Assembly (NCBI GenBank): GCA_001045525.1
Contig: LDWW01000018.1
Coordinates: 1-64,000 of the forward strand
DNA length: 64,000 bases
Reading direction: 5' to 3'
Source: Chitinispirillum alkaliphilum
GTDB taxonomy: Bacteria; Fibrobacterota; Chitinivibrionia; Chitinivibrionales; Chitinispirillaceae
Positions within the stretch are counted from its first letter, which is position 1, and every line of letters starts with the position of its first letter. Below the pieces are notes generated by a model. It ran no database searches and had not been told where the DNA came from. It saw only the letters and a program-made list of their open reading frames with translations. Below, one piece after another: positions 1 through 64,000 of this stretch. The translations under genes and the position numbers were made by a program.

Positions 1-11
1 CCTAACTATAG

Positions 12-167
12 CGGAAAAAATGGTATCAGGATGGAAAAACCGAGGGTAAAATTGAAGCAGCACAAAAAATGATCGAACTTGGAATGAGTGATGAGCAGAT
101 TGAGAAAATTACCGCATTGGGGATTGAAAAGATAAGGGAACTGAGAGGGAAAGATAAGAGCTGTTGA
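12..167 (+). pseudogene. 3' remnant of an Rpn/YhgA-family nuclease (putative transposase) gene
   Basis: The frame ending at the TGA at 165-167 encodes a Lys/Glu-rich tail (KTEGKIEAAQKMIELGMSDE...) that is nearly identical to the C-terminus of the gene ending at 1739. Upstream in the same frame there are stop codons at 3-5 and 9-11, and the first 20 bases differ from the second copy by small insertions, so this copy is broken at or just before the window edge. It lacks the short EGKV insertion of the other copy. Repeated short helical tails of this kind are typical of Rpn/PD-(D/E)XK transposase-like proteins; the assignment rests on the similarity to the copy at 836-1739. Confidence 0.6.
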
Positions 168-210
168 CTTGTGTGTTGTTTGGAGACATTGGGCCTGAAA
201 CTTGTTTATC

Positions 211-420
211 ATTCCCCTGGCCTCAACTCCCGCTTCGGAAGACCTCTCCGGGATTTTCGTCTACCCCTTCAACGCGGCCGGAAATTTATGCTGAGCACCG
301 CCGAACTATCCCGCGGGCACAGTTCGATCCCGATTTTATATCGGGACTCATTGCAGGCATTAAGATAAGCTATCCCGCCGTCGGCGGGATAGCCCTTCAA
401 AGTGAAGGTTCATCTTCATA
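211..420. repeat. Dispersed non-coding repeat A, copy 1, with two palindromes
   Basis: The stretch from 211 to about 320 matches 3238-3346 closely, and the match resumes at about 390-415 (3378-3405). The copy at 3238 lacks about 55 bases present here. That extra segment holds two hairpins: a 7-bp stem at 328-334/340-346 and a perfect 11-bp stem at 369-379/383-393 with a 3-base loop. The rest of 168-835 has no convincing gene; reading frames there are short and not family-like. Confidence 0.7.
369..393. repeat. Perfect 11-bp palindrome (REP-like hairpin)
   Basis: GCTATCCCGCC at 369-379 and GGCGGGATAGC at 383-393 are exact reverse complements around the loop GTC. It is GC-rich, sits inside repeat A copy 1, and has no T-run, so it is more like a REP palindrome than a terminator. 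Confidence 0.6.
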
Positions 421-550
421 GCCATGGCTTCACACCTTCCAGGCAATCTGCCGCATTTTATCCAAGTTGTGTTTTCATGCACGAAGGCATGTTTTAATGT
501 TTCTTTTTCCCAGAGCTGTCTCGGATTAATACAAATGCCACTGAGCAAGA

Positions 551-695
551 GCGCCAGGGCGGACTGGAGGTGGACAATTCCTATTGTCCAGTCCCCTCCA
601 AAAAGCGGAGTCCTCGCAGCGATACTAACGAGGGACCGAGGAAGAATGACGAGCAGTAAGGAGGACCGGTGCCGTCTTCGGCAGGCGCCCAGAAT
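551..695. repeat. Dispersed non-coding repeat B, copy 1
   Basis: The stretch starting GCGCCAGGGCGGAC and ending GGCAGGCGCCCAGAAT matches 8154-8296 over its whole length with scattered differences; the best conserved parts are GCGGAGTCCTCGCAGC and the CGTCTTCGGCAGGCGCCC end. It lies between broken Rpn genes and may be an element that spread with them, or a decayed mobile element. Confidence 0.65.
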
Positions 696-835
696 TCAAT
701 GTCTTTTATCATTTTACTTAAGCTTGGTACCAGTTACAGTGACTTTCTGCAAACCGAAGGCCTGCCCTGCAATTTGGCTCTGAATAGGCCCTTATAATCA
801 GACACTCGTTGTGTTTCAGGATTTATTTTGAACCT

Positions 836-1739
836 ATGGATGCAAAGGATAACCCCCTCAGCACTCCTCACGACACACTTTTCCGGGAAACATTTTCCAG
901 GATCGAAACAGTTCGCTCATTTGTGGCTAATTATGTTCCAAAGAAGATAAGTTCCCAGCTCAACCTCCAAACACTTGCGATTCAAAAAGATTCCTTTATC
1001 GATAAGGAACTCAGCGAACACTTTTCAGATATCCTCTATAGTGTCAAATTGCGCGGCAAACCGGCATTTTTATATCTGCTCTTTGAACATAAAAGTTATA
1101 TTGACCCATGGACCGGTTTTCAGCTTCTCAGAAACATGGTGAAAATCTGGGAGCAGTACAGAAAGCAGCATAAAAGAACCGATACTGATCTACCAGGGAG
1201 CACAGCAGTGGAAAGCAGAAACTTCAATCACCCATCTTTTCGAAAATGTCGAAAATACACGGGATTATATCCCCGAATTCAAGACAGAGGTATATGATAT
1301 TTCACATATCCCCGATGAACAAATCAGGGGTGAGATACTTCTGAGGGTAAATTTTCTCATACAGAAGTACTCCAGAACCCCACAGCTTTGGGATAAACTT
1401 CATGAGATACTGCACTTATTGCTTGAATTAAAGGACAAGAAAACCAAATTAGAGTATTTTGAAATATTATACCGGTATCTCAGTAGCGTAACGGATGCAA
1501 AGAATGCAGAGCAGTTAAATCAGGAGTTCATAGAAAGTGCACAGACAGGAGGGTTTAAGATGCCTACAATAGCTGAAAAATGGTATCAGGATGGAAAAAC
1601 CGAGGGAAAAATTGAGGGAAAGGTCGAAGCAGCACAAAAAATGATCGAACTTGGAATGAGTGATGAGCAGATTGAGAAGATTACCGCATTGGGGATGGAA
1701 AAGATAAGGGAACTGAGAGGGGAAGATAAGAGCAGGTGA
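836..1739 (+). pseudogene. Rpn/YhgA-family recombination-promoting nuclease (putative transposase), frameshifted
   Basis: The 5' part from ATG 836 (MDAKDNPLSTPHDTLFRETF...) has the usual N-terminus of the Rpn/Transposase_31 family, including the DxxFKxxF-like start and the 'FLYLLFEHKSY' strand that carries the PD-(D/E)XK Glu-x-Lys. Near 1185-1195 the frame is lost: the expected 'IPLVIYxG' segment is shortened, and the correct continuation (LIYQGAQQWKAETS...) lies in another frame that stays open to the TGA ending at 1739. A deletion of about 25 bases that is not a multiple of three explains this. The intact protein would be about 310 aa. Family members are mobile-DNA-associated nucleases; this copy should be inactive unless rescued by frameshifting. 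Confidence 0.75.
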
Positions 1740-1900
1740 CTTGTGTGGTTTTCATTGGGTTGGCAGCTGATTTATATGCAGGAAAGTATTCCCCGAGAAA
1801 GCTGAGGCCCAAACGCTCCCTGAGTAAGCTGGTCCTCCAGCCGTACCGAGGGGAAACCGCTGCATGCTTAACCTCTTGTGCTGTGTGCCACTGTTGCCCA

Positions 1901-2037
1901 AGAGCTTAAGTCATCCCAAAAACCCTTAGAGCCCGATAGAGGGTGCCCAGATCGGCTTCTAAGCCGGTTTTAAAGCGCTTAAAACCCTATAAGTGGTTGA
2001 AAATAGGGAGCGGAGCTGGTCCGACCCCAAGTCTACC
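1901..2037. repeat. Dispersed non-coding repeat C, copy 1
   Basis: This stretch (for example ACCCTTAGAGCCCGATA, AGATCGGCTTCTAAGCC and GGTCCGACCCCAA) is repeated at 3428-3582 with small indels. A weak trace (GTGGTCCGACCGG) recurs near 8370. It abuts the 3' end of the 100-aa gene at 2033. No gene is visible in 1740-2032. Confidence 0.65.
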
Positions 2038-2335
2038 CCAAGGCATCTATCACATCAGAGATATCCCTTCTGTACAAATCACTCACCTCCTCCCCAGTCT
2101 CACTGCAGCCGTAAAACTCATGCCAGTCGTGGTCCAGTGAGGGGTCGGTTTTCTCAAAATAAAGGTCGGGCACCTTGAGCCTCGATGCGACAAAGTTCTG
2201 CCTGTCGATCAACCGTGCCTCTATGCGGGCATTTATCTGATCGACAGGCATGTTGCCGCTGTTCGAAAAGATCACCTCGCCCCAGTTTTTGTAGTTTGCG
2301 CCATCGCGGTAGAGGTATTCAAATTTGATGTTCAT
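2033..2335 (-). CDS. Conserved hypothetical protein, 100 aa (twin copy 1)
   Basis: I do not recognise this family. The protein is acidic and soluble with no signal peptide or membrane segment, begins MNIKFEYLYRDGANYKNWGE, and has conserved-looking aromatic and acidic stretches (WGEVIFSN, HEFYGC, DLYRRDISDVIDALG). A second copy at 4304-4606 is about 95% identical, differing mainly at Arg/Gln in IEAR, VASR/LVSR and HDWH/HGWH. The duplication also covers about 60 bases upstream of the start, where both copies share AGACTGCCC and TTAGGATTACTCCTG. The pattern of mostly conservative changes suggests both copies have been kept as coding sequences. Function unknown; it sits among toxin-antitoxin-like small genes. 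Confidence 0.7.
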   Translation of the reverse strand: MNIKFEYLYRDGANYKNWGEVIFSNSGNMPVDQINARIEARLIDRQNFVASRLKVPDLYFEKTDPSLDHDWHEFYGCSETGEEVSDLYRRDISDVIDALG

Positions 2336-2567
2336 GAGAGACTGCCCCCTGGTTATGACCTCCCCTATTAGGATTACTCCTGGGGGCTACTGAAAAGTTG
2401 AAAGAACGATTTAACAGTGCCACCAGTGAGAATGTAATGAAGGACAAGGATGTTTACATGTGGGGAAATCGGGCCTGGTGTCCTCGCTGCGGATGCGGGA
2501 CATGTTGTAGGAGCGGGTTTGGGGACCGTGAGTGTCGGCCATTGGATATTTACTTACAGGCTTTTTG

Positions 2568-2837
2568 CTATGCCTGCCTTGAACTATCAGAACTGACAGA
2601 CCTGATAAATACAGATTCATGGTAAAGATTTTCAGGAGCCATATCAATTTCACCTGGCCAGACAACAGTTCCATTTTCAACTTTTGCGCGTTTGAACTGA
2701 GATGTGCCCTTGAGACAGTTATACGGTTTTAATTCAATATACCGGTTCATGTCAAAATTACGCACCTCACCGTTTTCGAATGTAAGCAACAGGTGATAAT
2801 TGTCAAGAACTTCAACAGAAACAACATCTATCAGCAT
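2568..2837 (-). CDS. DUF2442 domain-containing protein
   Basis: An 89-aa protein starting MLIDVVSVEVLDNYHLLLTF, with the compact beta-rich fold pattern of DUF2442: an LxLTFENGExRxFD strand pair, then a 'FKRAKVENGTVVWPGEIDMAPENLY' end. The start chosen is the ATG at 2837 because AAGGAAA lies just upstream; a longer frame to 2885 would overlap the preceding gene. It follows the DUF4160 gene by 10 bases, so the two are an operon. DUF4160-DUF2442 pairs are widespread in mobile and accessory DNA and are often suggested to be toxin-antitoxin-like; that role is inference. Confidence 0.85.
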   Translation of the reverse strand: MLIDVVSVEVLDNYHLLLTFENGEVRNFDMNRYIELKPYNCLKGTSQFKRAKVENGTVVWPGEIDMAPENLYHESVFIRSVSSDSSRQA

Positions 2838-2847
2838 AGTACTTTCC

Positions 2848-3117
2848 TTATCTGAGTGGCTCGATTTTAAACGGCTCTTCGCCATTTATTGCAAGTTCCC
2901 AGTCAGCCAACAACTCATCCCTATGGATATCGATCCAGACCTGAACCATCCGAAATTGTTTCGGTGGCAGCTCACCATCCAAAAGAGTACCGTCATCAAT
3001 GGCTATAGAGGCTTTAAAACCCTGATAACGGGCATGTATATGAGCTTTATTGTGCTGCACATTATCCCGGTAAAACAATGATATCAATATACCGTAAAAC
3101 ATCGAAATAGTAGGCAT
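2848..3117 (-). CDS. DUF4160 domain-containing protein
   Basis: An 89-aa protein beginning MPTISMFYGILISLFYRD, followed by the family's HIHARYQGFKASI strand and the C-terminal DELLADWELAINGEEPFKIEPL. The ATG at 3117 was chosen because AGGAGA sits 7 bases upstream and the family starts at MPTI; a longer frame to 3195 has no support. It is the first gene of a two-gene unit with the DUF2442 gene. The order and spacing match the second, decayed pair at 3686-4234. Molecular function is unknown. Confidence 0.85.
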   Translation of the reverse strand: MPTISMFYGILISLFYRDNVQHNKAHIHARYQGFKASIAIDDGTLLDGELPPKQFRMVQVWIDIHRDELLADWELAINGEEPFKIEPLR

Positions 3118-3237
3118 TACGGTTCTCCTAACAGATGGATTTTTTACTAAAATACACTCCATACCATTGGAATGTCCATTACAATCAAAATGCAAGGGTG
3201 GAATGGAAGGATAAATGAGTTTACAAGTGGGGAAAGC

Positions 3238-3412
3238 ATTCCCCTACCCTCAACTCCCGCTTCGGAAGACCTCAGCGGGATTTTCGTCTACCCCTTCAAT
3301 GCAGTCGGGAATTTATGCTGAGCGCCGCCGAAGTACCCCGCAGGCACATTAAGGATGGCGAATATTATAGCCCTTTAGAGTGAAGGTTCATCTTCAAGGC
3401 TATGGCTGAATG
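3238..3412. repeat. Dispersed non-coding repeat A, copy 2
   Basis: Matches 211-420 but lacks the hairpin-bearing segment 321-375. Shared landmarks are CCTCAACTCCCGCTTCGGAA, TTTTCGTCTACCCCTTCAA and GTGAAGGTTCATCTTCA. Together with repeat C copy 2 it fills the 568-base gap 3118-3685, in which no gene is visible. Confidence 0.65.
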
Positions 3413-3427
3413 TGTAGAGTGCCAGTA

Positions 3428-3582
3428 GGCATAAGTCATCTTATACACCCCACCCTAACTTATACCCTTAGAGCCCGATAAACGGTGACCAGATCGGCTT
3501 CTAAGCCAATTTTTAAGCGCTTAGAACCCCGTAACAGGTTGAAAAATAAGGAGCGGGGCTGGTCCGACCCCAAATCTATGTT
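3428..3582. repeat. Dispersed non-coding repeat C, copy 2
   Basis: Matches 1901-2037, including CCCTTAGAGCCCGATA, CAGATCGGCTTCTAAGCC, TAAGCGCTTA and GGTCCGACCCCAA. An insertion of about 15 bases near 3440-3460 separates the two copies. Repeats A and C are adjacent here but about 1.5 kb apart in the first occurrence, so they move or decay independently. Confidence 0.65.
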
Positions 3583-3685
3583 GTCAAGACCAAAGTGCAA
3601 GGAGTTTTTAAGCGGCTGCATATCAGAAGCCAGTTAACGGAGGTCAGAAGGCAGATAACCAAAGGTATTTGCTATTCTGGTCTTT

Positions 3686-3934
3686 TCACACAGTTTTATA
3701 AACTGAGGTACTCTTGTTCCAGAGGAAGTCAGGGTCAAGGTCAACACCACAGGGCCATTCAATTGTCCCGTATGCCACCTTAACCTGATTGAAAGCAGTC
3801 TGGTCCTTGAGACTGCTGAAGACACTAAATGAAAGAAATAGTGAAATGTCTATAAACCGATGCTCACCATTGGAGAAGGTTAACTCCAAAACGTAATCTT
3901 CTTTTGTTTCTGCTTTTATAACCCTTGGTACCAT
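3686..3934 (-). CDS. DUF2442 domain-containing protein (second copy)
   Basis: An 82-aa protein (MVPRVIKAETKEDYVLELTF...) with the DUF2442 pattern: an LELTFSNGExRFID strand pair, a central FSSLKDQTAFNQVKV and an end 'GTIEWPCGVDLDPDFLW'. It diverges clearly from the copy at 2568-2837, so it is an old paralogue, not a recent duplication. Its partner DUF4160 gene, ending 6 bases upstream, is broken (3940-4234). If the pair is a toxin-antitoxin-like module, this gene is an orphan. The frame itself is intact. Confidence 0.75.
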   Translation of the reverse strand: MVPRVIKAETKEDYVLELTFSNGEHRFIDISLFLSFSVFSSLKDQTAFNQVKVAYGTIEWPCGVDLDPDFLWNKSTSVYKTV

Positions 3935-3939
3935 TTTCC

Positions 3940-4234
3940 TTATTGCAGAGGTGCTATCCTAAACGGTTCCTCACTATTCATCACCAAATTCCAGTCAGCC
4001 ATTAGTTCTTCTGTGTGTAATTCAGCCCATGCTTCAACGAGTTTTTTTTTCTGTTTTGAAGGGAGTTCGCCTTCTGTAAAAATCCCCCTCTGGAAATCAA
4101 GAACGGCCTCGTATTCCCCATAATATACGTGGAAGTGTGGTGGATTATGCTCACCGGGAGCAAACTACATCCTTATTATTATGCCATAAAACATCCTTAT
4201 TATTATGCCATAAAACATCGTTATTGTTTGGCAT
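3940..4234 (-). pseudogene. DUF4160 gene broken by a frameshift, a nonsense codon and a 24-bp duplication
   Basis: Reading the minus strand, most of a DUF4160 protein is recoverable: after FAPGEHNPPHFHVYYGEYEA the frame runs through GELPSKQ and ELMADWNLVMNSEEPFRIAPLQ to the TAA at 3940-3942. The start ATGCCA at 4234 should continue ACAATAACGATG, but an extra A shifts the frame, a 24-base direct duplication (4168-4215) repeats the FYGIII-coding segment, and the expected Tyr codon before FAPGEH reads TAG. The body is well preserved, so inactivation looks fairly recent. Confidence 0.85.
4168..4215. repeat. 24-bp perfect tandem duplication
   Basis: The unit CATCCTTATTATTATGCCAT followed by AAAA occurs twice without a difference (4168-4191 and 4192-4215), followed by a third partial match CATCGTTATTG. 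It lies in the 5' part of the broken DUF4160 gene and looks like a replication-slippage event. Confidence 0.9.
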
Positions 4235-4303
4235 ATAACCTTCGGCTAAGATCTGTCCTAAATATAAGAAAAGGAACACTGATACAAAGCCTTTAACCCC
4301 AAT

Positions 4304-4606
4304 TCACCCCAAGGCATCAATCACATCAGAGATATCCCTTCTGTACAAATCACTCACCTCCTCCCCAGTCTCACTGCAGCCGTAAAACTCATGCCAGCCG
4401 TGGTCCAGTGAGGGGTCGGTTTTCTCGAAATAAAGATCGGGCACCTTGAGCCTTGAAACCAAAAAGTTCTGTCTGTCGATCAACTGTGCCTCTATGCGGG
4501 CATTTATCTGATCGACAGGCATGTTGCCGCTGTTCGAAAAGATCACCTCGCCCCAGTTTTTGTAGTTTGCGCCATCGCGGTAGAGGTATTCGAATTTGAT
4601 GTTCAT
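4304..4606 (-). CDS. Conserved hypothetical protein, 100 aa (twin copy 2)
   Basis: Near-identical to the protein at 2033-2335 (about 95% identity, no gaps). The homology extends about 60 bases upstream of the start codon and about 15 bases past the stop (CACCCCAAGGCAT), which delimits a duplicated block of about 370 bases. Unlike copy 1 it is not followed by repeat C. No family recognised; see copy 1 for sequence features. Confidence 0.7.
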   Translation of the reverse strand: MNIKFEYLYRDGANYKNWGEVIFSNSGNMPVDQINARIEAQLIDRQNFLVSRLKVPDLYFEKTDPSLDHGWHEFYGCSETGEEVSDLYRRDISDVIDALG

Positions 4607-4713
4607 GAGAGACTGCCCTCTGGAAGATTGTGATGTTAGGATTACTCCTGAGGGGTAGCGAATAGTTTTGAATGTATAAAAAATTGTAGGGTTAATGTAA
4701 GTAGGAGTGACAC

Positions 4714-6729
4714 CTACAAGACTTGAAGCCCTACACTCTCCAAATAAGCATAGGTAGGATCATAAAACATCTTAGCCCTTGTCGGGTCCGAATCAACTCC
4801 CTCCGGTACGACTATCACCATTCCCTGTCTAGCGCGCGTTAAAAGTACTCGATAAGCATTTTTTAAATAGATTTTTCTTTCTGCTTTCAAAATCCTATTC
4901 CAGCGGTCTCCGCGAAAAGAAAAATGGCCCCAACCATCTGGTGTGTACCTAAAGTCAGCATCCCAGGTCACACATGCCCAATCAAGTTCAAGGCCTTGTA
5001 TCTGAAATTCTGTGGCAACATCCTCAAGGTAATATGAAGACCTGACATCTTCTTTGCCATCAAGGAACCAATTGATGGGATTAACATTTGCCCTAACATC
5101 AATAGCATAAGGCTTTAATCTCTGTGCCTGCGATGAAACGATAATTCCATACCTCTCAGTACCACGAGCCTGGGACCTTAACCACTCCTTTGCTTTATCC
5201 AAATCTCTTGTTAACACAATAGGGTAGTTCTTCTTTATCTTAAGATAGGTCTCTTTGGCATCTTTAATGTCGAAATCCAGTACTTGTTTAACAAGAGCTG
5301 AGACATGCTCGGCTCTAAAAGATCGCATTGAAACTGAAAGGTGAAGGCCATCATTGTAGAAAACATTTGGCCTATCTTTAATAGAAGATAAAATTTTACC
5401 TGCGCCATATTCACTATCATGTAAGCGTGAGGATATGTGTATATGCCAATCTGGAAAAATGCGTTTTAAAGATTCAATCCACTCACCAATACCTGCTTCA
5501 CCAGTGTTAATTTCCTGCCCGCCTCCTACGAGGCAAACAATAACAGCCCAATCAGGATGCCGATCTAAACAAGAGATAAGATATTCTGGCTCAGAAATAT
5601 TAAAATCTGATATTTTCTTCTTAGTACGCATGAAACTACCTGTTTTCTCTAAATTCCATGCTCTTTGTGCTTCATCAAAGATTGCTACATGTTCTACAGG
5701 AGGCTTTGTCGTATCAATGAGACAGTCATCCCGGAAATTGTGTACGTTTTGAATAAACATTTTCACATCACTTAAAGCTTCACTCTTCCGGAATTTATTC
5801 CCAAGCTCTTTTTCCCTGGCCACCTTATCTCTTGCCAAAGCTTCTCGGAGGATGGCTACAAGTGGTCCATTGCCCGACAGAAACACACTGTACATATCAC
5901 TATTTTTGTCTATGTGGTCAGTTGCAATGTTAAGCCCTACAAGTGTTTTACCCGCGCCTGGTACACCCGTAACAAAACAGATTGATTTATAGGATCTCTC
6001 TTTAGACAAACGAACAACTTCTGAAATAGAAGCTGTGGTTTTGGATAGATTTACCGCACTTGCATCACTGCGAGTAATGTCAATTACAGAATGTCCACTG
6101 TATAGAGCCATTGCTGCTTCTATGATAGTAGGTGTAGGGCAATATCTCCCAGATTCCCAGGATAGAGGATCTATTTTAGGCCCATCACAGAACTCCAGCA
6201 CACTAGCTAAACACTCACTCAAAAGCTCTGTGGTACAAAGGATTGGCTGCAAAAGTCTGTCGTGGTGGTGTGTAGTTGCAACTACAGGAAGAACAGAAGG
6301 TTGTGCTCTTGTGGGTAAAAGTACAGGCGCAACAAATTGCTCGTGTGATGTTTCATGGAAATTCTTGAGATCAAGTGCATAATCCCAAACTTGATCTATT
6401 GAAGAGGACAAAAACTCACTCTCACCAACTTTAAACTCAATAACAAAAACAACTGATTTTATTACTAATACAGCATCAATGCGCTTACCCATTCTTGGGA
6501 TCGAATATTCGAAATAAATATTTCCGACCCTGCCATTAAGAGTATTTTTCAGAATTGTGATCTGCTCTTTCCAAGCATCACGCTGTGATTGACCAAGATC
6601 AAAGGTGTTTGCTGATGCAAGCTTTCCAAGAATTTCTTCTTGGGATGTAAGCAAAAAATTGCTTATTGAATCAGAATAATAAGCTCGTTTATGTTGTGAT
6701 TTGTCTAAGGTTTGTTCTTTTGTCATCAT
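4714..6729 (-). CDS. DUF2075 (Schlafen group 3-like) ATPase/helicase with a nuclease-like N-terminus
   Basis: A 671-aa protein. The N-terminal 120 residues contain RIDAVLV (Asp85) followed by [11 protein letters not shown] (Glu98, Lys100), the D...ExK pattern of PD-(D/E)XK nucleases. Residues 245-650 form the DUF2075 ATPase core: Walker A GVPGAGKT at 255-262, Walker [12 protein letters not shown] at 348-358 with Asp352-Glu353, and near the C-terminus [10 protein letters not shown] and [19 protein letters not shown], the helicase motif V/VI region. Relatives are predicted DNA/RNA helicase-like ATPases, some in phage-defence contexts. The gene lies 32 bases downstream of the NERD gene on the same strand, so the pair is probably co-transcribed. 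Nuclease activity and a defence role are inferred from motifs and context. Confidence 0.85.
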
Positions 6730-6761
6730 TCAAGCTACACCTGTTATTTCTTTTTGTCAGT

Positions 6762-7538
6762 TTAAACAACATCCACAACCCCCCTACACTGCGGAAACCT
6801 CACACACCCCCAAAATTCCTTACCAACATTCTGCCCTCTTTTCGCCTTTCTCATTACCATTACCCCTCCACATTTCGGGCAATTAGGCGTGTTTTTCTTT
6901 TCCTCTACGATTGTTTTCACATGACGTATATGAGCCAGATTCGTTTTTAAGGAGGGGGATAGTCTTCCAGATTCAATTTTCCTTGTAATTTGATTTACTT
7001 GTGATTTGGTTAATACCGGCTCTGTTTTTGACTTAATATACCAGAGATAGCCTAAACCATGAGTTACATTTTCGGGCATTTCTGTTTTGATCGTACAGTC
7101 TCCAATAAAGATGACTACAGAGTGTAATTGCTTTTCATTTAACCCCAACAATGACTCCAGAACTTTTACATGTTTATAGTTCTGATGTAATGGGTTTTGG
7201 AATTTTGCTGAATACCTGTAAATTTTTTGAGTCCAAGTTTTTTGATTCTGGCTTCCGTAAATCCAACCCTTCATGTTTTTAGTTTCGACTACGAAAACGC
7301 CGAATTTAGACGCAATGATGTGGTCAATTTGGGTGGTTCCATCACTGGTCGGAAGCGTTACGTTTTTTATCAGATGATATTGGTTTTTATCGAGCAGCCA
7401 TTTTGCAGAAACATTGATGATAAACTCGCCCATCAATCCTTTGAACCAGGATGATTTCAAAATCGTTATGACGATTACAAGTGGTATTATCCACCACAGA
7501 ATGCTGGTAATTTGTTTGATGAATGGTGTAAAATCCAT
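6762..7538 (-). CDS. Membrane-anchored NERD-domain protein with a topoisomerase-type zinc finger
   Basis: A 258-aa protein starting MDFTPFIKQITSILWWIIPLV. One N-terminal membrane segment (about residues 10-28) is followed by a NERD (nuclease-related) domain: LLDKNQYHLIKNVTLP, GTTQIDHIIASKFGVFVVETKN (Asp, Glu-x-Lys) and the family's K-W-Q-like KTWTQ. The C-terminus is a four-Cys zinc finger (CPKCGG...WGCVRFPQCRG) like those at the ends of type I topoisomerases. The ATG at 7538 was preferred over the open frame to 7685, whose extra N-terminus is basic and unlike the family. It precedes the DUF2075 ATPase gene; NERD proteins occur with helicases and in defence islands. Confidence 0.85.
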   Translation of the reverse strand: MDFTPFIKQITSILWWIIPLVIVITILKSSWFKGLMGEFIINVSAKWLLDKNQYHLIKNVTLPTSDGTTQIDHIIASKFGVFVVETKNMKGWIYGSQNQKTWTQKIYRYSAKFQNPLHQNYKHVKVLESLLGLNEKQLHSVVIFIGDCTIKTEMPENVTHGLGYLWYIKSKTEPVLTKSQVNQITRKIESGRLSPSLKTNLAHIRHVKTIVEEKKNTPNCPKCGGVMVMRKAKRGQNVGKEFWGCVRFPQCRGVVDVV

Positions 7539-7685
7539 AAAATATAAAATACCTAACTGATTGATTATCTTTCTCCAAGATCGGACAGCACAGAAACCAA
7601 GTTTTATCTTCAGAAATACCATCCCCCCTCTCAACAGAAGACGAACGGTTTTTCGTGGAATAGGCTGAAACTTCAGATAACACAT

Positions 7686-8440
7686 ACTACTGCATCATCA
7701 GAGCCAGCTCATCCAAACTATTAAACGCCAATGAATTAATCTTAGCGGACAAAATCTGAAAAACAAGAGAGCAGAACAAAACAGGGCAGTACAGAAATCG
7801 ACCACATCACAATAATACATATAATACATTTAAGAACTAATTCTGAAAAGAGTAAACTTTACTTTTTTTCGCATCTCTCCCTGTGGTGAGCAATTTCCAT
7901 TAATTGTGGTGATTATCGGATAATTTTTTTTCGCTATGAAAAGATAATTTGAGAAGGTGACATATTGTGTCGCTGGGGGGATTTTTTGCAAAATATTATG
8001 ATTCCGGGTATCACCTTTCGAAGGGGTTCGGGGACCGTTCCCCCCCCCCCTCGGTACACAGCATAAGAAAGCTTGTGGCGGATATCAATTCCTTTCATAC
8101 CTTGCCAGGAGAAAAAACCTCTGATGTGTTCACAAATGCCGCAAGGGTAAACCGCGCCAGGGGGGACGAAGCGTGGACGATTCCTATCGGCCAGTGCCCT
8201 CAAGAAGGCGGAGTCCTCGCAGCCTTACCAACGAGGCACCGAGCGTTTTAGCGAGCGCGGAGGAGAACCGGTGACGTCTTCGGCAGGCGCCCAGAATACT
8301 CTTAATTCCTTGCTGTAATCCCAATCCCATCCTTAACCACTATACCCCGCTGGTGTTTAAAAACAGAGTGGTCCGACCGGTTCCGCCCCCGGAAATTCAA
8401 GTTTATGGTAAGATACCGGCATGGGTTCACCCCCCTGTTT
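7686..8440. other. Gene-poor 755-base gap with repeat B copy 2 and a C11 homopolymer
   Basis: No frame here is convincing. The gap contains an 11-base run of C at 8040-8050, AT-rich DNA at 7780-7960, and repeat B at 8154-8296. It marks the boundary between the accessory region and the less mosaic region that follows. Confidence 0.6.
8154..8296. repeat. Dispersed non-coding repeat B, copy 2
   Basis: Matches 551-695, beginning GCGCCAG and ending GGCAGGCGCCCAGAAT, with the shared core GGCGGAGTCCTCGCAGC. Both copies can be read as ...WTIPI...GVLAA on the plus strand, but no start signal or extended frame supports a protein. Confidence 0.65.
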
Positions 8441-10201
8441 CTAATTGAATGCTGATGAAAACCCAGTCGTTACGAGCCGTACGATTTCTCTCTCCTGTTG
8501 GGCGGATTCAGAAAACTGGACAGCATCACCACGGTTATTGTAAAGCTCTCCTTTGCCTGCGGCAGATGAGAGGAAGAGATACCACTCACTGCCGGCACCA
8601 CAACTCTCATAGCGCTGCTGAAGGAGAATGTCGGGAATACCGTCACCATCAATGTCGTGCAGCAGGATTACCGGATTTGCGATTCTTCCTCGTGAAATAA
8701 GCTGTTCATATACAACACCTTGCTCAGGACCGTTCATTCGGTATGCCACTACCCTGCTGTCGAGATAAAGTTCAACATCGGAGTTATAGAGTGAGTGAAG
8801 TGTAACATAGTTTCCTTCGCTTAGATTCCTCTGATTGTCCCCCTCGTAGGAATTAAAAAATCCATATAGGTTTTCCTGTGAAAAAGAGGGTAGTTTACCC
8901 GAAATAAACAGCAGCAGTTCCTTTTCGGAATCGATGTTGTGATCCAGGTTTGTCATAACCGTACTGCCATAATATTCAATCATATCCTCGTAGACAATAG
9001 GAACAAGAGTGGCGGACAGTTCCACGGGTACAAGTGAAAGTGAATAGGTGCGGCCGGACCTGTCCAGGAGAAGTGCATTCCACTCTTTTGCGGAGATTTG
9101 TTCGGTGATATCCGCAGGGTAAGACTCTGGCGGAAGGATCATATGAGTGTTGGAGGGTCTAATGATTTCGTATTCATTGCTAAGAATCGGCATAAAGTCA
9201 CTGTAGTGCTCCAGCATCCCTTCTGTCTTGGCCCTCTGATAGCCCTCCTGAGGATACCTGATTTGTTTCTGAAGCTGCACAAGAGTATCTCTGTATTCAA
9301 AAATACGGATATACTCATCATCGAAGACAACAATGGCATCCCCATGCTCCCCGTAAGGGTTTTTAAAATAGTCGATATAGTGCGAACGCCTGTCTTCATC
9401 CAGAACGTATGCTGAGCTGTATGACAATTTCCCGTCAATCAACAGGACAAAAGCAGAGAACCTCAACGAAGAGTTTCTGTGTGTTCCCACTTTACGGAGA
9501 GACGCTACGATATTGGAGGAATCATTTAAATAGGCTGATGAGAGTGTATGGTTAAAACGCCACTCTCTGGCCAAATCTTCGGACGAGAGGGACAGGGAAT
9601 CCTGTAGAAGGGTATGCATCTGTTGCTTAAGAGATGCGAAAATGCTTTCGCGATTCTCCTGAGGTAAAGCCCACTGTGACGGCAGGTAAAAGTCGCCAAG
9701 GGTGTCGGAGAACGCAAAGGCAGAGCGGTCATACTCCTTTATGCCATGAAACATTCTACCCCACACCGGATAGAGGCGCTGATACCCACTCGGTTCCGGT
9801 TTGAGAAAGAGAGGCTCAACATCCTCGTGGTGCAGTCTGCGCATAAGAACAGGTTCTGTTTCTCCCCCCAAAGAGAACGGAAGTGTATCAGGATGGTACC
9901 ATTTCCCCTCATAAAAGGCACCGATATACCGATTTTGAAAAACAACACGAACAGCTGAATCTACGGGAAGGGATTCGCAATAATCCATCACAGGGGACTC
10001 TTCAACGTTTACCTCTGCGGTATCGGAACCGGTATCCGCACTGCTCTGGAAAGCCACAGGTACTGCCAGGCTTGGATCTTCAGTGTATGCCTCTGCAACA
10101 TTTTTACTGTTCCCGGCAGAATCAGTATCTTTACTGCAGCGGTAAATCAGGGGTGCTGTCAGACATAGAATGAGAAGATTGAATATAGTAACGTGTTTCA
10201 A
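8441..10201 (-). CDS. Uncharacterised secreted or anchored protein with a C-terminal Ca-binding-like motif
   Basis: A 586-aa protein. A TTG at 10201 is preferred because GAGGGG lies 8 bases upstream and the protein then begins with a hydrophobic export segment (MKHVTIFNLLILCLTAPLIY followed by RCSK). The open frame reaches a GTG at 10255 that has no ribosome site. The Cys after the hydrophobic stretch lacks a good lipobox, so lipoprotein processing is doubtful. The body is Ser/Asp/Glu-rich with no family I recognise. Near the C-terminus, DIDGDGIPDILL is a DxDxDG loop as in FG-GAP or dockerin-like calcium sites, next to a Cys pair. It is probably cell-envelope or periplasmic. Confidence 0.7.
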   Translation of the reverse strand: MKHVTIFNLLILCLTAPLIYRCSKDTDSAGNSKNVAEAYTEDPSLAVPVAFQSSADTGSDTAEVNVEESPVMDYCESLPVDSAVRVVFQNRYIGAFYEGKWYHPDTLPFSLGGETEPVLMRRLHHEDVEPLFLKPEPSGYQRLYPVWGRMFHGIKEYDRSAFAFSDTLGDFYLPSQWALPQENRESIFASLKQQMHTLLQDSLSLSSEDLAREWRFNHTLSSAYLNDSSNIVASLRKVGTHRNSSLRFSAFVLLIDGKLSYSSAYVLDEDRRSHYIDYFKNPYGEHGDAIVVFDDEYIRIFEYRDTLVQLQKQIRYPQEGYQRAKTEGMLEHYSDFMPILSNEYEIIRPSNTHMILPPESYPADITEQISAKEWNALLLDRSGRTYSLSLVPVELSATLVPIVYEDMIEYYGSTVMTNLDHNIDSEKELLLFISGKLPSFSQENLYGFFNSYEGDNQRNLSEGNYVTLHSLYNSDVELYLDSRVVAYRMNGPEQGVVYEQLISRGRIANPVILLHDIDGDGIPDILLQQRYESCGAGSEWYLFLSSAAGKGELYNNRGDAVQFSESAQQEREIVRLVTTGFSSAFN

Positions 10202-10211
10202 AGTGCCCCCC

Positions 10212-10449
10212 TCAGGAGTTCTCCAGCAGTGATACAAACGTTTCAGAGCGCTCACCCTTGAGGAGAAAATCGGTTTTGGTTTTTTCCCGTATCAGCCTTA
10301 TCAGTGGAGATCCCTGCTGTTATAAGAGCCGTCCCGAATAGCCGCTTTGCGTTAAGTGGCACAGCATGCCGGCAGGAGTGACAAAAACAACAAACACCGA
10401 TACTCCCTTGTATTCCGCGGTTCACGGTGACAGACAGGGAATCTGACAT
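10212..10449 (-). pseudogene. Possible frameshifted small Cys-containing protein gene
   Basis: From the ATG at 10449 a frame encodes a Cys/His cluster (GVCCFCHSCRHAVPLNAKR) and then becomes unlike a protein after ALITAG. In the +1 frame the next 33 codons read as a plausible amphipathic C-terminus (SPLIRLIREKTKTDFLLKGE then RSETFVSLLENS) ending at a TGA at 10212-10214, directly before the ribosome site of the next gene. Either a one-base frameshift has split a protein of about 77 aa, or neither frame is real. There is no good ribosome site at 10449. Confidence 0.3.
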
Positions 10450-11312
10450 TTATACAAAAAAGAATAATATACTTTGCAGGCTCTCCGGGAGCAAGCAGTT
10501 CGGGTTGGCTAATCTATACATTTAGCACACTGCAGCTCTTTTAACCAGCGAAAATCTTTTTCCACATGGCATTTATCGAATTTGGTCAACAGTGGAGCCG
10601 TGGCTTGTTATAACAAACCGCCCGGAGAAACAGTAGTGATCACAAGCAGTTTTGACCGAAAACAATGCAAGGTATACGGTAGCAAATGTAGTACATTTTC
10701 GCCTCTCGGTGTCATCATGAAACACATATTCTGCGGTTGAAAGCACTTTAGCCATCTGTCTTCGCATAAAGGTAAATGCGCGGTTACGGATATATATATT
10801 CTGACATGCTCTGGGTAAACCGAGCTTGCCGCCCATAACTTCCCCAACACCGTTGGCGCTTCTTTACACTCTTCGAACATGTTGATATATGATTCGCTTT
10901 AGCTTGCATATTTCAACGACACACTTTTTACCAAAAGTGTGTCGTTCATCTATTCAAAACAGTTTGGATTATTTCCGGTAACTTCTTTCCCGTAAAACGT
11001 TTGTAATCACCTGTAAACATGTGGCAGTAAATTGTCTTCCTCACCTACACATCTCTGCTCTCTGGAAAATCAGAACGCTCCAGAGTAGTGGTAAGACATT
11101 CCTCATTAAAATAAGATCATCCATATTATCAGGTTTTCACAAACTTCTCAGCCAGTCATTCCCCCACCATCCTCCAAACACTATACAACTGCAATCTTTG
11201 CCAAAGTAAAGCTATACAGTGCATATTTATTCCTTCTCTCACATATAATCATCTGTTCTAAATAACACCTCTACATCAGGTGCTCAAAATCTTGAAATAT
11301 TCTGAATGAACT
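10450..11312. other. 863-base gap without a convincing gene
   Basis: Frames at 10573-10880 overlap each other, are rich in Cys and His and have no start signals. The clearest structure is the perfect palindrome at 10915-10946. A decayed gene cannot be excluded. Confidence 0.5.
10915..10946. repeat. Perfect 14-bp inverted repeat, loop of 4
   Basis: AACGACACACTTTT at 10915-10928 and AAAAGTGTGTCGTT at 10933-10946 are exact reverse complements around TACC. It lies far from any gene end (about 470 bases from the upstream gene, about 370 from the downstream one). The A4/T4 inner stem would let it act as a bidirectional terminator, but no T-run follows the stem; an operator or a remnant terminal repeat are alternatives. 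Confidence 0.8.
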
Positions 11313-12995
11313 TTATTGGAACATCAGGTCTACCTGATACAGTGTGTCCGGGTTTTCAAACCATGCATTGTTAACCTCGTAAACGGGCATCCAGGCGTAT
11401 GCTGTATTATCGGAATCAGATGCTCTAACGAGTAGGTTGAAGATTGTTGAGACTGTTTCGCCCGTTCTTCTCTGATAAACATCCCGGGGCATGTAGATGG
11501 TTCCATTTTGACCAGTTATGCCGGTGAGAAAAGGGGTATCTGAAACTGATGAATCCCTGACAGAAAAAAGCTCGATAACTGCCCCGGGAACAGGTGAACC
11601 GTATGAGTCTGTAACATTTAGTCTAATCTGTGGTATGGCAGTTTTTCTTACAAGCTCACGGTCAATTGGTTTATTCTTATTGTAGTTAATGATATTTTGG
11701 CTCCATTTGCACCAGTTATCTACATCGTATGGCCAGGACATAATAGAATTTTCTGAATTGTAGGAGGTATTATTAACCGGGTTTTTGGATTCCTGTACAG
11801 CAGTGTTGGCAAGAGTACTGACACCTCTCATGGCAGCAAAAAGAAACGCTGTTGCATCGACTGCATAGCTGTGGAGGATATCCCCGTTGAATGTCGGTGT
11901 TGGAAACAGGCCCATGGTGTTGATCGGGCGCCAGTAGGCTGCTCCCCTATCTGTGAATCTGTCAATAACAAAGCGATAATCGACATTTGGTGGAGGATCG
12001 ATTATCTCTTCTTTGGTGTTGTTTGAGTATGTGTAGAGTGAATCAATTTCAAAGTAGATGTATCCATCGAAATCATCAGTAGAGTTGAATTTGTCATTGG
12101 CTTTTTTGAACAGGGTTCTTATGTGTTGTACGGTATTTTCAAGTCCCCCGTATGAAGAAACGGTTGAGTCCTCAACTCCCACAACGACGGAGAATCTCCA
12201 TAATGGTTTGGGCCAGATTACATCAATTGGTTTGTGAATAGAGTCGGTTTCAAAAAGTACGACTGAAGTAGTGTCGTGACCACGGACGTTGTTCTGGGGC
12301 AGAAGTGCGAGATTTTTATCCAAGCTGGTTCTGTAATAGCTGTATTCTACGGTGTTGCTGTCAAGAGCAGCCCTGAGATTAATCGTTCCCAGTGATATGG
12401 TATCGCTGTTTTCCTGCCGCACTGTGACCGGCAGGTAATTAACTGTATTTCCAAAGATAAATCCGATGTCAAAATGTCCCTGTGGAATATCGGTAAGCCT
12501 GAAACGGCCCACATTGTTGGGGCGGGTAATTTTTTCTGTGCCCGGTATGATAATGCTTATATCCTGGGGCTGTGTTGAGGGATCGGGAACAACTGTGCCG
12601 GTCAGGGTAAGGGTTGGTTTAAGGGTCAGATCAAATGACTGGTTTTGTGAAGTAGAGTTTGTCTCCAGTCTTGATTCAACTGCAGCAATGTGCTGCTCCT
12701 GAAAATTGCTGAAAATAACATAGCGGCCGGCTTCGGGAGAGAAAAATGAATAGAAACCGGTACTGTCGGTAAAGACACTCGTATCAGCGCTGCCTCTGTC
12801 TCCCTCTTCGGTGATAAGAACGCTTCTCAGTGTTACTGTAGCATTTTCCATTGATTTGCCATGCTGGTCAGTAACATTCCCCATAATCACAGGATTGCCT
12901 GTCTCGGTGCTGTTTCCTCCTCCTGCCAGATCTAAAGAACATCCGTGCAGCACAATAACAGCAAAGTATATTAGAGAAGCGACAAACGTTCTCAT
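11313..12995 (-). CDS. Lipoprotein with carboxypeptidase-regulatory-like domains
   Basis: A 560-aa protein with a lipoprotein signal (lipobox LHGC, Cys19) and then GGGNSTETGNPVIMGNVTDQ, a linker I associate with a large lipoprotein family of Fibrobacter-type bacteria. Residues 35-115 look like a carboxypeptidase-regulatory (CarboxypepD_reg) beta-sandwich, a second similar module follows at about 130-210, and a third at about 450-530 (IRLNVTDSYGSPVPGAVIEL). The central part has no recognised domain. It probably sits in the outer membrane. Its start overlaps the stop of the TIGR02147 gene by 4 bases, so the two are translationally coupled. Confidence 0.85.
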   Translation of the reverse strand: MRTFVASLIYFAVIVLHGCSLDLAGGGNSTETGNPVIMGNVTDQHGKSMENATVTLRSVLITEEGDRGSADTSVFTDSTGFYSFFSPEAGRYVIFSNFQEQHIAAVESRLETNSTSQNQSFDLTLKPTLTLTGTVVPDPSTQPQDISIIIPGTEKITRPNNVGRFRLTDIPQGHFDIGFIFGNTVNYLPVTVRQENSDTISLGTINLRAALDSNTVEYSYYRTSLDKNLALLPQNNVRGHDTTSVVLFETDSIHKPIDVIWPKPLWRFSVVVGVEDSTVSSYGGLENTVQHIRTLFKKANDKFNSTDDFDGYIYFEIDSLYTYSNNTKEEIIDPPPNVDYRFVIDRFTDRGAAYWRPINTMGLFPTPTFNGDILHSYAVDATAFLFAAMRGVSTLANTAVQESKNPVNNTSYNSENSIMSWPYDVDNWCKWSQNIINYNKNKPIDRELVRKTAIPQIRLNVTDSYGSPVPGAVIELFSVRDSSVSDTPFLTGITGQNGTIYMPRDVYQRRTGETVSTIFNLLVRASDSDNTAYAWMPVYEVNNAWFENPDTLYQVDLMFQ

Positions 12996-13858
12996 GTGTC
13001 ATTTTCCTTTCTGTTTTCATCCGGAATTTTGGAGAGCGGGAAAAGATGAAAATTCAAAGCGTACACCCTGTCTGCCTCCTGATCCAGATTTACCAGTTGA
13101 ACAATCTCTCTTCTGAACGCTTCAAGTCTCTCTGTAATGATTTTGTAGGTATTCTCAGAAAGGCCCAGTGTGAGACCTGAGAAATTGCGTTGGGAACGGG
13201 GAACCTGATCGAGAGCTTTGGATGCGAGATCCATATCTCTGAGATAATGTTTCTGAAGAGAGTGGCGTTTTATTTCATCGCCTGTCGATATTGCAGTATT
13301 GCTTACTTTCCATATTCCGTCTTCATCCGTATAGATCATTCCAAGCTTTTGAAGGAGCTGAACCGATTTTTTGGCTTTGGAGACGGTTATGGGAGGATTT
13401 ACCATTCCCGCAAGCCACTCATAATCATCTCTGAAATCATACATGTTTATGAGTGAGCGAATTATCAGATGGTGTCTTTCGGAAAATACAAGGTACTGAT
13501 CATCTCTGATGAGTTCGGGTTTTGAGTAGCGGGACACCTCTTTTCTCAGCAGAGAGAGGCGTGTAAAGTACAGATCACGGTCTTCGTGATTTTTTGCCTG
13601 GTTGAAATGCACAAGATGACAAAAGTAGTTGGTTTTTCGCTTAGTCAGTTTGATCGCCTTGCATACTTTCTGACTGCTCTGAGGAGAGAGGTTTTTGCTT
13701 CCCTGAATCACCCGGTAGATGAAATCTTTGGTTTTGAACCCGCACATATCGGAGAACACACGATAGGAAAACCGTGGGTCGCAGTTTTTCTGGTAAGCAA
13801 ACCACTCGGATAGAAATTGCCGGTAATCTGTGTAGTTATATAATGTATCTGTGTTCAT
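12992..13858 (-). CDS. TIGR02147/DUF4423 family protein (putative regulator)
   Basis: A 288-aa protein with the hallmark N-terminus of the family: LYNYTDYRQFLSEWFAYQK, then FSYRVFSDMCGFKTKDFIYR, which resembles a helix-turn-helix, then NLSPQSSQKVCKAIKL. The C-terminal half contains MVNPPITVSKAKKSVQLLQKL and the typical SGLTLGLSENTYKIITERLE. The family is expanded in Fibrobacter-type genomes and, where seen, is often paired with a lipoprotein gene, as here (4-base overlap). A regulatory role is inferred from the HTH-like N-terminus and this linkage. It is divergent from the M6 protease gene. Confidence 0.85.
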   Translation of the reverse strand: MNTDTLYNYTDYRQFLSEWFAYQKNCDPRFSYRVFSDMCGFKTKDFIYRVIQGSKNLSPQSSQKVCKAIKLTKRKTNYFCHLVHFNQAKNHEDRDLYFTRLSLLRKEVSRYSKPELIRDDQYLVFSERHHLIIRSLINMYDFRDDYEWLAGMVNPPITVSKAKKSVQLLQKLGMIYTDEDGIWKVSNTAISTGDEIKRHSLQKHYLRDMDLASKALDQVPRSQRNFSGLTLGLSENTYKIITERLEAFRREIVQLVNLDQEADRVYALNFHLFPLSKIPDENRKENDT

Positions 13859-14269
13859 GGTACCATCCTCATCTAATTACAATATAAGAAAACCCCTGTC
13901 TAAATACCCACTTTTTTTGTTTTCGTGATCTTTTTGGACAACGGCAAACACATTACCCAGACTTCTTTTGGTGAAACATACAGGCTAAAATGGAACCCAG
14001 AGGCAATTTTTAGGCATTAAACCTTCACAAGAACACAACACCTCTCATTTCCGTTGTCCAATTATTAATTATTGCACTTTATTAATTTTTTTTCATCTTG
14101 ATATGTACTGTTATTTCATACACTTATCACTTGGCGAGTTGTTGTCCGAAAAATAAATCAAGCATTTTTTTGGAGTTTGCTGTAATTTATAATTAAGATT
14201 TACACAGTCCCACAGGGTCATTTTTTTTCACAACAGTTCAAACATACACCTCTTAAAAGGAGTACCGCT
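13859..14269. promoter_or_regulatory. Divergent intergenic region with repeated GTTGTCC boxes
   Basis: This 411-base AT-rich gap separates the TIGR02147 gene (minus) from the M6 protease gene (plus). GGACAACGG at 13936-13944 and its exact reverse complement CCGTTGTCC at 14051-14059 flank about 106 bases, and a third GTTGTCC lies at 14141-14147. AAAAGGAGTACCGCT precedes the protease start. The boxes could bind a regulator, perhaps the divergent TIGR02147 protein, but this is a guess from position. Confidence 0.4.
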
Positions 14270-17200
14270 ATGAAAACTTCTCCTCCATCTAAACTCAGGA
14301 GGATTTCTGCTGTAACACTGATGTTATTGTCGACTATAATGTATCTCTACGCCAGACCCCACTTGGGTGAAGAGTTTGAACTCAGACAACCTGATGGTAC
14401 TTTGGTTCCGGTACTCGTATGGGGTGATGAGTACTATCAGGATGTTGAGTGTCCGGATGGTTATACTCTTATCAGATGTTCCGAAACCGAGTGGATATAC
14501 TACGCAGAAGTATCAGAAGACGGTACAGAATATGTTCCCAGCGGAGTAGTATATCACGGTGATATGGCACCTGCCCCGGGGCGTGCTTCCAGACCAAGAC
14601 AGAGACACAAACGTATTGCAAGAGAGGAAATTACCCGAAGACAGCGGGAAAACCGGGAATTGATGGGGTACTACGAACATCTAAAAGGGTGTGAAAACGA
14701 CAACAACCTCATGATGTCCCCAGAGGACATCAATTTCGATGATGAATTCAGTTCTTCAAGTGATGTCAGAGAGGTGGTCGGGCTGACAATTCTGATTGAC
14801 TTTCCTGATCAGAGGTCAAATGTCACAAGAGCACAGGCAAATAATTTTCATAATCAAAGAGGCTATAATCTTGACAACAATAATGGTTCTGTCTATGACT
14901 ACTGGTATGATGTTTCCGGAGGAAAGCTACGATATACCAATGTAGTTACAAATTTTGTCAGAGTCAGCAGGAATAAAAGTTACTATGACACTAACAACCG
15001 AAACAGAGTAACAGAGTTTATTACCGAAGCGCTGCAAATCCTCAACCGTAGTGGGTTCAATTTCCGCCAGCTATCAAGAACTTCTCAAAACACGGTCGTG
15101 GCTTTGAATATTCTCTATGCAGGCCGGCCGGAAGCTGGATGGGCAAACGGGCTTTGGCCACACATGTCAACTTACAGAGGCGGGTTTGTTTCACACGACG
15201 GAGTGCGTTTTGGCAGATATCAGATGACAAATATTGGTGCCAGACTCACTCAGGGTACTTTCAATCACGAAACAGGTCACCTTGTTATGCGATGGCCCGA
15301 CCTTTACTCCTATGATGGTCACTCAAACGGGGTGGGAAATTGGTGTATAATGAATTTTATCGCCAGCAGCACAAATCCTCCACCCCCAAACCCTTGGTTT
15401 ACTTTTCAGGCTGGCTGGACTTCGGTGACCAACATCACCAATGCTTCACGCGGGACACAATTCACTGCTCAGGCTAATGCGCTTCACGCATTTGGATATT
15501 CCGGGTCAACAACCGGCAGCTCAAGAGAGTTATATCTGATAGAAGCAAGACGCAGAACAGGACGAAACGCCAGCCTTCCGGGATCTGGTCTTCTTATCTG
15601 GCATGTCCACCGGGACGGGATTAACACCAGAGATGTACCTGACCGTCCACCTCTTGTAGCCCTAATACAGGCTGATGGAAGAAGGGACTTGGAGGGAAGA
15701 CGCAACAGGGGTGATGCAGGTGATCCATTTTTTGAAGGGCATAACAATCGGTTTAACAGAACCTCAACACCCGCTTCAATATGGCACAACAGGGTAGCAT
15801 CTGGTCTTGACATAGGCAATATAAGTGAGAGAGCTGCTACCATGACCTTTACCATAGGCAACGAAATTATTACCACAAAATGCACCCTAACTGTGCGGGC
15901 AACTAACGGATCAGTAAGAGCTAATCCCAACAAGACAGTATTTGACTTCGGTGAAAGTGTAGTACTGACTGCAAGTGCCAATGATGGATATGAGTTTAGT
16001 CACTGGAGCGGAGATGCTTCCGGATCTTCCAACCCCCTCACTCTCACCATGGACAGAAACAGAACTGTACGTGCCAATTTTATTCAGGATATAAGCAGTG
16101 GTAATGTAGTTAGCAGGGTAAACTGGAGCGCATACAAAGATAATTTCGGATCTGAAATCGATACTGGTTCCTCAATCCTGGTCAACGATGTAGCTACTAT
16201 GGGCTACACTGTAGTAAGGCAGCCGGATGAAGACAGTTGGCCGTGGGTGAAACTTATGGCAAGCTTTGACGATCCGCTGACCGGAATGGGAAGTGTAACA
16301 ATAGAATACAGAAGCTCCGAAGGGTTTAATGTGAGTCTCGAGCAACCCCCTCTTAACTTGAACGGTACCTCCTGGCAGAGCAGTTTGGAACCAAGCAACA
16401 ACTGGAGGACTGTCAGATTGAGTCTTTCTGATTTCGCTCAGCCGCCCTATGTAACCAATGGCACAGATCTGAATCTTGATACTGTTTACAGTTTCTCCTT
16501 CAATCCCAGTCCCCAGAGTAGTAATGCCACTACTGCCGGAGATATTGAGATAAGGCAGTTGATTTTCCATGGGGTTGATTGGGACCTTGAAGAGATGTAT
16601 ACCCTTACTGTCAATGCCCAAAACGGCTCAGTTACCCGCTCTCCGAATAGAATCAATTACAGTCATAATGAAACGGTTACTCTTACAGCAAGTGCGGATG
16701 ATGGATACCGGTTTTTGAATTGGAGTGGTGATGCCTCAGGGTCTTCACAGTCAATTGAAGTAACCATGGACAGGAACAGAACCATAACTGCAAACTTTGA
16801 AGAAGATGTATTCGATATGGATACTACCGGAGCGAGTGCTAATCTTGTTGGGTTGATAAACTGGACAACTGTTGCTGACGATCTGGGTTCTTCAGCTGAC
16901 ACGGGGAGTTCAATAATAGTCGAAAACGGGTTGAAAGCCGATCTGAATCGGGTTGCACAGCCTTCCGAAAATCAATGGCCATGGGTAAACATCACAGGTT
17001 CATTCAATGATCAGCCATTAACAGGTATGACCGCCATGAGAATCACCTACAGAAGTACAGAACCTCTTAAGGTTCACCTGGCTATGAGTGAGCTGGCTTC
17101 TGAAGGCCTGACCCATTACCATTCAATTGAAGCAACCGGTAGCGGATGGAATACGGTATATCTGAATCCATTAAGATTTCGTCAACCTGACAGAGTCGGG

Positions 17201-17602
17201 GATAAAGAAGATCTGGACCTGTCCTCTGTATTCTCTATGTTCTTTGAAATTGACAATAACGACTACTCAAACGATGTCAATTCAACTATAGAGATAAGTG
17301 ATCTGGTTCTGTTTAACTTCGATTACGTAGGAACTATCGCTTCAACTCAAAACAGAGGGATGATACATATTACAGAACCAAGACTCACCCGCTCAGCGGT
17401 TTCTTTTACCGTAGCGGAAGGCCATAGCAGCATAACCCTGTATTCACTGGATGGTAGAAATCTGGCTACTCTCCATAACGGTTATCTCAATGCCGGAACG
17501 CACACATTAAGACTGAACGGAAGAAATCTCTCGGCCGGAATCTATCTGGTAAAAATTAATACCGGAGACAAGGTTACGGTATACAGACAGATGGTAAGGT
17601 AA
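14270..17602 (+). CDS. Secreted M6-family metalloprotease with InlB-like repeats and a C-terminal sorting-type domain
   Basis: A 1110-aa protein. It has a signal peptide (about residues 1-28), an N-terminal region HLGEEFELRQPDGTLVPVLV typical of M6 protease propeptides, and an M6 catalytic domain with FNHETGHLVMRWPDLY; His333-Glu334-x-x-His337 is the zinc motif. Two divergent InlB B-repeat-like modules (about 538-605 and 777-845, both with W-SGDASGSS) alternate with two copies of a beta-rich module (about 610-770 and 853-1020) resembling carbohydrate-binding domains. The last about 75 residues (SITLYSLDGRNLATL...LSAGIYLVKI) resemble type IX secretion sorting domains. It probably degrades extracellular protein, perhaps on polysaccharide surfaces. 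It is monocistronic, with a terminator at 17641. Confidence 0.9.
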   Translation: MKTSPPSKLRRISAVTLMLLSTIMYLYARPHLGEEFELRQPDGTLVPVLVWGDEYYQDVECPDGYTLIRCSETEWIYYAEVSEDGTEYVPSGVVYHGDMAPAPGRASRPRQRHKRIAREEITRRQRENRELMGYYEHLKGCENDNNLMMSPEDINFDDEFSSSSDVREVVGLTILIDFPDQRSNVTRAQANNFHNQRGYNLDNNNGSVYDYWYDVSGGKLRYTNVVTNFVRVSRNKSYYDTNNRNRVTEFITEALQILNRSGFNFRQLSRTSQNTVVALNILYAGRPEAGWANGLWPHMSTYRGGFVSHDGVRFGRYQMTNIGARLTQGTFNHETGHLVMRWPDLYSYDGHSNGVGNWCIMNFIASSTNPPPPNPWFTFQAGWTSVTNITNASRGTQFTAQANALHAFGYSGSTTGSSRELYLIEARRRTGRNASLPGSGLLIWHVHRDGINTRDVPDRPPLVALIQADGRRDLEGRRNRGDAGDPFFEGHNNRFNRTSTPASIWHNRVASGLDIGNISERAATMTFTIGNEIITTKCTLTVRATNGSVRANPNKTVFDFGESVVLTASANDGYEFSHWSGDASGSSNPLTLTMDRNRTVRANFIQDISSGNVVSRVNWSAYKDNFGSEIDTGSSILVNDVATMGYTVVRQPDEDSWPWVKLMASFDDPLTGMGSVTIEYRSSEGFNVSLEQPPLNLNGTSWQSSLEPSNNWRTVRLSLSDFAQPPYVTNGTDLNLDTVYSFSFNPSPQSSNATTAGDIEIRQLIFHGVDWDLEEMYTLTVNAQNGSVTRSPNRINYSHNETVTLTASADDGYRFLNWSGDASGSSQSIEVTMDRNRTITANFEEDVFDMDTTGASANLVGLINWTTVADDLGSSADTGSSIIVENGLKADLNRVAQPSENQWPWVNITGSFNDQPLTGMTAMRITYRSTEPLKVHLAMSELASEGLTHYHSIEATGSGWNTVYLNPLRFRQPDRVGDKEDLDLSSVFSMFFEIDNNDYSNDVNSTIEISDLVLFNFDYVGTIASTQNRGMIHITEPRLTRSAVSFTVAEGHSSITLYSLDGRNLATLHNGYLNAGTHTLRLNGRNLSAGIYLVKINTGDKVTVYRQMVR

Positions 17603-17640
17603 GCAGATATCACACACACATCAAATGTATTTGTTTAAGA

Positions 17641-17677
17641 AAAGGGTGTTGCCTGTAAAGGCAGCGCCCTTTTTTTT
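17641..17677 (+). terminator. Rho-independent terminator after the M6 protease gene
   Basis: A 13-bp stem (AAAGGGTGTTGCC with GGCAGCGCCCTTT, two G-U pairs) with a 6-base loop is followed by a run of T to 17677. It ends 75 bases after the protease stop codon. Confidence 0.9.
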
Positions 17678-17771
17678 GGGCCCCAGATGTTTGGAGCTTT
17701 ACTTCGATACTTTCTACCGACTTTCCCTCCCCCGGTCCATCCGACCTTTATCATTACCGGCTGATCCTTTT

Positions 17772-18695
17772 TTAATGTTGGATATTACGTGTAATAAATT
17801 CGACAATCTCATCCATAGCCTCTGTAGCCTCCTTGAACATTGGTGCCAACAATGGATAACAATGTATCATATCTCTCCCTTGTCTGAATTCTATATCAAC
17901 TCCCGCTTCTTTTGCTTTCAAATAGAATTTTTCTCCATCCTCAAACAATTCATCATCCATGCCGGAGTTTACGAAGATCGGAGGTAAGCCCTGTAAGTCC
18001 CCGAACAATGGCGAAATTAAGGGATCTTTTGCATTGTTATTACCAACATAATAATGACTAAAAACGGTCCATGAGTATAACGGTGCCGGTGAGACATTAT
18101 TTTTTGTCCGGTAAGAATCACTTGAGCAAGTCAAATCTGTCCATGGTGAAATAGCCACTGCAGCAGCTGGTAATGAGACATTTCTCTCTTTCAAGGCAAG
18201 CAAAGAAGCCAGGCACAAGCCCCCTCCGGCAGACTCACCTGCAATTATGATATTATCCGGCTTATACCCTGAAGCCAGAAGCCACCTGTATACCGTAACA
18301 GTATCCTCCAAAGCTGCCGGAAACGGGTTTTCAGGGGCAAGCCGATATTCAAAAAGTAAATTATTTACACCGGTGGCCAGCGCGAACTTTGATATAATTC
18401 CTCTATGATCATCACATGACCCGGATACATACCCTCCCCCATGAACATACATGATAATCTTATTTGGATCAGCACCTTCCGGCATTAACCATTCGGAATG
18501 AATACCATGAATCGATTGCTTTTTGATGCTTATTTCTTCAGGTACTTTTCCAAATTTTTTTGCACCCTTCTCGCACCTTTCCCTGAATGCTGGAATGGAA
18601 GTATTCAAATCAAATATTTCTTTTTTAATCTTTCCCTGAAAGATATGTCCATTCCTGATAAGGAAATTAAATAACTTACTTTTAAAACTGGCCAT
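17772..18695 (-). CDS. Alpha/beta hydrolase of the hormone-sensitive-lipase family (esterase)
   Basis: A 307-aa protein. The oxyanion motif HGGG is at 85-88 (MYVHGGGYVSGS) and the nucleophile motif GESAG at 153-157 with Ser155; YRLAPENPFPAALED is the typical HSL signature, and an Asp (GMDDELFEDG) and His (MIHCYPLL) follow at the expected places near the C-terminus. No signal peptide, so cytoplasmic. The ATG at 18695 has GGAG upstream. It lies 17 bases after the HD-domain gene and probably shares its transcript. It hydrolyses small esters; the natural substrate is unknown. Confidence 0.9.
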   Translation of the reverse strand: MASFKSKLFNFLIRNGHIFQGKIKKEIFDLNTSIPAFRERCEKGAKKFGKVPEEISIKKQSIHGIHSEWLMPEGADPNKIIMYVHGGGYVSGSCDDHRGIISKFALATGVNNLLFEYRLAPENPFPAALEDTVTVYRWLLASGYKPDNIIIAGESAGGGLCLASLLALKERNVSLPAAAVAISPWTDLTCSSDSYRTKNNVSPAPLYSWTVFSHYYVGNNNAKDPLISPLFGDLQGLPPIFVNSGMDDELFEDGEKFYLKAKEAGVDIEFRQGRDMIHCYPLLAPMFKEATEAMDEIVEFITRNIQH

Positions 18696-18712
18696 AAGTC
18701 TGACTCCTTTAC

Positions 18713-19312
18713 TTAATCCCCTTTAGTGTACAAACCAGCATTTTCACTTTCCTGTATTACTCTCTTTGCAAATTCCCACAATTCCTTTGAGGTATCTTCT
18801 ATAAATTTTTTTTTTGCAATAATCTGGTCAGTTTTTAATTTATGCTTGATTATACCCTGACCTTTGGATAAAAGATGGTTCATAAGTGGTTGTAAACCAT
18901 CAAGGGCTGCAGCAAACCTGGCATCAGCTGTTTCCCTCTTTTCAAATTCCTGCCATAGCGACATGAATTCTCTTTTTGTGATTTCAGGTAAAAGTCCAAA
19001 AACCCGGTTAGCGGTAGCATATTCCTTTTCTCCCTTTGTTTTATTTGCTTCGCAGTCATAAAGAAAAGTGTCTCCGGTGTCTATCTCTACGATGTCATGT
19101 ATCAGCAACATCTTCAATACTCTCAATAAATCTATTTCCTTTGAATCTGAATATTCAGATAAAACAATAGCCATAAGAGCAATATGCCAGGAATGTTCCG
19201 CACTATTCTCTTGCCGTGAGCCATCGATAACTACATTTTGCCTAAATATCAATTTAAGCTTTTCAACTTCCTTAATGAACTCCATACGTTTATATAAATC
19301 TGTATTATTCAA
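18713..19312 (-). CDS. HD-domain hydrolase (YfbR/HDDC2-like nucleotidase)
   Basis: A 199-aa protein with the HD metal ligands His40 (NSAEHSWHIALMA) and His72-Asp73 (LLIHDIVEIDTGD), the arrangement of YfbR/HDDC2-type 5'-deoxynucleotidases. The start is a TTG at 19312, supported by AAAGGT 7 bases upstream; an in-frame ATG lies at residue 10. A Lys-rich C-terminal helix (KKKFIEDTSKELWEF) follows. Probably cytoplasmic and metal-dependent, acting on nucleoside monophosphates; substrate uncertain. First gene of a two-gene unit with the esterase. Confidence 0.85.
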   Translation of the reverse strand: MNNTDLYKRMEFIKEVEKLKLIFRQNVVIDGSRQENSAEHSWHIALMAIVLSEYSDSKEIDLLRVLKMLLIHDIVEIDTGDTFLYDCEANKTKGEKEYATANRVFGLLPEITKREFMSLWQEFEKRETADARFAAALDGLQPLMNHLLSKGQGIIKHKLKTDQIIAKKKFIEDTSKELWEFAKRVIQESENAGLYTKGD

Positions 19313-19614
19313 TATGTTTACCTTTCAATAATTGGTTACAGTTCTGTATATTTACATATACATTTAAAATTAATGCCTGAAAGAATGTAAAATAGCATAT
19401 AGTTACATGATGTGTAAATTTCTTGAGGTTGTCAGTTTTCTACTTTGATGATAGTCGCAGTCCCGTATTAGCGTTTATCATATAATTCATAAAAATTATT
19501 ATCTGATTTTAAGATTTGATTAAATTAACAGGTCTGCATTTATTTAATTTACAACCATACCCATTTTTTCATAGCTAAATTCAAGCATTTTAAAAAAAGG
19601 TACTCAAATACATT

Positions 19615-20343
19615 ATGCCCGATTCAAATTTCACCGGCGACAAAAAACTTCCCCTTAAATCACCGCTTGCAGCTCCTGAGAGAGCATTAATAGAGTGGCT
19701 GACCCCAAGATTTACAAAACACATTGAAGGATATCACCTGACACTCATGACTATTATCTGGAGCATTGGCGCGGTTGCCTGCGGGTGGCTTGCCAGAGGA
19801 CAGGTAATGTGGCTTCTGTCCGGGATAGTTTTTCAGCTTGCACAATGGTTTACAGATTCTCTTGACGGGAGTTTGGGCAGGTATCGGGACACAGGTATTC
19901 CCAAATGGGGATACTACATGGATCATTTTCTCGATTACATCTTTTTGTGTGCAGGAATTACAGGGCTTGCTATGCTTCTGGATGGAACAGACCGGTTTAT
20001 GATGATGGCTGTTATGCCCATTGCTGCAGGATTTATGGTTAGTTCATATCTGGCATTTTCAAGCACCGGTCAGTTTAAAATCACCTTTCTTGGAATAGGC
20101 CCCACAGAGCTTCGTCTTTTTATGATTATAATTTACGGATTGGTGATAATGTCTGGAACGGCTATAATTTCAAAACCCTTACCCTACTTGCTGGTTTTCT
20201 TAAGTATAGGTCTTTGTGTGGTGGTGTATCGTACACAGAAATATATCTGGAAGATTGACATGTCTGATAAGGCTTCAAGAGCAGATAGTCCGAACAAAGA
20301 GTCTTCGGTAGTAAGTAGCTCTGATGTTACAGTTGGCGGATGA
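19615..20343 (+). CDS. CDP-alcohol phosphatidyltransferase family membrane protein
   Basis: A 242-aa integral membrane protein with about six hydrophobic segments. The family motif is present as D81-x2-D84-G85-x2-G-R89-x9-G99-x3-D103-x3-D107 (FTDSLDGSLGRYRDTG then GYYMDHFLD); the usual Ala before Arg is Gly. These Asp residues bind the metal and the CDP-alcohol. The family makes phospholipids by transferring a phosphatidyl or phosphoalcohol group. Which alcohol is used cannot be read from the sequence. It stands alone, followed by convergent genes. Confidence 0.85.
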   Translation: MPDSNFTGDKKLPLKSPLAAPERALIEWLTPRFTKHIEGYHLTLMTIIWSIGAVACGWLARGQVMWLLSGIVFQLAQWFTDSLDGSLGRYRDTGIPKWGYYMDHFLDYIFLCAGITGLAMLLDGTDRFMMMAVMPIAAGFMVSSYLAFSSTGQFKITFLGIGPTELRLFMIIIYGLVIMSGTAIISKPLPYLLVFLSIGLCVVVYRTQKYIWKIDMSDKASRADSPNKESSVVSSSDVTVGG

Positions 20344-20367
20344 GATGAGAGAAAGGAGGTTTAACCC

Positions 20368-21123
20368 TTAAAACCTATCCTTCCTCTTCCTTATTTCCGC
20401 AAATACCGCAACTGGTGAACGGTCAACCATTTCCAGTTTTTTTCTTATGCTCTTTTCTTTGCATCTTAGAAAAGGATTGGTGGATTTTTCCAGTTTTATG
20501 CTTGAAGGAGTAGTGTAATGCCCGCTATTGAGTTTTTCTTTTTCATTACGGAGGCGCTCTGAAACGGCATAGTTATCAGGCTCTACGGTGAGAGCAAACT
20601 CCAGATTGTCAACTGTATACTCATGACCAAAATAGATTTGGGTAGTATCAGGCAAAGAGGCCAGTTTTTGCAGTGAATTATACAACTGATCAGGGCCACC
20701 CTCAAAAATACGGCCACAGCCTGCCCCAAACAGTGTATCCCCGGTAAAGAGCATTTTTTCTTCTCTGACATACCAGGCAGCCTGAGATTTTGTATGTCCT
20801 GGCACGAGTAAAGCCTCTATGGGGATGTTGCAAAATCCGATTCTGTCATGATCTGCAATAATCCTGTCTGCTCCCTTTACTCTCTTATCAGTGGCGATGA
20901 TTTCACACCCTGTAGTTTCTTTGAGTTTAAGATTTCCTGCGGTGTGATCGGAGTGGTGATGAGTGCTGAGGATTGCCAGAAGTCTGAGGTTTTCCCGTTG
21001 GAGATGTTCAGATATGAGCTTTTCGTCACATGCATCGATCACAATTGCACAATTATTACACTTGAGAACATAACTGTAGTTATCCGGCGGGATCAGAATA
21101 GTATCAACCGTAATACAGTTCAC
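20368..21123 (-). CDS. gloB: Hydroxyacylglutathione hydrolase-like metallo-beta-lactamase (glyoxalase II)
   Basis: A 251-aa protein with the metallo-beta-lactamase metal motif THHHSDHTAGN, then GHTKSQAAWYV, FTGDTLFGAGCGRIFEGGP and YFGHEYTVDN, all diagnostic for GloB. The C-terminal part with TNPFLRCKE matches the glyoxalase II substrate-binding end. It completes methylglyoxal detoxification by hydrolysing S-lactoylglutathione or an equivalent thioester. It starts with GTG and lies 7 bases downstream of rnhA, so the two are likely co-transcribed. Confidence 0.93.
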   Translation of the reverse strand: MNCITVDTILIPPDNYSYVLKCNNCAIVIDACDEKLISEHLQRENLRLLAILSTHHHSDHTAGNLKLKETTGCEIIATDKRVKGADRIIADHDRIGFCNIPIEALLVPGHTKSQAAWYVREEKMLFTGDTLFGAGCGRIFEGGPDQLYNSLQKLASLPDTTQIYFGHEYTVDNLEFALTVEPDNYAVSERLRNEKEKLNSGHYTTPSSIKLEKSTNPFLRCKEKSIRKKLEMVDRSPVAVFAEIRKRKDRF

Positions 21124-21130
21124 GTTTACC

Positions 21131-21589
21131 TCATGTGCGGGTATCAGGCGGTAAATCGGGTTTTGATGCAGCCTTTACCGCGAGCTGGTCACAGCGCTCA
21201 TTTTCGGGGTGCCCGTTATGCCCCCGAACCCACTGAAACACAACTTTGTGTTTATCTATGAGATTAAGTAGCCGCTCCCAAAGATCGGGATTGAGTGCTG
21301 GCTCTTTTTTGTTGCGCATCCAACCCATTGAACGCCATTTGCGCGCCCATCCTTTTTGCACTGCATTCACTATATATTGCGAATCTGTAACAATGGTCAC
21401 CTCACAAGGTTCCTTGAGAGTTTCCAGTGCAATAATAGTACCCATAAGCTCCATACGGTTATTGGTTGTATTGCTGAATCCACCGGAAAGTTCCTTCTCG
21501 TGACCGTTATATCTGAGTACAACTCCGTAACCGCCTGGCCCGGGATTTCCCGAGCAGGCACCATCTGTGTAGGCTGTGATTTTTTTCAT
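21131..21589 (-). CDS. rnhA: Ribonuclease HI
   Basis: A 152-aa protein of the usual length. [15 protein letters not shown] carries the first catalytic Asp; [10 protein letters not shown] gives the Glu, [10 protein letters not shown] the second Asp, and [15 protein letters not shown] the last Asp. It degrades the RNA strand of RNA-DNA hybrids. It is 10 bases downstream of the OMPP1 gene and 7 bases upstream of gloB. Confidence 0.97.
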
Positions 21590-21598
21590 AGTTTGGTT

Positions 21599-22888
21599 TC
21601 AGTATCTAACGCTGAATGTAGCAATCGCTCGATGCTCTTTAAAGTCCTGGTTTAACATATCTCTACCTAAAATACTTATTGTGGAGACCCCCCAGGTCTG
21701 AAAAGAATACCCGATTTCAAAAGCGGTATTCTGAGTGACTATTCCTACTCCGGCAGATATGGTTTGAAGATTGTTTTTGACCTTATCGAGCTGCTGGTCA
21801 CTCCAGTTTCTGCTGGTGTTTTTGTAGTGAGCAATGTAGGGGTAAAGATCATATTTATCATAAGAATAGCCGCCCCTAAGGATAACCGGAATGAAAAAAA
21901 GCGGAACTTCAACTCCCAAACCCGCCCCGGTATTGAAATATCTGGCCTGACTGCTGGTTGGAATATCATCGTTGGGAAAAACATAAGTATAAGGAAATGT
22001 GTACCTTCCCTCAGCAGTTAATGTCATGAACGGAAGTGTGAGAGCGGCTCCAACAGAACCGGACATCGGTGAATAAAGTTTCCCTTCATAATTACCCGTT
22101 GTTCTGCTTTGACTCTCTGTTCCATTGCGGTAAGTTTTAGTCTCCTCCACAACCTTTTCCTTGAACCTGATTGTCTGAGGAAAGACAAGGCGGGTTCCGA
22201 TCCTGAACAGATCAGCATAGTTGTACATCAATCCCACCCGCATGTCGTAGCCGAAAAAATCTGTATAGATATTTTGCACTGTATCGGTTTTTATGCCCTC
22301 GTTAATGTGATCTGTGACAAGGTGGAATCGTACCTCTTCGTGGCCACTTACAATCGAAGCACTGACTCCAGCTCCCAGATTAGGTGCAACCTGAACACCA
22401 AAGCCCCCGCTCCACATATTCAAACCGCCAAAAACCGAATATTTCTGATCCAGTACAACTTCAGAATTGCCTCTCCGAACAGTTCCCCTATAACTGGAGA
22501 TATCATCGAATGCAAAGGGATTGTGATAAGCTGCTGCCATTGTAAAGCCACCCTGAACAGTGGGAATTGCAGCCATTAAACCAATATTGTTGAGTTTCAT
22601 TCTTTCGTGGTAATCGTTTTCTCTATACCCGCTTAGATCAGAGCTGATATTTGTCCTGTGCCCGTCAAGAGACATCTGAAACTCCCGTACCGGTAAAAAC
22701 GCCAGCCCGGCAGGATTCCAGTACAGTGCTGTCAGGTCATTTGAAACAGCTGTATAGTTATTGGCAAGCGAAAAAGCTCTTGCCCCAACACCATGAGCAG
22801 TTCCGGTGCGCGGAAATACAGGGGCAGCAACACAAACAGAAACAAAAGCAATAACCAAAAGGCTAACCAATACAGTTCTTTTCATCAA
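21599..22888 (-). CDS. OMPP1/FadL/TodX-family outer-membrane protein
   Basis: A 429-aa protein with a signal peptide (residues 1-22, ending VCVAAP) and the family's N-terminus: GVGARAFSLANNYTAVSNDLTALYWNPAGLAFL. Alternating beta strands continue to the C-terminal strand ending FSVRY, with a terminal aromatic typical of BAM substrates. FadL-type barrels take up hydrophobic molecules across the outer membrane; the substrate is unknown. Its start overlaps the stop of the upstream lipoprotein gene by 4 bases. Confidence 0.9.
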   Translation of the reverse strand: MMKRTVLVSLLVIAFVSVCVAAPVFPRTGTAHGVGARAFSLANNYTAVSNDLTALYWNPAGLAFLPVREFQMSLDGHRTNISSDLSGYRENDYHERMKLNNIGLMAAIPTVQGGFTMAAAYHNPFAFDDISSYRGTVRRGNSEVVLDQKYSVFGGLNMWSGGFGVQVAPNLGAGVSASIVSGHEEVRFHLVTDHINEGIKTDTVQNIYTDFFGYDMRVGLMYNYADLFRIGTRLVFPQTIRFKEKVVEETKTYRNGTESQSRTTGNYEGKLYSPMSGSVGAALTLPFMTLTAEGRYTFPYTYVFPNDDIPTSSQARYFNTGAGLGVEVPLFFIPVILRGGYSYDKYDLYPYIAHYKNTSRNWSDQQLDKVKNNLQTISAGVGIVTQNTAFEIGYSFQTWGVSTISILGRDMLNQDFKEHRAIATFSVRY

Positions 22889-23565
22889 AATCTCCTGGGG
22901 TTACGGCGCCTGACCGGTTCTGAATCTTCTTTTTTATCCGAGGAATCTGAATCTCCCGATGAGGCTGATCCAGTGGAGGTGGCTGATTCCCTTTCAACCG
23001 GTCTTGTAGGATTATCTGTTCTAATAAGCGGAGCCGGGCTCACCGGAGTCCCAGTACCAGTACCGGAACTCTCACTCTGCACAGGTTCAGCACCCTGTAG
23101 GCCTGAGGTTGAAGATCTGCGGGCTGGTCTGTGAGATGAGGTGTCACTTTCAGGTGGAATCGTTCCGTCAGTGGGCGGAGGACTTACCCCGACATATCTG
23201 CAGGTGCGTGTGCGGTAATCGAAATAGTAGTAAGGTGGGCAGATATCATAATCGCGGAAATAGGGGCTTGTTCTATACCACCAGGGAAGATTATTAAAGT
23301 GATACCAATCTTTTGAATAATTTGACCTGAAACATCTTAGCCTTGGAAAACCCGCCAGATCCCTTTCCCATACACAAATTTCACGATCTCTCCGCTCAAC
23401 GGTATCAACCCTGTGTATAACTCTTACAGTATCACCTGTTTCAGGATCAATCATGGTGTACTGCTTCTTAGGTATAAGCTCCCTGTCCATGGTCGCAAAC
23501 TGAGTGTAACATCCATTGAGAAATATCAACAACAGACCAGAGAATACAAATACACCTATTTTCAT
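22885..23565 (-). CDS. Uncharacterised lipoprotein with a Pro/Ser/Thr-rich tail
   Basis: A 226-aa protein with a lipoprotein signal (FLNGC, Cys19). Residues 30-125 contain RVIHRVDTVERRDREICVWE and a Tyr/Trp-rich, Cys-containing part (CPPYYYFDYRTRTCRY); after 130 the sequence is low-complexity Pro/Ser/Thr/Gly and ends basic (PVRRRNPRRF). I do not recognise the domain. It is translationally coupled (4-base overlap) to the FadL-type protein, so a shared envelope role is likely. Confidence 0.75.
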   Translation of the reverse strand: MKIGVFVFSGLLLIFLNGCYTQFATMDRELIPKKQYTMIDPETGDTVRVIHRVDTVERRDREICVWERDLAGFPRLRCFRSNYSKDWYHFNNLPWWYRTSPYFRDYDICPPYYYFDYRTRTCRYVGVSPPPTDGTIPPESDTSSHRPARRSSTSGLQGAEPVQSESSGTGTGTPVSPAPLIRTDNPTRPVERESATSTGSASSGDSDSSDKKEDSEPVRRRNPRRF

Positions 23566-23853
23566 TTATTTAATGCTCCTGTTTAATTTTGAGAGCCCCA
23601 CCCTATCTATAAATATAGACACAGTTTATCTTAAAAAGCCAAAAATCTGAAATTTAATACAGTGCATACATTTTTACTACGTCTGTTCAGAGCTGCTTAT
23701 TTAAGGGCTTATAATTTTCAACAATTCTGCTCATTATCTCTGTTAGACCACTCTGCCAAAATAATGTTACAGATTGTAAAATTTTTCTTACAAGCGGAAG
23801 GTTCGTGTGATATACATATTAAACCGATTATCATTGGGGAGAAATAAAACACC

Positions 23854-24768
23854 TTAAGAAGAACCTTCATTGATCATAGAAAGAAATGTTTCAGATCTTT
23901 CATATTCGATAAAAAAGTCGGTTTGCAAACGCTCCAGGTCTGATTCATCTATGGGAAACCCTGAGTTGACAAAAATCTCCCACAGTCTCTCATCATACAC
24001 AGGCACCACCGCTCTGCCGGAGTTACCGGTTTCCGTAAGATGACACAGAAGATCAGCAAGTGTGATAATTGCCACAAAATCCTGTTCTTTCTTTGACTCC
24101 CATGGCTGGTGGTGATGAAGTATTGTTTCAGAAATCATGGAAGGCAGATTCCATTTCTCGGCCAGCCAGGCTCCGATCCTGCCATGCCCTATTCCTAAAA
24201 TTTCTTTCTCGGCATCTTCAAGTGAGCTCTCCTGTGCTTTTTGAAGGATTTCAAGAAAGTCTTTATTGAAGTACTGGTTAAGCACCACTTTTCCTATATC
24301 ATGAAGCAGACCGGCCACAAAAGCCTCTCCGGCATACCTTGACTGAGTATTCCTTGCAACCATTCGCGCGGCAATACCACAGGCAACAGAGTGTTCCCAG
24401 AATCTTACGATATCAAAACTGTTGCTATCGGATGATTTTTTAAAGACATCAAAAACAGATAACCACAGCCCCATGTCTTTGACAGTGTTGAAACCCAGAA
24501 CGACAATGGCCATGTTTACAGTTGATATTTCTCTTGAAAACCCGTAATATGCACTGTTTGCAAGCTTGAGGATTTTTGCAGTGAGCGCCTGGTCTGTAGA
24601 GATTAGCCTGGCGAGTGTGGAGGCTGATGTACGCGGGTTATCAATCATCTCAAGCATCTTTGATACCACTGTAGGAAGGGTTGGCAGACCGATGATACTT
24701 TGAGTGATTCTTTTGATTCGGGCTGAATCGTGCTGTCTTACTACGTGTTTGGAATTATCTGAATTCAT
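23854..24768 (-). CDS. HDOD-domain protein
   Basis: A 304-aa protein. After a short N-terminus, QSIIGLPTLPTVVSKMLEMI starts an HDOD domain, with the usual LARLISTDQALTAKILKLANSAYYG and VAGLLHDIGKVVLNQYF. HDOD proteins are signalling proteins related to HD-GYP enzymes but usually without activity. It is the last gene in the run of flagellar genes, 34 bases after the Lys-rich protein gene, so a role in chemotaxis or motility control is plausible. Confidence 0.88.
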   Translation of the reverse strand: MNSDNSKHVVRQHDSARIKRITQSIIGLPTLPTVVSKMLEMIDNPRTSASTLARLISTDQALTAKILKLANSAYYGFSREISTVNMAIVVLGFNTVKDMGLWLSVFDVFKKSSDSNSFDIVRFWEHSVACGIAARMVARNTQSRYAGEAFVAGLLHDIGKVVLNQYFNKDFLEILQKAQESSLEDAEKEILGIGHGRIGAWLAEKWNLPSMISETILHHHQPWESKKEQDFVAIITLADLLCHLTETGNSGRAVVPVYDERLWEIFVNSGFPIDESDLERLQTDFFIEYERSETFLSMINEGSS

Positions 24769-24802
24769 AACTTATTCTCATTAAAATTGGTAGTATAGCG
24801 GG

Positions 24803-25114
24803 CTAAGCCTGCAGATCAACAAAGAAGCCCTCATCTGACCTTGATTTTTTTCCTTTGTTATGCTTACTGCTGTCCTTTTTGTTTTTTGCGGACTTTTTTC
24901 CTGATTTTTCCTCTTTTTTTCTATCTTTTGGATCAATCCTTTTACCTTCTGATTTTTCAGGAGCAACAGGAACCTTTATACGGTTATGAAGTTCATCCCG
25001 GGCGATTTGTGAATTCTGTCCCTGAAAAACCAACGGGGCACGCTGGCTCTCGGATTGGTTTCTTTCAAACTGAGGTACATTGTTAATAGATATATGAACA
25101 TCAACCCCACTCAT
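24803..25114 (-). CDS. Small Lys/Glu-rich protein in the flagellar cluster
   Basis: A 103-aa protein with a short ordered start (MSGVDVHISINNVPQFERNQ) and a very basic, low-complexity middle (KKEEKSGKKSAKNKKDSSKH) that ends in EGFFVDLQA. It has no recognised domain. It is 17 bases after fliA and 34 before the HDOD gene, so it is probably translated with them. Similar small, charged proteins occur at this position in other flagellar clusters. Confidence 0.6.
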   Translation of the reverse strand: MSGVDVHISINNVPQFERNQSESQRAPLVFQGQNSQIARDELHNRIKVPVAPEKSEGKRIDPKDRKKEEKSGKKSAKNKKDSSKHNKGKKSRSDEGFFVDLQA

Positions 25115-25131
25115 ATCCCCTCATTTTCTCT

Positions 25132-25896
25132 TCAGGCATTTATCTTTTGTAGAAGTTTTGATCTGAGTTTTAGAACAGCTTTGGAGTGTATCTGACTGAC
25201 TCTTGATTCCGTCAGTTCAAGCACCACCCCGATTTCCTTCAGTGTCAGCTCTTCGTAGTGATATAACGCCACGACCAGTTTTTCTTTTTCCTGGAGATTT
25301 GCGATTGCTTCCTTGAGAATATTTTTAACTTCTGAGAACCCGAGTTCTTTAAGCGGATTGTCCCCTCCGGGATCTTCGATTGTATCGATTATTCTCAACT
25401 CTTTGGCATCCGACCCCCTGTCAGGCATTGCCTCTTCGAGTGATATAAGAGTCGTGGGAGTCACTTCGGAGAGAAGATTTTCATACTCTCCCATCGATAT
25501 ACCCAACTCTTTACACACCTCATCATCATATGGCATTCGGCCCAGTTCATTTTCAAGCTTTGAAAAGGTGCGCTGGAGATCTCTTGATTTCTGACGCACG
25601 GAACGGGGAACCCAGTCCAGGGCTCTGAGTTCATCAAGAACAGCCCCCCGGATTTTATGTCCCGCATAGGTCTCAAACTTAAAACCCCGACCGGGATCAA
25701 ATGTCTCAACCGCTTTTATCAGCCCCATAGTACCGGAGCTTAAAAGATCATCACGATCGACAGATGAGGGCATGTTCACTGCCAGACGCTGAGTAATGTA
25801 TTTAACAAGATGAGCATACTCAAGGAGCAGCTTATCTTTTGCCAATTTTGAACCAGTCTCTTTGAACTCACGCCATAAATTTTCAAGACTTGACAT
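25132..25896 (-). CDS. fliA: Flagellar sigma factor (FliA/WhiG type, sigma-28)
   Basis: A 254-aa protein with region 2 (RDDLLSSGTMGLIKAVETFD; FKFETYAGHKIRGAVLDELR), the FliA-typical DWVPRSVRQK, region 3 and region 4 (VVALYHYEELTLKEIGVVLE; LTESRVSQIHSKAVLKLR). It directs RNA polymerase to late flagellar and chemotaxis promoters. It lies in the flhA-flhF-flhG run as in many bacteria. No anti-sigma factor FlgM gene was seen in this window. Confidence 0.95.
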   Translation of the reverse strand: MSSLENLWREFKETGSKLAKDKLLLEYAHLVKYITQRLAVNMPSSVDRDDLLSSGTMGLIKAVETFDPGRGFKFETYAGHKIRGAVLDELRALDWVPRSVRQKSRDLQRTFSKLENELGRMPYDDEVCKELGISMGEYENLLSEVTPTTLISLEEAMPDRGSDAKELRIIDTIEDPGGDNPLKELGFSEVKNILKEAIANLQEKEKLVVALYHYEELTLKEIGVVLELTESRVSQIHSKAVLKLRSKLLQKINA

Positions 25897-25970
25897 TGTA
25901 ACCTCTTATCAATAATTTCAGCACTTGCAAAACAAAATAACCTTTTTGCTTTCTAAGCCGAATCTGCACT

Positions 25971-26330
25971 TTATTTCCTCTTTTTTCCTTTATCTTCCCC
26001 GCTGTTGTCTTTTTCTTCCCTTGCAGCATCAGCCATCTCTGCCAGTATCGGATCATTCTGAACCTGCTGATTATGAATATGCTGCAGCAATCCCCCTTCA
26101 AGCAAATTCATCGGGTCATTGGGTATATCATCAATTACACCTTTTAATAGTACATCTGCAATTACAAACCCGCAAAACCAAAACAGTGAAGCTGCGAAGA
26201 AGCTTTTTATCAAAGCTGAAAACATCACAGATGTATCCAACAGGTTTGAAAAATCAATACTTATCAAAAGCGTTATAAAAAAGGCACTTCCTGCCAAAAT
26301 AGTTGAAATACGCTTTATCCAAACAACCAT
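25971..26330 (-). CDS. Small membrane protein in the flhG-fliA interval
   Basis: A 119-aa protein with two predicted membrane segments (about residues 7-25 and 41-62: KSFFAASLFWFCGFVIADVL) and a charged C-terminal tail (ARE EKDNSGEDKGKKRK). No family recognised. It is 33 bases after flhG and 74 before fliA in the same direction, so it is likely co-expressed with the flagellar genes. Confidence 0.7.
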   Translation of the reverse strand: MVVWIKRISTILAGSAFFITLLISIDFSNLLDTSVMFSALIKSFFAASLFWFCGFVIADVLLKGVIDDIPNDPMNLLEGGLLQHIHNQQVQNDPILAEMADAAREEKDNSGEDKGKKRK

Positions 26331-26363
26331 TTCTCACCTTCTCCGCAACAAATTGTTGACCGT

Positions 26364-27245
26364 TTACTCTTTTGTACTTACCCCTGACCACATACGGGCA
26401 AAGAAACTCTCCCTTTTTGAGTCTGGTAACCCGGAGATCTTTCTTGCCAGTGAACCCACCCTTATAACATACCTGTTATTGGGGTGCTCTTTCAACAATA
26501 ATTTCTGAGCGTGTACATTACGTTTAACTTCCCGCTCAGTACAAAGTACAGATGCCAGCTCAAGGGGCTTTTTCAAGAATTTTACCACTAAAGCATTGAG
26601 CCTGTCAAATGTTTCGATACCCTGCCTGTCAGAAGATACCATATTCACAATGACCGATATTTTTTTATTCCCTTTTTCATAGAGCACTTTCACCATTGCA
26701 TACGCATCGGCCAGCGAAGTAGGTTCAGGAGTCATAACCAGAAGGGCTGTATCTGCGTTAGATGCAAAATGGGTAACAACACTCCCGATCCCAGCTCCGG
26801 TATCGATTAAAAGGTAATCATATTTCTGTTCCAGACGCATAAAGTCCAGTCTGAGTCGCTCCAGACGCCCCGTGTCGATATTGGCAAGTGCTTCAAGCCC
26901 GGAAGCTCCCGGGATAAGATCAAGATTACCCGGAGCAGTTACAATTACATCCTCTATGGAACACTCACCAGAGACAACGTCAGAGATTGTTTTTTTGGGT
27001 GCGAGGCCAAGCAGTATGTGTACATTTGCAAGCCCCAGATCAGCATCAAGAAGAAGCACCTTTTTTCTTAGCTTAGATAAGGAAGCTGCCAGTGCCAGCG
27101 AGAATGTGGTCTTTCCCACTCCCCCTTTGCCACTGGTAACGGCAAAACTTCTGCAATGAGATCTGCTATACTCCTGAGCCGGATTATGCCTCTGAAGATC
27201 TCTGTTTTTTACTATATCACGCAGCTTTTGTGCCTGATCGTTCAC
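26364..27245 (-). CDS. flhG: FlhG/FleN MinD-like ATPase
   Basis: A 293-aa protein. The N-terminal DQAQKLRDIV matches the FlhF-activating DQAxxLR motif; the deviant Walker A is TSGKGGVGKTTFSLALAAS, followed by LLLDADLGLANVHILLGL and DYLLIDTGAGI. It controls flagellar number by stimulating the GTPase of FlhF. Its start overlaps the flhF stop by 4 bases. Confidence 0.95.
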   Translation of the reverse strand: MNDQAQKLRDIVKNRDLQRHNPAQEYSRSHCRSFAVTSGKGGVGKTTFSLALAASLSKLRKKVLLLDADLGLANVHILLGLAPKKTISDVVSGECSIEDVIVTAPGNLDLIPGASGLEALANIDTGRLERLRLDFMRLEQKYDYLLIDTGAGIGSVVTHFASNADTALLVMTPEPTSLADAYAMVKVLYEKGNKKISVIVNMVSSDRQGIETFDRLNALVVKFLKKPLELASVLCTEREVKRNVHAQKLLLKEHPNNRYVIRVGSLARKISGLPDSKRESFFARMWSGVSTKE

Positions 27246-28522
27246 AGGGTACGTCCTTCCATCAAGCGCTGAACAAATTTACCCGGCTGTGCAAGCTCAA
27301 TATCATCGGGTACACTCTGCCCGAATGTGAAATAGGAAAGCGCAATCCTGCTCTCACTAACCACATTGTAAATATTACCTAAACGCACTGTTTCATCAAG
27401 TTTTGTAAACAAAAGGCGGTTAATTCCCAGTGAACGGTACAGCCTGATATTTTCCAGAAGATCAGAGTCCTTTGTGGTTGCACTGAGCACAAGGTGAGTT
27501 TCATCCGGATGAAGAACAGAGATAAGATTTTTAAGGTCTTCCATGTGCTCGCTGTTTCTCTGACTTCTCCCTGCAGTGTCCACAAATACTACTTCATCGT
27601 TACCACAACTCTTAAGAGCCCCGTCAATCTCTTCGGGAGAGAAAACCACCTGCAGACCGATTTTCACAATATCAGCAAACATACGAATCTGCTCTATTGC
27701 CGCGATCCTGTAGGTGTCTGCGGTAATGATTGAGACCCTTTTACCTTTGTTAAGACAGCAGTGCGCAGCAAGTTTGGCGAGAGTAGTTGTTTTCCCCGCA
27801 CCCGTAGGCCCCACAAAGGCCACTACAATCGGAGCATTCCTCTTCAGCTTAAGAGGACCGGAAACGGGAAACTGGCTGCTGAGAGCAGAAACGAGCTTTT
27901 TCTCCAGATCGATTTCTGGCAGGAAATTCTCTCCCTGTATGGAGCAGATAAGTTTTTTTGCCAGCGATTCCTTAACCTCTGAGTCTGTAAGCCTTTTCAG
28001 GACCGCTTCCCACCCAGGGGACAACTCTTCACTCCCCTCTGAAACAGATTGCCGCGGAGCAGAGTGGAGAATAGATGTAACAAGTTCTTTGAGTTCTTTT
28101 ACATTCTCCTTGAGTGCAAGAATCTCCTCTTTGCTGTCCACTTCGTTTGTATTCCCGGAGGCGGCAACCTCCGTGGGCACAACGGAAGATTTGGTGCTGT
28201 TTGCGGGGACATGTTCGTTTCTGTAACTTCTCTTTTCTGGTATCGAAAGTGAAGGCATAGCAGGTTCTGGTTTTTTCGCTGAAGAACGGGGCCTGTTATA
28301 CACACCAAGATCATTCATTTGCAGAGGCGGAAATACAGTTTGTCTTTTCGCAGCCTCATCATCCACAGCTGCGGTGACCTCTATCTCATCCTGTCCGGCA
28401 ATGCCGAAGACTTTTTTAGGAAGTTTTCTTGTCTTAAGGATGATAGCCTCTTCCCCAAGTTCTTCCTTGATCTGAAGCAGCGCTTCACGCATGCTTTTCG
28501 CGGTATATTTTTTAATTCTCAT
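27242..28522 (-). CDS. flhF: FlhF, SRP-type flagellar GTPase
   Basis: A 426-aa protein: an N-terminal FlhF domain (MRIKKYTAKSMREALLQIKE), a variable linker, and an NG GTPase domain with VAFVGPTGAGKTTTLAKLAA, ITADTYRIAAIEQ, FVDTAGRSQRN and FTKLDETVRLG. It places the flagellum, usually at a pole, and works with FlhG. It lies 19 bases after flhA. Confidence 0.96.
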   Translation of the reverse strand: MRIKKYTAKSMREALLQIKEELGEEAIILKTRKLPKKVFGIAGQDEIEVTAAVDDEAAKRQTVFPPLQMNDLGVYNRPRSSAKKPEPAMPSLSIPEKRSYRNEHVPANSTKSSVVPTEVAASGNTNEVDSKEEILALKENVKELKELVTSILHSAPRQSVSEGSEELSPGWEAVLKRLTDSEVKESLAKKLICSIQGENFLPEIDLEKKLVSALSSQFPVSGPLKLKRNAPIVVAFVGPTGAGKTTTLAKLAAHCCLNKGKRVSIITADTYRIAAIEQIRMFADIVKIGLQVVFSPEEIDGALKSCGNDEVVFVDTAGRSQRNSEHMEDLKNLISVLHPDETHLVLSATTKDSDLLENIRLYRSLGINRLLFTKLDETVRLGNIYNVVSESRIALSYFTFGQSVPDDIELAQPGKFVQRLMEGRTL

Positions 28523-28541
28523 TTCACCCCTGCTTCTTCAT

Positions 28542-30635
28542 TTACTGCTGATACTGTTTCTCATCAAGCGATATCATGCCCATAGAACGGATCTCAACTC
28601 CGGGGACAATCTCATTGTACGACAACACTACCAGTTCTCTGAAATTTGTTTCAGTGAGTCGTTTAAGCTGAGAACGTATGGTAGGAGAGCAAATTACCAT
28701 AGGGATCTCCCCGGTACGCTTAACTATTTCCACCTGCTCTGCAACCGCTTCCAGAACTCTGCTGATATCGGTTGGGGCCAAGGCGAATCTCATCCCCCCG
28801 TCACCCTCCTGTATCGCCCCTTCGAGACGAGCCTCCAGGTTTGGATCCATAGTTATAACCGGTATAACTCCATCATCATTTTTATACACTTCACAGATCT
28901 GTGCGGCAAGGGCATTTCTCACGTATTCGGTAAGTATATCGGGATTTTTTGTTCTTGGTGCCACATCTGCCAGCGTTTCCAGTATAAGGATCAGATCCCT
29001 CACAGACACCTTCTCACGAAGCAGGTTCTGAAGCACCTTATGCACCTCTCCGACACTAAGTAGATTAGGGATCAGCTCCTCCACCACGGTGGCGCTGTGT
29101 TCCTTAACATTGTCTATTAACAGGCGTACATCCTGCCTTGTGATCAGTTCGTGACCATGCATCTTGATCACCTCAGTGAGATGAGTTGCAAGCACAGCGG
29201 GAAGTTCAACCACCGTATACCCGCACATCTCAGCATCCTCTTTCTGACTTTCTGTTATCCAGAGTGCAGGAAGTCCGAATGCCGGTTCCACCGTGGGAAC
29301 ACCCCTTATGGTCTTTGTTACAGTACCGGGATCCATTGCCAGATATGCCCCGCTCATCAACTCACCCTGCCCCACCGCAATGGTACGGATTTTTATTCTA
29401 TACTCATTTGACTTAATCTGAATATTGTCTCTTATTCGAATAGGTGGAATAATTATCCCAAGCTCAGTTGCCAGCTGACGGCGAATCATGGTAATACGGT
29501 CAAGAAGATCCCCTCCCTGCTTGGCATCGACAAGAGGTATCAACCCGTATCCGATCTCAAGTTCCATCGGATCCACATGGAGATAGTCCTCCACCCGCTC
29601 CTCTTTGGGTTCAGTTGGTTCCGGTGGTTTCTCAAGTTCTTTTTTCTCCTCCTTTATCCGTTGTATCCCCATGTAGGCGCCCGCAAAGGAAACTGTACTC
29701 AGCAGGATAAAGGGTAGTTTGGGAAACCCGGGAATCATGGCAAAGAACAGCATCATCCCCCCGGCAACTCCCAGAACGCGGGGTTTTGAGAACAGCTGAG
29801 TTGTGATTTCCTGTCCCAGATCATGTTGTGAAGCGGCGCGGCTGACCAGAATACCAGCACCGGTCGAGATCATCAGAGCCGGAATCTGTGAAACCAAACC
29901 ATCCCCAATACTTAAAATAGTGTAGGTGGAAATTGACTGGGAGAAATCCATGCCCATCTGAGCCACACCGATGATAAAGCCGCCGATAATATTGATAATT
30001 GTAATAAGAATACCGGCGATGGCATCCCCGCGCACAAATTTCGACGCACCGTCCATGGCTCCGTAAAAATCCGATTCCCTTGACACCTGTAATCTTCTGT
30101 GACGGGCCTGCTCTTCGGTTATGAGTCCCGCATTCAGATCGGCATCGATAGCCATCTGCTTACCGGGCATCGCATCAAGAGTAAACCTGGCAGCAACCTC
30201 TGCAATTCGCCCCGCTCCTTTAGTGATAACCACAAACTGAATTATGACCAGAATGAGGAATATGATAAATCCTACCACCATGTTTCCACTGGCCACAAAA
30301 GAGCCAAATACATTCACCACCTGCCCGGCATCAGCCTGACTGAGTATCAAACGCGTGGTGGCAACATTAAGGGAAAGCCGGAAAAGGGTTACCGTCAGCA
30401 GCAGTGAGGGAAACACCGAAAACTCCAGCGCTTCCTTGTTATACATAGATACAAGCAGTATGATCAGAGCTATACAGAGATTTAAGGAAAGCAGAAGGTC
30501 CATCAACACTGTGGGGATAGGGATCACCATAACAATCAGAATCCCCACCACACCCAGCACAATCATAAGATCGCGCTGCTTACCGATTGCGTTCATGGCA
30601 GTATTGACAGAAGACGAAATGCCGGAACTGTTCAT
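28542..30635 (-). CDS. flhA: FlhA, flagellar export gate protein
   Basis: A 697-aa protein with the usual N-terminal set of about eight membrane segments, the cytoplasmic signature VVTKGAGRIAEVAARFTLDA and MPGKQMAIDADLNAGLI, then a linker and the C-terminal export domain (GIIIPPIRIRDN; HLTEVIKMHGHELITRQDV). It forms the nonameric gate of the flagellar type III export apparatus. About 150 bases separate it from flhB. Confidence 0.97.
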   Translation of the reverse strand: MNSSGISSSVNTAMNAIGKQRDLMIVLGVVGILIVMVIPIPTVLMDLLLSLNLCIALIILLVSMYNKEALEFSVFPSLLLTVTLFRLSLNVATTRLILSQADAGQVVNVFGSFVASGNMVVGFIIFLILVIIQFVVITKGAGRIAEVAARFTLDAMPGKQMAIDADLNAGLITEEQARHRRLQVSRESDFYGAMDGASKFVRGDAIAGILITIINIIGGFIIGVAQMGMDFSQSISTYTILSIGDGLVSQIPALMISTGAGILVSRAASQHDLGQEITTQLFSKPRVLGVAGGMMLFFAMIPGFPKLPFILLSTVSFAGAYMGIQRIKEEKKELEKPPEPTEPKEERVEDYLHVDPMELEIGYGLIPLVDAKQGGDLLDRITMIRRQLATELGIIIPPIRIRDNIQIKSNEYRIKIRTIAVGQGELMSGAYLAMDPGTVTKTIRGVPTVEPAFGLPALWITESQKEDAEMCGYTVVELPAVLATHLTEVIKMHGHELITRQDVRLLIDNVKEHSATVVEELIPNLLSVGEVHKVLQNLLREKVSVRDLILILETLADVAPRTKNPDILTEYVRNALAAQICEVYKNDDGVIPVITMDPNLEARLEGAIQEGDGGMRFALAPTDISRVLEAVAEQVEIVKRTGEIPMVICSPTIRSQLKRLTETNFRELVVLSYNEIVPGVEIRSMGMISLDEKQYQQ

Positions 30636-30785
30636 CAGATCTCCATTAAAGCTCTAATTCAGGATTTCCTGAGGATAAACTATAGCTAAAATACACCATC
30701 TCACGCCCCAATAACAGTATTGGAAGAAAATATATTGACTCCAAACCATTGATTTTGACCTCTATATGAAAAAATGCGCCTACAT

Positions 30786-31856
30786 TCAGGCTGCGGTCTT
30801 GTTTTTAAGCTTAAACACATATGCCATAATCTCTGCAACAGCTGTAAAGAATTCTACCGGAATGGGAAAACCCACATCGATTTTGTCATACATTGATCTG
30901 GCAAGCGGTTTATCCTCCACAATCGGAATGTCGTGTTTTACTGCAAGCTTCTTTATCCTCTCAGCAGAAACTCTCTTCCCCTTGGCAACAACCACAGGCG
31001 CTTCGTTCTCCTGGGGTTCATATCTCAGTGCAATGGCAATATAGGTAGGGTTGGTAACCACAACCGTTGCTTTGGGCACCTCTTCCATCATGCGCCGCCT
31101 TGCCATTTCCCGCTGTATGGATCGAATCCGCGCCTTGATTTGAGGATCACCCTCCATCTGTTTTCGCTCTTCTTTGACCTCCTGCTTGGTCATCTTGAGT
31201 TTTTTCTCATGTTCAAAGCGCTGATACCCGTAATCAAGTACCGCAATGATAATCAGTACAAGAGAGATTCTGAGAATGATAGTAAAAGCGGCATCCAAAA
31301 TAAAATACCAGATAGTTATCACTGAGGCGCCTGTGAGCTGGAGCATCTCCTCATATTTTCCGGAGATAGTAAGGTAGGCCACAAGTATAATAATGGCCAG
31401 TTTCATTATATTTTTTACAAGCTCCACAAGTGAGCGCATGGAGAAAAGTCGTTTTGCCCCGCTTATGGGGTCGATTTTCTCGAATTTGGGCTCCAGGGGC
31501 TTAAGAGTGAAGAGAAACCCGATCTGGATAATATTTGCAACCACCCCAACTACAAGTATACTGCCCGCCACAGGCATCACATACTTCAAGGCAAGCACAA
31601 TCATATTCCTGAGCAATTCAATGGAGTGCTCAAAACTCATCTCTGTAGTACTTGTCAGATTCAGATATTCCTTTAAGCTCCCGCTCAGATCATTTATCAA
31701 CCATGGTCCCACAAGTCTCATCACAAATAGGGCTGTAATAAGCACAAGCACAGAATTCACCTCTGTACTTTTTGCAACCGTTCCCTTTTCCCTTGAGTCT
31801 TGGCGCCGTTTCTCCGATGGCGCTTCTGACTTTTCTTCTGATGGTTCTTCTGCCAT
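30786..31856 (-). CDS. flhB: FlhB, flagellar export switch protein (NPTY instead of NPTH)
   Basis: A 356-aa protein with an acidic/basic start (EEKSEAPSEKRRQDSREKG, typical), four membrane segments, the cytoplasmic linker (MTKQEVKEERKQMEGDPQIK) and VVVTNPTYIAIALRY at the auto-cleavage site. The usual N-P-T-H is N269-P270-T271-Y272 here. Asn and Pro, between which cleavage occurs, are kept. It controls the switch from hook to filament export. Confidence 0.96.
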   Translation of the reverse strand: MAEEPSEEKSEAPSEKRRQDSREKGTVAKSTEVNSVLVLITALFVMRLVGPWLINDLSGSLKEYLNLTSTTEMSFEHSIELLRNMIVLALKYVMPVAGSILVVGVVANIIQIGFLFTLKPLEPKFEKIDPISGAKRLFSMRSLVELVKNIMKLAIIILVAYLTISGKYEEMLQLTGASVITIWYFILDAAFTIILRISLVLIIIAVLDYGYQRFEHEKKLKMTKQEVKEERKQMEGDPQIKARIRSIQREMARRRMMEEVPKATVVVTNPTYIAIALRYEPQENEAPVVVAKGKRVSAERIKKLAVKHDIPIVEDKPLARSMYDKIDVGFPIPVEFFTAVAEIMAYVFKLKNKTAA

Positions 31857-31933
31857 TTACCCTGTCCTGCTCATATCAGAATCTTGCCATTTTTATAGAG
31901 TAGCCTCGCTACACTTCAGATTTTATCATCTTG

Positions 31934-32725
31934 TTAAGCCATTAGGTACAACAATTTCCAGATATCTTCAATCAATCCCTCCACCATGGTCCTGAACATA
32001 CTGGTAAGCATTGGAAGAGCGATAAAAAGGGTACTTAACCCCAGCAACACTTTCATGGGCAGCCCCACAAAGAAAATATTGATCTGGGGAACAGTTCTTG
32101 CTACGATTCCCATGCTTATTTCCGTCAAAATAAGTGTTACAAACAGAGGCGCCGAGAGCCGCAGTCCTATTATGAATATATCACTGACCATCTTTACAAT
32201 ATGAGCCGAAAGCCCCCCGGAGGGAAACTGCGCACCCATAAGGGGGATGAGCTCAAAGCTTTTCTCGATGGCCAAGATAAGGAAATAGTGTCCGTTAAAG
32301 AGGAGAAAAAGTATCGTAAACAGAATAACCTGAAACTGTCCAAGTGCAGTAACCTGTTCATCGGAGAAGGGGTCCGCAAGCTCTACAAATGCAAAGCCCA
32401 TTTCAGTGTCAACCAGGCGGCCCGCAAACTGAACAGCAGCGAAAAGAAATGAGGCTACAAACCCAACAGCCAAGCCCACCATCGCCTCCTTCACCACAAG
32501 CAAAATAAACACCCCAAAGGAAAACTCTGTGGGCGCGGGCGGCAGTCCTGCAACCAGAGTGGTTGAGAACAGAACAACAGAAAAGACAAGTGAGAGCGCA
32601 ATTTTCACCTGAAGAGGTATATACGGTGCTCCAAAGATTGGCAACAGTGCAATCATTGTAACTATTCTTACAAACATGAGCAGTATATACTGCACATGTT
32701 CGATTGAGACCATCAGATCTCCCAT
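31934..32725 (-). CDS. fliR: FliR, export gate protein
   Basis: A 263-aa hydrophobic protein with FVRIVTMIALLPIFGAPYIP, VGLAVGFVASFLFAAVQFAG, and the C-terminal PQINIFFVGLPMKVLLGLST typical of FliR. With FliP and FliQ it builds the export-gate core. It follows fliQ by one base. Confidence 0.95.
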   Translation of the reverse strand: MGDLMVSIEHVQYILLMFVRIVTMIALLPIFGAPYIPLQVKIALSLVFSVVLFSTTLVAGLPPAPTEFSFGVFILLVVKEAMVGLAVGFVASFLFAAVQFAGRLVDTEMGFAFVELADPFSDEQVTALGQFQVILFTILFLLFNGHYFLILAIEKSFELIPLMGAQFPSGGLSAHIVKMVSDIFIIGLRLSAPLFVTLILTEISMGIVARTVPQINIFFVGLPMKVLLGLSTLFIALPMLTSMFRTMVEGLIEDIWKLLYLMA

Positions 32726-32726
32726 T

Positions 32727-32996
32727 CTACCTTCCTACCCTGCCGATGAGGTCAAAGAGCCCGTAGGTGTATTCAATCAACTGCAAAACCATCCAGGGCA
32801 TCAGTAAGATCAGCACTGTGACAATTCCCAATATTTTTGGTATGAAAGTCAGTGTCATTTCATGGATCTGAGTAACAGCCTGAAACACACCTACCATAAG
32901 ACCGATGATCAGTCCTACTACAAGCAGCGGCCCGGAGATAAGAAGCGTAACGTACAGCGCTTGCCGTCCTATGTCAACAACTGATGAAGGATCCAT
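32727..32996 (-). CDS. fliQ: FliQ, export gate protein
   Basis: An 89-aa protein of the normal length with two membrane segments and the family core GLMVGVFQAVTQIHEMTLTF followed by PKILGI. It is part of the FliPQR gate and lies 17 bases after fliP. Confidence 0.95.
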   Translation of the reverse strand: MDPSSVVDIGRQALYVTLLISGPLLVVGLIIGLMVGVFQAVTQIHEMTLTFIPKILGIVTVLILLMPWMVLQLIEYTYGLFDLIGRVGR

Positions 32997-33013
32997 TCCG
33001 TCACTCCTCTACT

Positions 33014-33856
33014 CTAGTTAAAAGACACTACCAGCTGACGCACAATCAGATGCCAGCCATCAACCAAAACAAACAAAATTATTTTAAAAGGCATTGAAAT
33101 CATCACCGGCGGCAGCATCATCATACCCATCGATAAGAGCACGCTGGCAACAATCATATCTATCACAAGAAAAGGGATGAAGAGTATAAAGCCGATTATG
33201 AATCCTGTTTTGAGTTCACTTGTAATAAAGGCGGGGATTATAACACTCATGGGCAGATCATCCACATTCCTGGGCGCCGGGGCCCCTGAGATCCTTACAA
33301 ACAAAGCCACATCCTTCTCACTTACCTGCCTTAACATGAAATTTCTCACAGGTCTGCTTGCTCTGTCAAGGGCATCCCCCCACTCCAGTTCCTCGGCCAG
33401 ATATGGCTGTATAGCCTGATCATTTACCTCCGTTATGACCGGCATCATAATAAAAAAGGTAAGAAAAAGAGAAAGACCGACCATGATCTGATCCGGAGGC
33501 ATGGTTTGAGTACCGAGTGCACGGCGCAGAAACGAAAACACAATTACAATTCTTACAAAAGAAGTCACCATTACAAGAATAGATGGTGCAAGAGCAAGAA
33601 TAGTGATAAGAAAAACAATCTGTAGCGCTACCGCAACATCCCCGGGGTTATTGGTATCTGCAACCGAAAGACTTACCCGCGGGATCGCCTGTGCCTGCAG
33701 GGCTGAAACTGCGGGACCCAGCACGATGAAAAAAGAGATAAGCGCGAGTCTGAACCTGAGAAGATTTTTCCTGAAGCGGGAATTTTTTTTTCTAAAGTTC
33801 ATGGTGTTCTCTGTCGATAGAGATAAAGGAGTAGTAGAGAGTGGCTGGGATATCAT
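33014..33856 (-). CDS. fliP: FliP, export gate protein
   Basis: A 280-aa protein with a signal-like N-terminus, then the diagnostic ILVMVTSFVRIVIVFSFLRR, LGTQTMPPDQIMVGLSLFLT and MGMMMLPPVMISMPFKIILF. The frame from 33856 overlaps the fliO stop by 4 bases; an internal Met at residue 19 (MNFRKKNSRF, 33802) is an alternative start with a more usual signal-peptide length. Neither start has a strong ribosome site. Confidence 0.95.
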   Translation of the reverse strand: MISQPLSTTPLSLSTENTMNFRKKNSRFRKNLLRFRLALISFFIVLGPAVSALQAQAIPRVSLSVADTNNPGDVAVALQIVFLITILALAPSILVMVTSFVRIVIVFSFLRRALGTQTMPPDQIMVGLSLFLTFFIMMPVITEVNDQAIQPYLAEELEWGDALDRASRPVRNFMLRQVSEKDVALFVRISGAPAPRNVDDLPMSVIIPAFITSELKTGFIIGFILFIPFLVIDMIVASVLLSMGMMMLPPVMISMPFKIILFVLVDGWHLIVRQLVVSFN

Positions 33857-34425
33857 GAGGATTTGGTTATCTTTCCTATAAAGCTGTTAAAAGCATCCTT
33901 AAACTGCACAATTGAAGTACCTTCTTTGCTGGAAGCAATGAGATCTATAGCTCTTTGACCTTCTATCTTCTCAAGCAACACAATGGAATCAGGTGTCTGA
34001 CCAAGTAAATATACACAATCCATAACTCTTACAAGCATGGCGTTTCTGTTCTGTCCAAATGAGAGCACCTCCAGAACATCCATATTTCCGCCGCCACCCA
34101 CTTTTGAAGCACCAGACAATCCGGTTTTTTTTAAAAACCATGCGACAAGAAATATCAGGGCAATGATTATAGCCAGGTAACCGATAATTCTCAAAATCAC
34201 CAAAGCGTAATTATCATTTTGTCTGCTCTGCGCCACCCCTGCCTGTTCATCACCGTAATCGATTTCGCCCATTCCGGACACAGCCTCATTGACTTTGTCT
34301 ATCTGGAATTTCCCGATATCATCTTCCCGGGCCTGAGCAGCAGCAGTAAAAACAAGAACCGCTCCCCAGAGAAATGTCAGTATCAATGCTTTACTGAACC
34401 ATCTGTTTTTTTTCATCGTTTTCAA
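33853..34425 (-). CDS. fliO: FliO, flagellar export assembly protein
   Basis: A 190-aa protein with an N-terminal signal segment, a second membrane segment (IIGYLAIIIALIFLVAWFLKK) and the short cytoplasmic FliO domain (MDVLEVLSFGQNRNAMLVRV, then YLLGQTPDSIVLLEKIEG). It helps assemble FliP. Gene order fliM-fliY-fliO-fliP-fliQ-fliR-flhB-flhA is classical. Confidence 0.9.
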   Translation of the reverse strand: MKTMKKNRWFSKALILTFLWGAVLVFTAAAQAREDDIGKFQIDKVNEAVSGMGEIDYGDEQAGVAQSRQNDNYALVILRIIGYLAIIIALIFLVAWFLKKTGLSGASKVGGGGNMDVLEVLSFGQNRNAMLVRVMDCVYLLGQTPDSIVLLEKIEGQRAIDLIASSKEGTSIVQFKDAFNSFIGKITKSS

Positions 34426-34455
34426 ACACGACCTCTCTTTTAAAACTGCAGTTTC

Positions 34456-35493
34456 CTACCGCAAGCTCTTTATTCTGTCTTCAGCAGAAACAAGTGACAC
34501 TATGCGGATTCCGAAATTTTCATCCACCACAACAACTTCCCCTTTTGCCACCACCTTGTCATTTACAAGGAGGTCAACAGGCTCACCGGCCATTCTTTCA
34601 AGCTCTACAATAGAACCCGGGGACAATTCAAGTATTCTTTTAATCGACAAGCTCGACCTACCCAGCTCAATACTTACGTCAAGGTCGATATCCATAAGCA
34701 GATCGATATTCTCCTTTGGACTCTCAAGGGAATCTCCCCCCCCCATGGAAGCACTACCGAACTGATCCCCTCCGGTCCCAAAGTCAGAAGCCACCTGTGA
34801 GAGATCATCCATTTCCGCATCACTGATTCCAATGCTTTCGCTGGAAACCGAGGAGTATTTTTCTGTTACCTGAGTGGCTATCTCCTCGGGGATAAGTAAG
34901 GCCACATAGGAATCAAGCATCCCCTCAACAGTCAGCTTTGCAATTGCCATATCGAGGGCATCAGGCGGGAAGGGAGGGTCTTTAAGATCAAACTCACTGA
35001 CCTCAATATTACCAGAGGAGATCTCCTGTCCCAGCTCCTGCCCGTAGGCGGTTGAGAATGCGCCCATAACCTGATTGAACAACTCACCTATAGCATCCTT
35101 GTGATCATCATTATAATCTGCACTTCCATCCCCCATCAACATAAGATCAGAGAGCATTGCCACATCTTTTTTCTGTATGATAAGGTACATCTCACCCGTT
35201 AACCCCGACTTGAAAGCCAGAGACAAAGAGAGCACCACGGCTTCAATTTTCTCCTGTATGACGGAGAAATCCGCCTTCTCACACACCTCCGCAGTGAGCT
35301 TCAACTCCTTATTCAGAACTGTAGAGACCACACTTTCCGCCTGGGTACAAAACAGATCGAACATTGCGCTCAGTGCAGGATAACGATTGGAGCCTGAATC
35401 CTGAGCAGAAGATTGCTGAGAATCTTCCCCGCCTTCATCCAGAGCACCGGACAACAAACTGTCAATTTGATCCTGAGATAAATAATCACTCAT
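34456..35493 (-). CDS. fliY: FliN/FliY-type motor switch protein with a CheC-like domain
   Basis: A 345-aa protein. The N-terminal LSQDQIDSLLSGAL resembles the CheY-binding peptide of FliM. Residues 40-215 are CheC-like and contain DAIGELFNQVMGAF, keeping the Glu-x2-Asn of CheC/FliY phosphatases. The C-terminal 75 residues are the FliN/SpoA domain (LDVSIELGRSSLSIKRILEL, then SPGSIVEL). It is much longer than plain FliN. It is part of the C-ring and may dephosphorylate CheY-P. The start overlaps fliM by 8 bases. Confidence 0.92.
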   Translation of the reverse strand: MSDYLSQDQIDSLLSGALDEGGEDSQQSSAQDSGSNRYPALSAMFDLFCTQAESVVSTVLNKELKLTAEVCEKADFSVIQEKIEAVVLSLSLAFKSGLTGEMYLIIQKKDVAMLSDLMLMGDGSADYNDDHKDAIGELFNQVMGAFSTAYGQELGQEISSGNIEVSEFDLKDPPFPPDALDMAIAKLTVEGMLDSYVALLIPEEIATQVTEKYSSVSSESIGISDAEMDDLSQVASDFGTGGDQFGSASMGGGDSLESPKENIDLLMDIDLDVSIELGRSSLSIKRILELSPGSIVELERMAGEPVDLLVNDKVVAKGEVVVVDENFGIRIVSLVSAEDRIKSLR

Positions 35494-36508
35494 CGCAGCC
35501 CGGCACCTCCTCCTGAAGAATTTTTGTTATCTTTGCAGCCTTTTTTCTTCCTATCACCCCTGCTTTAGCAGCCATTTTTGTCTTTCCTTCAATCTGAACC
35601 AACAAATCACTATCCTTGGATTTATTTAAGCACAGAACATCCCCGCGCTGAAGCTGCAACAAATCCCTTATTTTAAGAGTTGTTTTGCCTATGACGGTAG
35701 AGAGAGTCAGTTCGATATCGTTTATTTCCTGCTCCATCATCACTCTGGTCTCATCGGTGGATGAACTTTGAGATGACATCCAGTTCTCACCTGAGAGGTT
35801 ATTGAGCACATTTTCAAGCAACATATAAGGAAAACATATGCTCATAAGACCTGAGGCGTTCTGCATCCTCACCTCAAGGGAGATAAGAATGACTATTTCA
35901 CCCGGGGGGGCAATCTGAACAAACTGCGGATTGGTTTCATAGGTGTCAATTTTTGGGTGAAATGAACCGATATGTTCCCAGATATCTTTCAGATCACTTA
36001 AACCCCTCTCAACTATCCGGTGGATCACATTCTGTTCGATCAGAGTCATCTCCCTGTTCTGCTCGGAAGGTTTACCCTGACCACCAAAGAGCCTGTCGAT
36101 GATGAAAAAGACCAAAGAGGGATTGATCTCCATTATCGCACTTCCCTCCAGGGGCTCCATTTGAAACACGTATATGCAGCTTGGATTCGATATTGACATA
36201 ACAAATTCAGAATACGTAAGCTGATCAACACTCACAAGCTCAATTTCCACAAATGTTCTTAGAAAATTGGTCAGTGATGTTGAAAATTGTCTTGCATAAC
36301 CTTCATGAAGATTCTGCAGCGTTCTCATCTGATCCTTTGAAACCCTGTCGGGTCTTCTAAAGTCATACAGCGAGAGTGCTTTGTCAGAATCACCGGATTC
36401 ATAATCTGAATCCAGATCCATTGAAGAAGCGAATTCATCGTTGTCACTGCCCGATGACACAGCGTTCAATAACGCATCGACTTCTTCCTGGGAAAGAATA
36501 TCACTCAC
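35486..36508 (-). CDS. fliM: FliM, motor switch protein
   Basis: A 340-aa protein with the CheY-P-binding N-terminus ILSQEEVDALLNAV, the RPDRVSKDQMRTLQNLHEGY segment, the middle CheC-like domain (EINPSLVFFIIDRLFGGQGK) and a C-terminal SpoA domain. It is the C-ring protein that receives the chemotaxis signal. Confidence 0.97.
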   Translation of the reverse strand: MSDILSQEEVDALLNAVSSGSDNDEFASSMDLDSDYESGDSDKALSLYDFRRPDRVSKDQMRTLQNLHEGYARQFSTSLTNFLRTFVEIELVSVDQLTYSEFVMSISNPSCIYVFQMEPLEGSAIMEINPSLVFFIIDRLFGGQGKPSEQNREMTLIEQNVIHRIVERGLSDLKDIWEHIGSFHPKIDTYETNPQFVQIAPPGEIVILISLEVRMQNASGLMSICFPYMLLENVLNNLSGENWMSSQSSSTDETRVMMEQEINDIELTLSTVIGKTTLKIRDLLQLQRGDVLCLNKSKDSDLLVQIEGKTKMAAKAGVIGRKKAAKITKILQEEVPGCDE

Positions 36509-36522
36509 AGTTTACCCCTGGA

Positions 36523-37071
36523 TTACTGTATTATATATTCAACAAATAACACATCCCTCACCTCACCCACTCTGGGGGGCAGGGAATTGTTTATCAGCCT
36601 GAGGAGATCTTTTCTGATTTTGTCTCTTGCATCAGGTTCTGTAACCTCAAAAAGTGTCAGTTTTGAAAGATGCCCTAAAAACAAATCACGTAAGCGAGGT
36701 GCCCGTCTCTGAAGTTCTGCTCCAAGCTGAGGATATCTGTCACTATCGTACTCAAAAATAATTGATGCTTTCAGGAAGCGCTCACCATCGGTGCCGGCAA
36801 TGTTCACTACCCCCTCAATAGGCGCCTCTGTGATTGCACCTATCTCAGTAGCCTGCTCCATTGCCACCCGAAGGGAATCCTCCAGAGCCCTTGCAGCTTT
36901 CACATCCGGATCTTCCGGCCTGGTTACCTGAAAAAGGAAAAATGCCATTACAGAGTTGAGGATAAGTACCCCAGCCAAAATAGCGAAAAACAGAGGCTTG
37001 TTTCCTTTTGCAGGGGCTTTGGCACTTTTTTCCGCACCTGCATTTTCCTGTGCATCATTTTTTTTGTTCAT
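36523..37071 (-). CDS. fliL: FliL, flagellar basal-body-associated protein
   Basis: A 182-aa protein with a short cytoplasmic start, one membrane segment (PLFFAILAGVLILNSVMAFF) and a periplasmic domain ending PPRVGEVRDVLFVEYIIQ, typical of FliL. It surrounds or stabilises the stator. It lies between motB and fliM. Confidence 0.92.
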   Translation of the reverse strand: MNKKNDAQENAGAEKSAKAPAKGNKPLFFAILAGVLILNSVMAFFLFQVTRPEDPDVKAARALEDSLRVAMEQATEIGAITEAPIEGVVNIAGTDGERFLKASIIFEYDSDRYPQLGAELQRRAPRLRDLFLGHLSKLTLFEVTEPDARDKIRKDLLRLINNSLPPRVGEVRDVLFVEYIIQ

Positions 37072-37109
37072 ATTTACGCTCCAAAATGAATCTATCTCTA
37101 TGAAAAATA

Positions 37110-37835
37110 TTAACTTCTATCTCGTTTCTCTATATAATCGACATAAATTTCTATTCTTCGGTTAATCCGTCTGTTTTCTGCCGATGTATTTGGCACCAAA
37201 GGCCTGTACTCCCCATAACCCACAGCACTTAAATTTGCAGGATTGATCCCTCCCTGCTGAGCCAAAAACTTCACCACATTCAGTGCCCTTGCAGCAGATA
37301 GCTCCCAGTTTGAGGGGAAACGTGGGGTGCTGATAGGTATATCATCGGTGTGACCCTCAACCCTGATCTGTGTTTCAGGCACTCTGCCTATGGTAGCAGC
37401 TATATCGTGAAGTGTCTTTATAAGCTCGGGTTTTATATCTGCCCTCCCTGATTCAAACCCCACAGGATCGGCAATTTTTATGGCAATCCCGCTCTCAGTA
37501 ACTTCCACTTTTATAGCCTCATCCAGATTGTCTCTTTGCACCGAACGGCGTATTCTCCGTGCGGCATCTATCGCCATACGCTTATTCTGCTCATCCCCTC
37601 CGAGCCGGGGGACAAGGATATCTCTGGTGATCAAAATGGATGGAAAAGATTCCAGCACACCACTGAAAGCGTTCTGAAAAGAGGAAGCTGCCACATGGAA
37701 TTTGGCCGGATCGATTGTGGACATCGCAAGCAGCATAACAAAAAAGCACAGCAGCAATGTACACATATCCCCCCATGTGGTCATGAAGGCAGGTGCGCCC
37801 TTAGGCGGATCTTCTTTTTTCTTCTCTCTTGGCAT
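37110..37835 (-). CDS. motB: MotB, stator protein
   Basis: A 241-aa protein with a basic N-terminus, one membrane segment (WGDMCTLLLCFFVMLLAMST) with the proton/sodium-binding Asp23, a plug-like stretch, and a C-terminal OmpA domain (IRVEGHTDDIPI; NWELSAARALNVVKFL; GYGEYRP). It anchors the stator to peptidoglycan. It lies 5 bases after motA. Confidence 0.96.
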   Translation of the reverse strand: MPREKKKEDPPKGAPAFMTTWGDMCTLLLCFFVMLLAMSTIDPAKFHVAASSFQNAFSGVLESFPSILITRDILVPRLGGDEQNKRMAIDAARRIRRSVQRDNLDEAIKVEVTESGIAIKIADPVGFESGRADIKPELIKTLHDIAATIGRVPETQIRVEGHTDDIPISTPRFPSNWELSAARALNVVKFLAQQGGINPANLSAVGYGEYRPLVPNTSAENRRINRRIEIYVDYIEKRDRS

Positions 37836-37840
37836 AAGGC

Positions 37841-38614
37841 TTAAGCAGTCCTCTCTTTTAATGCAGAAGCCCTAAGTCCCGGTTCAAGAAAGGCGGTAAG
37901 CTTCTGTTCCACAATTCTTGGGTTGTCACCTGACTGCAGAGACATAATCCCCTCAAGCATCAGCTCTTTAATCAAAATCTCTTTTCTTGAATACCCCTTG
38001 AGCTTCTCCACGATCGGCAGACACACCACGTTTGCAAGCAAAGATCCATACAGCGTAGTGATCAGAGCCACGGCCATATTGGGCCCGATAGATTCCACAT
38101 CAGACATACTACCAAGCATCAGAACCAAACCGATAAGAGTCCCTATCATTCCAAAGGAGGGCCCCATGGTGGCCAGAAAATCAAATAGTTTAACCCCCTC
38201 TTCATGCCTCGATTCCGTGAAGGAGATTTCAGTACTGAGGATATCTTTTATCAGTTCCGGCTCTGTGCCGTCAACCGCAAGCTGAATCCCCTTTTTCATA
38301 AATTCATCTTTGATCTCAAGAGCCCTGGCTTCTAGTGCAAGTATCCCCTCTCTGCGCGCCTGCTCGGCAAAGCCCACCAACTGCTGTATAATCTCCACCG
38401 GTGCCGAATTGGTTACAAAAAACGCATTCTTCACTACACCAATGGAGTTGAGGATTTTACTTGCGGGAAATGCAGCAACAGTGGCAGATATAGCTCCCCC
38501 GATAGCAATAAACAGTGACGGCGGGTCGATAAATGCTCCCAGATTGGGGAGTTGAATACCGAATAGAATCAAAAATATCGCACATGCGAATCCAATAATC
38601 GTGGCCAGGTCCAT
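37841..38614 (-). CDS. motA: MotA, stator protein
   Basis: A 257-aa protein with four membrane segments; the last two contain LATMGPSFGMIGTLIGLVLM and MAVALITTLYGSLLANVVCL, the family's signature around the channel. The cytoplasmic loop contains RREGILALEARALEI. With MotB it forms the ion-driven torque unit. Confidence 0.97.
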   Translation of the reverse strand: MDLATIIGFACAIFLILFGIQLPNLGAFIDPPSLFIAIGGAISATVAAFPASKILNSIGVVKNAFFVTNSAPVEIIQQLVGFAEQARREGILALEARALEIKDEFMKKGIQLAVDGTEPELIKDILSTEISFTESRHEEGVKLFDFLATMGPSFGMIGTLIGLVLMLGSMSDVESIGPNMAVALITTLYGSLLANVVCLPIVEKLKGYSRKEILIKELMLEGIMSLQSGDNPRIVEQKLTAFLEPGLRASALKERTA

Positions 38615-38643
38615 ACTGCCCGACTCCTTTTCCGGTCAAAGTT

Positions 38644-38886
38644 TCAATCCTGATTTTTCTCGTAACTATCTTTACTGCTACCATCAGATTTCACAATCTG
38701 TATGGTCTGATTACAGAGCTGTCGATATTTGATTGCTTTGCGCACCAACTCCTCGATGCTGTTTTGGACCATTAGTTTCCGTCCGGTTGTGAGAGTAATC
38801 ATCGTATCCGGAGTGGCCTCAACCGTTTCTATCAGATCGGCATTGAGAATAAACTCCTGATTATTCAAACGTCTAAGCGCTATCAC
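38644..38886 (-). CDS. flbD: FlbD family flagellar protein
   Basis: An 80-aa protein starting with GTG at 38886, with GGAGAG just upstream. MIALRRLNNQEFILNADLIE and TTGRKLMVQNSIEELVRKA are typical of FlbD, a small protein found between hook genes and motA in many flagellar operons. Function is poorly known. Confidence 0.9.
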   Translation of the reverse strand: MIALRRLNNQEFILNADLIETVEATPDTMITLTTGRKLMVQNSIEELVRKAIKYRQLCNQTIQIVKSDGSSKDSYEKNQD

Positions 38887-39054
38887 AGCTCTCTCCAGAA
38901 TAAAATGTAACGTCTTATAAATTATAGTTTAATTATCATTATATCATCTTCGTAACTGAAGATGCAACAATCAATTATTACTCTTTAACCCTTAAATTAA
39001 AGTGACCGTGAGGAGGAACAGCACTAAGCTGCTCCCCCCTCCCCTTTAACTGCG

Positions 39055-41169
39055 TCAACGTACAAGCTGAACAAGTTCCTGAAGCAAAGAGTCACTGGTA
39101 GTGATCACTCTTGCATTTGCCTGATAACCACGCTGGGTTGTGATCATATCGGTAAACTCTGTAGCAAGCTCGACATTTGACATTTCAAGCGAACCCGGTT
39201 TGATTTTGGTTGAAGAACTGATTCCGGGCCTAAGCATTACCGCTTCACCAGAATTGTTGGACACAGCAAACATACTGTCACTGACCCTCATCAACCCTGC
39301 GGGATTGTTAAACTCAGCCACATGTATCAGGGCTATCGATTTATTCACACCATTGGAATATATTCCGCTGATTTCACCCTTTTCATCGATAGAGATCTCC
39401 TGAAGTCTTCCCATTGGGTATCCATCCTGTTCACGGGCCACAGTGGTTGATGGTGCACGGAACTGAGTTATACCTTCGAAAGAGCCGGGAGTCCCGACAT
39501 TTAAGTTTAATGACACCACATTTGAACCGTTCATCGGATCAAAACGGAATGATGTGGCTGAATCATCATAAGTGAATGAAGAGGGAGATCCATCCTGACC
39601 AAAAGTCATTCTACCACTGTTTCCGCCTATAATCTCCTGCCCGCCTTCGGTTGAAATCTCCCAGAGCCACTCACCGGGCTGACCAGAATGGGTGAAAGTC
39701 ATAGTGAGGGTGTGAGCATCTCCGGACTGATCGTACACAACGATAGATGTATCATGCACACCAGTATCGCGGGCGGCCTGAATCTGTGTAAAACCCATAT
39801 TTGCATTAAAACGGGTTGGCGCCGGAGGCTCGTTGTTGGAATCAGTTGCAGAGATTGAGACACTGGTGATTGCAAAGGCCTGCTCAGGTTGGCCCCGGAT
39901 CACTATTGCTCCAGCAGGAACACGGTCACCGTCAATATCCGGCTCATTTATTGATACCGAGCGGTTGTTGTCAGCAGTTCCGTCTGTTGGAGGCAGATTG
40001 AATGCTTCCTGAATATGGGTAAGCAGATCCCCAATAGTTGTAACAGTATCAGGGTCAGCAGCATCGAGTGAGAACACTCTTCCGGATGTAGTGATAGCAC
40101 TTCCCCCGACTGCTCCGTTAATATTTATACTATCCCCTACTTCAAGCCCGAGGGTTTGACCTGCAGCATCGTACACCTCATTGAGTGCATGGTTTTCCGT
40201 TGCAGGTGTGCGGATCCCGGCACTTGTTGCAACCTGCCCGGAAGGTATGGTTGGCGGAAAGCCAAAAGTGTTTGAGACATATGAGTTTGAACCAGGTCTT
40301 GAACTGCTGATCTGAAGATTGTTCACAGGTACACCGCCTGTCAGGGAGGTATCGATCTGAAGGTTTCCATCGGCTGTATCCACAGTTATAAACTCATTTA
40401 CATTTTCAACCAGATAGGTCTGCAGAACATTAGCCAAATCCGCCAGTGTTGAATCCCTTTGAACCGTAAAACGCACAGGAGTTTCCCCCCCGGCTGCGAT
40501 TGTCAGAACATCACCGGCTCTGATACCAAGACTGTTTCCGTTTTCATCAAAAAGGGAGGTCAATGTGTTTACACCTTCAGCTCTTGCGATAAACCGATTT
40601 GTGTGTGTAACTGTACCAAGACCATGGGAGTCGGAGTCGAGGTTTGACGAAAACTTAACTTCAGAGGTTTCTCTTGCAGGAGCTTTATCACCGTAAGGGA
40701 TACGAATATCACCGATTCTGCTACCTGGAGGATAGGTTCCGTCGGCAGATGCCATCATACCCTGAAGCGTGAAACCGTTTGTAGGAGAAACAAGACGCCC
40801 ATTGGCATCGAGCTGAAGCGCACCATTTCTGCTGTAAAATGTGCCCTCACCGCTTGAATAGGCAAAATATCCCCTTCCCTCCAAAGCCAGATCGGTGATC
40901 TGACCGGTTGTCTGAAGATTACCCTGAGTCAACATGCTGTCAATAGATCCGATTGACATTCCAAGCCCTACCTGAAGCGGGTTGGTTCCCCCTGCATTTC
41001 CCGCAGGACGAGTGGCACCCTGAAGAAGCTGCGACATTGATTCTTTAAAAGTGATACGGCCGGCCTTAAATCCGACTGTGTTAACGTTTGCTATATTGTT
41101 ACCGGTTACATCCAGAGCTACCTGATGATTTCTCAAGCCACTGATACTGGAATAAAGCGATCTAACCAT
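39055..41169 (-). CDS. flgE: FlgE, flagellar hook protein
   Basis: A 704-aa protein. N-terminal MVRSLYSSISGLRNHQVALD, VTGNNIANVNTVGFKAGRIT and the C-terminal ELATEFTDMITTQRGYQANA plus RVITTSDSLLQELVQL are the hook-family ends that form the core. The middle is much larger than in enteric FlgE (about 400 aa) and carries extra surface domains with D1/D2-like flagellar folds. It polymerises into the hook after export. It has its own gap of 111 bases upstream and AGGAGG as a strong ribosome site. Confidence 0.96.
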   Translation of the reverse strand: MVRSLYSSISGLRNHQVALDVTGNNIANVNTVGFKAGRITFKESMSQLLQGATRPAGNAGGTNPLQVGLGMSIGSIDSMLTQGNLQTTGQITDLALEGRGYFAYSSGEGTFYSRNGALQLDANGRLVSPTNGFTLQGMMASADGTYPPGSRIGDIRIPYGDKAPARETSEVKFSSNLDSDSHGLGTVTHTNRFIARAEGVNTLTSLFDENGNSLGIRAGDVLTIAAGGETPVRFTVQRDSTLADLANVLQTYLVENVNEFITVDTADGNLQIDTSLTGGVPVNNLQISSSRPGSNSYVSNTFGFPPTIPSGQVATSAGIRTPATENHALNEVYDAAGQTLGLEVGDSININGAVGGSAITTSGRVFSLDAADPDTVTTIGDLLTHIQEAFNLPPTDGTADNNRSVSINEPDIDGDRVPAGAIVIRGQPEQAFAITSVSISATDSNNEPPAPTRFNANMGFTQIQAARDTGVHDTSIVVYDQSGDAHTLTMTFTHSGQPGEWLWEISTEGGQEIIGGNSGRMTFGQDGSPSSFTYDDSATSFRFDPMNGSNVVSLNLNVGTPGSFEGITQFRAPSTTVAREQDGYPMGRLQEISIDEKGEISGIYSNGVNKSIALIHVAEFNNPAGLMRVSDSMFAVSNNSGEAVMLRPGISSSTKIKPGSLEMSNVELATEFTDMITTQRGYQANARVITTSDSLLQELVQLVR

Positions 41170-41210
41170 AACTGCCTCCTAATGGCTACAGCTTCGGCAG
41201 TTGCGAACCT

Positions 41211-41236
41211 AAATCACATCTGTCAGTCTGTGATTT
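41211..41236. repeat. Inverted repeat upstream of flgE
   Basis: AAATCACA at 41211-41218 and TGTGATTT at 41229-41236 are exact reverse complements with a 10-base spacer, 42 bases upstream of the flgE start. It could be an operator or a weak hairpin in the transcript. No sigma-54-type promoter was found in this gap. Confidence 0.6.
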
Positions 41237-41280
41237 CAATGCATCCACTCCCGATCTGGGAGCGGTCCTGCGTTTTTCGT

Positions 41281-41706
41281 TCAGCCCGCAATTACTGTGC
41301 TGTCTATGTTTGTAAATACATTGTCCCTAATACTCTCTCCATCCATAGCAGTTATAACAGTTTTATTGGGAATGTTGACAATGAAGGCCAAATCCCTGAT
41401 TAATATCAAAGAATCCCGCGCCCCCTTGCCGGCAGCTCCCGAAACCGCATTTTCAAGTTTACTCATTATTTCCGGACTCATACTGATATTCCTGCTTTTC
41501 AGACGGGATACCGCATGCCCCGAAAACTTAAGTTCCTCAACTTTACTTTTTAATACATCCCTGAAAGCCGGTCCGTTACCTGTTCCGGCTGCCTTGCCAC
41601 TTTCATTGGGTTGCAGCCTCGTGGGCGCTCCCTTTTGAATGGCTCCACTTCTATGTGCCTGTATCCTGCTGTTCAGATCCATCTGATTAGACTCCACAGA
41701 GCTCAT
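41281..41706 (-). CDS. Flagellar operon protein of the TIGR02530 family
   Basis: A 141-aa protein whose C-terminal half, LKFSGHAVSRLKSRNISMSP followed by an alternating strand region ending TVITAMDGESIRDNVFTNID, matches the small conserved flagellar operon protein found between flgD and flgE in many bacteria. The start overlaps the flgD stop by 4 bases. Role unknown. Confidence 0.88.
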   Translation of the reverse strand: MSSVESNQMDLNSRIQAHRSGAIQKGAPTRLQPNESGKAAGTGNGPAFRDVLKSKVEELKFSGHAVSRLKSRNISMSPEIMSKLENAVSGAAGKGARDSLILIRDLAFIVNIPNKTVITAMDGESIRDNVFTNIDSTVIAG

Positions 41707-42923
41707 ACCGAAACCTCCGAAATATCAAGTATGTCCCTGAATTTGATTGTTCTTCCCTGCACTTTCAGCTGTACATCACCACCCAGGTTCGCCAACCCGT
41801 CAACCCTACCTTCAGTAAAGGCAAATGCACCGGACTCATTCTCTAGACCTACAAATTCGATCCCGTACTCCCCGGCTTCAGCGTAACCACCCGAATTAGT
41901 CTCACCATTCCAGCTCAACACTCCCTTGCCACTGCTATCGGTAGTAACCTGCAGAGTCCTTACAACTTCATTACCGCTGTTACGAATCGCAACGGTGATG
42001 GTCTGGTTGGGCTGTGCCTGAACAGCCACATTGTGCTGTTCAAACTCTGCGCCTCGGTGAGTGATGGTGTCCTGACGAACCCGTACCGATTTGCCCATAA
42101 GCGAAACGGCTGTCGATGGGGTAAGCGAATGAAGCGTTTGCCCCTTCTCCATAGAGACATCAAGCACATCTCCGATAGAAAGTTCTCTCCCCCCAATTTT
42201 TACCAATGCCCCACTGGAGGAGAACCTTACACCGGCGACCTTGTCCTGAACAAAAGCATAGAGGGAAGGATCCTCCTCCTGTCCTTCGATATGAATTTTG
42301 TATCTTCCGGACTGTGCCATCTGCCCATTGTCGGTCATCCCATCCCACTTCAAAGAAACACTGTTCTCTGCATCCTTTCCACTTGCAGTGAGCGTTCTGA
42401 CCACCTCGCCATCCTTGTCAACTATTCTGACCGTACCCTCAGAAGAATTACCCAGATGGACATTTAACTGAACAGTTTCCCCTGCCCTTGCCACCCACTC
42501 AAGCTCAGTCTGGCGCATCCTGACCTCTTTTCCGATAAGGGAGACCGCAGATGAGTTCGAAACTGACTGGGCAGTGTACATCTGAGCATCCAGTGTGCCT
42601 TTAAAGGAATTGTCAAGTTCCTTTACCGCCTTTTCGATATTATCACTGCTCTCCAAAGCACGGAACTGAGCAAGCTGGGCAACAAACTCAGTATTCTCCA
42701 TAGGATTGAGAGGGTCCTGATACTTCAGCTGTGTAACCAAAAGAAGCAGAAAAGAATCCTTTCCCATTTCGTCATTGGCATTTTTAAACAGATCGGTGTC
42801 CCGATCACCAGTCATCCTTGTTGAGTCAGGATCTATTGCTCCCCCGTCAATTGCAGCTCTGGCAGAGTAGATTTCTCTGGAAGGCCGCATAATGCTGTCG
42901 ATATCACTGGTAAACACTTTCAA
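41703..42923 (-). CDS. flgD: FlgD, hook-capping protein with a duplicated C-terminal domain
   Basis: A 406-aa protein. Residues 50-95 hold the FlgD signature (LLLLVTQLKYQDPLNPMENT, then EFVAQLAQFRALE). Normal FlgD is about 220-260 aa; here the C-terminal part is present twice, at about 126-257 and 272-403. Both copies begin AVSL(I/M)GK.VR.RQ, contain EVVRTL, a W(D/N)G.T(D/N).G turn and YAF/FAF, and end with (I/F).DVLDVS/DILDISEV. FlgD caps the growing hook and is discarded. Gene order fliK-flgD-TIGR02530-flgE is kept. Confidence 0.95.
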   Translation of the reverse strand: MKVFTSDIDSIMRPSREIYSARAAIDGGAIDPDSTRMTGDRDTDLFKNANDEMGKDSFLLLLVTQLKYQDPLNPMENTEFVAQLAQFRALESSDNIEKAVKELDNSFKGTLDAQMYTAQSVSNSSAVSLIGKEVRMRQTELEWVARAGETVQLNVHLGNSSEGTVRIVDKDGEVVRTLTASGKDAENSVSLKWDGMTDNGQMAQSGRYKIHIEGQEEDPSLYAFVQDKVAGVRFSSSGALVKIGGRELSIGDVLDVSMEKGQTLHSLTPSTAVSLMGKSVRVRQDTITHRGAEFEQHNVAVQAQPNQTITVAIRNSGNEVVRTLQVTTDSSGKGVLSWNGETNSGGYAEAGEYGIEFVGLENESGAFAFTEGRVDGLANLGGDVQLKVQGRTIKFRDILDISEVSV

Positions 42924-42933
42924 TCACCTCCCT

Positions 42934-44487
42934 TCACGCGAAATATTCCATTGAATTGTTTCCATATCTTCGCCCCGTGTCAATACCATTTCTGATTTTT
43001 TCCCGGGAAGTGGTGTCCTGAACGTCATTTTCTTTTCCGGCATTCACAGCCACAGCACCCTCCTGGGTTTCAGAAACTTGCTGCCAGAGCCTCTCGGCAT
43101 CCTGTTCATTACCACCACTCACATCGACACTGAACGCTCCGGCATTCAGATTTTGCTCCTCGAGAGCATCTTTGAGCATCTGAAGATTGTTCTCGATTAT
43201 TTGCTTGACCTGAGAATTTTCCACCTGAATTCTGGCAGAAACCACTTCACCCTCCATCCTGATACTCAAGTGAACATCACCCAGGGACTCGGGACGAAGC
43301 TGAATTCTCAGCTCATGCACTCCAGATCTTACTGCGTTTTGCATTCTCTGTGCAATCTGCTTTACCATACTCTCATCAGAGATCCTGGATAACACCGACT
43401 CCAGTTTCGCCGATTGTGTCGAATGAGCACCATTTCCATTATCTGAGGAGATAGAAAATTGCGCAATCTGCATCTCTTCGGTTTCCACAGAATCGGGACT
43501 TTTTGCCAGGGCCAGATCTATAACCTCCGGCATCTTCAGCGACTCATTCACTGCGGCGCTTTCCTTATTCTCCGAAGCGACCTTCTCATGAGTATCGATT
43601 TTTAAAAGAGCTCTCATGATTGCGGAATCCATTTTCGGCTCCATCACCGGAGCATTCTGAACTTTTAGTTGTGCATCTTCACTTTGCCCTCCACCAATAA
43701 GAGCCTTGATTCTTGCGATTGCACCTTCAAGCTCTTCCTTAACCGGTTGAGTAAAATGGCCGAAAATACGTTTCGCCTCTGAGCCGGAAAGCTCCAGTTC
43801 TGAGGGATTCACAGCCTGATGAATTCCGGGAACAGTGTTGCTTTCAAAATTCAACGCCAACTGCTCCTGCACCTCTGCCCCAATACCCAGTGCAGTGAAA
43901 CCAAGCTCCAAATGAAACTTCTCCTGCTGAACAGTCTTAAGCAAAAACCCTATCTCTTGGGAGTCCAACTTTATACTCCCCAGCTCAAGCCCCGTTCCCT
44001 CATCAAGTGCATTTTCAAGCATCGCTCCGATATTCTTCAACGCCCAAAGCATCTCTGCAAACTGCTCTGCAGCAGCACAACAAAACGCCTCCTCTGAAAG
44101 ATCGTTAAAGTTCTCATTAACACTCAGATTGAAAACTGCTGACAACCGGAGCAAAGATGCCTTTATAAGCTCCACTGCCTGTTTGGAATTTTCAGTTTTT
44201 TTATCTGAGCAGAGAGAATTTTCAGGTTCTCTGTTTCTTAGACTTTGTTCAGAGGTAACCTTCCGACCCTCATTTGCAGACTTACTACTTCGGGCAGAGT
44301 GGTTTGCTGTTTTGTTTTCATTTGCAATACGTTCATACAGGTTGCTGAAACGGCAATCTTTCTGGCCCTTTCTTTCACCGAACCCCTGCACATCTTCAGG
44401 TCTTCTTGAAGATTGTGTTCGGTCCATCCGGTTTTTGCTTCCCGTATGATCTGCGGAAAAAGAAAACAAAATCGCATCGGATCTCAT
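42934..44487 (-). CDS. fliK: FliK, hook-length control protein
   Basis: A 517-aa protein with a long variable N-terminal part and a conserved C-terminal hook-length domain (about 385-470: AVRSGVHELRIQLRPESLGD, then VHLSIRMEGEVVSARIQVEN). It measures hook length and triggers the export switch through FlhB. It lies 10 bases upstream of flgD and 45 after motE. Confidence 0.93.
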   Translation of the reverse strand: MRSDAILFSFSADHTGSKNRMDRTQSSRRPEDVQGFGERKGQKDCRFSNLYERIANENKTANHSARSSKSANEGRKVTSEQSLRNREPENSLCSDKKTENSKQAVELIKASLLRLSAVFNLSVNENFNDLSEEAFCCAAAEQFAEMLWALKNIGAMLENALDEGTGLELGSIKLDSQEIGFLLKTVQQEKFHLELGFTALGIGAEVQEQLALNFESNTVPGIHQAVNPSELELSGSEAKRIFGHFTQPVKEELEGAIARIKALIGGGQSEDAQLKVQNAPVMEPKMDSAIMRALLKIDTHEKVASENKESAAVNESLKMPEVIDLALAKSPDSVETEEMQIAQFSISSDNGNGAHSTQSAKLESVLSRISDESMVKQIAQRMQNAVRSGVHELRIQLRPESLGDVHLSIRMEGEVVSARIQVENSQVKQIIENNLQMLKDALEEQNLNAGAFSVDVSGGNEQDAERLWQQVSETQEGAVAVNAGKENDVQDTTSREKIRNGIDTGRRYGNNSMEYFA

Positions 44488-44532
44488 GCACTCACCCCCT
44501 TTCTACTTTTAAGTTACCCACAAAACCCCCCT

Positions 44533-45120
44533 TTAATTAATTACAGGCTCTCCGAGCATCCTGCTCAACCTCGAAGCCTTTGCTCTGCTCAAAGCAGCAA
44601 GGATTCTTCCCTTTTGCCTGTCATCATTAATGGAGGTCACTATTCTCAGCGCAAGCTCATCATCAAGAGTTTCGATGATTGCAGCAGCTTCTGCTGGCCT
44701 CATCGCCCCGTATAGTCTTGCAAGCTCTCTTACCCTGTCTTCATCGAGACCGGCACCCTTATCCACCAGAGTCTCCAGACTGCTGCGTTTTTCTGCTAAC
44801 CGTTCTCTTTCCCTGACAATTTCTCTCTGAAGAATATCGAGTCTCTCTTTCTGGGCCTGATTTCTGGCACGCTCCTCTTCCAGTTGAGCCCGCTGCTGCT
44901 GAATTGCCAGAAAAGTTTTGGTATTCACCGCAGCAAGCGAATCTCTTCTGGAGCTCTGACGAACCGTCTCGATCTGTTTAAGCCTGCTTTCAACATCTCC
45001 GGAGGGACCAAATTCTATTCGGGCAGTTCCGGTCAGAAAAAGGATAAGCAGATAAATGATCGGAAACGAAACACACATCACTACAGCAATGGCGATAATG
45101 TCTTTCAATCTGAGGTTCAT
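44533..45120 (-). CDS. motE: MotE-family protein (MgtE N-terminal-like domain)
   Basis: A 195-aa protein with one membrane segment (IAIAVVMCVSFPIIYLLILF), a long coiled coil (about 45-125, rich in Glu/Arg/Gln) and a C-terminal domain like the N-domain of MgtE (LARLYGAMRPAEAAAIIETL; KGRILAALSRAKASRLSRML). Such proteins (MotE/YlxF) occur before fliK in flagellar operons and may chaperone a stator or motor protein. It is the first gene of the flagellar run, behind a sigma-54-like promoter. Confidence 0.85.
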   Translation of the reverse strand: MNLRLKDIIAIAVVMCVSFPIIYLLILFLTGTARIEFGPSGDVESRLKQIETVRQSSRRDSLAAVNTKTFLAIQQQRAQLEEERARNQAQKERLDILQREIVRERERLAEKRSSLETLVDKGAGLDEDRVRELARLYGAMRPAEAAAIIETLDDELALRIVTSINDDRQKGRILAALSRAKASRLSRMLGEPVIN

Positions 45121-45165
45121 AATTGTTTTTTTCCTTCATTAGACAATTTGCGCATTTAAGAGATA

Positions 45166-45181
45166 TGCAATCCCTATGCCA
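45166..45181 (-). promoter_or_regulatory. Putative sigma-54 promoter for the motE-fliK-flgD operon
   Basis: On the minus strand the sequence is TGGCATAGGGATTGCA, matching the -24/-12 consensus (TGGCAC..N..TTGCA) with exactly 10 bases between the GG and GC. It is 45 bases upstream of the motE start codon. No gene lies between it and maf on the other strand. This is the only such site I found in the window. The rest of the 505-base gap 45121-45625 shows no gene. Confidence 0.65.
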
Positions 45182-45625
45182 CACCCTGAACACAAACAGC
45201 ACCACAGTCTTAATGCTTTTAAAATCAACACACTACATACTAACCAATCGATATCACAAAATTCAATCGGTACAGATTATCAGCAGCAAAGGGCAGCATA
45301 TTCCCCTGCCGGGGAAAAGTTTTCCCTTGAACTCCCCCTCTCTTTTTAGGGAGTGTTGTTGCTTTTGAAAACAGAAAGTAAACAATTAGATTTTTTTCTC
45401 TGATTCTCAATAATAAGCCGCTCACTTATACGAAGTAACTGATGTGTAAGGAGAAAAAACGGTTTTTTTTAAGGTTTATGCAAACCAAAGCACACACCTG
45501 CTATATTTATTGTTATATTTGTATACATAAAAACCCTCAGGAGTGATCAAAGCCGTAGAATTAACTTTTTCCAGCACCCCCCTGGTTACCAGGTTTTGCT
45601 GTAACAGTGTGAGTAAACTATATTT

Positions 45626-46243
45626 ATGAAATATCCTTATACACCCGACAGTCCCCTTATACTCGCATCATGCTCACCGCGCAGAAGGGAAATACTGTCG
45701 CAAATGGGGTTAAGTTTTGAATGTGCAGATCCGGATATTGGAGATGAGCGATCTTATCTGGACACTTCTGATCTGGAGAATTCCCTACGCACTCTTGCTT
45801 CTGCGAAAGCCAAATCAGTTGCGGGTAAAAATCCCCGGGCTCTGGTTCTTGGAGCTGATACTATAGTGGTAAAAGAGGGAGAGATTTTTGGCAAACCAGG
45901 CAATAAAGAAAACGCTTTTAAGATGCTTAAGAAGCTCTCCGGTTCAGATCATCTTGTTATAACGGCGGTATCTCTTGAATGCCTGGAGGAGCAGTTCTCC
46001 CTTTCAGTTGCAGAGAAAACCAGGGTGGTTTTCAGAGATCTGAGTGATGAAGAAATAGAAGCATATCTTACATCGGAAGAATATCGTGATAAAGCCGGTG
46101 CATATGCGATTCAGGGGAAAGCGATGGTTTTCATAAAAAGAATCGAAGGTTGTTACTATAACGTGGTGGGACTGCCAGTCACAGCCACACTGGAATTAAT
46201 TAAAAGGTTTATTGCACGAAAGGAATCTTTAGATGTCCGATAA
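45626..46243 (+). CDS. maf: Maf-family nucleotide pyrophosphatase
   Basis: A 205-aa protein with LASCSPRRREILSQMGLSFE, the ALVLGADTIVVKEGEIFGKP motif carrying the catalytic Asp, and a GAYAIQGKAMVFIKRIEGCYY end. It hydrolyses non-canonical nucleoside triphosphates, preventing their use. It overlaps the next gene by 11 bases. Confidence 0.95.
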   Translation: MKYPYTPDSPLILASCSPRRREILSQMGLSFECADPDIGDERSYLDTSDLENSLRTLASAKAKSVAGKNPRALVLGADTIVVKEGEIFGKPGNKENAFKMLKKLSGSDHLVITAVSLECLEEQFSLSVAEKTRVVFRDLSDEEIEAYLTSEEYRDKAGAYAIQGKAMVFIKRIEGCYYNVVGLPVTATLELIKRFIARKESLDVR

Positions 46244-47102
46244 AACAGAAAACACCTACTCAGCCGAGGAATCAAATGACCGGGTGGGAGACATCCTTAG
46301 AAAAGAACGAATCACTCGCCGCATAGCAATAGAGACAATTGCTAAAGACCTCAAGCTTAATGTCAAGTATATTAAAGCACTTGAGTCAAGTGATTTCAAT
46401 TCACTTCCGGCAGACCCCTATATACGGGTTTACCTGCGTTCACTGGCAAAATACCTCTCGCTTGATCCCGAGGAGATCCTCTCTACCTTTTACAAAGAAA
46501 AAGGTATCAGCTCTGAGATGGAGAAAGGGAGCTCTTCCAAAATTCAGGTCAGCATGCAGGACACAGAGATTAAAAAACAAAACCCGACCTTCATTTTTGC
46601 CATCATACTGATTATTCTCTTTGGAGCGTTCATTTTCATAGCCAACAGAAGGGGCTGGATATCAACTCCAGAGGATCACTATCAGTACAGCTCAACACAG
46701 GAGGAAGCAGATCAGGAGTTGCTCCCGGAGGACAGCCTTGCAGTAATCCCTGTTTCTATTGAGGCAGACACCACCGAAGAAGAGTCTCCGGAAGAGGCGC
46801 AGCCTGCAGAACCGGTTGAGATGAATCTTGAACTCAGTGCCCAAAGGGATTCTGTCTGGGTACAGGTTTTCAGTGACGGGCAGTCGTGGAAAAATTTCAT
46901 CAAACGCAACAGCCCCCGCACATTTACGGCCGTGGACAGTTTCAATGTCCACGTTGGCAACAATTCTCTTCTGGATATCAAATTTGACGGCGAACCTCTA
47001 AACCTGGGCGGTTCAGGCGTAGTCACCTTTAAACTTGACAGAGAAACTCAGGAAACCTGGCCTCTGAGCAAATGGAACAGGGTTTTCAGAGGACGACTGT
47101 AA
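46233..47102 (+). CDS. RodZ-like membrane protein (HTH_25 plus DUF4115)
   Basis: A 289-aa protein with an N-terminal helix-turn-helix of the RodZ type (VGDILRKERITRRIAIETIA, KDLKLNVKYIKALESSDF, DPYIRVYLRSLAKYL), one membrane segment (about 112-133: FIFAIILIILFGAFIFIANR), an acidic linker and a C-terminal DUF4115 beta domain (VQVFSDGQSWKNFIKRNSPR). RodZ links MreB to the cell envelope. It lies between maf and tatD in the same operon. Confidence 0.88.
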   Translation: MSDKTENTYSAEESNDRVGDILRKERITRRIAIETIAKDLKLNVKYIKALESSDFNSLPADPYIRVYLRSLAKYLSLDPEEILSTFYKEKGISSEMEKGSSSKIQVSMQDTEIKKQNPTFIFAIILIILFGAFIFIANRRGWISTPEDHYQYSSTQEEADQELLPEDSLAVIPVSIEADTTEEESPEEAQPAEPVEMNLELSAQRDSVWVQVFSDGQSWKNFIKRNSPRTFTAVDSFNVHVGNNSLLDIKFDGEPLNLGGSGVVTFKLDRETQETWPLSKWNRVFRGRL

Positions 47103-47108
47103 ATCAGA

Positions 47109-47876
47109 ATGTGGATAGATATCCATGCACACCTGTTTGATCTCTCACCACAAGAGCTAAAAAACTGTATCGGTGAAGCTCAGAGAAGTGGTATTTGCAG
47201 AGTCATTAACAATTCTGTCTCCTTAAGCACGGCTGAAACGGTTATCCGGCAATGCCACGAGAGTCAGCCGTTGCTCAAAGGTGCCGTGGGCATATCCCCT
47301 TTTGATGTAAAAAACCAGCCTGCTCACTGGCTCTCCCAACTGAAAAAACTGGCTGAAGACAAACATGTTATTGCTGTCGGAGAGATTGGTCTTGATACCA
47401 GCAATCCCGTTTATCCACCCTATGATGAACAGCTTCCTTTCTTTTTACAACAGCTTGAGCTTGCAGCAGAGCTTGATTTGCCAGCCCTGGTTCACTCCCG
47501 CGGCGCGGAATCGCAAGTAGCGAAAATCTGCAGGGAAACTGGCGCAAAAAAAGTCATCTTTCACTGTTTTACCGGAGACAGAGCCGCTCTGGATTACATA
47601 CTGGAGAGCGGATACCACATCTCCATCTCCGGAATTGTAACATACAAAAATTCACATCTCTCCGGGATTGTTCCCAGTATTCCCACAGACAGACTCTTTA
47701 TCGAAACCGATACCCCATACCTTTCCCCGGTTCCCAAACGAGGCAAACCAAACACTCCGGCCAACCTAATGTATACCGGAAATCACATTAGCAAACTTCT
47801 CAATACAGAGCCGGATCTGCTTGAGCAGACAATTATTGACAACTACAAAAAAATGTTTAATGAAGATCCCGGGTAA
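47109..47876 (+). CDS. TatD-family metal-dependent hydrolase
   Basis: A 255-aa protein with IDIHAHLFDL (first metal His pair), GEIGLD (metal Glu), LPALVHSRGAE, KVIFHCFTGDR and FIETDTPYLSP (last Asp), the motif set of TatD nucleases. It lies 6 bases after the RodZ-like gene. It probably acts as a 3'-5' DNase or tRNA-processing-type enzyme. Confidence 0.92.
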   Translation: MWIDIHAHLFDLSPQELKNCIGEAQRSGICRVINNSVSLSTAETVIRQCHESQPLLKGAVGISPFDVKNQPAHWLSQLKKLAEDKHVIAVGEIGLDTSNPVYPPYDEQLPFFLQQLELAAELDLPALVHSRGAESQVAKICRETGAKKVIFHCFTGDRAALDYILESGYHISISGIVTYKNSHLSGIVPSIPTDRLFIETDTPYLSPVPKRGKPNTPANLMYTGNHISKLLNTEPDLLEQTIIDNYKKMFNEDPG

Positions 47877-47939
47877 ATTTTCTTTAAACTACTCCTAACC
47901 TTATAATATTTTATAATTAACATAAACAGGATGTAAATT

Positions 47940-48080
47940 ATGCTGATTTGGTCAATATTTTTTGTTGTTATGCTGATCTTTGCCATAGTCCTGATTTTTT
48001 ATCTCAATGTAGAACTCAATGAAATGGATAAGAAGGTCAGCGAACTGGCCTCGGATTTAGAGAAACATTATGAAAACTGA
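47940..48080 (+). CDS. 46-aa single-pass membrane microprotein overlapping hisC
   Basis: The ATG at 47940 opens 46 codons: a hydrophobic N-terminus (MLIWSIFFVVMLIFAIVLIF, residues 1-20) and then a heptad-like charged tail (NVELNEMDKKVSELASDLEK). AGGATG lies upstream. The stop at 48078-48080 is 11 bases inside hisC, which has its own start at 48070, so the two may be coupled. The shape, a membrane anchor plus short coiled coil, is common in small regulatory proteins. No family known. Confidence 0.6.
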   Translation: MLIWSIFFVVMLIFAIVLIFYLNVELNEMDKKVSELASDLEKHYEN

Positions 48081-49146
48081 AGAAGTAATCTCACTTATCA
48101 ATAATGATGTCAGAGGTTTGAAAAAATATCACCTCAACAGGCAGGATGCAGAAATCAAGCTTAACCAGAACGAAAACCCATACGACTGGCCACTGCAGAT
48201 AAAGGAAAAAGCAGCATCGTTTTTTACCCAGCGACCCTGGAACAGGTACCCTGATTTCATTCCCGATCAGCTAAAATCCCAACTGGCAGAGTATGCCGGT
48301 GTAGAAGCGCAAAATATCATAGTCGGTAACGGCTCAAATGAGATGCTTTTAGTGCTTTTACTATCTTTTGTTAAAAAAACAACATCGGTTACCTTATCCA
48401 CTCCCACATTTACCGTCTATAATCTTCTTGCAAGCGGAATGGGAGCATCCACCACAAGCATTAATCTTAAAGAGAACCTTCAGTTTGATACAGAGGCAAT
48501 TTGCAAGGCGGTTGAAAAGGATCCCGGCACTGCTCTCATCCTCTGCTCTCCCAACAACCCAACCGGAAGCACACTTTCCAAAGAAGATATAACGGGAATA
48601 CTTGGGGTTCACAAAGGTATTTGCATACTTGATCAGGCCTATGTTGAGTTTGGGGGATACGATGCAATTGAGTTGTTGAAAAGATATCCCAATCTGATTA
48701 TTACCCGTACATTTTCCAAAGCAATGGCTGGAGCAGGGCTGAGAACTGGTTACATGATCGGTACAGCGGAAATCATCTCGGAAATAAACAAAATAAAGCT
48801 GCCTTACAACATTAACTTCTTTTCCGAATACGCAGCTTCTCTTATGTTGCAAAACCGCAACTTACTTCGCCACAGTATCGATACCACTATAGAGCAGCGC
48901 AGCGAGCTGTTTGATTTTCTTAACTCACAGCCATTCGACTCTGTGTACCCAAGTGAGGGAAATTTTATTCTGGTGAGAAGCAAAATGAAAGACAAAATGT
49001 TTGATTTTCTGGTGAAAGACGGTATTCTGATACGGGATGTATCCACCTATACCATGCTTGAGAATTGTATGAGAATAAGTATCGGAACACCGGAAGAAAA
49101 TAAAAAGCTCAAAGAGAGTCTCAGAAAATTTTTCCTGAACCACTAA
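48070..49146 (+). CDS. hisC: Histidinol-phosphate aminotransferase
   Basis: A 358-aa class I/II aminotransferase: KLNQNENPYDWP at the N-terminus, GNGSNEMLLVLLLSF, ILCSPNNPTGSTLSKEDI, LDQAYVEFG, and RTFSKAMAGAGLRTGYMIG around the PLP-binding Lys. It makes L-histidinol phosphate. hisB follows 71 bases later. The start overlaps the microprotein by 11 bases. Confidence 0.94.
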   Translation: MKTEEVISLINNDVRGLKKYHLNRQDAEIKLNQNENPYDWPLQIKEKAASFFTQRPWNRYPDFIPDQLKSQLAEYAGVEAQNIIVGNGSNEMLLVLLLSFVKKTTSVTLSTPTFTVYNLLASGMGASTTSINLKENLQFDTEAICKAVEKDPGTALILCSPNNPTGSTLSKEDITGILGVHKGICILDQAYVEFGGYDAIELLKRYPNLIITRTFSKAMAGAGLRTGYMIGTAEIISEINKIKLPYNINFFSEYAASLMLQNRNLLRHSIDTTIEQRSELFDFLNSQPFDSVYPSEGNFILVRSKMKDKMFDFLVKDGILIRDVSTYTMLENCMRISIGTPEENKKLKESLRKFFLNH

Positions 49147-49217
49147 ACAAGTCATAAAAAATCGAATAATACAAAATCACAATATTACGAATCTCTTGTT
49201 CCGATTAAGGAGAGGAA

Positions 49218-49808
49218 ATGGCACGTTCTTCACATGTAAAACGCACGACAGGTGAAACCGATATAGTTTTGGATCTTATCATAGAGGGTGATGGTAAGTC
49301 GGTAGTAAACAGTGGGAACGGTTTTTTTGATCACATGCTGACACTTTTTTCAAAGCATGGTCTTTTCAACCTTACACTCACCTGCGAGGGAGACACCCAC
49401 GTTGATTTCCACCACAGTGCCGAAGATATCGGGATCTGTCTCGGAATGGCATTCAAGGAAGCGCTTGGTGACTGTAAGGGAATCTTTCGCTATGCAACTT
49501 TCTATATACCCATGGATGAATCTCTGGTAAGAGTTTGCCTGGATATTTCCGGACGACAGAATCTTGTATACAATGTTCCTCTGCAGGACAGGGTTATCGG
49601 CAGCTTTGAATGTGATCTTGTTGAAGATTTCTTTAAAGCTTTTACAGATCACTCCCGCATAACTTTACATGTAGACCTTTTGCGAGGACGTAACAGCCAT
49701 CACTCAGTTGAAGCTGTGTTCAAGGCGTTTGGGAAAGCTCTTTCACAGGCCTGCAGCATAAATGCACGCGCCGCCAATGAGCTGCCGACAACTAAAGGTA
49801 TTCTGTAA
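49218..49808 (+). CDS. hisB: Imidazoleglycerol-phosphate dehydratase
   Basis: A 196-aa protein with the paired metal motifs FFDHMLTLFSKHG, DFHHSAEDIGI and RNSHHSVEAVFKAFGKAL of the stand-alone HisB dehydratase (no phosphatase domain). AGGAGAGG lies 7 bases upstream of its ATG. It works with HisC in histidine synthesis. Confidence 0.96.
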   Translation: MARSSHVKRTTGETDIVLDLIIEGDGKSVVNSGNGFFDHMLTLFSKHGLFNLTLTCEGDTHVDFHHSAEDIGICLGMAFKEALGDCKGIFRYATFYIPMDESLVRVCLDISGRQNLVYNVPLQDRVIGSFECDLVEDFFKAFTDHSRITLHVDLLRGRNSHHSVEAVFKAFGKALSQACSINARAANELPTTKGIL

Positions 49809-50201
49809 ACCAGAATACTGCTGTAATTATTGGTAGTGTTTTTTATTTCAGCTTTTTGCATTCCCGAGAAGCAGAGAGCTGAAAAAAAATTCAGCTGTTT
49901 CTGCAAGGATCCGTTCAAAACAAGAAATTCCGGTCGTGCAAATATTTTCCGGGAAAACGGAAATATATCTCTGTCCAGATGCGTACTTCATACTCTTGTT
50001 CAGAACTACCCTCATACACCCCTCTGGCAATGAAAACCGCATGGGTTCTTAATGTTGCCGATCCGGTGCTGTTTATAAAATGAGGAAAAATATAGCCTTT
50101 TGCTGTTTTTTATTGTAGTTTTATAGTACATTGTTAATATAATGTTTATGATGAATCATTTGCTTGCTTGATAATTGAATTTTATGTTAAAAGGAGGAAC
50201 T
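49809..50201. other. 393-base gap with one hairpin
   Basis: No convincing gene. A hairpin at 49871-49904 has outer GCAGA/TCTGC and inner AGCTGAA/TTCAGCT stems around an A6 loop. It has no T-run; it may be a weak end of the his transcript. The last 30 bases carry the strong AAAGGAGGAACT ribosome site of the next gene. Confidence 0.5.
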
Positions 50202-51005
50202 ATGTACAGAGGCAAGTTCCTGATTACCGGAATCGTTTGTACTGCTGTGATTTTCGGATGTTCAAATACAGAAGAGCCTGTCGACAAAGAGTTTACAGCC
50301 GTTCCCAGAGTTGCAGAAAGTTTCGAAACCGATACCAGAGATGTATTCGATGAATTTTTTCAGGAAGACAGTCCATCTGCAAAATCAGAGGAAGTCAAAA
50401 GAGAGCCGCAAACCAAGTCTCCAATTCAGGAAGTAAGGTTCACTGAAAGCGGCCGCTATGTGGTGCAGGTTTCAACCGTTGGTGAACGCAGATCAGCAGA
50501 AAAGCTTATATCTGATCTGGAAAACCGCGGCTACCCTGCATACATTGCAGAAGTGGAAAACCCCACTCCTCAGCTATACGGGGAATATTACAGAGTAAGA
50601 ATTGGTGGATTTACAGGTGTATCACAGGCCAGAGCATTTGGTGAAAATGTTCTCCGCAATGAAGGTCTGGACTTCTGGGTTGATAACAGAGCAAACGACA
50701 ATGTTGGTATAGTAGGAAGCGGTTTTGGCACTACTGAATCTACCTGGAGCTCTGAGCCCACTCCAAGAACAACAACTCCCTCTACAGGATCCGCTTGGGA
50801 AAACACCACACCTTCAGCAACCCCGGTCTCTGATCCATCACCAAAACCTGCTGAAGAGCGTACTATTACTTCACAGCCTGCAGAACCTGAACCAACTGAA
50901 AAGCAGACAGAAACTTTACCCCCTCCTCCCCCACCGGAGCCGGCGACAACAGATGATTCACCATCAAACGGCTGGGGAACTGACGACTGGGGATCTGGCT
51001 GGTAA
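50202..51005 (+). CDS. SPOR-domain lipoprotein
   Basis: A 267-aa protein starting at the ATG 50202 behind AAAGGAGGAACT; an upstream frame to 50175 lacks a site. It has a lipoprotein signal (VIFGC), an acidic linker, a SPOR domain at about 80-160 (GRYVVQVSTVGERRSAEKLI, then YYRVRIGGF) and a Pro/Thr/Ser-rich tail ending with GTDDWGSGW. SPOR domains bind denuded peptidoglycan at the septum. It is followed by a strong terminator. Confidence 0.88.
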   Translation: MYRGKFLITGIVCTAVIFGCSNTEEPVDKEFTAVPRVAESFETDTRDVFDEFFQEDSPSAKSEEVKREPQTKSPIQEVRFTESGRYVVQVSTVGERRSAEKLISDLENRGYPAYIAEVENPTPQLYGEYYRVRIGGFTGVSQARAFGENVLRNEGLDFWVDNRANDNVGIVGSGFGTTESTWSSEPTPRTTTPSTGSAWENTTPSATPVSDPSPKPAEERTITSQPAEPEPTEKQTETLPPPPPPEPATTDDSPSNGWGTDDWGSGW

Positions 51006-51031
51006 ACTGAACATTTACTACGAATAATGGT

Positions 51032-51067
51032 AAGGTTTTGCCCTCTTCCGGGCAAAACCTTTTTTTT
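51032..51067 (+). terminator. Rho-independent terminator between the SPOR gene and rimO
   Basis: A perfect 12-bp stem (AAGGTTTTGCCC and GGGCAAAACCTT) with a 6-base loop, followed by a T-run to 51067. It lies 27 bases after the SPOR gene stop and 19 before the rimO start. Confidence 0.95.
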
Positions 51068-51085
51068 CTGAGGATTCAAAAAAAC

Positions 51086-52366
51086 ATGATCAAAGTTGCT
51101 TTACAAAATCTTGGCTGCAGTAAAAATCTGGTAGATGGTGAGAAGATACTACATTTTCTCACTTCCAACGGACTGGAATTTACTGAAGATCTGACACAAG
51201 CTGAAATCATAACAGTAAACACCTGTGCCTTCATCAAAGAAGCTCAGGAGGAGGCCATCGGAACTATTCTTGACATGGCCCAGTACAAAAATAATGGCAG
51301 GTGTGAAAAACTGATTGTATGTGGCTGTTTTTCAGAACGCTACCGCGAGAAAGTCAGACAAGAACTTCCTGAAGTTGACATTTGGGCCGGGGTACAGGAT
51401 TGGCAAAATGTACTCAAAGAGGTGGTTTCTGCAAAAAACATTTCCACCTCCTTTGAGCGACGGTTGTTTGAACCAGTTTCCACACAGCATCTCAAAATCG
51501 CCGAAGGATGCTCGCACAGATGCTCATTTTGTGTGATTCCTTCAATCAGAGGAGATTACAAAAGCAGAACACAGCAAGATATCCTTGCGGAAGCAAATTG
51601 GCTGTATCAGAAAGGAACAAGAGAACTGATACTTGTGGCTCAGGACACTTCCAGATACGGCTTTGACAGAAATGATTCCCTGGTTAATCTGTTGCAGACA
51701 CTCCTTTCAGAAACCGATTTCCCCTGGATACGTATGATGTATCTTCACCCTCAGTTTGTAACAGATGAACTGCTTCAGCTCGTCGCTTCGGATAAAAGAA
51801 TATGTCCCTATTTTGATATCCCGCTTCAGCACATTGCTGACCCTGTACTAAGAGGTATGGACCGGCGCCCTCTTTCAGATGGAATTTACAAGCTTATCAA
51901 CCGTATACGGAGTTTTGTTCCTGATGCCGGGATACGCAGTTCGTTTATACTTGGATTTCCAGGTGAAACCGAGGACCATTATAAGGAACTCAGAGATTTC
52001 ATCGAATTTGCACGTTTCGAAAAACTCGGTGTATTTCCCTTCTCTGCCGAAGAAGGAACAAAGGCCTGTGATATGCGCCCCCGTCCGGGAAACAATACCG
52101 TCGCGCGGCGTTGCGAAGAACTTATGGCTGTTCAGCGCGAGATCAGCAGGGAGATTCTTGAGTCCCGGGTAGGATCGGAAACCGAAATCATTATCGACCG
52201 TGTAAGTGATGATCCTGATTTTAATTTTGAAGCCAGAACCAGACTCGATGCACCTGAGGTAGATGGGAAAGTTTATCTCAATTTCGGAAGTTTTGAACCG
52301 GGTACAATTCTTAAGACAAGGATCATCGGGGCATCAGATTATGATCTCTATGCACAGGAGATTTAA
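51086..52366 (+). CDS. rimO: Ribosomal protein S12 methylthiotransferase RimO
   Basis: A 426-aa protein from ATG 51086 (MIKVALQNLGCSKNLVDGEK); a longer frame from 51038 overlaps the terminator and has no site. UPF0004 N-domain Cys residues (CSKN, NTCAFIKEAQEEA, CGCFSERY), the radical SAM motif CSHRCSFCVIP, and a C-terminal TRAM domain are present. It thiomethylates Asp of ribosomal protein uS12 using two Fe-S clusters. Confidence 0.95.
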   Translation: MIKVALQNLGCSKNLVDGEKILHFLTSNGLEFTEDLTQAEIITVNTCAFIKEAQEEAIGTILDMAQYKNNGRCEKLIVCGCFSERYREKVRQELPEVDIWAGVQDWQNVLKEVVSAKNISTSFERRLFEPVSTQHLKIAEGCSHRCSFCVIPSIRGDYKSRTQQDILAEANWLYQKGTRELILVAQDTSRYGFDRNDSLVNLLQTLLSETDFPWIRMMYLHPQFVTDELLQLVASDKRICPYFDIPLQHIADPVLRGMDRRPLSDGIYKLINRIRSFVPDAGIRSSFILGFPGETEDHYKELRDFIEFARFEKLGVFPFSAEEGTKACDMRPRPGNNTVARRCEELMAVQREISREILESRVGSETEIIIDRVSDDPDFNFEARTRLDAPEVDGKVYLNFGSFEPGTILKTRIIGASDYDLYAQEI

Positions 52367-52485
52367 TGTTGAATTGAAATTTGGATTGCTCACAAATTAT
52401 TTTACCGCCACAGCAATTTCCAGATGAAATTGTCGATCTACGGTATAAAGCCAAAAACAGGTCAGTTTAAAAAAGGAGACCTACT

Positions 52486-52764
52486 ATGCCCACTTATGAT
52501 TATGAATGCCAAAAGTGTGGTTTTGTGTTTGAAGAATTTCAGAGTATCAGTGCAGATCCTCTCACAGACTGCCAAAAAGAGGGCTGCGACGGGAAAGTGA
52601 AGAGATTGCTCTCTGCGGGGGCAGGATTTCTTTTCAAAGGCAGTGGTTTCTACATTACAGATTACCGCTCAGAATCTTACAAAAAAGGTGCACAGGCAGA
52701 CAGCTCCGGTTCCACCGGTTCATCATCAGGAAGTTCTTCCACATCTACTTCAAAATCATCTTAA
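52486..52764 (+). CDS. FmdB-family zinc-ribbon protein
   Basis: A 92-aa protein with MPTYDYECQKCGFVFEEFQS and a second Cys pair in LTDCQKEGCDGKVKRLLS, the zinc ribbon of FmdB-type putative regulators, then GSGFYITDYRS and a Ser-rich tail. GGAG lies just upstream. It is 18 bases before obgE. Confidence 0.92.
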   Translation: MPTYDYECQKCGFVFEEFQSISADPLTDCQKEGCDGKVKRLLSAGAGFLFKGSGFYITDYRSESYKKGAQADSSGSTGSSSGSSSTSTSKSS

Positions 52765-52782
52765 TCCTGAAAATAGCACATA

Positions 52783-53775
52783 ATGTTTATTGATGAAACA
52801 ACAATAGAAGTATCTGCAGGGAATGGCGGCAACGGCTGCCATTCCTACGAAAGACTCAAATACAAGCCCAAAGGACGTCCCGATGGAGGGGATGGGGGCA
52901 GAGGGGGAAATATTTATGTTCTTGCCTCCTCTATGGTCCACACACTTCAGGATGTAGCCTACAAGCGTCATTACAAGGCTCAAAGAGGAGCTCATGGCAA
53001 AGGCTCACGTAAAACCGGAAAAAGTGGTGAAGATATATGCATTAAGGTCCCGCTGGGAACCGTTGTATATGATAATGAAACCAATGAAATAATTGCAGAC
53101 TGTGTGCAGGAAAAAACAAAAATCACAGCTGCTAAAGGGGGACGCGGCGGAAGAGGAAATGCAGCTCTGGCTTGTCCCAGAAACCCCAATCCAGAACGCT
53201 GCGAAGAGGGTAAACCGGGCGAAACAAAAAAATTGCGTCTCGAACTGAAAGTTCTGGCAGATGTGGGGCTTGTGGGCAGACCCAACGCGGGTAAATCCAC
53301 ACTGCTGTCTACAATTTCACAGGCTCGCCCCAAAATAGCCGATTATCCTTTTACTACCAAGGAACCAAATCTTGGCATTATCAGACTACCCGATATTCAT
53401 CAATCATTCGTAATGGCAGATATTCCCGGACTTATCGAAAAATGTCATGAAGGCAAAGGGCTTGGAATCCGCTTTCTAAAGCATATAGAGAGAACAAGGG
53501 TACTTGCGATAATGGTGGAAGCGATATCTGAAGATCCGCTCAAGGATGCCTCCGTTTTACTTGAAGAGCTTGCACACTACAGCGAAGCACTTGTGGAAAA
53601 ACCCAAATGTTTCATACTCACTAAAACAGATCTTCTGTCTGAAGAGGAAAAAGAAAGCAAAACTCCACAGGGATGGCTATCGATGTCTGCAGTAACAGGC
53701 GAAGGTGTAGAAAAAGTGATCAGAAAACTATGGGAGATGCTTGGAGAATCCCCTATAGAGGATGGCACATTATAG
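52783..53775 (+). CDS. obgE: Obg-family GTPase
   Basis: A 330-aa protein with the Gly-rich Obg domain (VSAGNGGNGCHSYERLKYKP; GRPDGGDGGRGGNIYV) and a GTPase domain with GLVGRPNAGKSTLLSTIS, DIPGLIEKCHEGKGLG and LTKTDLL. It is a ribosome-assembly and stress GTPase. The C-terminus is the short type without an OCT domain. Confidence 0.96.
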   Translation: MFIDETTIEVSAGNGGNGCHSYERLKYKPKGRPDGGDGGRGGNIYVLASSMVHTLQDVAYKRHYKAQRGAHGKGSRKTGKSGEDICIKVPLGTVVYDNETNEIIADCVQEKTKITAAKGGRGGRGNAALACPRNPNPERCEEGKPGETKKLRLELKVLADVGLVGRPNAGKSTLLSTISQARPKIADYPFTTKEPNLGIIRLPDIHQSFVMADIPGLIEKCHEGKGLGIRFLKHIERTRVLAIMVEAISEDPLKDASVLLEELAHYSEALVEKPKCFILTKTDLLSEEEKESKTPQGWLSMSAVTGEGVEKVIRKLWEMLGESPIEDGTL

Positions 53776-53824
53776 TTTTATTCAGTACTGAATTCCTTTC
53801 ACGTAAAAATCAAAGGATTAAATC

Positions 53825-54499
53825 ATGCGATATAAACCATTTCTTTTTGTGCTCCTTCTCTCTGGAACTCTCTTTTCCCAGGCAACCACAATAGTCGCCT
53901 CCAGACCCACTCACTATTTGTTCACTCCGACAGCCTATGTCAACGAACCATATCATCTGGTTCTTGGGTTTCGTGAAATCTCGTACGCCTTCCCGGGGAA
54001 CCTGCAAATCCAGGCATCACTTTTTGATAATATAGGACGAATCAACCTGGGTGCAAAGTACGGAGTCGCAGAAAATATGGCAATCGGTGCAGGTATGGCG
54101 CATTCACTTATGTACCCCTGGACTGGAGGACACGGTATACGCAGATATCACAGCCCCCGATTCGGCATTTTCTTTACTCTCGGAGTAGTCCAGAATCCGG
54201 AGATGGAGGCGGCACTCACGTTCCATTCTCAGATTGGTAACAGTTTCTCTGTGGGGTGTGATTTTGGGTTAAAGTATACACCTGTGGACGTGTGGTCATT
54301 TATGGCTGAAGTCGGAACATCATTTAATCTGAGTGAACCAAGATTTTATCTCAATACTATTGGCGGAATAAGAATACATCCCCCGAATTTACCGTTTCTG
54401 AATTTTGACCTGGGAATTAACTTAACAGAATTCTCACCCGGGAGTGGCGTAAATATTGGGGTTTACATTGATTTTATCTTTGCAATGATTACAATGTAG
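53825..54499 (+). CDS. Putative outer-membrane beta-barrel protein
   Basis: A 224-aa protein with a signal peptide (MRYKPFLFVLLLSGTLFSQA) and alternating strands with many Gly and aromatic residues (NLGAKYGVAENMAIGAGMAH). No family recognised. It is 49 bases after obgE, but has its own terminator at 54537. Confidence 0.7.
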   Translation: MRYKPFLFVLLLSGTLFSQATTIVASRPTHYLFTPTAYVNEPYHLVLGFREISYAFPGNLQIQASLFDNIGRINLGAKYGVAENMAIGAGMAHSLMYPWTGGHGIRRYHSPRFGIFFTLGVVQNPEMEAALTFHSQIGNSFSVGCDFGLKYTPVDVWSFMAEVGTSFNLSEPRFYLNTIGGIRIHPPNLPFLNFDLGINLTEFSPGSGVNIGVYIDFIFAMITM

Positions 54500-54536
54500 A
54501 TTTTAAATAGTACAAACGATTTTACCTGAATAGAGT

Positions 54537-54563
54537 AAAACCCGGGAGACCTGCCCGGGTTTT
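54537..54563 (+). terminator. Rho-independent terminator between convergent genes
   Basis: AAAACCCGGG at 54537-54546 pairs with CCCGGGTTTT at 54554-54563 around a 7-base loop. Both sides end with A or T runs, so it can serve the plus-strand barrel gene and the minus-strand aroF gene. Confidence 0.9.
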
Positions 54564-54614
54564 CTGTTTTTCTTACCTTTGCTTGCTCTTGGATTAATGC
54601 TCCATTAGATTTAC

Positions 54615-55694
54615 CTAAACTGATCCATTTTCCCTGAGCAGGGACCAGATCTGATCAGACTTACCTTTAATACCAAGTAGTTGCTTTTCAGTAATACTCT
54701 GCTCCCCGTCACAAAGTGCATTTGCAGGATCGTTATGTGTCTCTATCAATAACCCATCCGCCCCCGCAGCAACCGAAGCCAGTGAAGCCCCCAGCACATT
54801 TGCTCTGTAACCGGTTGAGTGGGATGGATCAAACACTACCGGCAGATTGGATTCCCGCTTCAAAACTGTAATCGCTCCTATATCAGGGGTAAAACGTTGA
54901 AACTTTTCCTCTTCAAATGTTCTTATTCCCCTGAGGCACAGAATCACATTGGGATTTCCGTTAGCTACAATATACTCCGCAGCAAGCAGAAAATCCTTTA
55001 GAGTGGAAGAATCACCCCGTTTCAATAGAACTGGTTTTTTGTTGTCTTTGGTCAGCATTGCAAGTTCCTGAAGAAATCCGTAGGATTTCATATTCCGGGC
55101 GCCCACCTGAATAATATCTGCATACTCTATAACGTTTTCAAGTACATTATGCTTCTCCAAAGTACCGTCTTCAGTTACATGCCTGTGAAGCCCTGTTGCC
55201 TCGGTGATTATTTTAAGCCCGTATTGTTCCCTGACTTTGGCAAGAAGCTTGAGCCCCCTTAGCCCCATTCCCTGAAAACTGTATGGGGATGTTCTTGGCT
55301 TATATGCACCACCCCGCATTATCCGTATCCCCATGGAAGATATGTAGGATGCTATAATCATCACCTGCTCCTCTGTTTCAAGAGAACAGGGACCGGCCAT
55401 GTAGGCGATCTCTTCACCACCAATCGTGACTCCCCCTACATCAACCACTTTAGATGCAGCGGAATACTCCCTGGAAACAAGTTTATATGGCTTTGAAATA
55501 CGAATTACCTTATCAACTCCATCCAGCTCCCCAAAGTAACTCTCCTCAACACCGGACAGGTCACCAAGTATACCGATAATATCAATGCCCGTAGTTCCGT
55601 GAATAATTTCGTAATCAAAACCAGCCTGCTTTATTTTATTGAGTACTTTTTTCTCCTGATCAGGACTGGCGTCCTTATGCATATGAATTATCAT
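54615..55694 (-). CDS. aroF: 3-deoxy-7-phosphoheptulonate (DAHP) synthase, AroF/type I-beta
   Basis: A 359-aa protein. Residues 1-70 form an ACT-like ferredoxin fold (MIIHMHKDASPDQEKKVLNK), typical of Thermotoga-type enzymes. The catalytic barrel contains MAGPCSLETEEQ, GGAYKPRTSPYSFQGMG, QVGARNMKSYGFLQEL, LLKRG and FDPSHSTGYR. It catalyses the first step of the shikimate pathway. A structured element lies about 290-340 bases upstream. Confidence 0.96.
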   Translation of the reverse strand: MIIHMHKDASPDQEKKVLNKIKQAGFDYEIIHGTTGIDIIGILGDLSGVEESYFGELDGVDKVIRISKPYKLVSREYSAASKVVDVGGVTIGGEEIAYMAGPCSLETEEQVMIIASYISSMGIRIMRGGAYKPRTSPYSFQGMGLRGLKLLAKVREQYGLKIITEATGLHRHVTEDGTLEKHNVLENVIEYADIIQVGARNMKSYGFLQELAMLTKDNKKPVLLKRGDSSTLKDFLLAAEYIVANGNPNVILCLRGIRTFEEEKFQRFTPDIGAITVLKRESNLPVVFDPSHSTGYRANVLGASLASVAAGADGLLIETHNDPANALCDGEQSITEKQLLGIKGKSDQIWSLLRENGSV

Positions 55695-55986
55695 CTGTTA
55701 TAATCTCCTTTGCCAGCATTTTAGTTTTCTATTATAATCCCGTATCTCTCGCCCCATAAAGGCACACACTCTGTCAGAGTTGAGGAGAAGTATCCTTTCG
55801 CTCAAAGTGCAACGGAATCCGGAAACTGAGCGATTCTCTCAATAGCGGAAATTTAATATACTTTCTACACATCGAAAAGTTGAGTTTGGCTCTAACCTTA
55901 GCAAGGCTAAATAAAAATCTCAGTGACGGAACCATAAAAAGTGTTGTATAGAATCGACCTGAAAGTGGCTATATGTTCAGGCTCTT

Positions 55987-56035
55987 AAGACAGGGAGCCG
56001 GCCGCACCGGCACCCCTGAGTAGAGGGGGCGTCTT
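55987..56035. other. Predicted three-way-junction structure upstream of aroF
   Basis: AAGAC 55987-55991 pairs with GTCTT 56031-56035, enclosing two hairpins: GCCGG/CCGGC at 55997-56011 and CCCCT/AGGGG at 56013-56028. It is GC-rich in an AT-rich surround. It could be a leader element of aroF, or the end of the 56104 transcript. No known riboswitch class was recognised. The rest of the 409-base gap 55695-56103 holds no visible gene. Confidence 0.4.
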
Positions 56036-56103
56036 CAAAAGCAACACCCAGATACCTTTTGCAGTGTTAAATCGTCTTTTTTCCATATGCACGAATCATT
56101 ACG

Positions 56104-56688
56104 TCACAGTTCAGTTACCCGCCGCAGGATCTGCTTTACAACCTCCCGTATACCATCCTGAAGAATTGTCTCGGCATGTCTGGTGGTATTAATTGCAGCA
56201 CGCTCATTATAGCTTTCTATAATGAATGTGTGCAGAACAGTTTTGTCACTGGGATTGATAATCTTTATTTCCATCTTTATGTTTGATCCCATGACCCGGT
56301 GAAGAAATTTTGGTTCTTCATTAAGCTGGAATTTTATAATAGTGACATCTACTATAAAATCAGCAGAACTGATATCCTCTGCAATAATTTCACGACTGGT
56401 AAAGATATTTGTCAGTGAACGTTTTACTGCGATATCTGGCTCTGGCACAGATACAAGCGGAGCCTGAAGATTGCGTCTGATTCTGGTATAACCGACAACA
56501 GCAGAATCACTCATATCAGAAGCATTTACTACGGTTCCGATAAAAAACTTTCTGAATCGGCTGAAACTCAACTCTGAATCAATGCTGTCTATTACAGGAT
56601 CTATAGCTATTGCAGAGGCAAAGTTTGTATTGGCAGACACCAAAACTGTAAAACACAGAATGGTTATAACTGTAAGTCTTCTGATCAT
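56104..56688 (-). CDS. Uncharacterised exported protein, 194 aa
   Basis: A signal peptide (ITILCFTVLVSANTNFASA) precedes a soluble domain containing FRKFFIGTVVNASDMSDSA, a central SADFIVDVTIIKF strand and a C-terminal HAETILQDGIREVVKQILRR helix. The layout resembles small periplasmic or outer-membrane proteins that have DUF4136- or YajG-like folds, but no family can be assigned safely. Confidence 0.7.
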   Translation of the reverse strand: MIRRLTVITILCFTVLVSANTNFASAIAIDPVIDSIDSELSFSRFRKFFIGTVVNASDMSDSAVVGYTRIRRNLQAPLVSVPEPDIAVKRSLTNIFTSREIIAEDISSADFIVDVTIIKFQLNEEPKFLHRVMGSNIKMEIKIINPSDKTVLHTFIIESYNERAAINTTRHAETILQDGIREVVKQILRRVTEL

Positions 56689-56863
56689 GAGGCAGATCTC
56701 CTGTAGTGTTTGATTTTCAGGTAATACTGGTTATGTAAGATGTGTGGTAACTTTGAGTGTATATAATAAAGATAAAATCAGGGGCATCAAAATTTCTGCT
56801 GTAACCTTAAATTTTTTCAGACGTGTCCTGAACAATAGAGGATCGGGCATTGATATATATAAT

Positions 56864-56897
56864 AAAACCCGGTAAGTGGCAATCACTTCCGGGTTTC
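56864..56897 (-). terminator. Hairpin terminator after the sigma-factor gene
   Basis: AAACCCGG at 56865-56872 pairs with CCGGGTTT at 56889-56896; inside it, AAGTG 56874-56878 pairs with CACTT 56884-56888. On the minus strand the stem is followed by TTTTATTATATA. It ends about 30 bases past the rpoD stop. Confidence 0.75.
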
Positions 56898-56923
56898 TAA
56901 CAATTACGGCAACTCACTCTTCC

Positions 56924-57787
56924 CTACTCGTTGCGGTACATTTTGAGCCGTTTACTTCTAGAAGAATGTTTGAGTCGTCTGAGGGCTTTTTCCTTAATCT
57001 GTCTTACTCGTTCTCTGGTGAGATTAAACCTCTGACCGATTTCTTCCAGAGTGTGAGCGATATCTTCACCGATTCCGAAGTATAACTTCACCACCTCTTT
57101 TTCTCTTTCCGAGAGAGTGTCCAGAATTTTATCAATCTCTTCCTGGAGAGAAATACCCATAATGCCATCATCGGGACGGGACTGATTTTTATCCTGCAGG
57201 ACATCAAGCAGTTTTGAATCCTCGCCCTGAAGCAACGGAGCATCCAGTGACATATGGCTATTGCCGATTTTTATGGTCTCCTGAATCTCATTTTCATCAA
57301 GAGAAAGATCCTGGGCCAGTTCCTGGACATTGGGCATACGACGATATTTTTGTTCGAGTCGTCCCTGAGCTTTTCCAATTTTGTGTATAGCCCCGACTCT
57401 GTTGAGTGGCAGTTTGATAATTCTAGACTGCTCAGCCAGAGCCTGAAGTATAGCCTGCCTAATCCACCATACGGCATAGGAGATGAATTTGAAATTTTTC
57501 TTCTCATCAAACCTTTTAGCCGCACGTATCAACCCCAGATTACCTTCATTAATAAGATCACTCAGAGGTAATCCCTGGTTTTGGTAGTTTCTGCAGACAC
57601 TTACCACAAATCGCAAATTGGCTCTGACCAGTTTTTCCAGAGCTTTGCGATCTCCCTTTCTGATCCGCACAGCCAGAGCAGCTTCCTCCTCCAGCTTCAG
57701 TGATTTGTTCTTGCTGATCTCTTTGAGATAAAGAGCAAGGGAGCCTTCTTCAGTAATAAATTTGCTGTCATTTTGAATTGGTGCCAT
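56924..57787 (-). CDS. rpoD: Short RpoD/SigA-family sigma factor
   Basis: A 287-aa protein with region 1.2 (LALYLKEISKNKSLKLEEEA), 2.2-2.4 (DLINEGNLGLIRAAKRFDEK and FISYAVWWIRQAILQALAEQ), region 3 and region 4.2 (HTLEEIGQRFNLTRERVRQI). It lacks region 1.1 and the non-conserved insert, the short RpoD type known from Bacteroidota and relatives, so it could be the housekeeping factor or a group 2 factor. It is divergent from the AraC gene. Confidence 0.92.
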   Translation of the reverse strand: MAPIQNDSKFITEEGSLALYLKEISKNKSLKLEEEAALAVRIRKGDRKALEKLVRANLRFVVSVCRNYQNQGLPLSDLINEGNLGLIRAAKRFDEKKNFKFISYAVWWIRQAILQALAEQSRIIKLPLNRVGAIHKIGKAQGRLEQKYRRMPNVQELAQDLSLDENEIQETIKIGNSHMSLDAPLLQGEDSKLLDVLQDKNQSRPDDGIMGISLQEEIDKILDTLSEREKEVVKLYFGIGEDIAHTLEEIGQRFNLTRERVRQIKEKALRRLKHSSRSKRLKMYRNE

Positions 57788-57885
57788 ATTCTTCCTACAA
57801 AATTTTCTTGATATAATCCTTAAATATAAACCTTGCCTATTCTTATTTCCAACAACTACTGTCTACATAATATATTTTTATTACA

Positions 57886-58842
57886 ATGTTTCCAACTCGT
57901 CATGAAATACTCGCTAATTTCAAGAATCCGGTGTACACAGACCACCCACTGTTACCGGGGTTAAAGACATTTTGCTGTCTTGAGACCTGGAACGATCAAC
58001 CGGTATTGGAATTATCCAGAGTTAATATCAAAATACATTCGATTGATTACCTTGCAAGCTCAGACACAGCCGCAAGAAATTTTAACACTGTTCCACTGAA
58101 ATTTCAACAAGATTGTTTCAGGTTGTGGTATCAGGTTGATGGAACCGGTATTCTTCAGAACGTTACCCGCAAGAGCTTTGGAACTGCGCGCCCGGGTTTG
58201 CTGGGTGTGATGGGACGTGGCGAACGTCACAGCTATCTTCATCAAAAGGGAAACTTTGAGTGTTTTCAGATCCTTTTCTCTCTTAATCCAAGTACTACAG
58301 CAAAATGTTACTGGAACACCGAAATAGAGGGTAAATTGAATCTGGATGAAAACTACAGGCTCTTTTTTGAGAACCTGGTTTTTGATCTGCTCTTTGTAAT
58401 CTCATCAAAACGTGAAATTCTGGGCCTTGCCACCATCTCCAGACTACTTGAGATTCTGGTTATACTGTTTAAGAAAAATCTGCTTTTGATCGAAGAGTCC
58501 CAGTTTCCCAAAAACAAGGCCAAAAGTCTCATCGCCAAAGCCAAAATTTTTATGGACACCAATTACGCCAGCATGAAACACCAGCACCAACTTGAGAAAG
58601 AGTGTGGTGTGGACATAAACTATCTTAATATCCTCTTCAAGAAGGAAACCGGCAAAACTCTTTATCAGTATATCAGGGATGTACGCATGGAGTACGCTAA
58701 ACATTTTCTTGAAACCGGAGATGATCAGGTTAATGATATCGCAAGGAAAATCGGATATCCTAATAGTAACTCCTTCACACGGGCATTTAAGAAGGTATGT
58801 GGCCTGACACCTCAGGAATTTAGATTGTCATCGCAAAAATAA
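57886..58842 (+). CDS. AraC-family transcriptional regulator
   Basis: A 318-aa protein. The N-terminal 200 residues are a cupin-like sensor region of no specific family. Residues about 215-315 are the AraC double helix-turn-helix: HQLEKECGVDINYLNILFKK, ETGKTLYQYIRDVRMEYAKH, and VNDIARKIGYPNSNSFTRAF followed by KKVCGLTPQEFR. It lies 37 bases before the aspartokinase gene, which it may control. Confidence 0.92.
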   Translation: MFPTRHEILANFKNPVYTDHPLLPGLKTFCCLETWNDQPVLELSRVNIKIHSIDYLASSDTAARNFNTVPLKFQQDCFRLWYQVDGTGILQNVTRKSFGTARPGLLGVMGRGERHSYLHQKGNFECFQILFSLNPSTTAKCYWNTEIEGKLNLDENYRLFFENLVFDLLFVISSKREILGLATISRLLEILVILFKKNLLLIEESQFPKNKAKSLIAKAKIFMDTNYASMKHQHQLEKECGVDINYLNILFKKETGKTLYQYIRDVRMEYAKHFLETGDDQVNDIARKIGYPNSNSFTRAFKKVCGLTPQEFRLSSQK

Positions 58843-58879
58843 ACCCGAATAATATAAACTTACCGTACCGGAGTAGAGC

Positions 58880-60250
58880 ATGGATTTCATTGTAGCCAAA
58901 TTTGGTGGCAGCTCTGTTGCCACAGGAGAGAGACTTCAGCAGATTGTACACATCATCGGACTCAATAACAACAGACGCTGCATTGTTCTTTCCGCCCCGG
59001 GAAAAAGCGCCGGATTCAACACTAAAGTAACCGACCTTCTGATTGATCTGGCCACCAAGGCTTTAAAATGTCAGAAATACTCAGCACCACTTCAGGAGAT
59101 TAAAAGCCGTTTTCTGAACATCTATGAACCACTGGGTGTCTCACGCGCACGGATTGATGAAGTTCTTGAGGATCTCGATCAGCGACTCAATACCTCCAAA
59201 GAAGATGAGGCGAAATTCAGGGACCAAATCGTTTCAGCCGGTGAAGATCTGAACAGTAAACTATTTGCTGATTACCTCAACATCTGCGGAATTGACGCAG
59301 TATATGTGTCACCCAGAGAGGCAGGGCTTATCGTAACTGCAGACTTTGGCGATGCACAGCCCATAGATGAAGTGGAACTGAAGCTGGCAAAACTGAAAAA
59401 AATTTGCGCAGAGAAAGTCGTTGTTTTCCCCGGTTTCTTTGGAGTTACAGAGCAGGGTGAAATAGCCACCTTCAGCAGAGGGGGCAGCGATCTTACAGGA
59501 GCAATCCTTGCCGAAGCACTCGATGCTGCGGAGTATGAGAACTGGTCAGATGTCGATGGTATTTTCAGCGCTCATCCAGAAATGGTCACAAACCCGGCAC
59601 AGATTCCCGCCCTCACCTATAAAGAGATGAGAGAGCTTTCCTACATAGGGTTCAACGTTCTGCACGAAGAAGCGGTTAAACCTATTATGCGTAAAAAAAT
59701 CCCGATCAGACTACGCAATACCAACAATGTGGAAAATCAGGGCACCCTTATAGTCTCAGAGAGGTTACCAGGGGAAAGTGATGTCATAGGTGTAGCTTCC
59801 GGAGGCGGTTACTGCAGTTTTACGCTTCAGAAATTTCTTATGAACAGAGAGAAGGGATTTGGCAGGAAAGTACTTTCTATTCTCGAGGAGATGGATCTCT
59901 CCTATGAGCACTGTCCATCGGGTGTTGACAATATTTCTGTGATTCTCGATCAGGATCAGCTCAGACCAGAGACAGTGAACAACATTATAAGGACTATCGG
60001 AGAAAATTTATCACCAGATGAGATAAAAACAGAATTTGGAATCGCACTGGTGTCAGTTGTTGGTGAAGGGCTTCTTCACAAAATAGGTATTCTCGCTCAG
60101 GCCGCAAATGCACTTTCTGAAGCTGGTGTGAATATCAAAATGGTCAATCAGGGGAGCAGCGAAATCAGTATAATCTTTGGAATAGATGCTTCAGATGAGA
60201 AAAAGGCGGTGAACGCACTGTATAACGTTCTCTTTATCACAGAAGATTGA
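58880..60250 (+). CDS. lysC: Aspartate kinase
   Basis: A 456-aa protein with FIVAKFGGSSVATGERLQQI, the GRGGSDLTGAILAEAL-type motif (here SRGGSDLTGA), WSDVDGIFSAHP and a C-terminal pair of ACT domains (GIALVSVVGEGLLHKIGILA; GVNIKMVNQGSSEISIIFGI) that sense end products. It makes aspartyl phosphate for Lys/Thr/Met synthesis. A strong hairpin follows at 60350. Confidence 0.96.
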   Translation: MDFIVAKFGGSSVATGERLQQIVHIIGLNNNRRCIVLSAPGKSAGFNTKVTDLLIDLATKALKCQKYSAPLQEIKSRFLNIYEPLGVSRARIDEVLEDLDQRLNTSKEDEAKFRDQIVSAGEDLNSKLFADYLNICGIDAVYVSPREAGLIVTADFGDAQPIDEVELKLAKLKKICAEKVVVFPGFFGVTEQGEIATFSRGGSDLTGAILAEALDAAEYENWSDVDGIFSAHPEMVTNPAQIPALTYKEMRELSYIGFNVLHEEAVKPIMRKKIPIRLRNTNNVENQGTLIVSERLPGESDVIGVASGGGYCSFTLQKFLMNREKGFGRKVLSILEEMDLSYEHCPSGVDNISVILDQDQLRPETVNNIIRTIGENLSPDEIKTEFGIALVSVVGEGLLHKIGILAQAANALSEAGVNIKMVNQGSSEISIIFGIDASDEKKAVNALYNVLFITED

Positions 60251-60349
60251 GGTATTATATAAACGGTCTTACGTTACGATAATGCAGAAAGCTCCACTAA
60301 GCCACTGCATCAACTCCGTACCAGCTATTCTTCTTAAGTCTTCTTACAG

Positions 60350-60384
60350 AAAGTTAGAGCCGGAATTTTTCCGGCTCTAACTTT
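60350..60384 (+). terminator. Long perfect hairpin after the aspartokinase gene
   Basis: A 16-bp perfect stem (AAAGTTAGAGCCGGAA and TTCCGGCTCTAACTTT) with a 3-base loop. No long T-run follows, but the A/T ends and position 100 bases after the stop suit a terminator. The rest of 60251-60710 is AT-rich, with an (AT)n run near 60636-60652 and no visible gene. Confidence 0.75.
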
Positions 60385-60710
60385 GACTTGCAATAAAAAC
60401 CATGGCTATTTCTGACTCAGCGGTGGAAAAGCAGTTAGAAAATTATATCTTGTAGTATAGTGAACTGAGCCGAGCCACTACAGGCGCAAACGGATATTTC
60501 TTTCCATGCATTTTAGTAAAATCTCTGCTTTATTCACCCATGGCTCACTACTATCTCAATTGCAAAGTTATTTATTTTAATTTTTCAGTAAACAGAATAC
60601 AAATAAATTCAAAAAACTTTACATATTTCACTCAGAATATATATATATATATTATCAAATCATTTACAACACTCAACACACACTAACCAAACATTTTAAA
60701 AGGGGTTTAC

Positions 60711-61229
60711 ATGAGTAAAAGAATTATCAGCACCGCCATGTTCCTTTGTTTACTACTCTCATCTGCATCATTTGCCGGTAAACAGAACCTTATTACAACA
60801 AATCCTCTTGGCATGGCTTTTGGGGTTTTCAATGCTGAATATCAAAGGTCAATTTCAGATAATGCTTCCATTGGTATAAACGGAATTTTCTGGAGTCCTC
60901 CAGTTGTGGATCTTGTTATTTTTGGCGTTGGGGGTTCATACAATTATTATTCAAAAGCTTCATTCCGTGGTCTTTGGATCCAAAAAGGTATAAATATTGG
61001 TGTTGCCACATTTGATATCGATGAGATAATCAACTCATACGAAGTCAAAACTAAAACAGTCTCTGCCTTTACCACAAGTTTAGGCGCACTCATAGGATAC
61101 AGATGGACTTGGAATACCTTCTCTCTTGGTACAGGAGGTGGAATTTCATTTACAATTGGCGACTTTGAAGATCACGATTTTGGTGGAATATCACCAGCAC
61201 TTGCCTTTGATATTGGTTTCAATTTCTAA
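60711..61229 (+). CDS. Small exported beta-barrel-like protein, 172 aa
   Basis: A signal peptide (FLCLLLSSASFAG) and a short barrel-like body: NPLGMAFGVFNAEYQRSISD, ASIGINGIFW and the C-terminal ALAFDIGFNF with a terminal Phe. The pattern fits small outer-membrane proteins of the DUF3575 or OmpW-like kind. AAAGGGG lies just upstream. Confidence 0.72.
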   Translation: MSKRIISTAMFLCLLLSSASFAGKQNLITTNPLGMAFGVFNAEYQRSISDNASIGINGIFWSPPVVDLVIFGVGGSYNYYSKASFRGLWIQKGINIGVATFDIDEIINSYEVKTKTVSAFTTSLGALIGYRWTWNTFSLGTGGGISFTIGDFEDHDFGGISPALAFDIGFNF

Positions 61230-61256
61230 ACATACCAAGGCACAATAAGATTAATA

Positions 61257-61282
61257 AGACCTCCGGTGTAAAATGGAGGTCT
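61257..61282 (+). terminator. Hairpin after the small barrel gene
   Basis: AGACCTCC at 61257-61264 pairs with GGAGGTCT at 61275-61282 across a 10-base loop, 28 bases after the stop codon. It lacks a clear T-run. Confidence 0.65.
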
Positions 61283-61493
61283 AACCCTTCATTTTTTGTA
61301 TCAGAGATAAGTATTTACAGTACCTTTATTTCGACTCTAAAGATCTGATTTTTTACCCCAAAAGCAGTTTCACAGCCATCTTTTATATCAAAGACCTATG
61401 CTCTCCTTTGTACACTTTATCTCTTTTCCTCGGGTATCTAAGCAATTTCGTTTGTTCCTAGTTACGCTGTAGCCTCTCCCCTCTGTATTATTT

Positions 61494-62420
61494 TTATTCG
61501 AAGTAGGCTGTATCCTGAGATTCTCCGACAAACTCAAGATAATAAATTACTGTTTTAAACAGCTTGTGAATTTCAGACGGGAGTGTAACGTAACCACCAG
61601 AACCAGTATCCTGTCTGATAACCAATGTCCCGTACTCATTATCACCATCTCCGTCCTTTTCAAAGATAAATTTCTTTTTCAAAAACTCTATCTCGTCAGA
61701 GTCAACAAGTTTCCAGTAACAGTTATCTTTACCCTTTGTGAGTACCACAGCATACATGTAAGGAACAGCCCCATCGGGGCCGTCATTGATTGCGACCTGA
61801 AACTGAACCCCGATAAAATCCTCCGACTTTTTTTCCTTCTTCAGCATAAATCTTATATCTTTTGGTATCGGTTTACCGGTTGTATTTTCATCAAAGCTCA
61901 GGTAAGGAGAAAAGAAATATCCTTGTGGTGCCTGAATTTCCGTAAGTTCACTGAAACATTTGTACTTCATCGCCAATTGGTCGGGGAAGTAAACTTCCAT
62001 ATTGCCAAAATAAATAGCAGGCAAAAGAATCAAAAAAGCAGTAACAATCATTTCCATGAATTCGAAATTACCTATAATCAAAGAAATGAAGCCTCCTATA
62101 CCCGCTAAAACTACTGCACCAATAGAGAGATAACACTGAGGCAAGTTCGCTTTAATGATTAGCTCCGATTCCGAGAGAGTTTCACCAAGGCGTTCTATCT
62201 CCTTTTCGCTCACTGGTGCCCAACTCTCAACTCCATGTTGGTAAGGCATGTTGGAAATCGGTTTCATGAGAATAAAAGGATAAGCGGCCAGGATAAAGGG
62301 TAATCCGATCCAGAAATTAGAATAGAAGTCCTGTAAAAATATAGCTGTAGCATAGAGAGATATCATCAGAACTAACCGTAGCCACACAGACAGATTAAGG
62401 TATCTGAATTCACTCTTCAT
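61494..62420 (-). CDS. Membrane protein partner of the radical SAM peptide system
   Basis: A 308-aa protein. Four hydrophobic segments are predicted (about 13-30, 37-52, 97-116, 122-143), in two pairs separated by a polar loop (ESWAPVSEKEIERLGETLSE), followed by a cytosolic or periplasmic C-terminal domain of about 160 residues with FQVAINDGPDGAVPYMYAVV and TLVIRQDTGSGGYVTLPSEI. I do not recognise the family, and it is not an ABC transporter or peptidase by motif. Its start overlaps the stop of the radical SAM gene by 4 bases, so it is very likely part of the same operon. Possible roles are export, immunity or membrane anchoring of the maturase. Confidence 0.82.
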   Translation of the reverse strand: MKSEFRYLNLSVWLRLVLMISLYATAIFLQDFYSNFWIGLPFILAAYPFILMKPISNMPYQHGVESWAPVSEKEIERLGETLSESELIIKANLPQCYLSIGAVVLAGIGGFISLIIGNFEFMEMIVTAFLILLPAIYFGNMEVYFPDQLAMKYKCFSELTEIQAPQGYFFSPYLSFDENTTGKPIPKDIRFMLKKEKKSEDFIGVQFQVAINDGPDGAVPYMYAVVLTKGKDNCYWKLVDSDEIEFLKKKFIFEKDGDGDNEYGTLVIRQDTGSGGYVTLPSEIHKLFKTVIYYLEFVGESQDTAYFE

Positions 62421-63712
62421 TTGTATGTCTTCTCCTTATTTTGATGTAGTTCGCTGGTACCGCATGCTTCCCAGTAGAGGGGGCAGGCCGCCTGACAGGC
62501 ACTGAACGCGCTGCAGTCAAGGCACTCTGAGGGTGCGTACTTTTTTTCTTTGAAATACCTGGCACGATCAGAGTACCATACGGTATCAAATTTTTTCTTT
62601 AACAGATTCCCGATCGGCTCTTCATACGAAGAACACGGGAAAACTTCACCATCACAATTGACGCTGATTAAACCATCCATTGCAGCACATGCTTTATTCC
62701 CTAAACCTCTTGCGACGGGATTAAATTGACAAAACGGTGTGGGAGAATACCAGAAAAAGGTCAGTCCGCACCTTTGCGCCTCAGAGTTAATTTTGTCTAC
62801 TATATCCCCTATTTCGCTATAGGAGATATACAGGTCATGATTTAGCGGATTTTTCCTGGAAGGGATATACATGTTCATTGAGAAGCGGTTGATCCCGAGG
62901 CCTTCCAGAAAAGGAGGCATAGTCTCAATAGTGTCTTTGTTCAGAGCACATATTGTTGTATTTGTCTGCACCGCGATCTGCGCCTTCTTAAGTGCTTTGA
63001 TTCCCTCAATGGTTTTTTCAAATGCCCCCTCAACCCCGCACAGACGATCATGTATCGCGGCCTCAGAGGATTCAAGACTGATCTGTGCAGTCCTGAGCCC
63101 GGCACGGTATAAGGACAAAGCCCTTTCTTCAGTAATCAAAGTGCCATTGCTGATCAGATTTGTCCTGAGCCCCACCTTTAAAGCGTAAGCCACAAGTGTC
63201 TCAAGATCTTTACGCAACAAAGGTTCTCCTCCGGTAAAGGAGAAAAACGGGATTTTTGCCTTGTCCCGAAAAATCCGTATAATTTTTTTTATCTGCCCTG
63301 TTGACATTTCCCGGTAATCACTTCCCCCCGGACATCCGGCATAACAAAAGAGACATCTGTTATTGCACCGCTTGGTTACAGCAATCTCTCCAAGAACTGG
63401 CAGCCGTGTAAAATCAAACTCATATCTGACAGATTCAGTCCGAACACCCTTTCCATCCATACAATCCTGAATATTTCTGAAGAAACGATCAATATCCCTG
63501 ATTCTTTTTTCATTACAATCCGGAATTTTTTCAAGGCTCCCCCCGGCAAACAGATATTTCAACAAACTGGTCCCTGTACTGTTCAGTTTGTAAACCATAT
63601 TGGGGGGAATAATCAGAACATCATCTTCTGCCCGGTAAAGCAGGAACGGCTTCACTGAATTAAACCAGTGTGAAAGCGAAGCTATAGATTCTTTTATCTG
63701 CGAAGATGTCAA
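62417..63712 (-). CDS. Radical SAM/SPASM peptide maturase with a PqqD-like N-terminal domain
   Basis: A 431-aa protein. Residues about 20-90 (FLLYRAEDDVLIIPPNMVYK; LNSTGTSLLKYLFAGGSLEK) look like a PqqD-type peptide-recognition domain. The radical SAM motif is C116-x3-C120-x2-C123 (KRCNNRCLFCYAGC), followed by FFSFTGGEPLLRKD. The C-terminal SPASM domain has CAAMDGLISVNCDGEVFPCS and CLDCSAFSACQAACP, enough Cys for two auxiliary Fe-S clusters. The start is a TTG at 63712: it overlaps the precursor stop as TTGA and has GGGAGG 8 bases upstream, inside the precursor gene. The open frame continues to 63793, but that part is the repeat read in the wrong frame. Such enzymes form C-S or C-C cross-links in peptides. 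Confidence 0.93.
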   Translation of the reverse strand: MTSSQIKESIASLSHWFNSVKPFLLYRAEDDVLIIPPNMVYKLNSTGTSLLKYLFAGGSLEKIPDCNEKRIRDIDRFFRNIQDCMDGKGVRTESVRYEFDFTRLPVLGEIAVTKRCNNRCLFCYAGCPGGSDYREMSTGQIKKIIRIFRDKAKIPFFSFTGGEPLLRKDLETLVAYALKVGLRTNLISNGTLITEERALSLYRAGLRTAQISLESSEAAIHDRLCGVEGAFEKTIEGIKALKKAQIAVQTNTTICALNKDTIETMPPFLEGLGINRFSMNMYIPSRKNPLNHDLYISYSEIGDIVDKINSEAQRCGLTFFWYSPTPFCQFNPVARGLGNKACAAMDGLISVNCDGEVFPCSSYEEPIGNLLKKKFDTVWYSDRARYFKEKKYAPSECLDCSAFSACQAACPLYWEACGTSELHQNKEKTYK

Positions 63713-63933
63713 CGAGCCCTCCCGGAAATGCACGCTGAATGACAGGCACTGTGGCAAGCCGAATGACAGGCACTGTGACAGGCCGAGTAACAAGCCGAAT
63801 GGCAGGCATTATGACAGGCGGAGTAACATACCGAATCAATACCAGCCACATTAGGAGTAAAGCAACCTGAAAAGCAGTTGTTAGACTGCATGAACTCTTT
63901 ACAGGAACCGCTAACTTCCAGTGGCAGGCTCAT
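63709..63933 (-). CDS. Cys-His-Ser-Ala repeat peptide, putative RiPP precursor
   Basis: A 74-aa protein from ATG 63933. The first 35 residues (MSLPLEVSGSCKEFMQSNNC then FSGCFTPNVAGIDSV) have no signal peptide and could be the leader. Residues 36-71 are nine 4-residue repeats C-[HYI]-[SN]-[AG], Cys at 36, 40, 44, 48, 52, 56, 60, 64 and 68; a further Cys pair, 20 and 24, has the same spacing. The C-terminal tail is ISGRAR. Of 74 residues, 12 are Cys. The stop TGA overlaps the TTG start of the radical SAM enzyme, so the two are coupled. The frame extends to a TTG at 63972, but a -10 box lies just there. Alternatives are a metal-binding or CX3CH haem-binding protein, though no export signal is present. 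Confidence 0.78.
   Translation of the reverse strand: MSLPLEVSGSCKEFMQSNNCFSGCFTPNVAGIDSVCYSACHNACHSACYSACHSACHSACHSACHSACISGRAR
63721..63828 (-). repeat. Nine tandem 12-bp units encoding the C-x-S-A repeats
   Basis: Each unit is TG(T/C)-(CAY/TAY/ATT)-(Ser/Asn)-(GCN/GGG). The Ser and Ala codons alternate between TCG GCT and AGT GCC versions, so the real period over most of the array is 24 bp. This points to growth by tandem duplication of a two-repeat unit, with synonymous drift since. Confidence 0.9.
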
Positions 63934-63972
63934 ATTTTCATACCTGGAGGGCAGATGGGTCAAACGGTTCAA

Positions 63973-63978
63973 ATTATA
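63973..63978 (-). promoter_or_regulatory. -10-like box upstream of the repeat peptide gene
   Basis: On the minus strand TATAAT lies at 63978-63973, so transcription would start near 63966, about 33 bases before the ATG at 63933. The -35 region runs into the window edge and is only partly visible, with no clear TTGACA. If real, it makes the peptide gene the first of the operon. Confidence 0.4.
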
Positions 63979-64000
63979 CCAGTTATTCCAGTGATAAGTG

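Follow-up and report, generated by a model that had tools for sequence, protein, structure and literature searches.

What does a radical SAM/SPASM enzyme do with a row of nine cysteines encoded immediately in front of it? The question arises at one end of the 64,000-nucleotide stretch of Chitinispirillum alkaliphilum DNA analysed here (the window, positions 1-64000 of contig C18, which has 81,797 bases; C18 coordinates past 64000 continue the window numbering). A preliminary description, made from the letters of the window, had read three tightly coupled genes there, for a small repeat peptide, its maturase and a membrane protein. The coupling stands: all three genes are real and both 4-base overlaps were confirmed. 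Reading along the minus strand, the repeat-encoding gene overlaps the enzyme gene by TTGA at 63709-63712; the enzyme gene (62417-63712, 431 amino acids) has a TTG start and a GGGAGG ribosome site at 63718-63723, and ends in an ATGA overlap (62417-62420) in which the third gene starts within the enzyme stop. That third gene (61494-62420, minus strand) encodes a 308-residue membrane protein with three to four transmembrane helices and a C-terminal alpha/beta domain. The nine consecutive repeats of C-x-S-A type were also read as described, CYSA CHNA CHSA CYSA CHSA CHSA CHSA CHSA CISG, with nine cysteines spaced four residues apart in a 39-residue segment, CYSACHNACHSACYSACHSACHSACHSACHSACISGRAR, at 63712-63828 of the minus strand.

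The separate small peptide gene did not hold up. The repeat frame has no stop up to the end of the window, and on the assembly contig it continues beyond the window as one open reading frame of 543 codons (C18:63709-65341, minus strand, with its C-terminal part at 63709-64000 in the window), with a GTG start and a GGAGG site in front. The supposed peptide is therefore the C-terminal tail of a 543-residue membrane protein whose gene the window edge had cut, and a small-peptide precursor was rejected; what had looked like a three-gene peptide cluster encodes a repeat-tailed membrane protein together with its two partner genes, to which the Spirochaetota set of relatives described below usually adds a fourth gene upstream.

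From its N-terminus the tailed protein has a signal peptide, an extracytoplasmic domain resembling DUF2207, a transmembrane helix at residues 260-278, a conserved cytoplasmic part, the CxxxC motif CFSGCF (63859-63876, minus strand; both cysteines invariant in 35 sequences) and the repeat tail. The predicted signal peptide and single transmembrane helix would place the tail in the cytoplasm, on the same side as the enzyme. A hydropathy scan also flags residues 329-347, which we take to be a buried helix rather than a membrane span because the stretch carries charges and sits in the conserved part behind the transmembrane helix. The DUF2207 match (PF09972) has an E value of 0.0014 in the window protein, at 19.3 bits against a gathering score of 24.4, and similarly weak matches occur in 5 of 35 relatives (E up to 0.1; best 5.4e-5). 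DUF2207 proteins share with the tailed protein an outer N-terminal domain on a membrane protein, whereas the Cys-His tail and the dedicated radical SAM partner are features of the present system. A DUF2207 protein of Streptococcus mutans has a reported link with tolerance of acid and oxidative stress (PMC10457818), a hint that may point to a role in envelope stress and to nothing beyond it. A profile search of the PDB with the tailed protein gave no credible match, and a structure model built from only two sequences reached a pLDDT of 35. A decayed fragment of a second copy of the tailed gene lies on a separate contig of the same genome (G000:C50:13824-13988, equivalent to L013:1501-1665, minus strand); it is 59% identical over residues 115-168 and is interrupted by two stops, a TAG and a TAA.

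Scanning the whole collection with the enzyme brought up two relatives, 55% and 53% identical, in the metagenome-assembled genomes L037 (Spirochaetes) and L038, both with the three genes arranged as in the window. We then used 294 genomes gathered as relatives around the genome of L037 (here called the Spirochaetota set after the Spirochaetes record of L037 and the choice of relatives made from it). Three separate probes run over these 294 genomes, for the enzyme, the tail pattern and the tail-less body, were positive in 48 (E below 1e-80), 48 and 49 genomes, and they pick the same genomes except where contig ends or runs of N cut a part (G177, G182, G243 and G258 each lack one part in this way). 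The operon is thus known in 49 genomes, that of the window and 48 of the Spirochaetota set. The preliminary description had proposed looking for the same three genes in related genomes, and had held that its reading would fail if the repeat did not stay beside the enzyme. The reading withstood this check: in 46 of 46 loci with a long enough contig, the window's included, the gene immediately preceding that of the enzyme is the tailed gene, and the third gene follows the enzyme in 47 of 49. The tail-less body probe found no homologue among the 294 genomes that keeps the operon and has lost the tail. An apparent fusion of the enzyme to the third gene (L077/G188) was rejected, the join being a run of N, and a search of plasmids with the enzyme at E 1e-40 gave no match. 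The fourth gene encodes a small membrane protein just upstream of the tailed gene in 38 Spirochaetota-set loci (e.g. L037:3540-4187) and has no Pfam match; a search of the window's genome did not recover it, but an empty result there is weak evidence.

The tail is far better conserved than the body that carries it. In an alignment of 35 sequences, pairwise identity is 92% in the tail and 47% in the body. Among 45 tails of 39 residues, pairwise identity is again 92% for amino acids but 77% for nucleotides; all 45 DNA sequences differ and encode 20 protein tails, and a pair of tails differs on average by 17.4 synonymous and 3.1 non-synonymous codon changes, which shows that the tail is under purifying selection. 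Nine cysteines are present in 44 of 46 tails. Simple DNA repeats usually vary fast in length, and this one stays put; L112 (G186), the sole relative one repeat short, has eight cysteines and is a natural length variant, and L113 has an ambiguous base where the tail starts. From repeat 2 onward each cysteine and the alanine before it are invariant, with alanine at all eight positions between successive cysteines. Histidine is invariant in 7 of the 9 repeats (44-45 of 45 tails); its position holds mostly Y or H in the first repeat and V or I in the last, both of which retain the cysteine. Which of S, N, D or Q occupies the third position varies with the repeat. Acidic residues are largely missing (repeat 3 has one D in 28 of 45 tails and S in the others), and the end VSGGAH is conserved as well. 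The matches are not due to chance: none of the 244 Spirochaetota-set genomes without the operon has the tail pattern, and a reversed control pattern is found in 0 of all 294. Nine matches to the pattern in viral contigs proved to be unrelated short tandem repeats.

In the phylum of Chitinispirillum itself the enzyme was found at high score in 1 of 168 genomes, and a looser A-C-x-x pattern found the tail in no other of the 168; the matches in G011, G105 and G057 are three unrelated low-complexity stretches in other frames or on other strands. A misbinned contig is unlikely, as the genes on either side of the operon on C18 (aspartokinase and PhoH) share 80-81% identity with their counterparts in G001, the one further genome listed for the genus. 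In a tree the window enzyme, on a long branch, falls inside the Spirochaetota set, where its neighbours are L037, L038, L075 and L076 (support 94/91). The operon thus likely reached this genome by horizontal transfer from the Spirochaetota side; the long branch makes any exact donor unsafe to name.

The enzyme scores above the Pfam cut-offs for Radical_SAM (PF04055, 102 bits) and SPASM (PF13186, 41 bits). Its CxxxCxxC motif and the SPASM core CX2CX5CX3C are invariant in 37 of 37 enzymes, and eight cysteines besides CxxxCxxC are kept in at least 35 of the 37. The preliminary description had also given it a PqqD-like domain, and this finds some support at the level of the family: the N-terminal 100 residues match the Pfam PqqD model in 9 of 16 members (best E 6.5e-4), but not in the window enzyme alone. 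A PDB search with a profile of the enzyme N-terminus gave no credible match. The nearest solved structures by profile include SkfB, PqqE, SuiB and CteB, and SkfB, SuiB and CteB are cyclases that cross-link peptides. The top NCBIfam scores, in turn, belong to SPASM enzymes of haem pathways, AhbD, NirJ2 and AhbC, with AhbD at 141 bits against a cut-off of 500.

Pairs of a repeat protein and a radical SAM enzyme are a known kind, and most of the cysteine repeats known to be modified by radical SAM enzymes belong to small peptides. One of the closest known systems is PapB/PapA, which makes the ranthipeptide freyrasin: there too a SPASM enzyme acts on many cysteines at four-residue spacing and the precursor gene adjoins. 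PapA, however, is small and has Asp acceptors, whereas the present substrate would be a 543-residue membrane protein whose tail has no regular Asp or Glu, and the enzyme scores 74.3 bits against the PapB model (NF047865; cut-off 340). In QhpC/QhpD, which concern the gamma-subunit of quinohemoprotein amine dehydrogenase, a radical SAM enzyme likewise cross-links part of a structural protein rather than an antibiotic; that system differs in its Asp/Glu acceptors, cleaved leader, export, periplasmic enzyme subunit and want of a repeat array. In the ACGX system (TIGR04340) and for the Cys-Xaa-Xaa-Xaa targets (TIGR04117), repeats of the form Ala-Cys-x-x or Cys-x-x-x have annotated partners of the radical SAM/SPASM kind. 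Here the residue after Cys is His or Tyr, not Gly, a membrane-protein body is attached, and the scores are low (enzyme against TIGR04340, 84.4 bits, cut-off 400; tail against TIGR04117, 9.9 bits, E 0.77, cut-off 50). The His-Xaa-Ser system also pairs a repeat protein with a radical SAM maturase, but its motif is His-x-Ser and the tail is Cys-His-Ser-Ala, reading H-S-A-C; the enzyme scores 67.5 bits against HxsC (TIGR03977), below the cut-off of 267.9.

Apart from the models for the general radical SAM and SPASM domains, no Pfam or NCBIfam family model scores above cut-off for any of the three proteins, and the enzyme's relatives likewise come near the cut-off of no NCBIfam model. The open-access literature yielded nothing on DUF2207 together with radical SAM, on ACGX together with radical SAM, or on the tail motif. 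The system had been put forward as an unrecognised one, and these searches agree. What appears new here, no family match having been found, is the combination of a probable membrane-protein substrate with a Cys-His tail of fixed length.

Very likely, in our view, the adjoining enzyme has the tail as its substrate. The cytoplasmic radical SAM/SPASM enzyme would grip its co-translated partner through a PqqD-like recognition domain and modify the cysteines of the cytoplasmic tail one by one, each sulfur most likely becoming bonded, as a thioether, to carbon in a residue close by. The modified tail would remain on the protein instead of becoming a peptide product and would form a stiff rod or stripe without free thiols, with the membrane-bound third protein holding or presenting it. 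That the reaction joins cysteine sulfur to carbon is, in our estimate, somewhat the better bet, and the thioether guess of the preliminary description is plausible in this respect; that the tail stays attached is probable, since no protease or exporter gene was seen as a conserved neighbour. Taken as a whole, enzymatic cross-linking of the cysteines of an uncleaved, membrane-tethered tail held or presented by the third protein is modestly favoured.

Each half of this mechanism has a precedent, many cysteines in PapB, which works on CX3D units and forms six Cys-to-Asp thioethers (PMC9413430), and an enzyme subunit in QhpD, which forms three Cys-to-Asp/Glu thioethers (PMC7876137). The Asp and Glu acceptors of both enzymes are largely missing from the tail, so the acceptor must be some other residue if thioethers form at all. 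This counts against the preferred reading, as do the haem-pathway enzymes at the top of the NCBIfam scores (all far below cut-off), the missing PqqD match in the window enzyme alone and the invariant histidines, which would also suit metal binding.

A helper role for the third protein is weakly suggested. Its structure model is of medium confidence (pLDDT 62), and the C-terminal domain weakly resembles type III secretion chaperones and YbjN (SycT, Z 7.5; Spa15, 6.5; DR_1245, 5.9; YbjN, 5.8; Foldseek E 0.09). Such Z values are also reached by unrelated models, which makes a chaperone-like holding role a lead only.

The tail could instead be the substrate of another chemistry, in which an invariant His or Ala is modified (for example by a Cys-His link, dehydrogenation or epimerisation) and the cysteines serve as the thiols of the enzyme or the product. 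SPASM enzymes carry out many chemistries, and the near-invariance of His in seven repeats and of Ala between all the cysteines would fit; yet Cys is steadier than His, being retained in the first and last repeats where His gives way, and we regard this as unlikely, if the strongest of the rivals. Slightly more improbable still is a tail that binds a metal or cluster, as a sensor or store whose site the enzyme matures or loads in the manner of a metalloenzyme maturase. With a four-residue period, the nine cysteines and at least seven histidines would fall along a single helix face, and AhbD, NirJ2 and AhbC are the enzyme's best NCBIfam scores; those scores, however, fall far below cut-off, the PqqD-like N-terminal domain suggests peptide binding, and the predicted cytoplasmic location argues against attachment of c-type haem.

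Much less probable is a giant precursor, a RiPP with a membrane-protein leader, from which the tail, once modified, would be cleaved to yield a free peptide product. A cysteine-dense, core-like C-terminus beside a SPASM enzyme with a PqqD-like domain is indeed a RiPP layout, but 500 conserved residues including an outer domain far exceed the needs of a leader, the tail end is itself conserved, and no protease or exporter gene is seen as a conserved neighbour. Highly improbable, in our judgement, is a neutral low-complexity tail beside an enzyme that acts on something else: simple-repeat tails are common, and the viral contigs hold nine similar short tandem repeats with no known enzyme partner, but here the repeat number is fixed, amino-acid change is near zero despite free synonymous change, and linkage to the enzyme is perfect.

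If the preferred reading, a permanently cross-linked tail, is true, there is a real chance that the system represents a new class. We can entertain, tentatively and at rather less than even likelihood, a hitherto undescribed kind of radical SAM product that is not secreted, namely a membrane-anchored protein whose cytoplasmic end its dedicated enzyme makes into a poly-cross-linked rod of fixed length with nine linkages, serving as a permanent structural or redox part and not as a peptide to be released. Because the fixed-length tail is kept across a sixth of the Spirochaetota set, a basic cellular role is favoured over an antibiotic. The operon also offers a clean candidate enzyme-substrate pair that lends itself to testing, with an almost invariant substrate and an enzyme, a body and a helper that each come in at least 49 natural variants.

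Some further features of the window's genome were noted. An identical translated stretch, LLRQLNLHKNFLHLF...RANGSKLLKKNYRVQIRPNHWRMSAFAG, occurs on two contigs (L009:17762-17953 and L013:2765-3163) and is a dispersed repeat, probably non-coding. Further along C18 (74011-75810, L009:18012-19811), a PAAR-like protein is followed by a putative nuclease effector of HNH/AHH type and a possible immunity protein. On another contig (G000:C6:44000-60000, L010), several radical SAM genes resembling AhbC, AhbD and NirJ lie beside tetrapyrrole genes (hemL, hemB, uroporphyrinogen methyltransferase/synthase, hemC and siroheme dehydrogenase), in what looks, to judge by the translations, like a cluster for siroheme-dependent haem synthesis.
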